Assembly (NCBI GenBank): GCA_021792045.1
Contig: JAJYVJ010000028.1
Location: 1 to 16,082, forward strand
Length of the DNA: 16,082 nt
Direction: 5' to 3'
Origin: Thermoplasmata archaeon
GTDB taxonomy: Archaea > Thermoplasmatota > Thermoplasmata > Thermoplasmatales > Thermoplasmataceae
The notes below the pieces were generated by a model that saw nothing but the letters and a program-made list of their open reading frames with translations, was not told where the DNA came from and did not search any database. Positions 1-16,082 of the stretch are shown piece by piece; within the stretch, counting starts at the first letter, position 1; every line of letters begins with the position of its first letter. Both the position numbers and the translations under genes were made by a program.

Positions 1-164
1 CGTTCTATTGTGTTGTCAATCTCGCTAATCACTCGGATTTTTCTGATATTCGGCCAGTATTCTGTTTCCTTGGAGAAATCAGTCAATACTTTCCAGCATT
101 CTTCTATCGATCCATATACAGTCTTTTCCTTGACCACTTTTACAATATTACTTTTGGGTTCCAT
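1..164 (-). CDS. SRPBCC/START-like domain protein, N-terminal 54 residues (gene continues past the window edge)
   Basis: Only the first 54 codons are in the window. ATG at 164 follows a strong Shine-Dalgarno sequence (AAAGGAGGT) that overlaps the end of the upstream dehydrogenase gene, so the two are probably co-translated. The peptide reads MEPKSNIVKVVKEKT, then VYGSIEECWKVLTDFSKETEYWP, the usual opening of SRPBCC (polyketide cyclase/START-like) proteins: a beta strand, then a helix-grip start where 'eecWkvltDfske.eyWP' lines up with the common 'e.vw..l.D...yp.w.p' pattern. Such proteins bind hydrophobic ligands in a helix-grip cavity. No ligand can be inferred here. The family call is moderate because the C-terminal two thirds is missing. 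Confidence 0.6.
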   Translation of the reverse strand, partial: MEPKSNIVKVVKEKTVYGSIEECWKVLTDFSKETEYWPNIRKIRVISEIDNTIE

Positions 165-170
165 GCCTTG

Positions 171-974
171 TTACCTCCTTTCATCGTTGAGAGGGTACCA
201 TAACCCTGCCATCCTGCCGCCGTCCACAATAAGGGTTTCGCCCGTTACAAATGATGACATGTCAGAAAGCAGAAAGGCGGCTGCCATAGCTACCTCCGAT
301 GGCTTTCCAGTCCTGTACATAGGCACCGCCTGCCTCATTTGTTCCACAATAACGGGGTCCGATAACCTGTATGTAGAGATTGGTCCAGGAGCTATAGCGT
401 TTATCCTGATTGATTCCCTTGAATAATCAAGTGCAGCAGATTTGGTAAGTCCTATGACGCCCTGTTTAGCGGCTGCATACGCAGACATTCCCCTTACGCC
501 CTGGATACCTGCGGTAGATGACATATTCACTATGGATCCACCGCCTGATCCCAGAAGTGCAGGGATTTCTGCCTTCATTGAATAAAATGTGCCGAAAAGG
601 TTCACCGAAAGGGCGGTAGCAAAATTCTCCAGGCCAAGGTTTGCGAGTTTCCCTGGAAGATGCCAGCTCCCTGCATTGTTGAATGCTCCGTCCAGCCGTC
701 CGTAAGTCTCCATTGTCATCTTAACGGCAGCTTCAATGGAAGGATAATCGGTAACATCGACGGCAAACCCTGAGGCGTCGTATCCTGCATGTTCAAGTTC
801 TTTCACAATACTGTTGATCTTATCGATATCCCTAGCTACAAGAACAGTTCTGGCGCCAAGCTTCGAGAATGTCCTCGCGGATTCTTCCCCAATACCCCCG
901 CTTGCACCAGTGACTAGTATCACCTTTCTGCGCAGAATGTCAGTTGTTGGTAACATGTCGCTTTCTGAACTCAT
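171..974 (-). CDS. short-chain dehydrogenase/reductase (SDR), 267 aa
   Basis: This is a classical SDR oxidoreductase, a cytosolic NAD(P)-dependent Rossmann enzyme. Visible motifs are the cofactor loop TGASGGIG (residues 22-29), the NNAG motif (99-102), structural N125, catalytic S153, and Y166-x3-K170. The C-terminus has the family's usual 'VTGETLIVDGG' stretch near the end. At 267 aa it has full SDR length. The substrate cannot be read from sequence; relatives include 3-oxoacyl-ACP reductases and sugar dehydrogenases. The start ATG at 974 overlaps the stop of the upstream SHOCT gene by four bases (ATGA), and the SRPBCC gene follows after six bases, so the three form one transcription unit. 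R48 after the second beta strand might favour NADP, but this is weak. The SDR assignment itself is secure. Confidence 0.93.
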   Translation of the reverse strand: MSSESDMLPTTDILRRKVILVTGASGGIGEESARTFSKLGARTVLVARDIDKINSIVKELEHAGYDASGFAVDVTDYPSIEAAVKMTMETYGRLDGAFNNAGSWHLPGKLANLGLENFATALSVNLFGTFYSMKAEIPALLGSGGGSIVNMSSTAGIQGVRGMSAYAAAKQGVIGLTKSAALDYSRESIRINAIAPGPISTYRLSDPVIVEQMRQAVPMYRTGKPSEVAMAAAFLLSDMSSFVTGETLIVDGGRMAGLWYPLNDERR

Positions 975-1267
975 TCTACCTTCCCTCCACCCAGCTTTTT
1001 CGCTAGTCGGTCGTACTGCTCCTCGTCTATGTCTCCCTCCGCAAGCCTCAGCTTGAGGACTTCAATATGGGACCCATCTGACAATCCCCTGTTGCAGTAG
1101 AAAGCGCCTCCCCAATATCTTCTGCGACTGGCAAACCTCCATAAAAGAAACCAGACAAAAAAGAAAAGCGCCAATGGAAGTACCCAGAAAAGTGGAAAAT
1201 ACCATGGAAATATCCAATTGCCTTCTGCTGTAGTTCCGATCAACATTTGATAAAGCAACATCTTCAA
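971..1267 (-). CDS. small membrane protein with C-terminal SHOCT domain, 98 aa
   Basis: The N-terminal half holds one strongly hydrophobic, aromatic-rich segment (about residues 17-44, WIFPWYFPLFW onward) followed by a basic RRR patch, so it is a single-pass membrane protein with its C-terminus probably cytoplasmic. The last 30 residues (LKLRLAEGDIDEEQYDRLAKKL) match the SHOCT motif, a short C-terminal helical domain common in bacterial and archaeal membrane proteins and thought to mediate oligomerisation. The function is unknown. ATG at 1267 or the second ATG at 1261 could be the start; an A/T-rich element around 1280-1288 fits a leaderless start at 1261 slightly better. The stop overlaps the downstream dehydrogenase start, and the gene is divergent from the TrmB regulator, which may control it. 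Confidence 0.75.
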   Translation of the reverse strand: MKMLLYQMLIGTTAEGNWIFPWYFPLFWVLPLALFFFVWFLLWRFASRRRYWGGAFYCNRGLSDGSHIEVLKLRLAEGDIDEEQYDRLAKKLGGGKVE

Positions 1268-1298
1268 ATCGCCTTGATTTAAGATATGCTTCAGAGAT

Positions 1299-1308
1299 GT
1301 TATTATAT
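1299..1308 (+). promoter_or_regulatory. TATA element for the TrmB-family gene, leaderless start
   Basis: The A/T block TTATTATATAT is centred about 26 bases before the ATG at 1331, the spacing expected between an archaeal TATA box and its transcription start. The mRNA should therefore begin at or beside the start codon. This is the main reason for choosing ATG 1331 over upstream in-frame codons, since no Shine-Dalgarno sequence is present. The element sits in the 63-base gap shared with the divergent SHOCT gene. Confidence 0.6.
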
Positions 1309-1330
1309 ATTCGTGACCTTTGGAGTAACA

Positions 1331-2143
1331 ATGTCAGGAGTCTGGGAAAATCTGGTCAATGTGGGACTAACAGAAAACGAGGCGAAGGTTGTTGAATGCC
1401 TTATAAACAAAGGTGTCGCAAGCGCGTCCGATATTTACAGAGAATCCAGAGTTCCGCGGAACAAGGTATACGAAATACTGGAAAAACTATCGAAGTCCGG
1501 ATATGTAGAAATTCAACCTGGAAGGCCGGTTTTGTTCAAGTTAAACAATATGGAAAGAATACTTTCGCTGATTGTAGAGGAAAAGAAGAGGTCTGTTGAG
1601 AAAATAATTGATTTCATAAAGTCTGGAAATCAGGAGGACACGGAAACGAGTGATCCATGGGCATGGATTGTACACGGAAGGGGTGCAGTCAGGATAAAAC
1701 TAATAGACCTTGCGAAGTACGCATCTTCGAGCATTTTCATGATTGGAGGATACCCCAACTCATACATCGAACACATGGCATCAATAATGAAAAACTCCGC
1801 TCGACCCGGGATCAATACCAGACTTATATGCATGGTGAACCCATTCCAGGAACCACCTGAATCAAGGGAACGTTCAAAAATGGTTGAGTATAGAACAGTC
1901 AGGCTTAATGCGGTCCAAAGTGGTTCACTGGATAAATATGACGCAAAGATAATCGATGGTTTCAGGCAAATTTCTGGTCAGGGTTGTGCTGTCGTTATAG
2001 ATGAGAAACTCTCCTTTAATATTGTTGATAAATCTGAAGACCAGTCCAAGGCAACCGCAATACTGCTTAAGTTTCCCGGAGTACCTATAATCCAGAAAAG
2101 CACAATTGAAAGGATCATGTCGATTGCAACTAGAAGGTGCTAA
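1331..2143 (+). CDS. TrmB-family transcriptional regulator, 270 aa
   Basis: The N-terminus is a winged helix of the TrmB type: 'NVGLTENEAKVVECLINKG' (about residues 10-28), then 'SASDIYRESRVPRNKVYEIL' as the recognition-helix region and 'LSKSGYVEIQPGRPVLFK' as the wing. A short linker helix (about 73-95) leads to a C-terminal effector domain from about residue 105 (DPWAWIVHGRGAVRIKLIDLAKYASSS), which resembles the phospholipase-D-like effector region of TrmB proteins. In characterised archaeal members such as TrmB and TrmBL1 this part binds sugars; no ligand can be named here. The length is typical of shorter family members. The gene is divergent from the SHOCT-SDR-SRPBCC operon, an obvious candidate target. 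A T-tract at 2259 may end the transcript. Confidence 0.85.
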   Translation: MSGVWENLVNVGLTENEAKVVECLINKGVASASDIYRESRVPRNKVYEILEKLSKSGYVEIQPGRPVLFKLNNMERILSLIVEEKKRSVEKIIDFIKSGNQEDTETSDPWAWIVHGRGAVRIKLIDLAKYASSSIFMIGGYPNSYIEHMASIMKNSARPGINTRLICMVNPFQEPPESRERSKMVEYRTVRLNAVQSGSLDKYDAKIIDGFRQISGQGCAVVIDEKLSFNIVDKSEDQSKATAILLKFPGVPIIQKSTIERIMSIATRRC

Positions 2144-2454
2144 CCAGCGGAAGCAAGTATGATTTCTACTGATTACAATACAAAGCTTAATTTTCTGAGA
2201 ATTTTCAGGCTGTTTTAATGCCTTTGAATCACCCTTTGAATAACGTATCTAACCTGCCTTTTTTTTCAAAATAGTGTCTGGAGTATAACATAAACCAGGG
2301 GAAATTCCACAGATCAACGTGACAATGAATCTAATACGTCGCTTTCTCTAAGTTACCGACCTTAACTTCTTCCGATTTTAACAATTAGGTATTACGCCGT
2401 TAAACAGATCAATAATCTCCTGAACAATTATTGGAACCTCCCAGATTACAAATA
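2144..2454. other. intergenic region with a T-tract terminator and a short tandem repeat, no gene seen
   Basis: About 310 bases separate the TrmB gene from the first toxin-antitoxin module. I see no convincing reading frame, no tRNA and no IS end. It holds a nine-base tandem (CCTTTGAAT at 2221-2229 and 2233-2241), the T-run at 2259-2266, and A/T-rich sequence around 2424-2432 that could be the antitoxin promoter. The change from chromosome-like to island-like content falls in this gap. Confidence 0.5.
2259..2266 (+). terminator. probable T-tract terminator downstream of the TrmB gene
   Basis: Eight consecutive T bases follow AACCTGCC, about 115 bases after the stop of the regulator gene. Archaeal termination commonly occurs at such T-runs without a strong hairpin, and none is obvious here. 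No other T-run of this length lies between the regulator and the next gene. Confidence 0.4.
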
Positions 2455-2679
2455 GTGCCTAAATCAGAAATCACCACAATTCAGTTGGAGAGATCGGTTC
2501 TGGAAGCACTCAAAAGAGTCAAGACCTATCCGCGAGAGACATATAGCGAAACAATTCTTAATCTCATAAAAAATTCAGAGGAAACAAGAGAGTTGGGAAC
2601 TTTCGTGCAAAAGGCCCAGGAAGAGAGGATGAAACAGCTTTGGGAAGAAGGAGATTACTCAGGATGGGAACATGCCTGA
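2455..2679 (+). CDS. antitoxin of a PemK/MazF-like module (archaeal DUF7557-type), 74 aa
   Basis: The protein begins PKSEITTIQLERSVLEALKRVK and continues YPRETYSETILNLIKN, the pattern of small archaeal antitoxins (a strand followed by two helices, ribbon-helix-helix-like, with the 'h.reTY.e.il.Li' signature). The last 30 residues are charged and end in an aromatic tail (WEEGDYSGWEHA), probably the toxin-neutralising part. I chose GTG at 2455 rather than the upstream in-frame TTG at 2431 because the duplicate at 15402 also starts at this GTG and similarity to it fades about seven bases upstream. The stop overlaps the toxin gene start by eight bases, as in TA operons. The expected role is to bind the toxin and repress its own promoter. 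A diverged, nonsense-mutated copy lies 12,947 bases downstream. Confidence 0.7.
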   Translation: MPKSEITTIQLERSVLEALKRVKTYPRETYSETILNLIKNSEETRELGTFVQKAQEERMKQLWEEGDYSGWEHA

Positions 2680-2872
2680 ACCAGGTGACGTAGTAATTAC
2701 AAGGGTAAAATTCACTGATTCCGACAACTCTAAAATTCGTCCAGCCCTTATATTGTTCGAGGAACTAGGAAACGTTATCATAGCCGGGATAACAACTAAC
2801 ACGCGAATGAATGGTATGAGAATATCCAAGAACGAAGGCGCTGCCCAGGATAGCATTCTTCCGTATAATTGA
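2672..2872 (+). pseudogene. PemK/MazF-like endoribonuclease toxin, C-terminally truncated, 66 aa
   Basis: MPEPGDVVITRVKFTDSDNS followed by KIRPALILFEELGNVIIAGI matches the opening of PemK/MazF-type toxins: GDVV, a 'fTD..nsK.RPalil' segment, and the 'vIiAgITtN' strand. These toxins are mRNA interferases with an SH3-like fold. The family normally continues after 'GAAQDSIL' with about 30 more residues, but here a TGA follows PYN, so the product lacks its last strand and helix and is probably inactive. The following DNA is open in another frame (see 2820-3026) but does not read as the missing toxin tail. Coupled translation is expected, since the ATG lies inside the end of the antitoxin gene. The second copy of the module has an even shorter remnant. 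Confidence 0.6.
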
Positions 2873-3026
2873 GGATGGACGGTTGTTCGATACAACTTTC
2901 GTCCTTGCAGATGAAGCAGAAGGATATGTTTCTATCATGATGAACACGCTGAATTCTAATCATGCATCGCATCCGCTCCTGGAATACTATTCAGAACTGG
3001 ATGATGAGGTATGGGAGTGGATATGA
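2820..3026 (+). pseudogene. open C-terminal gene fragment of unknown family, 68 codons
   Basis: This frame, different from that of the toxin, is open from just after a TGA at 2817 to a TGA at 3024 and reads FRIIEDGRLFDTTFVLADEA and onward to LLEYYSELDDEVWEWI. The composition (acidic and aromatic, no rare repeats) looks like real protein. The only start candidate after the toxin stop is TTG 2883. It may be the tail of a second gene joined to the truncated toxin by a deletion, or the toxin's own divergent C-terminus after a frameshift near 2850. I do not recognise the family. The next gene's promoter begins about 50 bases later. Confidence 0.35.
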
Positions 3027-3073
3027 GGATTACGATAAGATAAGTGGAGAATTATTTGACCAAAAGTATAATG

Positions 3074-3082
3074 TATATAAAA
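3074..3082 (+). promoter_or_regulatory. TATA box upstream of the KwaB-like gene
   Basis: TATATAAAA is a near-ideal archaeal TATA box. A transcription start about 26 bases downstream would fall near 3104, just before AGGAG at 3105-3109, which lies seven bases before the ATG at 3117. This gives a very short leader carrying a Shine-Dalgarno sequence. Confidence 0.6.
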
Positions 3083-3116
3083 TGACTAATAGAAATGGAC
3101 TTCTAGGAGAAAAGAA

Positions 3117-4148
3117 ATGATTCAAAATGAAAATCAGTATCGAGAAGTTATAGCAAGCACTCTCAGTAAACTTGACGAACTCAAAAAAACCCCAAGGCCT
3201 TCTGATGTTAAACTTAGATATATCTATAGAATAAAAGACTCGGGCGATCCTGGCGATAAAACGAAGTATTACACTGAAAGAATAGAAATTGCAGATAAAA
3301 CTAAGGTAGAAGTATTAGAACGCCTTATAGAAGATTTTGAAAAAAAGAGAGAAGAAAATATTAGTGTCCATCTAAACTATAACTTAAATTACCCGATAAC
3401 AAGAGGGGCAGTTGGAATTTTAAATGAGGAATCCTACCCAGAGGAATTAAAGAGCCTCGTTGAAGAACTTTCATCGCAGCCTTCTTCTGATCCGAAAAGA
3501 CGTAGTGTGAAGAAAAGCAATAGAAAGTTAGATATTCCTATAGCTTATTCGATTGAATTTAACGGCATATATTATATTAAGACTATTGAGAAGATAAAAA
3601 TTGCCTCAGGAAAAAAGCTGGAGAAATCTCTGATCTTTGGAACAAAGTCTCAAAGAATAGTAAACATAGATCAAGACCTACTTGTAATAGTTTTAACTGA
3701 ACCAGATCTTGTTATATACTCAAAAGAAAACGAAGAAGACCCGGCATTTGTATATAGTTCTCATAAACTAGGGACTATTTGCGCAACTTATGAATATATG
3801 AGAAGAAAAATACGAGAAAGTAAAGGTGAGTTAGATAAGGTACTAGACGATTCAACCTCTCTTTTGACTTATCTCGATAAGGAATGGAATACTGTTCATA
3901 CCTTCTATTTTGCTCTAAAAAGGGGTGACCTTAGTATTTTAGATAATAATTATATTGATATTCTCAGGAATAAATTCTTGGGAAACCGAATCCAAAAGGA
4001 TAGTGGAGGTAAACTTATCACTCAACACCTATCCGGAAAGGATATATATTGTATATTGACATGTAAGTATGGAACACTTGTGAATCGAAAAGGCGAAGAG
4101 GAAAAAGGGATAGTCGAGAGTTTCAACAGAATTCAGTCAAATGTTTAA
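3117..4148 (+). CDS. KwaB-like (DUF4868-like) defence protein candidate, 343 aa
   Basis: This soluble, Lys/Glu-rich protein has no signal peptide and no membrane segment. The N-terminal 80 residues are charged and alpha/beta; residues 115-140 form a low-complexity basic linker. The middle block IAYSIEFNGIYYIKTIEKIK (about 142-161) followed by FGTKSQRIVNIDQDLLVIVL (174-193), then 'TEPDLVIYS', resembles the DUF4868 pattern in which a 'Y.i.....yyik' strand leads to '.f..I.d.ii.i...iDlvI'. DUF4868 is the domain of KwaB in the two-gene Kiwa anti-phage system. The assignment comes from pattern memory, not a search. The strongest support is the neighbour: its stop overlaps the stop of a convergent membrane-protein gene resembling KwaA. 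Normally kwaA and kwaB lie in the same direction, so this arrangement is unusual. Confidence 0.4.
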   Translation: MIQNENQYREVIASTLSKLDELKKTPRPSDVKLRYIYRIKDSGDPGDKTKYYTERIEIADKTKVEVLERLIEDFEKKREENISVHLNYNLNYPITRGAVGILNEESYPEELKSLVEELSSQPSSDPKRRSVKKSNRKLDIPIAYSIEFNGIYYIKTIEKIKIASGKKLEKSLIFGTKSQRIVNIDQDLLVIVLTEPDLVIYSKENEEDPAFVYSSHKLGTICATYEYMRRKIRESKGELDKVLDDSTSLLTYLDKEWNTVHTFYFALKRGDLSILDNNYIDILRNKFLGNRIQKDSGGKLITQHLSGKDIYCILTCKYGTLVNRKGEEEKGIVESFNRIQSNV

Positions 4149-4681
4149 CTCGTTTCATAATCATATACAACATTAAGATAATATAATAATTCGTGAATTC
4201 TCGATACCTTTAATTCTTCTCCCATTTTTGGTCTCCTTTTAGATATTAGATAAATTTGTGCCCCTTTTTCGGTTTTAATCTCCATCTCCTTGTAGCCAAA
4301 TAATACTAGAAAAGGGTTAAACAGCATAATTTTTGCTTCGTTAGACAGAGTATATATTATTAGCATAATAATAGCAAGAACCAGAAGCCCCTTAACTGGT
4401 TGTAGGAAAAGAACGGAAGGTAGAGCTATGGAATATGATAAATAATATGCAATCACATCGTTTCCTATGTTTTTGGTGTCTGAAATTTTATAAGATTCTT
4501 TGTCACAATTTTTAAGGTTTTTTTCACTAAAAATCTGCCGCCATATTATGTTACAAAAGGCACTTAAGAAGACGGGAATTAACCAAACACTAAGGGCATA
4601 TCCGATATAGACAATGTATGTTATAAAAAAAATAGGAGAAAAATTGCCAATAAATGCTAAAAATGTTTGATAGCCCTTCAT
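4145..4681 (-). CDS. four-helix membrane protein, KwaA-like candidate, 178 aa
   Basis: Four hydrophobic segments are visible at about residues 7-29, 31-47, 76-94 and 97-113, with a polar, Lys-rich loop between the second and third. They are followed by FNPFLVLFGY (121-130) and a soluble tail reading 'KEMEIKTEKGAQIYLISKRR'. The sequence 'NP.l.LfGY....t..g...yLiSkr' is, as I recall it, shared by small membrane proteins of the KwaA type, which have four membrane helices. In Kiwa, KwaA senses phage attack at the membrane and works with KwaB. ATG at 4681 follows an AAAGGTAAG Shine-Dalgarno sequence. The gene is convergent with the KwaB-like gene and their stop codons share three bases. The Kiwa link is an inference; the membrane topology is well supported. 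Confidence 0.45.
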   Translation of the reverse strand: MKGYQTFLAFIGNFSPIFFITYIVYIGYALSVWLIPVFLSAFCNIIWRQIFSEKNLKNCDKESYKISDTKNIGNDVIAYYLSYSIALPSVLFLQPVKGLLVLAIIMLIIYTLSNEAKIMLFNPFLVLFGYKEMEIKTEKGAQIYLISKRRPKMGEELKVSRIHELLYYLNVVYDYETS

Positions 4682-5095
4682 GTATACTTACCTTTTAACG
4701 TTGAGAGATAAAAAAACGACACCTTCAATACCTGTCTTGTTCTTAAATTTTTACCTATTTTATTCACGTTGCCCCAAGTAACGAAGTGGACCTATCTTCT
4801 TAAAGATAGCTATCTTAAGCGTTATACATTAACTGAAGCGAAGTTGGAAATCAGGAATTAGATGTTTTCAGCGCTTTGTCTCATTTCACCGTTTACAAAT
4901 AAGGTCGAAGTAAATCAAAAAATGCGTCGAATTATTAAACTTATGAACGGCATCCAATAATTTGTTTTTCTTATTCAATTAACCTTTACAACGCATGCGA
5001 TTTTCATGACTTCAGAGGAAAACATTAAGGAGCTGAAGCATAATATAGTCTTCAAGTCATTAATACATACATAAGTAAATGGAAGTGGTTCTAGT
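4682..5095. other. intergenic region with a palindrome cluster
   Basis: About 410 bases carry the promoter of the KwaA-like gene (minus strand) and that of the NYN-nuclease gene (plus strand; A/T-rich ACATACATAA about 5065-5074, 20-30 bases before TTG 5096). No reading frame convinced me. The notable element is the repeat cluster at 4792-4816, listed separately. Confidence 0.5.
4792..4816. repeat. alternating inverted repeats, possible operator
   Basis: CTATCTT (4792-4798), AAGATAG (4803-4809) and CTATCTT (4810-4816) alternate. The last two form a perfect 14-base palindrome, and the first two can pair across a four-base loop. The cluster lies about 110-135 bases upstream of the KwaA-like start and 280-300 bases upstream of the NYN gene. 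It could bind a dimeric regulator; no function is shown. Confidence 0.45.
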
Positions 5096-6577
5096 TTGGT
5101 AATAAGATGTTATGACATTGATCTGGCTCGTACCTACTTGATAAATTCTCTCGAGTCTGAACTTCCAATAGATGATTTTGGTCGGTATGTTCTAGATAAT
5201 AAGATTGAAAATGTATTCAGATATAAACCAACCATAGAATTCTTAAATGAAAGAAGAGTTTCGCTTAAATTCAAGGAGAGCATATTATTTGTCTGTTTTC
5301 ATAATCAAAACTTGTTCTGGACAGATTCCTGGGGATATACAGACATAAACGACTTTTTGGAAAGCTACGATAATCAAATATTTTTTGCAATCTACGAATC
5401 AAAAGAAAAGTATAAAGATCAGGTAAACTGGGAAGATTCTGTTGGCCAAATATACGAAGAGGTAAAGGCTCATAATTACACCTCCAAAGAAGAGTTAGAA
5501 GATTCTGTCAAATTTTTTATTGGTAATCTCGTAGACGCTTCCGTCTATAGGAATATCATACAATACGTAAAGGAGCATCGTTTTAGAAGAATAGATGAAC
5601 TGATAACATCTGTATCAGGAGGATTTGCAAATCTTGAAGACTACGTTGAAGCTAAGGAATCCAGGATACCAAATATTCAGACTTTGCAATCCTATAGGTT
5701 GGTTGAGGAACTTACTAATTATTTTGATTTTAAAAATTGGACCGAAGCATTATTGTTCGCTGTCCTATTAAAATTAAAAAAAGAAGAGGATGAAGAGACT
5801 GAATCCGAAAGGATGATGGTGGATTTAGACAAGATTTTCTACAAACTTCGAAACTACCTACCTAAAAATAACAATACTAAGTTCCCAAAAATAGCGAAGA
5901 AGGAAGACTTGGAAGATATTTTCCTAAAGAGATCCGCTTTTTCTTGGATAGGTTTCTATAGCCCTGCAAATAAGTCTTTTGAGTATTCACCAATGAAATT
6001 GTACATAGACGGCAGCAATATAGTTCACAATGGACGAAAGAGGGGTGAAATAAACAAGAACCTCGTTCGACCTGTCGTAAGTTACTTGGGTGATTGTATT
6101 AGTTGTCTGGAAAAAATTGGTATTTCACCCGCAGGAATTTACATTGATGCTCGCACAAACTGGTCTATTAATAAAGGCAATGAAGTTGAAAAAAAAGAAT
6201 ACAAAGAGTTCAAGTTTCGATACAATACAAAGCTAACATTATACAACGAAAAAGCTGATGAGAGATTAATTCAAAAATTAAAGGATGATCCAAACTGCTT
6301 TGTTATCTCAAACGATTCTTTTGACGAATACAATCTCAATGATGCAGAAAAAGGAAGATTAATATCGTTCGAACGCACTGAATCTGGGTACGTTTTCAGG
6401 AATTCGAATGGGAATTTAATCAATGATCTCATAGATTCTAAAAATAATGATTTCGAACAATACGTGAAAATAATGCCGTTGAACAACTTAGATAATTGGC
6501 CTTATCCGGAAAAATATGACTCCTTAGCAATTGACAGTTTTATTCAAACATTCAAGCCAAATACTGATGCGAAATGA
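5096..6577 (+). CDS. NYN/PIN-domain ribonuclease fused to a large N-terminal domain, 493 aa
   Basis: From residue 300 the protein carries an NYN/PIN-type nuclease domain of the Zc3h12a (Regnase) kind: MKLYIDGSNIVHNG (D305, N308), a central helix and strand (ISPAGIYIDAR), ADERLIQKLKDDPNCFVISN (D388, D407) and SFDEY (D410). Acidic residues at these positions bind the catalytic metal in the family, so the active site looks intact and an RNA substrate is likely. The first 299 residues are mostly helical and charged and match nothing I recognise. They could be a sensor or targeting domain. The only in-frame start before the conserved body is TTG 5096, since a stop lies at 5072; an A/T element 20-30 bases upstream suggests a short leader. 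The gene stands alone between the Kiwa-like pair and the large operon, fitting a defence effector. Confidence 0.7.
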   Translation: MVIRCYDIDLARTYLINSLESELPIDDFGRYVLDNKIENVFRYKPTIEFLNERRVSLKFKESILFVCFHNQNLFWTDSWGYTDINDFLESYDNQIFFAIYESKEKYKDQVNWEDSVGQIYEEVKAHNYTSKEELEDSVKFFIGNLVDASVYRNIIQYVKEHRFRRIDELITSVSGGFANLEDYVEAKESRIPNIQTLQSYRLVEELTNYFDFKNWTEALLFAVLLKLKKEEDEETESERMMVDLDKIFYKLRNYLPKNNNTKFPKIAKKEDLEDIFLKRSAFSWIGFYSPANKSFEYSPMKLYIDGSNIVHNGRKRGEINKNLVRPVVSYLGDCISCLEKIGISPAGIYIDARTNWSINKGNEVEKKEYKEFKFRYNTKLTLYNEKADERLIQKLKDDPNCFVISNDSFDEYNLNDAEKGRLISFERTESGYVFRNSNGNLINDLIDSKNNDFEQYVKIMPLNNLDNWPYPEKYDSLAIDSFIQTFKPNTDAK

Positions 6578-7434
6578 AACAATCCAAAATTGTGTTGTCC
6601 CTGTATCTATGTAAGAATTTTCTATAAAAGACATAGAAAAACACCAGATAGGTCAATTAAGTGCTTCGGATCTCTTTAAAATTCTGGGTAAAACTTTAAT
6701 TCCATCACTATGAAAAAGAAGATTTTTAAATTTGAGCGTAAAAAATGGAATCGTTAACAAAAGAGGGGGTTACCAATCAATTTATCAGCCGAAACATACG
6801 AAATCGATAAAGAATTAAGAGGGGGTAAGGAAGATTAGGTGGATAGGACCATCTATGACCTTAAACGATATGAAATTCTTTGCATAATCAAGCGTAGCTG
6901 TGAATGTCTTCTTTGAATGTGAGTCACACTGAATGCCCCTCTCCTATGATCAACCTGACATTCGTATCAACTGATGGATCGTGACGCTTCACATTCGTCA
7001 TGCTTAATGCAGTCTACTTTACACATTTTTTATACATTGATGAACCAGAACAGGTATAATAATTTGTAGAGTGTCTGTGAATCCATAGAAATAGCCATTC
7101 GGCAAGCAGTGAACTGTGAACTCTCGATTTTTGCCTATAATCATGTATGCATTATGGAGGTAAAACCTAGGAATTAATGCTAAAAGCCTGACCAAGAATC
7201 TGTCAAGGATGTACAATGGCTTGACTCATGGGCGGAACTTCATGGAATGGTCAGTCCAGAAGTCCATTAGTCGAGTATTAGAGTACATCCTTGATGAACA
7301 ACCCGAACTATGTGTCCATGGTTTTGACTAATCAACGAATCTAATTTATTCAGTCTTCCTTACCACAATCTCCCTAGGTAACTAACGGATATGTAATCGT
7401 CGGTTTAATTTTGATCCATTTCCTCATGCGGAAG
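6578..7434. other. intergenic region with decayed coding remnants
   Basis: No intact gene is visible in about 850 bases. A good TATA-like element (TTTTTAAATTT, about 6722-6732) is followed by GAGGGGG and a short open frame ending at 6838 that lacks an ATG, GTG or TTG start. Two minus-strand fragments at 6815-7001 look like pieces of one broken gene. A plus-strand stretch around 7163-7331 is open without a stop (NLGINAKSLTKNLSRMYNGL onward) but has no matching start. The region reads as a graveyard of old insertions. Confidence 0.4.
6815..7001 (-). pseudogene. possible broken minus-strand gene, two fragments in different frames
   Basis: From ATG at 7001 one frame reads MTNVKRHDPSVDTNVRLIIG and stops at 6924. 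An overlapping frame, open from 6943 to a TAA at 6815, reads CDSHSKKTFTATLDYAKNFI and onward. Joining the two by one frameshift near 6930 would give about 60 plausible residues. I do not recognise the protein, and with no homologue to compare, both pieces could be chance frames. Confidence 0.25.
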
Positions 7435-7608
7435 ATGATTATCATTACTTGTGAAAAACATCCAACGGAATCGCAGGACATACCTTATCCGGCTAATAGT
7501 GGAAAATTCATATTCATTCATGACGAGGATGTTCAGATCTGCACTCTCCTTTGTCGCAAAGGTGTAGAGTGCAAGGGTCAAAACATATGTTACCGTTATG
7601 TGGAATAA
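7435..7608 (+). CDS. possible small Cys-containing protein, 57 aa
   Basis: ATG at 7435 opens a frame reading MIITCEKHPTESQDIPYPA, then a basic/hydrophobic middle and a C-terminus with CTLLCRKGVECKGQNIC. Five cysteines and two histidines in so short a protein suggest a metal-binding or disulfide fold. An A/T element (GTTTAATTTT, 7401-7410) lies about 30 bases upstream, giving a near-leaderless start; ATG 7426 is an alternative. The minus strand is also open here, so this could be chance. Codon choice looks ordinary for the window. No family is recognised. Confidence 0.35.
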   Translation: MIIITCEKHPTESQDIPYPANSGKFIFIHDEDVQICTLLCRKGVECKGQNICYRYVE

Positions 7609-7681
7609 CCTTGTGAGAGATAGATTTCTTGAAAGGGCTGAGTAAGATATGAAAATTTCCAAACAAAAATGCAGGTAACAA

Positions 7682-7787
7682 TTCAGTGATGCAAAGAGTA
7701 TTTCACTGAAATTCCATCACTCATCATGAATTTTCTCGTGAAATACCAGATGGGAATTAAAAATAGAGGATTTCCGGAAATTCTCTA
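7682..7787. repeat. cluster of inverted repeats just beyond the six-gene operon
   Basis: Three perfect or near-perfect inverted repeats crowd into 106 bases: TTCAGTGA (7682-7689) with TCACTGAA (7703-7710); GTATTTCAC (7698-7706) with GTGAAATAC (7738-7746); and a 24-base near-palindrome at 7764-7787 centred on ATTTCCGGAAAT, with 11 of 12 positions paired. The last lies 26 bases past the end of the operon's final gene and may act as a terminator or boundary. The first two share bases, so they are alternative structures. Confidence 0.5.
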
Positions 7788-7812
7788 ATTTCATTACAGA
7801 GATAATAAGATA

Positions 7813-8676
7813 TCATCTTTCGTTTTCCCTTTCGGCTGTCCTCTCCCTAATCCTCTCGGCCAGATGATCTACCATCTCTGAAAATTCCTTAGTCAAGTTT
7901 GTCCGAGTATCTTCATCCGGATCAGGGATTGTTTCAAATATGCTTTTTGACTGAAAATCCATGCCTATTAGTTGAGAAAACGCCTTTGTTTGACTTTTAT
8001 AGGTGAGGCCTTTCATCGCCCTTAAGATCTCTTCTGTAGTTAGATGATGGCTATCTGTCTTTGAGTCCATAGCTCTCTCGACAGCACCAGCTATCAGTCT
8101 TATGGGAAAAAATCCTTTCCGGGGGAAATTCTTTTCATCACCATTTATCCATGAGGTGACATCGTCTCTTACCAATATCAACATGGAGAATAACAACAAA
8201 GAATTGAAATAATTGGAAAAGCCATTTCCCTCTAATCCGAAATTGGTTAAGACGTGAGTAGAAATTGACACCTTATTCATAGGCACGATCAGAAAGTCAT
8301 CGTGGGAAGAGTCATATTCAATGGAGATCAAATCGTTTTGTGCTAACGTCTTTACTATCTTTTTTATTTTTAATGGTTCTGCATTCTCTATGTCCTGTCT
8401 GAATATTTTTTCGTCTGAACCGATGGATAAGTATACCATAGCTACCTCCTGCACCAAGTTTTTCACGCTTACATAACGATTGTAGACTGACAAGTTAGAG
8501 ACAAAATAGGGTAGATTGTTGGAGTAGTAATCTGGCAGTCTCTCTGAATCTGCAGAGGAAAGGTATCTCCGGAGATCTTCGATGAACAACTCCATAGCCT
8601 CAATCCCTATCGAGCAATGGGGACATATTGACCCTGAAACATCAAAGTTTGTAAGCCGGCATATCTTACAAATCAT
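7813..8676 (-). CDS. zinc-ribbon protein, last gene of the operon, 287 aa
   Basis: The N-terminus has a zinc ribbon (C3, C6, C18, C21; CKIC and CPHC). The rest is helical, with a segment reading KIKKIVKTLAQNDLISIEYD that looks like a winged-helix recognition and wing region, a hydrophobic helix (about NSLLLFSMLILV), and a charged helical tail (AERIRERTAERENER). No catalytic motif is seen. The layout parallels gene 11918-12772, which has the same zinc ribbon, a similar size, an equivalent 'ILKELSDASIINWES' segment and a similar tail, so the two are probably distant paralogues, perhaps partners in one complex. The ATG overlaps the stop of the SMC-like gene (ATGA), with GGTGGGG as ribosome binding site. 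A role in DNA binding or complex assembly is an inference. Confidence 0.55.
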   Translation of the reverse strand: MICKICRLTNFDVSGSICPHCSIGIEAMELFIEDLRRYLSSADSERLPDYYSNNLPYFVSNLSVYNRYVSVKNLVQEVAMVYLSIGSDEKIFRQDIENAEPLKIKKIVKTLAQNDLISIEYDSSHDDFLIVPMNKVSISTHVLTNFGLEGNGFSNYFNSLLLFSMLILVRDDVTSWINGDEKNFPRKGFFPIRLIAGAVERAMDSKTDSHHLTTEEILRAMKGLTYKSQTKAFSQLIGMDFQSKSIFETIPDPDEDTRTNLTKEFSEMVDHLAERIRERTAERENER

Positions 8677-10580
8677 GTCAACCCCACCGTAGGGTGACTG
8701 ACCCCCTCCTTCACCACAGTCATTATAATTGCTTTGTTGTTTCTCTTTCCAAATTCATCAGCGTATAAAAGTATTCTTTTTCGTCTTTCTTCATCGAAGA
8801 ACTCATAAATTCCATCGCAGAGTATTATAGGTATTTCTGGAGAATAACCTTGTGCAAGCGCTAACTGCAATGTTAGAGCGATAGTCGCTTGTTCTGATCT
8901 GCTAAGATTTTGTGTCTCAAGTATTTCAAAACTATCTACAGTTTTCTTCCTAGCGAGAATGTTAAAATTATTATCCACATAAATATCAAGGTCGAAAGAC
9001 ATTTCTTTCAATATTTTCTTTATATTCTTGTTAAACTCGTCCTTAAGCTTTGTTTGCTCCGATTCTTTTAGTTTTTGAAAATGGTCTTCTATGTCTGATA
9101 ATGAGTTCATTACACCTTTGTCAAAAATATCAATAGTTTTTGTTTCTACAGGATAATTTGTTCCGAATATGTTTATTTGTGAATATTTTTTACCCATTTC
9201 CAAATCTTTTATATCGGTTTCAAAAATTTTTATCTGGCTCTGGAGTGATTTGAGTCTTTCTGAATAGTCTCTGTTGCCAGCAGAAATAGCTAGCTGGAGG
9301 TTATCCCTCTGCCTACTTAATTCTGACTTTTTGATTTCTTCTGACTGTAGCTGGGTTAAAGCGTAATCTAAGTCCCGTTGGTAATTTCTTAAGTCATCTT
9401 TATTCCTGAGGATATTTTGTTCTAACCCAGAAATACTCTGAGATAGCTCTTTTTTCCTCTTTAGTATTTCATTCAAATCACCTGCCTTTCTTGAAAGCAA
9501 TGAGATTTGAGAGTCAAATCCCCTTATTGCCTCATCTTTCTCATTAGCTATTCTCTCAACCTCGGCTGGGTTTATTTTGTTGGAACCACAAAGCGGACAA
9601 ACTACTTCCCCAGAATGCTCCTTTTCAAGCATTGAGTGAGTACGCTTAAGAATATCATAAAGAATTTGCTCCTTAGATCTCTTATCCTTTAGAGAGTTGA
9701 TCTTTGCCTCGATCTCTGGAATCGAGTCTATGTCCGCCTTTTCATACTCTTCAACGGTTTCCCTGGATTCTCTGAGCTTCTGCTCCAATTGCTTAATCTG
9801 CTCATTTGTCTGCTCAATTCTGCCATTATAATTCCTAATCTGTTTTTCATATTCTACTATTATATTGTTTGATTTATTAATTAATTTCTCCATTTCTTTT
9901 ATTTGACTGTTTATCTCTGATATCCGCTCTTCCCTATTTGGGTCATTTTTTGCCTCTTCACTGATTTTCTCTTGTATGGCCTTTAGTTCTTGTTTAGCTT
10001 CTTCTAGTAATTTTCGTTTTTCTTTAATCTTTTTTTGAGAATCAGCGGATTCTTTAATCATTCTGTTGAGCTCCTGAATTTTTTGAAACAAATCTTTTTT
10101 AGTTTCTGTGACGCCGTCTATAACGTCCTCGTATCTCGTGATCATATTATTGAAGTCATTAAGATAATCACTTACTTTCACGGATGTCGTATGAGTTAAA
10201 ATACGCATTATCCAACTTACATCACTCAATACATTCGTTATTACAAACCTAGGATTAGAGCCCTTGAACTTTCCATTTCTTGAAATGAGCGCTGATTCAT
10301 TGATCAGGTTGCCACTTATGTTTATTCGGGCTTCATCAAGGCCTACAGTGATCAACCCGAAGTTGCCTTTACTACCATCCTGAAGTATGCCAAGCAGCTT
10401 CTGTTCTTCTGAGATTCTGGTATCCTTATTGGAAGCATCATATGAGATAGCTGCAGCAATTGCTCTAATTATCGAGGATTTCCCAACTGCGTTATCCCCG
10501 TATATCAAAGCAAGTCCAGCATCGGGAAATTCAAAAGACGAATCATTAATTGTTTGGACTCCTTCTATATGCAATTTCAC
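8673..10580 (-). CDS. Rad50/SMC-like ATPase with CPLC zinc hook, 635 aa
   Basis: The order of parts is N-terminal ATPase half with Walker A GDNAVGKSS (residues 28-36), a long coiled coil (about 150-320), a zinc hook CPLC (328-331) near the middle, the returning coiled coil (about 340-460), and the C-terminal ATPase half with ABC signature LSRSEQ (559-564) and Walker B IPIILCDG (to G590). Rad50-type proteins dimerise at the hook and clamp DNA. This one is short: archaeal Rad50 is much longer, and no Mre11 gene is nearby. Walker B reads CDGIYEFFDEE rather than DE, with the nearest glutamate at 593. The GTG start at 10580 follows GGGGGC. It resembles the class that includes DndD, PtuA and other defence ATPases, with no specific match. 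Confidence 0.85.
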   Translation of the reverse strand: MKLHIEGVQTINDSSFEFPDAGLALIYGDNAVGKSSIIRAIAAAISYDASNKDTRISEEQKLLGILQDGSKGNFGLITVGLDEARINISGNLINESALISRNGKFKGSNPRFVITNVLSDVSWIMRILTHTTSVKVSDYLNDFNNMITRYEDVIDGVTETKKDLFQKIQELNRMIKESADSQKKIKEKRKLLEEAKQELKAIQEKISEEAKNDPNREERISEINSQIKEMEKLINKSNNIIVEYEKQIRNYNGRIEQTNEQIKQLEQKLRESRETVEEYEKADIDSIPEIEAKINSLKDKRSKEQILYDILKRTHSMLEKEHSGEVVCPLCGSNKINPAEVERIANEKDEAIRGFDSQISLLSRKAGDLNEILKRKKELSQSISGLEQNILRNKDDLRNYQRDLDYALTQLQSEEIKKSELSRQRDNLQLAISAGNRDYSERLKSLQSQIKIFETDIKDLEMGKKYSQINIFGTNYPVETKTIDIFDKGVMNSLSDIEDHFQKLKESEQTKLKDEFNKNIKKILKEMSFDLDIYVDNNFNILARKKTVDSFEILETQNLSRSEQATIALTLQLALAQGYSPEIPIILCDGIYEFFDEERRKRILLYADEFGKRNNKAIIMTVVKEGVSHPTVGLT

Positions 10581-10592
10581 TGAAATCGCCCC

Positions 10593-10742
10593 CTAATACT
10601 CATCCCTTACCACCTTAGCTACATCAGAAACAATGATGTTTTTAATGTCATCCTGACTAATTCCGCTTTTATTTATCCTCTTCTCCAATGAACTTATGCA
10701 GTTCTGAGAAATCTTTTTTCTTATAACTTGGGTATCTGTCAT
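10593..10742 (-). CDS. 49-residue protein of the operon, unknown
   Basis: ATG at 10742 overlaps the stop of the upstream gene (ATGA) and follows a clear Shine-Dalgarno sequence (GGAGGG) seven bases ahead, so this start is preferred over the upstream in-frame one that would give 63 residues. The peptide MTDTQVIRKKISQNCISSLE continues as two predicted helices ending 'VSDVAKVVRDEY'. It has no recognisable family. Its position between the 149-residue protein and the SMC-like ATPase, with tight spacing on both sides, argues that it is a translated small subunit or adaptor of the same complex. Confidence 0.6.
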   Translation of the reverse strand: MTDTQVIRKKISQNCISSLEKRINKSGISQDDIKNIIVSDVAKVVRDEY

Positions 10743-11188
10743 AGTATTTCCCTCCTCAGATAAATCCTGTAATAACTGAACCAAGAGCGTTTTTCTTCCT
10801 TCGACTTTTCCTTCTCGTTCTCCAATACCTGCTTGAGTTGTATGATGACATTTTCATCCAGACCAGACACATCATATATTTCGAGCCCACCTCTGGCTTT
10901 CCCAGCTCCAGATCTCCTGCTGCCTGCATCAAGTTCGACTTCTATACTAATTGGGATGTGCCTAAGTAGCGCATAATCTTTGGGAAATATTGTTAGCGCA
11001 TCAGCATTCCCTTCAAGATTCTCTTTTAATTTATTAATAAGAGGCGGAAATTCTCCCCTTCCCATGTGCAAAAATCTCCTACAATCATTTGCACAGCTGT
11101 CTTTGTATTCCTTAAAGTAAATCTCAATTTCCAATTGCCCAGAATAGGGAAATCTTATTCCTTCTGGAGTTCCATTATCAGTTTCCAT
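10739..11188 (-). CDS. 149-residue protein of the operon, unknown family
   Basis: The start ATG shares a base with the TGA of the AAA+ gene (TGATG), and its stop overlaps the next start by four bases. The N-terminal half is strand-rich (QLEIEIYFKEYK) and includes CANDCRRFLHMGRG; the middle has 'IPISIEVELDAGSRRSGAGKARGG', a Gly/Arg-rich loop; the C-terminus is a charged helix followed by an aromatic tail. I see no nuclease, methylase or DNA-binding motif that I trust. The two cysteines four residues apart (CANDC) could bind metal with other ligands, but this is weak. Translational coupling on both sides suggests a stoichiometric subunit. Confidence 0.65.
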   Translation of the reverse strand: METDNGTPEGIRFPYSGQLEIEIYFKEYKDSCANDCRRFLHMGRGEFPPLINKLKENLEGNADALTIFPKDYALLRHIPISIEVELDAGSRRSGAGKARGGLEIYDVSGLDENVIIQLKQVLENEKEKSKEEKRSWFSYYRIYLRREIL

Positions 11189-11898
11189 CAGTTCTCACCT
11201 ACCATTTCCACCACTTCTAGCAGTGTCTCATGCTCAATATCTCTCAATGACTTAATTTTTCCTTGGTCGATCTTTGATTTTAAAGACTTTAATATCTGCT
11301 CTGTGTTCACCTCAAAAGTCTCTCCTCCCAGTGATTTCTCGGCGAACTCTTTCAGTTGTTCCTTGCTCAAGGCAGGGATTGAAATTGGGTACAGTCTTGA
11401 AATCAATGCAGGGTCCACCATTTCTGGCTTATTCGTTGTCGCTATCACAAGAGTGTTAGAGTGATCAATATCGTCTAGCAAGTGAAAAGCAACTGAGTTA
11501 ATAGAAAAGTGCCACTCTTTAGCAATTTCAATATCTCTGCTCATTAGGGTGCTTTCGATGTCATCAAAAATTATTATTCTCTTCTCAATTTGCTTGCCGT
11601 CTGAGTTCGCAATAAAAGCTTTCTTCAACTTTTCTTCTGCGTCTCCCCATTTTGGTGAAGCAATGTCTGATCCATCAAGCAGGAAGATCTTTACTGGTGT
11701 GCCCTTACCTATTAAAAGTGCAGCCTGTTTTGCAATTTCTGTCTTTCCGTTTCCTGGAGGACCTGAAAGCAAGAAGCCTGAAAACTTCAAGCTAACATCA
11801 TTTTTGAATACGTAGTCTGCAATTTTATAAATTCTCTTTGCAATTTCGCTCTGATACCCAAGCAATTTCGTTGCCTTTATTCTTGTACTTATTTCCAT
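11188..11898 (-). CDS. AAA+ ATPase, 236 aa
   Basis: This single-domain AAA+ protein has Walker A GPPGNGKT (residues 46-53), Walker B RIIIFDD (107-113), sensor 1 ATTN (153-156) and an arginine-finger candidate in ALISRL (R168). The last 60 residues form the small helical lid. Walker B has Asp (D113) where the catalytic Glu normally sits, so hydrolysis may be slow; E115 could compensate. The family call is AAA+ of the classic clade (FtsH/katanin/spastin-like fold), not a helicase. ATG at 11898 follows AAAGGAGGA and lies 19 bases after the upstream stop. The next gene starts on its own stop codon. In the operon it probably remodels or loads partner proteins on DNA. Confidence 0.88.
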   Translation of the reverse strand: MEISTRIKATKLLGYQSEIAKRIYKIADYVFKNDVSLKFSGFLLSGPPGNGKTEIAKQAALLIGKGTPVKIFLLDGSDIASPKWGDAEEKLKKAFIANSDGKQIEKRIIIFDDIESTLMSRDIEIAKEWHFSINSVAFHLLDDIDHSNTLVIATTNKPEMVDPALISRLYPISIPALSKEQLKEFAEKSLGGETFEVNTEQILKSLKSKIDQGKIKSLRDIEHETLLEVVEMVGEN

Positions 11899-11917
11899 TA
11901 ACCATATCCTCCTTTAT

Positions 11918-12772
11918 CTATCTCGTCCTAATATTCTCCCTTAATCTTTGGAGATATTGAACTATGTCTGGAGATATAACGTAAACCTTGTCGTCGTTGC
12001 CATTATCTTCAACATCGATTGTAGCCTTTTGCGCATAGTCTGTACTAAGGGAGCTGAGATTGGTTATTATCGTCCCATAGACATTACCTGTCCCCCTTCT
12101 TTTCTTCAGAAATTTGTTTGTTCTTTCAAGAGAAATCTTACCATCGCTGTTCCCTACTAGGATTGACAGCATGATGATCCATGGTTTTTTTGGAACCAGG
12201 TTCAATTTTTTGACCTCCTCTCTTGAGTCACAATGGGAATAGTTTCGAATTAAAGGGAGTAGCGAATAAAATCCCATAATGTGACCATATCTCTGTTCCG
12301 CTCGATCAGTTACCGATGAGCGTTTGTAAGATTCTTTCAGGTTCTTGATCACATCGCCAGAATAAATTTTTGGCGAATTACCGCTGTTAAGCGATGAAGA
12401 TTCCCAATTTATAATGGAAGCATCAGATAGTTCTTTTAAGATTTTCAATTGATTAAGTCTGGTCTGTACCTTCTTCGTGAATTGCTCCAGTGTTGTCTCA
12501 TTGTTGCCTTTATCTATGAATTGATCCAGGAAGAATTTCATTGAGTTCTTATATGTCCGAAGCAACGAATCTTCCTGCACGATGAATGCAAATTCTCTTA
12601 GCATCTTGAATACAGACTCCCTATCAACGGAGGGATTGTATGATAACTCTTTCTTTGCGTCTTCAAATAAAACGTCTATGAGATCCTTCAATTCTTCGCA
12701 TTCAGTACATTTCTGACCCCCGTCGGTAACTTTTCTCCCACAGAGAATACAGTTTATGTTCATTGATATCAT
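11918..12772 (-). CDS. zinc-ribbon protein, first gene of the operon, 284 aa
   Basis: The N-terminus has a zinc ribbon (C8, C11, C22, C25; CILC and CTEC). The body is helical, with no catalytic motif. 'LKILKELSDASIINWESSSL' resembles a winged-helix recognition and wing segment, and 'YGHIMGFYSLLPLIRNY' forms a helix like that of the paralogous gene at 7813-8676. The tail is basic (RLRENIRTR). An A/T-rich block (12781-12804) gives the promoter; ATG 12763 would be about 25 bases from the TATA centre and is a reasonable alternative to ATG 12772. The gene leads the six-gene operon and is divergent from the PP-loop enzyme gene, so both may share control. A DNA-binding or scaffold role is inferred from the zinc ribbon and winged-helix-like segment. 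Confidence 0.55.
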   Translation of the reverse strand: MISMNINCILCGRKVTDGGQKCTECEELKDLIDVLFEDAKKELSYNPSVDRESVFKMLREFAFIVQEDSLLRTYKNSMKFFLDQFIDKGNNETTLEQFTKKVQTRLNQLKILKELSDASIINWESSSLNSGNSPKIYSGDVIKNLKESYKRSSVTDRAEQRYGHIMGFYSLLPLIRNYSHCDSREEVKKLNLVPKKPWIIMLSILVGNSDGKISLERTNKFLKKRRGTGNVYGTIITNLSSLSTDYAQKATIDVEDNGNDDKVYVISPDIVQYLQRLRENIRTR

Positions 12773-12897
12773 GATGTTAGTATATTATAATATTAATATA
12801 TTATCTAATGCAGTAACAATGCAATCATTAAACCACTTAACTTTTATCCTTGCTACAAGGAAATATAGATATAACATTATAGATTGCAGGTGTGATT
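12773..12897. promoter_or_regulatory. divergent promoter region between the operon and the PP-loop gene
   Basis: The gap of 125 bases contains 24 consecutive A/T bases (12781-12804) close to the operon start, serving as TATA element for the minus strand, and an AAATATAGATATAA block (12861-12874) about 25-35 bases before ATG 12898 for the plus strand. AGGTG at 12888-12892 could be the ribosome binding site of the PP-loop gene. Expression of both units is therefore probably co-regulated. Confidence 0.5.
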
Positions 12898-13635
12898 ATG
12901 AGTTTGGAAGAAGACAAGAAAGGGTGGGCACTCCTTTCTGGCGGAAAAGATAGCACGCTAGCTGCAGTCGAAATGAGTATAAAAAACAAGTTGGAAGGCG
13001 TGATATACATTGATACTGGTATAGGGCTGAATGAGACAAAAGAGTATGTCGAAGAGATTTCCTCTAAGTTTGGCTGGGACCTGAAAGTTTTTAAAGGATA
13101 TACTAGTTATGACTCTTATGTTTTAAAGCACGGATTTCCCACTCCAAGTGGACATAGTCAGATAATGCATATTCTGAAACTAGATGCAGTCAGGAGGTTC
13201 ATATCTTGGCATAAAAGAGAGATTGGCGTTGCTCCTCTTCTCTTTTCTGGCGTAAGAAGATCTGAGAGTAGCAGACGGTCACAATGGGCTAGGAGAGTTC
13301 AGTTTTATCAGGGAGCATACTGGGACTGCCCAATATTTCACTATGATGACAATAAGGTATGGGAATTGCATTATGAACAAAAAATTCCTATAAATAGTGC
13401 GTACGGGACAATTGGAAAGAGTGGAGATTGCTTATGCGGTGCATTTGGTAATTTAACCGAAAAAAAAATAATTGAAAAGTATTATCCTTATCTATCAGAT
13501 CATATCAGCCATTTGGAAGAGAATACTAAATCAGAGAAGTATGGTATATGGGGAAACACTGATAAACCCATATGTGCACTCAAAGGAAAAGGCCAATCTG
13601 AGCATCTTCTTTGCAGCGAATGTTCCATTAAGTAA
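12898..13635 (+). CDS. PAPS-reductase-like PP-loop enzyme with Cys-rich C-terminus, 245 aa
   Basis: The N-terminal PP-loop is SGGKDST (residues 14-20), followed by 'IDTGIGLNET' (38-47), GVRRSES (118-124) and 'DCPIFHYDDNKVWEL' (143-157), the sequence of motifs in phosphoadenosine-phosphosulfate reductase (CysH)-type enzymes and in DndC. The family activates a substrate by adenylation or reduces activated sulfur. The C-terminus has SGDCLCG (C178, C180), C226 and CSEC (C239, C242), a five-cysteine set that could hold an iron-sulfur cluster. Assimilatory CysH usually carries its cysteines as a different pattern. ATG 12898 with AGGTG upstream is preferred to GTG 12892. It faces the six-gene operon and no sulfate assimilation genes are nearby, so I think it serves that operon in nucleic-acid modification rather than cysteine synthesis. 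Confidence 0.82.
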   Translation: MSLEEDKKGWALLSGGKDSTLAAVEMSIKNKLEGVIYIDTGIGLNETKEYVEEISSKFGWDLKVFKGYTSYDSYVLKHGFPTPSGHSQIMHILKLDAVRRFISWHKREIGVAPLLFSGVRRSESSRRSQWARRVQFYQGAYWDCPIFHYDDNKVWELHYEQKIPINSAYGTIGKSGDCLCGAFGNLTEKKIIEKYYPYLSDHISHLEENTKSEKYGIWGNTDKPICALKGKGQSEHLLCSECSIK

Positions 13636-13660
13636 TAACTAAAATTGCGTCTTAAAGCTT

Positions 13661-13720
13661 TTGCACCTAAAAGATTAAAGTTGCACCTAAATCCCATTGA
13701 AAATGCCCGTTTAAGTGCAA
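13661..13720. repeat. TTGCACCTAAA repeats, two direct and one inverted
   Basis: TTGCACCTAAA occurs at 13661-13671 and, exactly 20 bases later, at 13681-13691. TTTAAGTGCAA at 13710-13720 is its reverse complement with one change. They sit just after the PP-loop gene and before the IS110 element. A 20-base spacing would put sites on nearly the same face of the helix, so a protein-binding array is possible. Confidence 0.45.
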
Positions 13721-13798
13721 AGCCCAGGCGACCCGTTTCTATTTATTGCTCTCAAGTTGGAAATACTGCTATCTAAATAATTTGACCGGTATTCGCTT

Positions 13799-14950
13799 CT
13801 ATGAAAAAAGTTGATCTGTCTTATGCTGATCTCTCTTCTTCATAAATATTTTTTCCACCTCTTCAAGATCTTTGAGTCTTCCTGGATTTTTTGCCCTCAT
13901 TGACATGGCCTTCATCTTTCTCTCAGTGAGAGAATCAATGTTATCCTCGAACTCAATATTCTTTGTGAGCATTACATATATGCACTCCAAGAGGATCCTT
14001 GCAATTGCAACTATTGCACGGTTCTTTCCAAGTCTTCTTACAAGGCCAAGATACTTTGCCTTCATCCTCTTTGAATATCTTATGGTTACATGGGCAGCAG
14101 TCACAAGTATGAATCTCAGCATGGATGAGCCATGCTTTGTTATGTGCCCTTTGATGTCACGATTGCCGGATTGATCCTGCCTTGGCACCAGGCCGGCATA
14201 AGCTGCAAGTTTCTCCTTTGTTGGAAATCTGGTCACATCATCTATCTCTGATAATATGGCAGATGCTGAATACACATTTATACCCGGAATTGTCATTAGC
14301 AACCTCACGTAAGTATTTCCCTCACAAGCTACAGCCATCTGATCCTCAATGATTCTCTCTCTTTCTTTAAGATCAGATATCCTTTCTATGAGATCTGAGA
14401 GAACAATTCTATCCATGGCAGGGAGCTTTGAGGATTCATCCATAATGGATCTTATGCCTCTCCTTCCAAATATGTCTGTTGCATGTATGATGATTCCATG
14501 CCTTGTCAGTATTGCATGAACCCTATTCTTCAACATGTTCATCTCTTCGCCAATGGATTTCCTGTACCTTACTATCGATCTGAGAGCATCTGAGAACCTT
14601 GAGGGAAGATGTACTTCTGGCAATTCATTGAGTCTCAGAAGCTTTGCAAGCTTGTATGAATCCTCCTTATCGTTCTTCTTTGCTGTCATGAATATTAGCG
14701 AAAGCTTTGATGGATCTGCCAGATGCACTGAGAAACCCATGTCCCTTAGCTTTCTTGCAATATATTTTCCCGATGTTGATACCTCAAGTGCAATCTCAGG
14801 CCTCAGATCCAGGTATCTGGATCTGAATGCATTCAATGCACTCTCTGTGTTTTCGATCTCATAGCTTTCACAAACATTTCCTTCTTCATTCATTGTTGTA
14901 ACATATACGCTACTTTTATGTACATCCAATCCAATATAGATTCCAACCAC
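13799..14950 (-). CDS. IS110-family transposase (DEDD recombinase), 383 aa
   Basis: The N-terminal RuvC-like domain shows IYIGLDVHKSSVYV (D9), IALEVSTSG (E56) and KKNDKEDS (D94, D97), the DEDD set of the family. A coiled region follows, and the C-terminal Tnp_20 domain reads 'TIPGINVYSASAILSEI', 'RFPTKEKLAAYAGLVP' and QDQSGN (S261, the probable serine nucleophile). Together these domains cut and join DNA guided by a bridge RNA. GTG 14950 directly abuts the Shine-Dalgarno sequence AAGGAG, which is too close; a normal spacing would put the start at ATC 14941, giving 'IYIGLDVHK', the usual family N-terminus. The frame is complete, so the element may be functional. Confidence 0.92.
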   Translation of the reverse strand: MVGIYIGLDVHKSSVYVTTMNEEGNVCESYEIENTESALNAFRSRYLDLRPEIALEVSTSGKYIARKLRDMGFSVHLADPSKLSLIFMTAKKNDKEDSYKLAKLLRLNELPEVHLPSRFSDALRSIVRYRKSIGEEMNMLKNRVHAILTRHGIIIHATDIFGRRGIRSIMDESSKLPAMDRIVLSDLIERISDLKERERIIEDQMAVACEGNTYVRLLMTIPGINVYSASAILSEIDDVTRFPTKEKLAAYAGLVPRQDQSGNRDIKGHITKHGSSMLRFILVTAAHVTIRYSKRMKAKYLGLVRRLGKNRAIVAIARILLECIYVMLTKNIEFEDNIDSLTERKMKAMSMRAKNPGRLKDLEEVEKIFMKKRDQHKTDQLFS

Positions 14951-14959
14951 CTCCTTGAT

Positions 14960-15170
14960 GGTGTGTGGGAGTTCAAAGTCGGAGACATTTCGACCGCCTT
15001 CTATTCACCCTTGTTTCAGGGTACTATGTCGAGACGAAGGGCAACTAACCTTAAAGTCGACCTCACAGGTCAGCGAATACCACAGCTGCCTCTCCGACTC
15101 TCACGCTTGCACCGTCATGCAGGCGTGGACAGAAAAACTTTTTTCATGACATCTTAAAATTTTAATCAAA
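14960..15170 (-). ncRNA. candidate IS110 bridge RNA in the upstream end
   Basis: The region upstream of the transposase is more G/C-rich and structured than its surroundings. AGTCGGAGA (14977-14985) can pair with TCTCCGACT (15091-15099), closing a 105-base region. Inside lie ACCCT/AGGGT (15007-15022), GTCGA/TCGAC (15028-15032 with 15057-15061) and GACCT/AGGTC (15059-15071). A further hairpin, CACGC/GCGTG (15102-15127), extends inward by TGCA/TGCA. Stem-loops with internal loops in this position are where bridge RNAs lie. The transcript ends and the two binding loops cannot be fixed by eye. Confidence 0.5.
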
Positions 15171-15181
15171 TCCCGACCGGT

Positions 15182-15394
15182 CTATTCTAGTTGCAATTGA
15201 ATTTGCTTATTAACTAAATTTTTTGGAAAACGCAAAATTGGACACATAAATGCGAAGTGAACGCATAAAATGCTTAAACAGATCCTGCCCCAAATCAGCT
15301 TACTCTCAAGTAACTCAGAAATCAGAAAAATTTAAGTGCATAATATAACAAACCATGTATAATAACATAAATTGTCATATACAAAATATTGATA
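15182..15394. other. intergenic A/T-rich sequence, no gene seen
   Basis: This lies between the IS110 end and the degraded antitoxin copy. No frame, tRNA or IS end stands out. CATATA-type A/T blocks at about 15368-15381 could be the former antitoxin promoter; they do not match the promoter region of the first copy. Confidence 0.4.
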
Positions 15395-15705
15395 ACAAAT
15401 AGTGCCTAAATCAGAAATCACTACGATCCAGTTGGAGAGATCGGTTCTGGAAGCACTTAAAAGAGTCAAGAGCTATCCGCGAGAGACCTATAATGAAACA
15501 ATTCTTAATCTCATAAAAAATACAGAGGAAACAAGAGAGTTGGGAACTTTGGCGCAAAAGGCCCAGGAAAAGAAAATGAAACAGCTTTAGGAAGGAGGAG
15601 ATTACTCAGGATGGGAACATGCCTGAACCAGGTGACGTAGTAATTACAATGGTTAAATTCACTAATAATAACAAGACACCCCGCCAAGTGAAATTGCAGC
15701 AATGA
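15395..15705 (+). pseudogene. second, degraded copy of the antitoxin/PemK-like toxin module
   Basis: Bases 15395-15663 match 2448-2716 at a constant offset of 12,947. The antitoxin copy (GTG 15402) differs from the first at about 16 of 225 bases. One change turns TGG into TAG at codon 63, so the product ends at KMKQL (62 aa); reading through would restore the same C-terminal tail. The toxin copy starts at 15619, reads MPEPGDVVITMVKFT and diverges after about 15 codons, stopping at 15705 (28 aa). Similarity starts about seven bases before the antitoxin start and ends inside the toxin, so promoter and toxin body are not shared. Both copies face the same way and bracket the whole island. Confidence 0.8.
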
Positions 15706-15821
15706 AGATAATATTGCTAAGAGTTGCGGAATTAAATACAATATTCTCGCACAGGGTCTTAAAAGGGTATTATAAACGCAGTGATCAGATCAAAGACATA
15801 TTCAGGAAAAGGTATACTTAA
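15702..15821 (+). pseudogene. short open frame of 39 aa, probably a gene remnant
   Basis: ATG at 15702 overlaps the end of the toxin remnant and reads MKIILLRVAELNTIFSHRVL, then a basic tail. It is basic and helical, resembling the fragment of a larger protein such as a transposase, but I cannot name it. It follows the break point of the module copy, so it may be what was joined there by a deletion. It could also be a chance frame. Confidence 0.2.
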
Positions 15822-15896
15822 GATTATGCAAAATTCTGGACACTACGACTGTATTGAATGCATCACATTAATAGGAAGTTATGATATTGAAATAGC

Positions 15897-16082
15897 ATGC
15901 TGAAGCTTGGAATCTACGAACAAGTGATCAACCAGCTAATCAATAACGAAATTAGAACCCAAAATGACAAAGTCATAACAAAAACCAAGATTGACCCGGA
16001 AGAAGCATCGAGAATGCTTTCGACGTATGTAGCTAACACCGTGGAAAAGTACCTTAATACGCTAAGAGAAAAAGGTTCCAGT
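15897..16082 (+). CDS. N-terminus of a DUF3427-type superfamily 2 helicase (partial, 62 residues)
   Basis: The gene runs off the window. ATG 15897 opens MLKLGIYEQVINQLINNEIR, followed by 'KTKIDPEEASRMLSTYVANTVEKYL'. This 'G.YE.viN..i....' then 'iDpEEA...Ls.Yv' pattern is the opening segment I associate with large DEAD/DEAH helicases carrying a phospholipase-D-like nuclease and a DUF3427 domain, which turn up in defence islands. The helicase motifs are beyond the edge, so the call rests on 60 residues. An A/T block TGATATTGAAATA lies just upstream, but no clear promoter spacing can be given. Confidence 0.5.
   Translation, partial: MLKLGIYEQVINQLINNEIRTQNDKVITKTKIDPEEASRMLSTYVANTVEKYLNTLREKGSS

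Follow-up and report, generated by a model that had tools for sequence, protein, structure and literature searches.

What might a compact set of seven genes, in which a zinc-hook SMC-like ATPase lies beside a PP-loop enzyme resembling PAPS reductases, do in an archaeon of the Thermoplasmata? The initial annotation of this stretch (16,082 nucleotides, here called the window) proposed a system for defence or nucleic-acid modification that is related to, but distinct from, Dnd-type DNA phosphorothioation. All seven open reading frames that it described are present, six on the minus strand and the PP-loop gene on the plus strand (Table 1). The minus-strand genes are tightly packed, with overlaps of 4 bases (znA/SMC and p49/p149) and 1 base (p149/AAA) and remaining gaps of 12 and 19 bases. 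The 125-base divergent gap also holds given the ATG at 12898 as the start of the PP-loop gene—likelier than the upstream GTG at 12892, because the latter is not a usual start codon at L002, one of the related loci described below.

Table 1 Features of the seven-gene unit in the window.
Feature	Position	Strand	Size	Remarks
znA	7813-8676	-	287 aa	
SMC-like ATPase (ASRP)	8673-10580	-	635 aa	GTG start
p49	10593-10742	-	49 aa	
p149	10739-11188	-	149 aa	
AAA+ ATPase	11188-11898	-	236 aa	
znB	11918-12772	-	284 aa	
Divergent intergenic gap	12773-12897		125 bases	putative promoter
PP-loop gene	12898-13635	+	245 aa	PAPS_reduct, PF01507
Whole mobile unit	7510-13679			93.6% nucleotide match to L001 13070-6897; 6151-base insertion in L001

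Judged by gene order and substitution rates, the set is far beyond chance, because two other loci in genomes of Thermoplasmata, all of them acid-loving archaea (L001, in the archaeon E-plasma, and L002), carry the same seven genes in the same order and orientation (48–97% protein identity) and because dN/dS between the window and L001 is 0.09–0.30 across the seven genes (the p49 value comes from just 3 synonymous and 4 non-synonymous changes). The proteins look to be under selection to be kept, and the seven genes stand, as first proposed, as one conserved unit linked in other genomes. In E-plasma the cassette is a 6.15-kb insertion (6151 bases, L001 6912–13062), and the uninterrupted site is present in two relatives of the same genus; the window and E-plasma units share 93.6% nucleotide identity, and their flanks are unrelated. 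The unit is a conserved mobile cassette inserted at unrelated places, and presence or absence at one site together with unrelated flanks is how genes for defence or mobility are typically gained and lost. The window gave no matches in scans for Rfam families and tRNAs.

We searched for the ASRP in a wider scan of genome contigs and for the remaining cassette genes in genomes of the phylum Thermoplasmatota alone. By the contexts examined, all or part of the cassette occurs in three of 389 phylum genomes (G001, which is E-plasma, G013 and G310), a count that leaves some weak matches unopened. Further linked copies beyond the known loci are suggested because, for 10 of 15 ASRP clusters, the longest contig is equal in size to that of some p149 or znB cluster. 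The ASRP model matched 68 of the 389 genomes at E ≤ 1e-20, and 30 matched places with about 1.5 kb of flank were scanned for cassette proteins. Many other matches are 700 or 1200 aa long, the sizes expected of Rad50 or SMC, and the match in G248 was rejected as a cassette (by eye, it resembles Rad50 with an Mre11-like gene next to it). G013 carries a divergent six-gene core with the order kept and the PP-loop gene at the opposite end; identity to the cassette is 22–26% where measured (ASRP, znB) and 26% for the PP-loop protein, and its znA is weakly supported (profile E 4.1). G310 was rejected as a full variant: an independent profile test left the AAA+ (8.8e-27) and the ASRP (292.1 bits) alone in common, and its neighbours of 270 aa and 120 aa correspond in position only. 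Its contig ends where a PP-loop partner would be sought. Profiles containing G013 and G310 rows return self-matches for these genomes, and those E-values were not used. The haloarchaeal plasmid operons with the nearest plasmid AAA+ (~30% identity) were also set aside as other operons, ASRP or PP-loop annotation being absent from all four such regions opened.

By its sequence features, the zinc-hook SMC of the cassette belongs with the archaea-specific SMC-related proteins (ASRPs) and is not a DndD. It matches NCBIfam NF045487 at 279.3 bits, just below the cut-off of 300 (302.8 bits in E-plasma), with an N-terminal Walker A (GDNAVGKS), a C-terminal signature and Walker B, and a zinc hook (CPLC, residues 328–331) at the coiled-coil apex; its start codon, GTG in the window, is TTG in L002. 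Both cassette ATPases, the ASRP and the AAA+, are missing the usual catalytic glutamate. The DndD model (TIGR03185) was absent among the 25 NCBIfam families matched by the window ASRP at E ≤ 1, and DndD was over cut-off in none of the four genomes carrying the cassette or part of it; G013 gave a weak DndD match at another locus (2.9e-7) and one of 1.6e-4 (20.3 bits, cut-off 245.85) with the N-terminal half of its cassette ASRP.

Membership of the ASRP family raises the alternative of a chromosome-organising, repair or cell-shape complex like ClsN or Sph/RdfA that spreads laterally and does not serve defence. ClsN (coalescin) is tied to chromosome compartments (PMC9389158) and Sph, another ASRP, acts in cell shape (PMC9389158, PMC10869688). 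An ASRP–RdfA pair also resides on a Methanohalobium plasmid; by eye, the RdfA of this pair has zinc-ribbon-like cysteines. Half of the G013 ASRP matches a Methanohalobium plasmid ASRP at 4e-5. We consider such a role unlikely: patchy presence, and presence or absence at one site within a genus, are unsuited to housekeeping, the one RdfA sequence compared has no detectable similarity to znA, znB or p149, and the PP-loop gene would have no obvious place in such a complex. Neither znA nor znB showed detectable similarity to the single Haloarcula ASRP neighbour tested.

The remaining minus-strand genes encode two zinc-ribbon proteins, an AAA+ ATPase and two small proteins. znA has an N-terminal zinc ribbon (CxxC...CxxC), a basic C-terminal helix and, by eye only, a winged-helix-like body; no family exceeded its cut-off in Pfam, NCBIfam, PADLOC or PHROGs. 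znB combines a four-cysteine zinc-ribbon motif with two winged-helix domains (~63–165 and ~192–284), and two winged helices appear in its predicted structure (pLDDT 85). Searches with this model returned nothing significant in Foldseek (best E 0.16) or among viral predicted structures; MAGE-A11 and chains of Nse1/3/4 are among the folds listed, at non-significant scores (E 0.2 and more; Nse chain rmsd 10.7), and no significant fold match speaks for membership of znB in the KITE family. Of 35 proteins matching the znB profile, 24 count as znB and the other 11 (P0077–P0087), being relatives of the G310 query row, do not. Likeness between znA and znB is weak and depends on the rows aligned (hhalign probability 59% versus 2.9% with other rows); for the znA of G013, the match is 65% to the znB profile and 0.003 in tblastn against znB of the window. 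The AAA+ is a single-domain classic, CDC48-like ATPase with Walker A GPPGNGKT and FDD instead of DE in Walker B. p149 has no known domain; at E ≤ 0.001 its family in the protein collection numbers 37 members, counting the cluster of the window itself. p49 is helical by eye, with counterparts of 48 aa in L001 and 49 aa (TTG start) in L002, and a 43-aa open reading frame occupies its position in L046. No nuclease, methylase or cysteine desulfurase was recognised in the seven cassette proteins.

The PP-loop enzyme of the window carries the motifs SGGKDS, SGDCLCG and a C-terminal CSEC. In a tree it groups with phage and plasmid PAPS-reductase-like proteins, apart from CysH and DndC rows; because the reference rows were partly chosen by similarity to the query (phage, plasmid), that grouping is partly expected, and the separation from CysH and DndC is the informative part. 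A firm grouping with assimilatory CysH would have counted against the initial proposal; E. coli CysH pairs instead with a separate E-plasma gene (G001:C3), which shares with it the C-terminal ECG[LI]H, whereas the cassette enzyme has CSEC and scores 35 bits against the CysH model TIGR00434 (cut-off 165.1). The DndC model TIGR03183 is over cut-off in 3 of 292 phylum genomes, neither G001 nor G310 among them, and the G013 cassette PP-loop reaches 28.9 bits (cut-off 290.4). PADLOC matched the window enzyme to BrxP (6.3e-11), SspD (4.7e-10), QueC (8.9e-5) and DndC (0.0095). Its kin include 19 phage and 7 plasmid records, and in HFTV1 a relative lies two genes from a DNA methyltransferase. PHROGs classes phage "PAPS reductase" genes as auxiliary metabolic genes.

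The G013 enzyme is a PP-loop–ferredoxin protein of another subfamily, matching the BrxP model at 1.4e-53 (residues 20–352) and also archaeal PRK13795 models. That the G013 core pairs with a different PP-loop subfamily speaks for a need for PP-loop activity; alternatively, the presence of two PP-loop types at opposite ends could reflect incidental adjacency. If the six-gene operon worked alone and the PP-loop gene were a separate sulfur-metabolism or regulatory gene travelling beside it, the opposite strand of this gene in the window, L001 and L002, and the other end and other subfamily in G013, would be accounted for. We judge this to be about as improbable as a chromosomal or cell-shape role, given that the PP-loop gene is kept in all three close loci and lies inside the inserted unit in E-plasma, where G001:C3 is a distinct gene that pairs with CysH.

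A CBASS-type cyclase–NucC pair lies ~4 kb from the G013 cassette, and the window has a KwaA-like gene (PADLOC) for which no KwaB partner was found; of the four loci with flanks examined, two (the window and G013) thus have recognised defence genes nearby, and two (E-plasma and L002) do not. The E-plasma flanks, with no defence family among 10 proteins (Pfam only), encode metabolic enzymes, a transporter and a KaiC-type ATPase, and those of L002 (5 proteins in Pfam, 2 in PADLOC) encode a transposase, metabolic families and a weak restriction-enzyme match (0.0055). A function as cargo of a mobile element or in its maintenance (partition, exclusion of competitors or anti-defence), rather than in host defence, would fit the precise insertion, the IS110 ~120 bases from the window unit, the DDE transposase adjoining the L002 unit and the PP-loop kin on plasmids and viruses, but seems slightly less probable still: no replication, integrase or transposase gene was recognised inside the unit (Pfam, NCBIfam, PADLOC), neither the ASRP nor znB had a relative among viral contigs, and the window ASRP had no plasmid relative at E ≤ 1e-5.

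Least probable is a divergent form of phosphorothioation by Dnd, Ssp, Pbe or BREX-4, to which the pairing of a PP-loop enzyme with an SMC-like ATPase, as in DndC–DndD, the PADLOC matches to BrxP, SspD, QueC, DndC and PbeC (the last weak, 3.9e-7 with the window ASRP) and the strong G013 BrxP match point; against it, the ASRP is not DndD, the PP-loop enzyme falls outside the DndC rows and PglZ has no match among the ten window proteins tested. Kinship to Dnd as initially worded is not supported; the reported lack of DndA, DndB and SspB/SspC is, with no match among these ten proteins (Pfam, NCBIfam, PADLOC). PADLOC likewise gave no PglZ or PbeA/B/D match among these ten, and DndE had none for the seven cassette proteins in PADLOC, Pfam and NCBIfam, where p49 and p149 may be too divergent. 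In line with the first description, neither Pfam, NCBIfam, PADLOC and PHROGs nor the literature searched yielded a named system to which the set belongs. Of the three outcomes that the first description named as refuting (genes unlinked elsewhere, a known named system, a firm CysH grouping), none was obtained.

We infer, with a probability of about 50%, that a mobile ASRP-anchored complex scans DNA and directs modification by the PP-loop enzyme, most likely for defence. ASRP dimers, joined through the zinc hook, and two zinc-ribbon subunits, at least one with predicted tandem winged helices, would scan double-stranded DNA or be loaded on it; assembly or remodelling of this complex would fall to the single-domain AAA+ ATPase, and p149 and p49 would be further subunits. 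The PP-loop enzyme would use ATP (adenylation) to modify nucleic acid chosen by the ASRP complex, possibly with sulfur transfer via its CxC/CxxC cysteines, and the whole cassette would act in genome defence through self marking or damage to invaders. Several observations count against this reading: no nuclease, methylase or cysteine desulfurase was recognised, both ATPases are missing the usual glutamate, the tested flanks of E-plasma and L002 show no clear defence family, znB has no significant Foldseek match, the znA of G013 is weakly supported, the adjacency of the PP-loop gene could be incidental, and known ASRPs function in chromosome compartments or cell shape. More tentatively, the cassette could represent a new class of archaeal immunity—a DNA-scanning ASRP SMC complex with zinc-ribbon winged-helix subunits, an AAA+ loader and an undescribed PP-loop modification (sulfur or adenylyl) in a 6-kb mobile cassette in which the PP-loop module was swapped at least once. 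For one branch of ASRPs, the cassette supplies a constant group of partners, mobility and a candidate enzymatic output, and the role of ASRPs therefore becomes testable; phage "PAPS reductase" genes are linked to a DNA-machine context; and archaeal immunity, to our knowledge thinly known outside haloarchaea and Sulfolobales, would gain an SMC-anchored system.

SMC–KITE complexes include Smc5/6 with Nse1–Nse3 and Wadjet/Muk. The cassette would resemble them in setting a putative tandem winged-helix partner, predicted from the znB model, beside an SMC-like ATPase, but znB has a zinc ribbon in front, and no kleisin or JetD-type nuclease was recognised. With other ASRPs the cassette protein shares the zinc hook, the LSxSE signature and the NF045487 match; in the 2022 report, genes flanking ASRPs lack an apparent consensus and the original function is uncertain (PMC9389158), whereas the cassette is a fixed, conserved seven-gene neighbourhood. 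Like Dnd (DndC–DndD–DndE) and CxC/PbeABCD (PMC10853773), it keeps a coiled-coil ABC ATPase together with a PP-loop enzyme of the PAPS-reductase type, but its ABC ATPase is an ASRP, its PP-loop enzyme is of another clade, no DndA, DndB or DndE was recognised, and none of znA, znB, p149 and p49 matches a known family. The G013 PP-loop–ferredoxin protein matches the model of BrxP from type-4 BREX (PMC12839542), whereas no PglZ or other BREX gene was found among the flanking proteins tested and the window enzyme matches BrxP weakly. In type IV-B CRISPR systems, as proposed for the cassette, a CysH-like PP-loop protein with SGGxDS (CasCysH) is tied to a nucleic-acid-binding machine, by a mechanism given as unknown (PMC8175902); no Cas proteins were recognised in the cassette. 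The source on Dnd describes a DNA-scanning core of DndD and DndE that accompanies either PT genes or cytosine methylases (PMC10853773), and by analogy this core, BrxP and CasCysH may serve as precedents for a cassette in which a DNA-scanning complex directs a PP-loop enzyme.

The seven-gene cassette is real, conserved and mobile, and has at its core an archaea-specific SMC-related protein (ASRP; NCBIfam NF045487). It is also new relative to the libraries searched: Pfam, NCBIfam, PADLOC 2.0 and PHROGs returned no family name fitting the set, and literature searches did not find it described in titles or abstract openings (the sense in which we call it undescribed), in agreement with the initial annotation, which had matched it to no named system. 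Six closely packed minus-strand genes, in plus-strand order znA (zinc ribbon), ASRP, p49 and p149 (ORFs of 49 and 149 aa), AAA+ ATPase and znB (zinc ribbon, transcribed first), face a PAPS-reductase-like PP-loop gene on the opposite strand. Neighbouring ends among the six either overlap (by 4, 4 and 1 bases) or lie 12 and 19 bases apart, as would suit a single operon. The p49 gene starts at ATG 10742, a codon that is TTG in the locus of Thermoplasmata archaeon HSP1.bin27, and the PP-loop gene more likely starts at ATG 12898 than at GTG 12892, because in the HSP1.bin27 locus the codon at the second position is neither ATG nor GTG nor TTG. Approximately 300 bases past znA, within the inserted unit and conserved with E-plasma, contain no recognised gene (one overlapping 85-aa ORF has no Pfam match).

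Coordinates of the cassette, its counterparts and neighbouring features
Feature	Sequence	Position	Strand
Seven-gene cassette	window	7813-13635	six genes -, PP-loop +
Unit aligning with E-plasma	window	7510-13679	
Same unit	E-plasma locus	13070-6897	
Insertion relative to empty site	E-plasma locus	6912-13062	
Conserved stretch past znA	window	7510-7812	
276-base direct repeat, first copy	window	2444-2719	
276-base direct repeat, second copy	window	15391-15666	
PemK/MazF-like ORF	window	2672-2872	
343-aa protein	window	3117-4148	+
KwaA-like protein, 178 aa	window	4145-4681	-
493-aa protein	window	5096-6577	+
IS110 element	window	13799-14950	
75-base stretch	window	15771-15845	
75-base stretch	HSP1.bin27 locus	7304-7378	
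CD-NTase and NucC	G013, contig L046	1366-2900	
Cassette, first part	G013, contig L046	6847-9815	
Cassette, second part	G013, contig L045	2-3079	
ASRP, RdfA, 161-aa ORF	plasmid pMETEV01	7525-10690	

The ASRP profile retrieved two named genomes, E-plasma and HSP1.bin27, and in both all seven genes keep the order and orientation of the window, bearing out their proposed linkage. Local protein identities to the window are 90–97% in E-plasma and 48–78% in HSP1.bin27 (lowest for the small ORF); over full length, the five proteins aligned are 62–97% identical. Selection appears to preserve the proteins: dN/dS between the window and E-plasma is 0.090 (znA), 0.146 (ASRP), 0.131 (p149), 0.120 (AAA+), 0.207 (znB) and 0.134 (PP-loop), with a weak value of 0.303 for p49 that derives from 7 changes only. 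Against HSP1.bin27, dN is 0.14–0.32, and six of the seven genes have reached saturation at synonymous sites. A protein collection contained, at E ≤ 0.001, at least 15 ASRP proteins, along with 37 p149 and 24 znB proteins (each counting the window's own cluster; the znB figure omits 11 further matches that are relatives of the G310-type query row). For 10 of 15 ASRP clusters, a p149 or znB cluster has a longest contig of identical length; this points to linkage of the genes on common contigs but falls short of proof.

Mobility is evident from the flanks. The unit matches E-plasma at 93.6% over 6,176 columns, with no further similarity between the two sequences at E ≤ 1e-3. In E-plasma, a GCV_T gene flanks it on one side and an MFS transporter gene on the other; two of three further genomes searched in the genus have these genes adjoining, without a cassette. 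In one (G551), the left flank extends to 3937 and the right one starts at 3936, and E-plasma therefore carries an insertion of 6,151 bases that corresponds to the cassette; in the second (G296), 27 bases separate the flanks. The third (G260) is uninformative, having the transporter but no match to GCV_T in the stretch examined. We infer one gain in E-plasma rather than two losses, and the window, where the flanks differ, favours this reading. The unit itself contains no recognised transposase; in the window an IS110 element is located some 120 bases away, and a DDE transposase adjoins the cassette in HSP1.bin27. A 75-base stretch of the window, 73% identical to one adjoining that transposase, is perhaps the end of an insertion element common to both. 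The window also has a direct repeat (93% identical) on both sides of the cassette, which overlaps ORFs with sub-cut-off VapB-antitoxin matches and whose first copy extends into a PemK/MazF-like ORF (0.0034).

Across 389 genomes of the phylum Thermoplasmatota, the NCBIfam ASRP model matched 68 at E ≤ 1e-20 and one, E-plasma, above its cut-off. Many matches, at 700 or 1,200 aa, resemble Rad50 or SMC, and so does the one in G248, which was opened by sequence. Among the loci opened, the whole or part of the cassette occurs in E-plasma, G013 and G310, and an ASRP alignment searched against a 300-genome sample of the class gave 10 matches at E ≤ 0.001, convincing only in E-plasma and G013. The G013 cassette is divided between two contigs, which we infer to join because ASRP halves run to both contig ends; its order is znB, AAA+, p149-like, a 43-aa ORF, ASRP, znA-like and PP-loop, the last downstream on the same strand as the core rather than divergent. 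Profiles built from the close family only, searched against 6,059 ORFs from 86 loci, recovered its AAA+ (1.4e-48), ASRP (4.1e-22 and 2.0e-18), znB (3.1e-16) and p149 (1.0e-4, versus 1.3 for the next unrelated ORF), and tblastn matched its PP-loop protein (3.5e-16). The znA profile gave 4.1, and the putative znA is assigned from its place, its zinc ribbon and an hhalign probability of 33.5%. The znB of G013 was found in none of 12 other genomes of its order. G310 shares AAA+ (8.8e-27) and ASRP (292.1 bits) and no more; by the close-family profiles, two other ORFs at matching places have no similarity to cassette proteins.

That the cassette serves defence is a hypothesis, supported by its patchiness, its presence or absence at one site and its defence neighbours. 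In G013, a CBASS-type pair of CD-NTase (7.5e-85) and NucC (4.9e-96) lies about 4 kb upstream, and the window encodes a protein resembling the Kiwa component KwaA (PADLOC, 7.1e-13; NCBIfam KwaA, 34.1 bits against a cut-off of 100). The 343-aa protein encoded convergently with it is about as large as KwaB, and matched neither KwaB nor any other defence family. A 493-aa protein has a short sub-cut-off match to DUF4194 (JetB/MukE-like; Pfam, 9.8e-4) and a C-terminal part that we take by eye to be NYN-RNase-like. No defence gene was found among 10 flanking proteins in E-plasma (Pfam only), and no clear one in HSP1.bin27 (five by Pfam, two by PADLOC).

SMC/ABC coiled-coil ATPases clamp DNA and move along it, winged-helix subunits bind DNA and SMC heads, complexes are remodelled by AAA+ rings, and the adenylation carried out by PP-loop enzymes prepares a substrate for attack by sulfur or nitrogen. 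The PP-loop protein is of a phage type in the window clade and of the BrxP/PRK13795 type in G013; this exchange is our main reason for regarding it as functionally part of the cassette, although two unrelated PP-loop genes could have come to adjoin the core by chance. The cassette would then comprise an ASRP core with an exchangeable PP-loop module, a reading against which it counts that no nuclease effector was recognised. Eleven 'PAPS reductase' proteins of phages and plasmids (L064–L070 and L078–L081) share SG[DE]CxC, with a C-terminal CxxC in 9 of 11; they lack the ECGLH end of CysH and are perhaps not enzymes of sulfate assimilation.

Genes flanking ASRPs have no apparent consensus, according to PMC9389158. 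The haloarchaeal pairing of ASRP with RdfA is likewise seen in the Methanohalobium plasmid pMETEV01, where ASRP, RdfA and a 161-aa ORF are consecutive. Two haloarchaeal plasmids (L051 and L052) have rows of hypothetical genes adjoining an AAA+ ATPase that shares about 30% identity with that of the cassette. In the Dnd systems, as described in PMC10853773, a core of a DNA-scanning ABC ATPase and DndE is partnered by phosphorothioation (PT) genes or, instead, by cytosine methylases, and it is this logic that the cassette may follow. The proposal of a system related to but distinct from Dnd holds in this sense: the cassette's likeness to Dnd-type systems is one of logic and not of membership.
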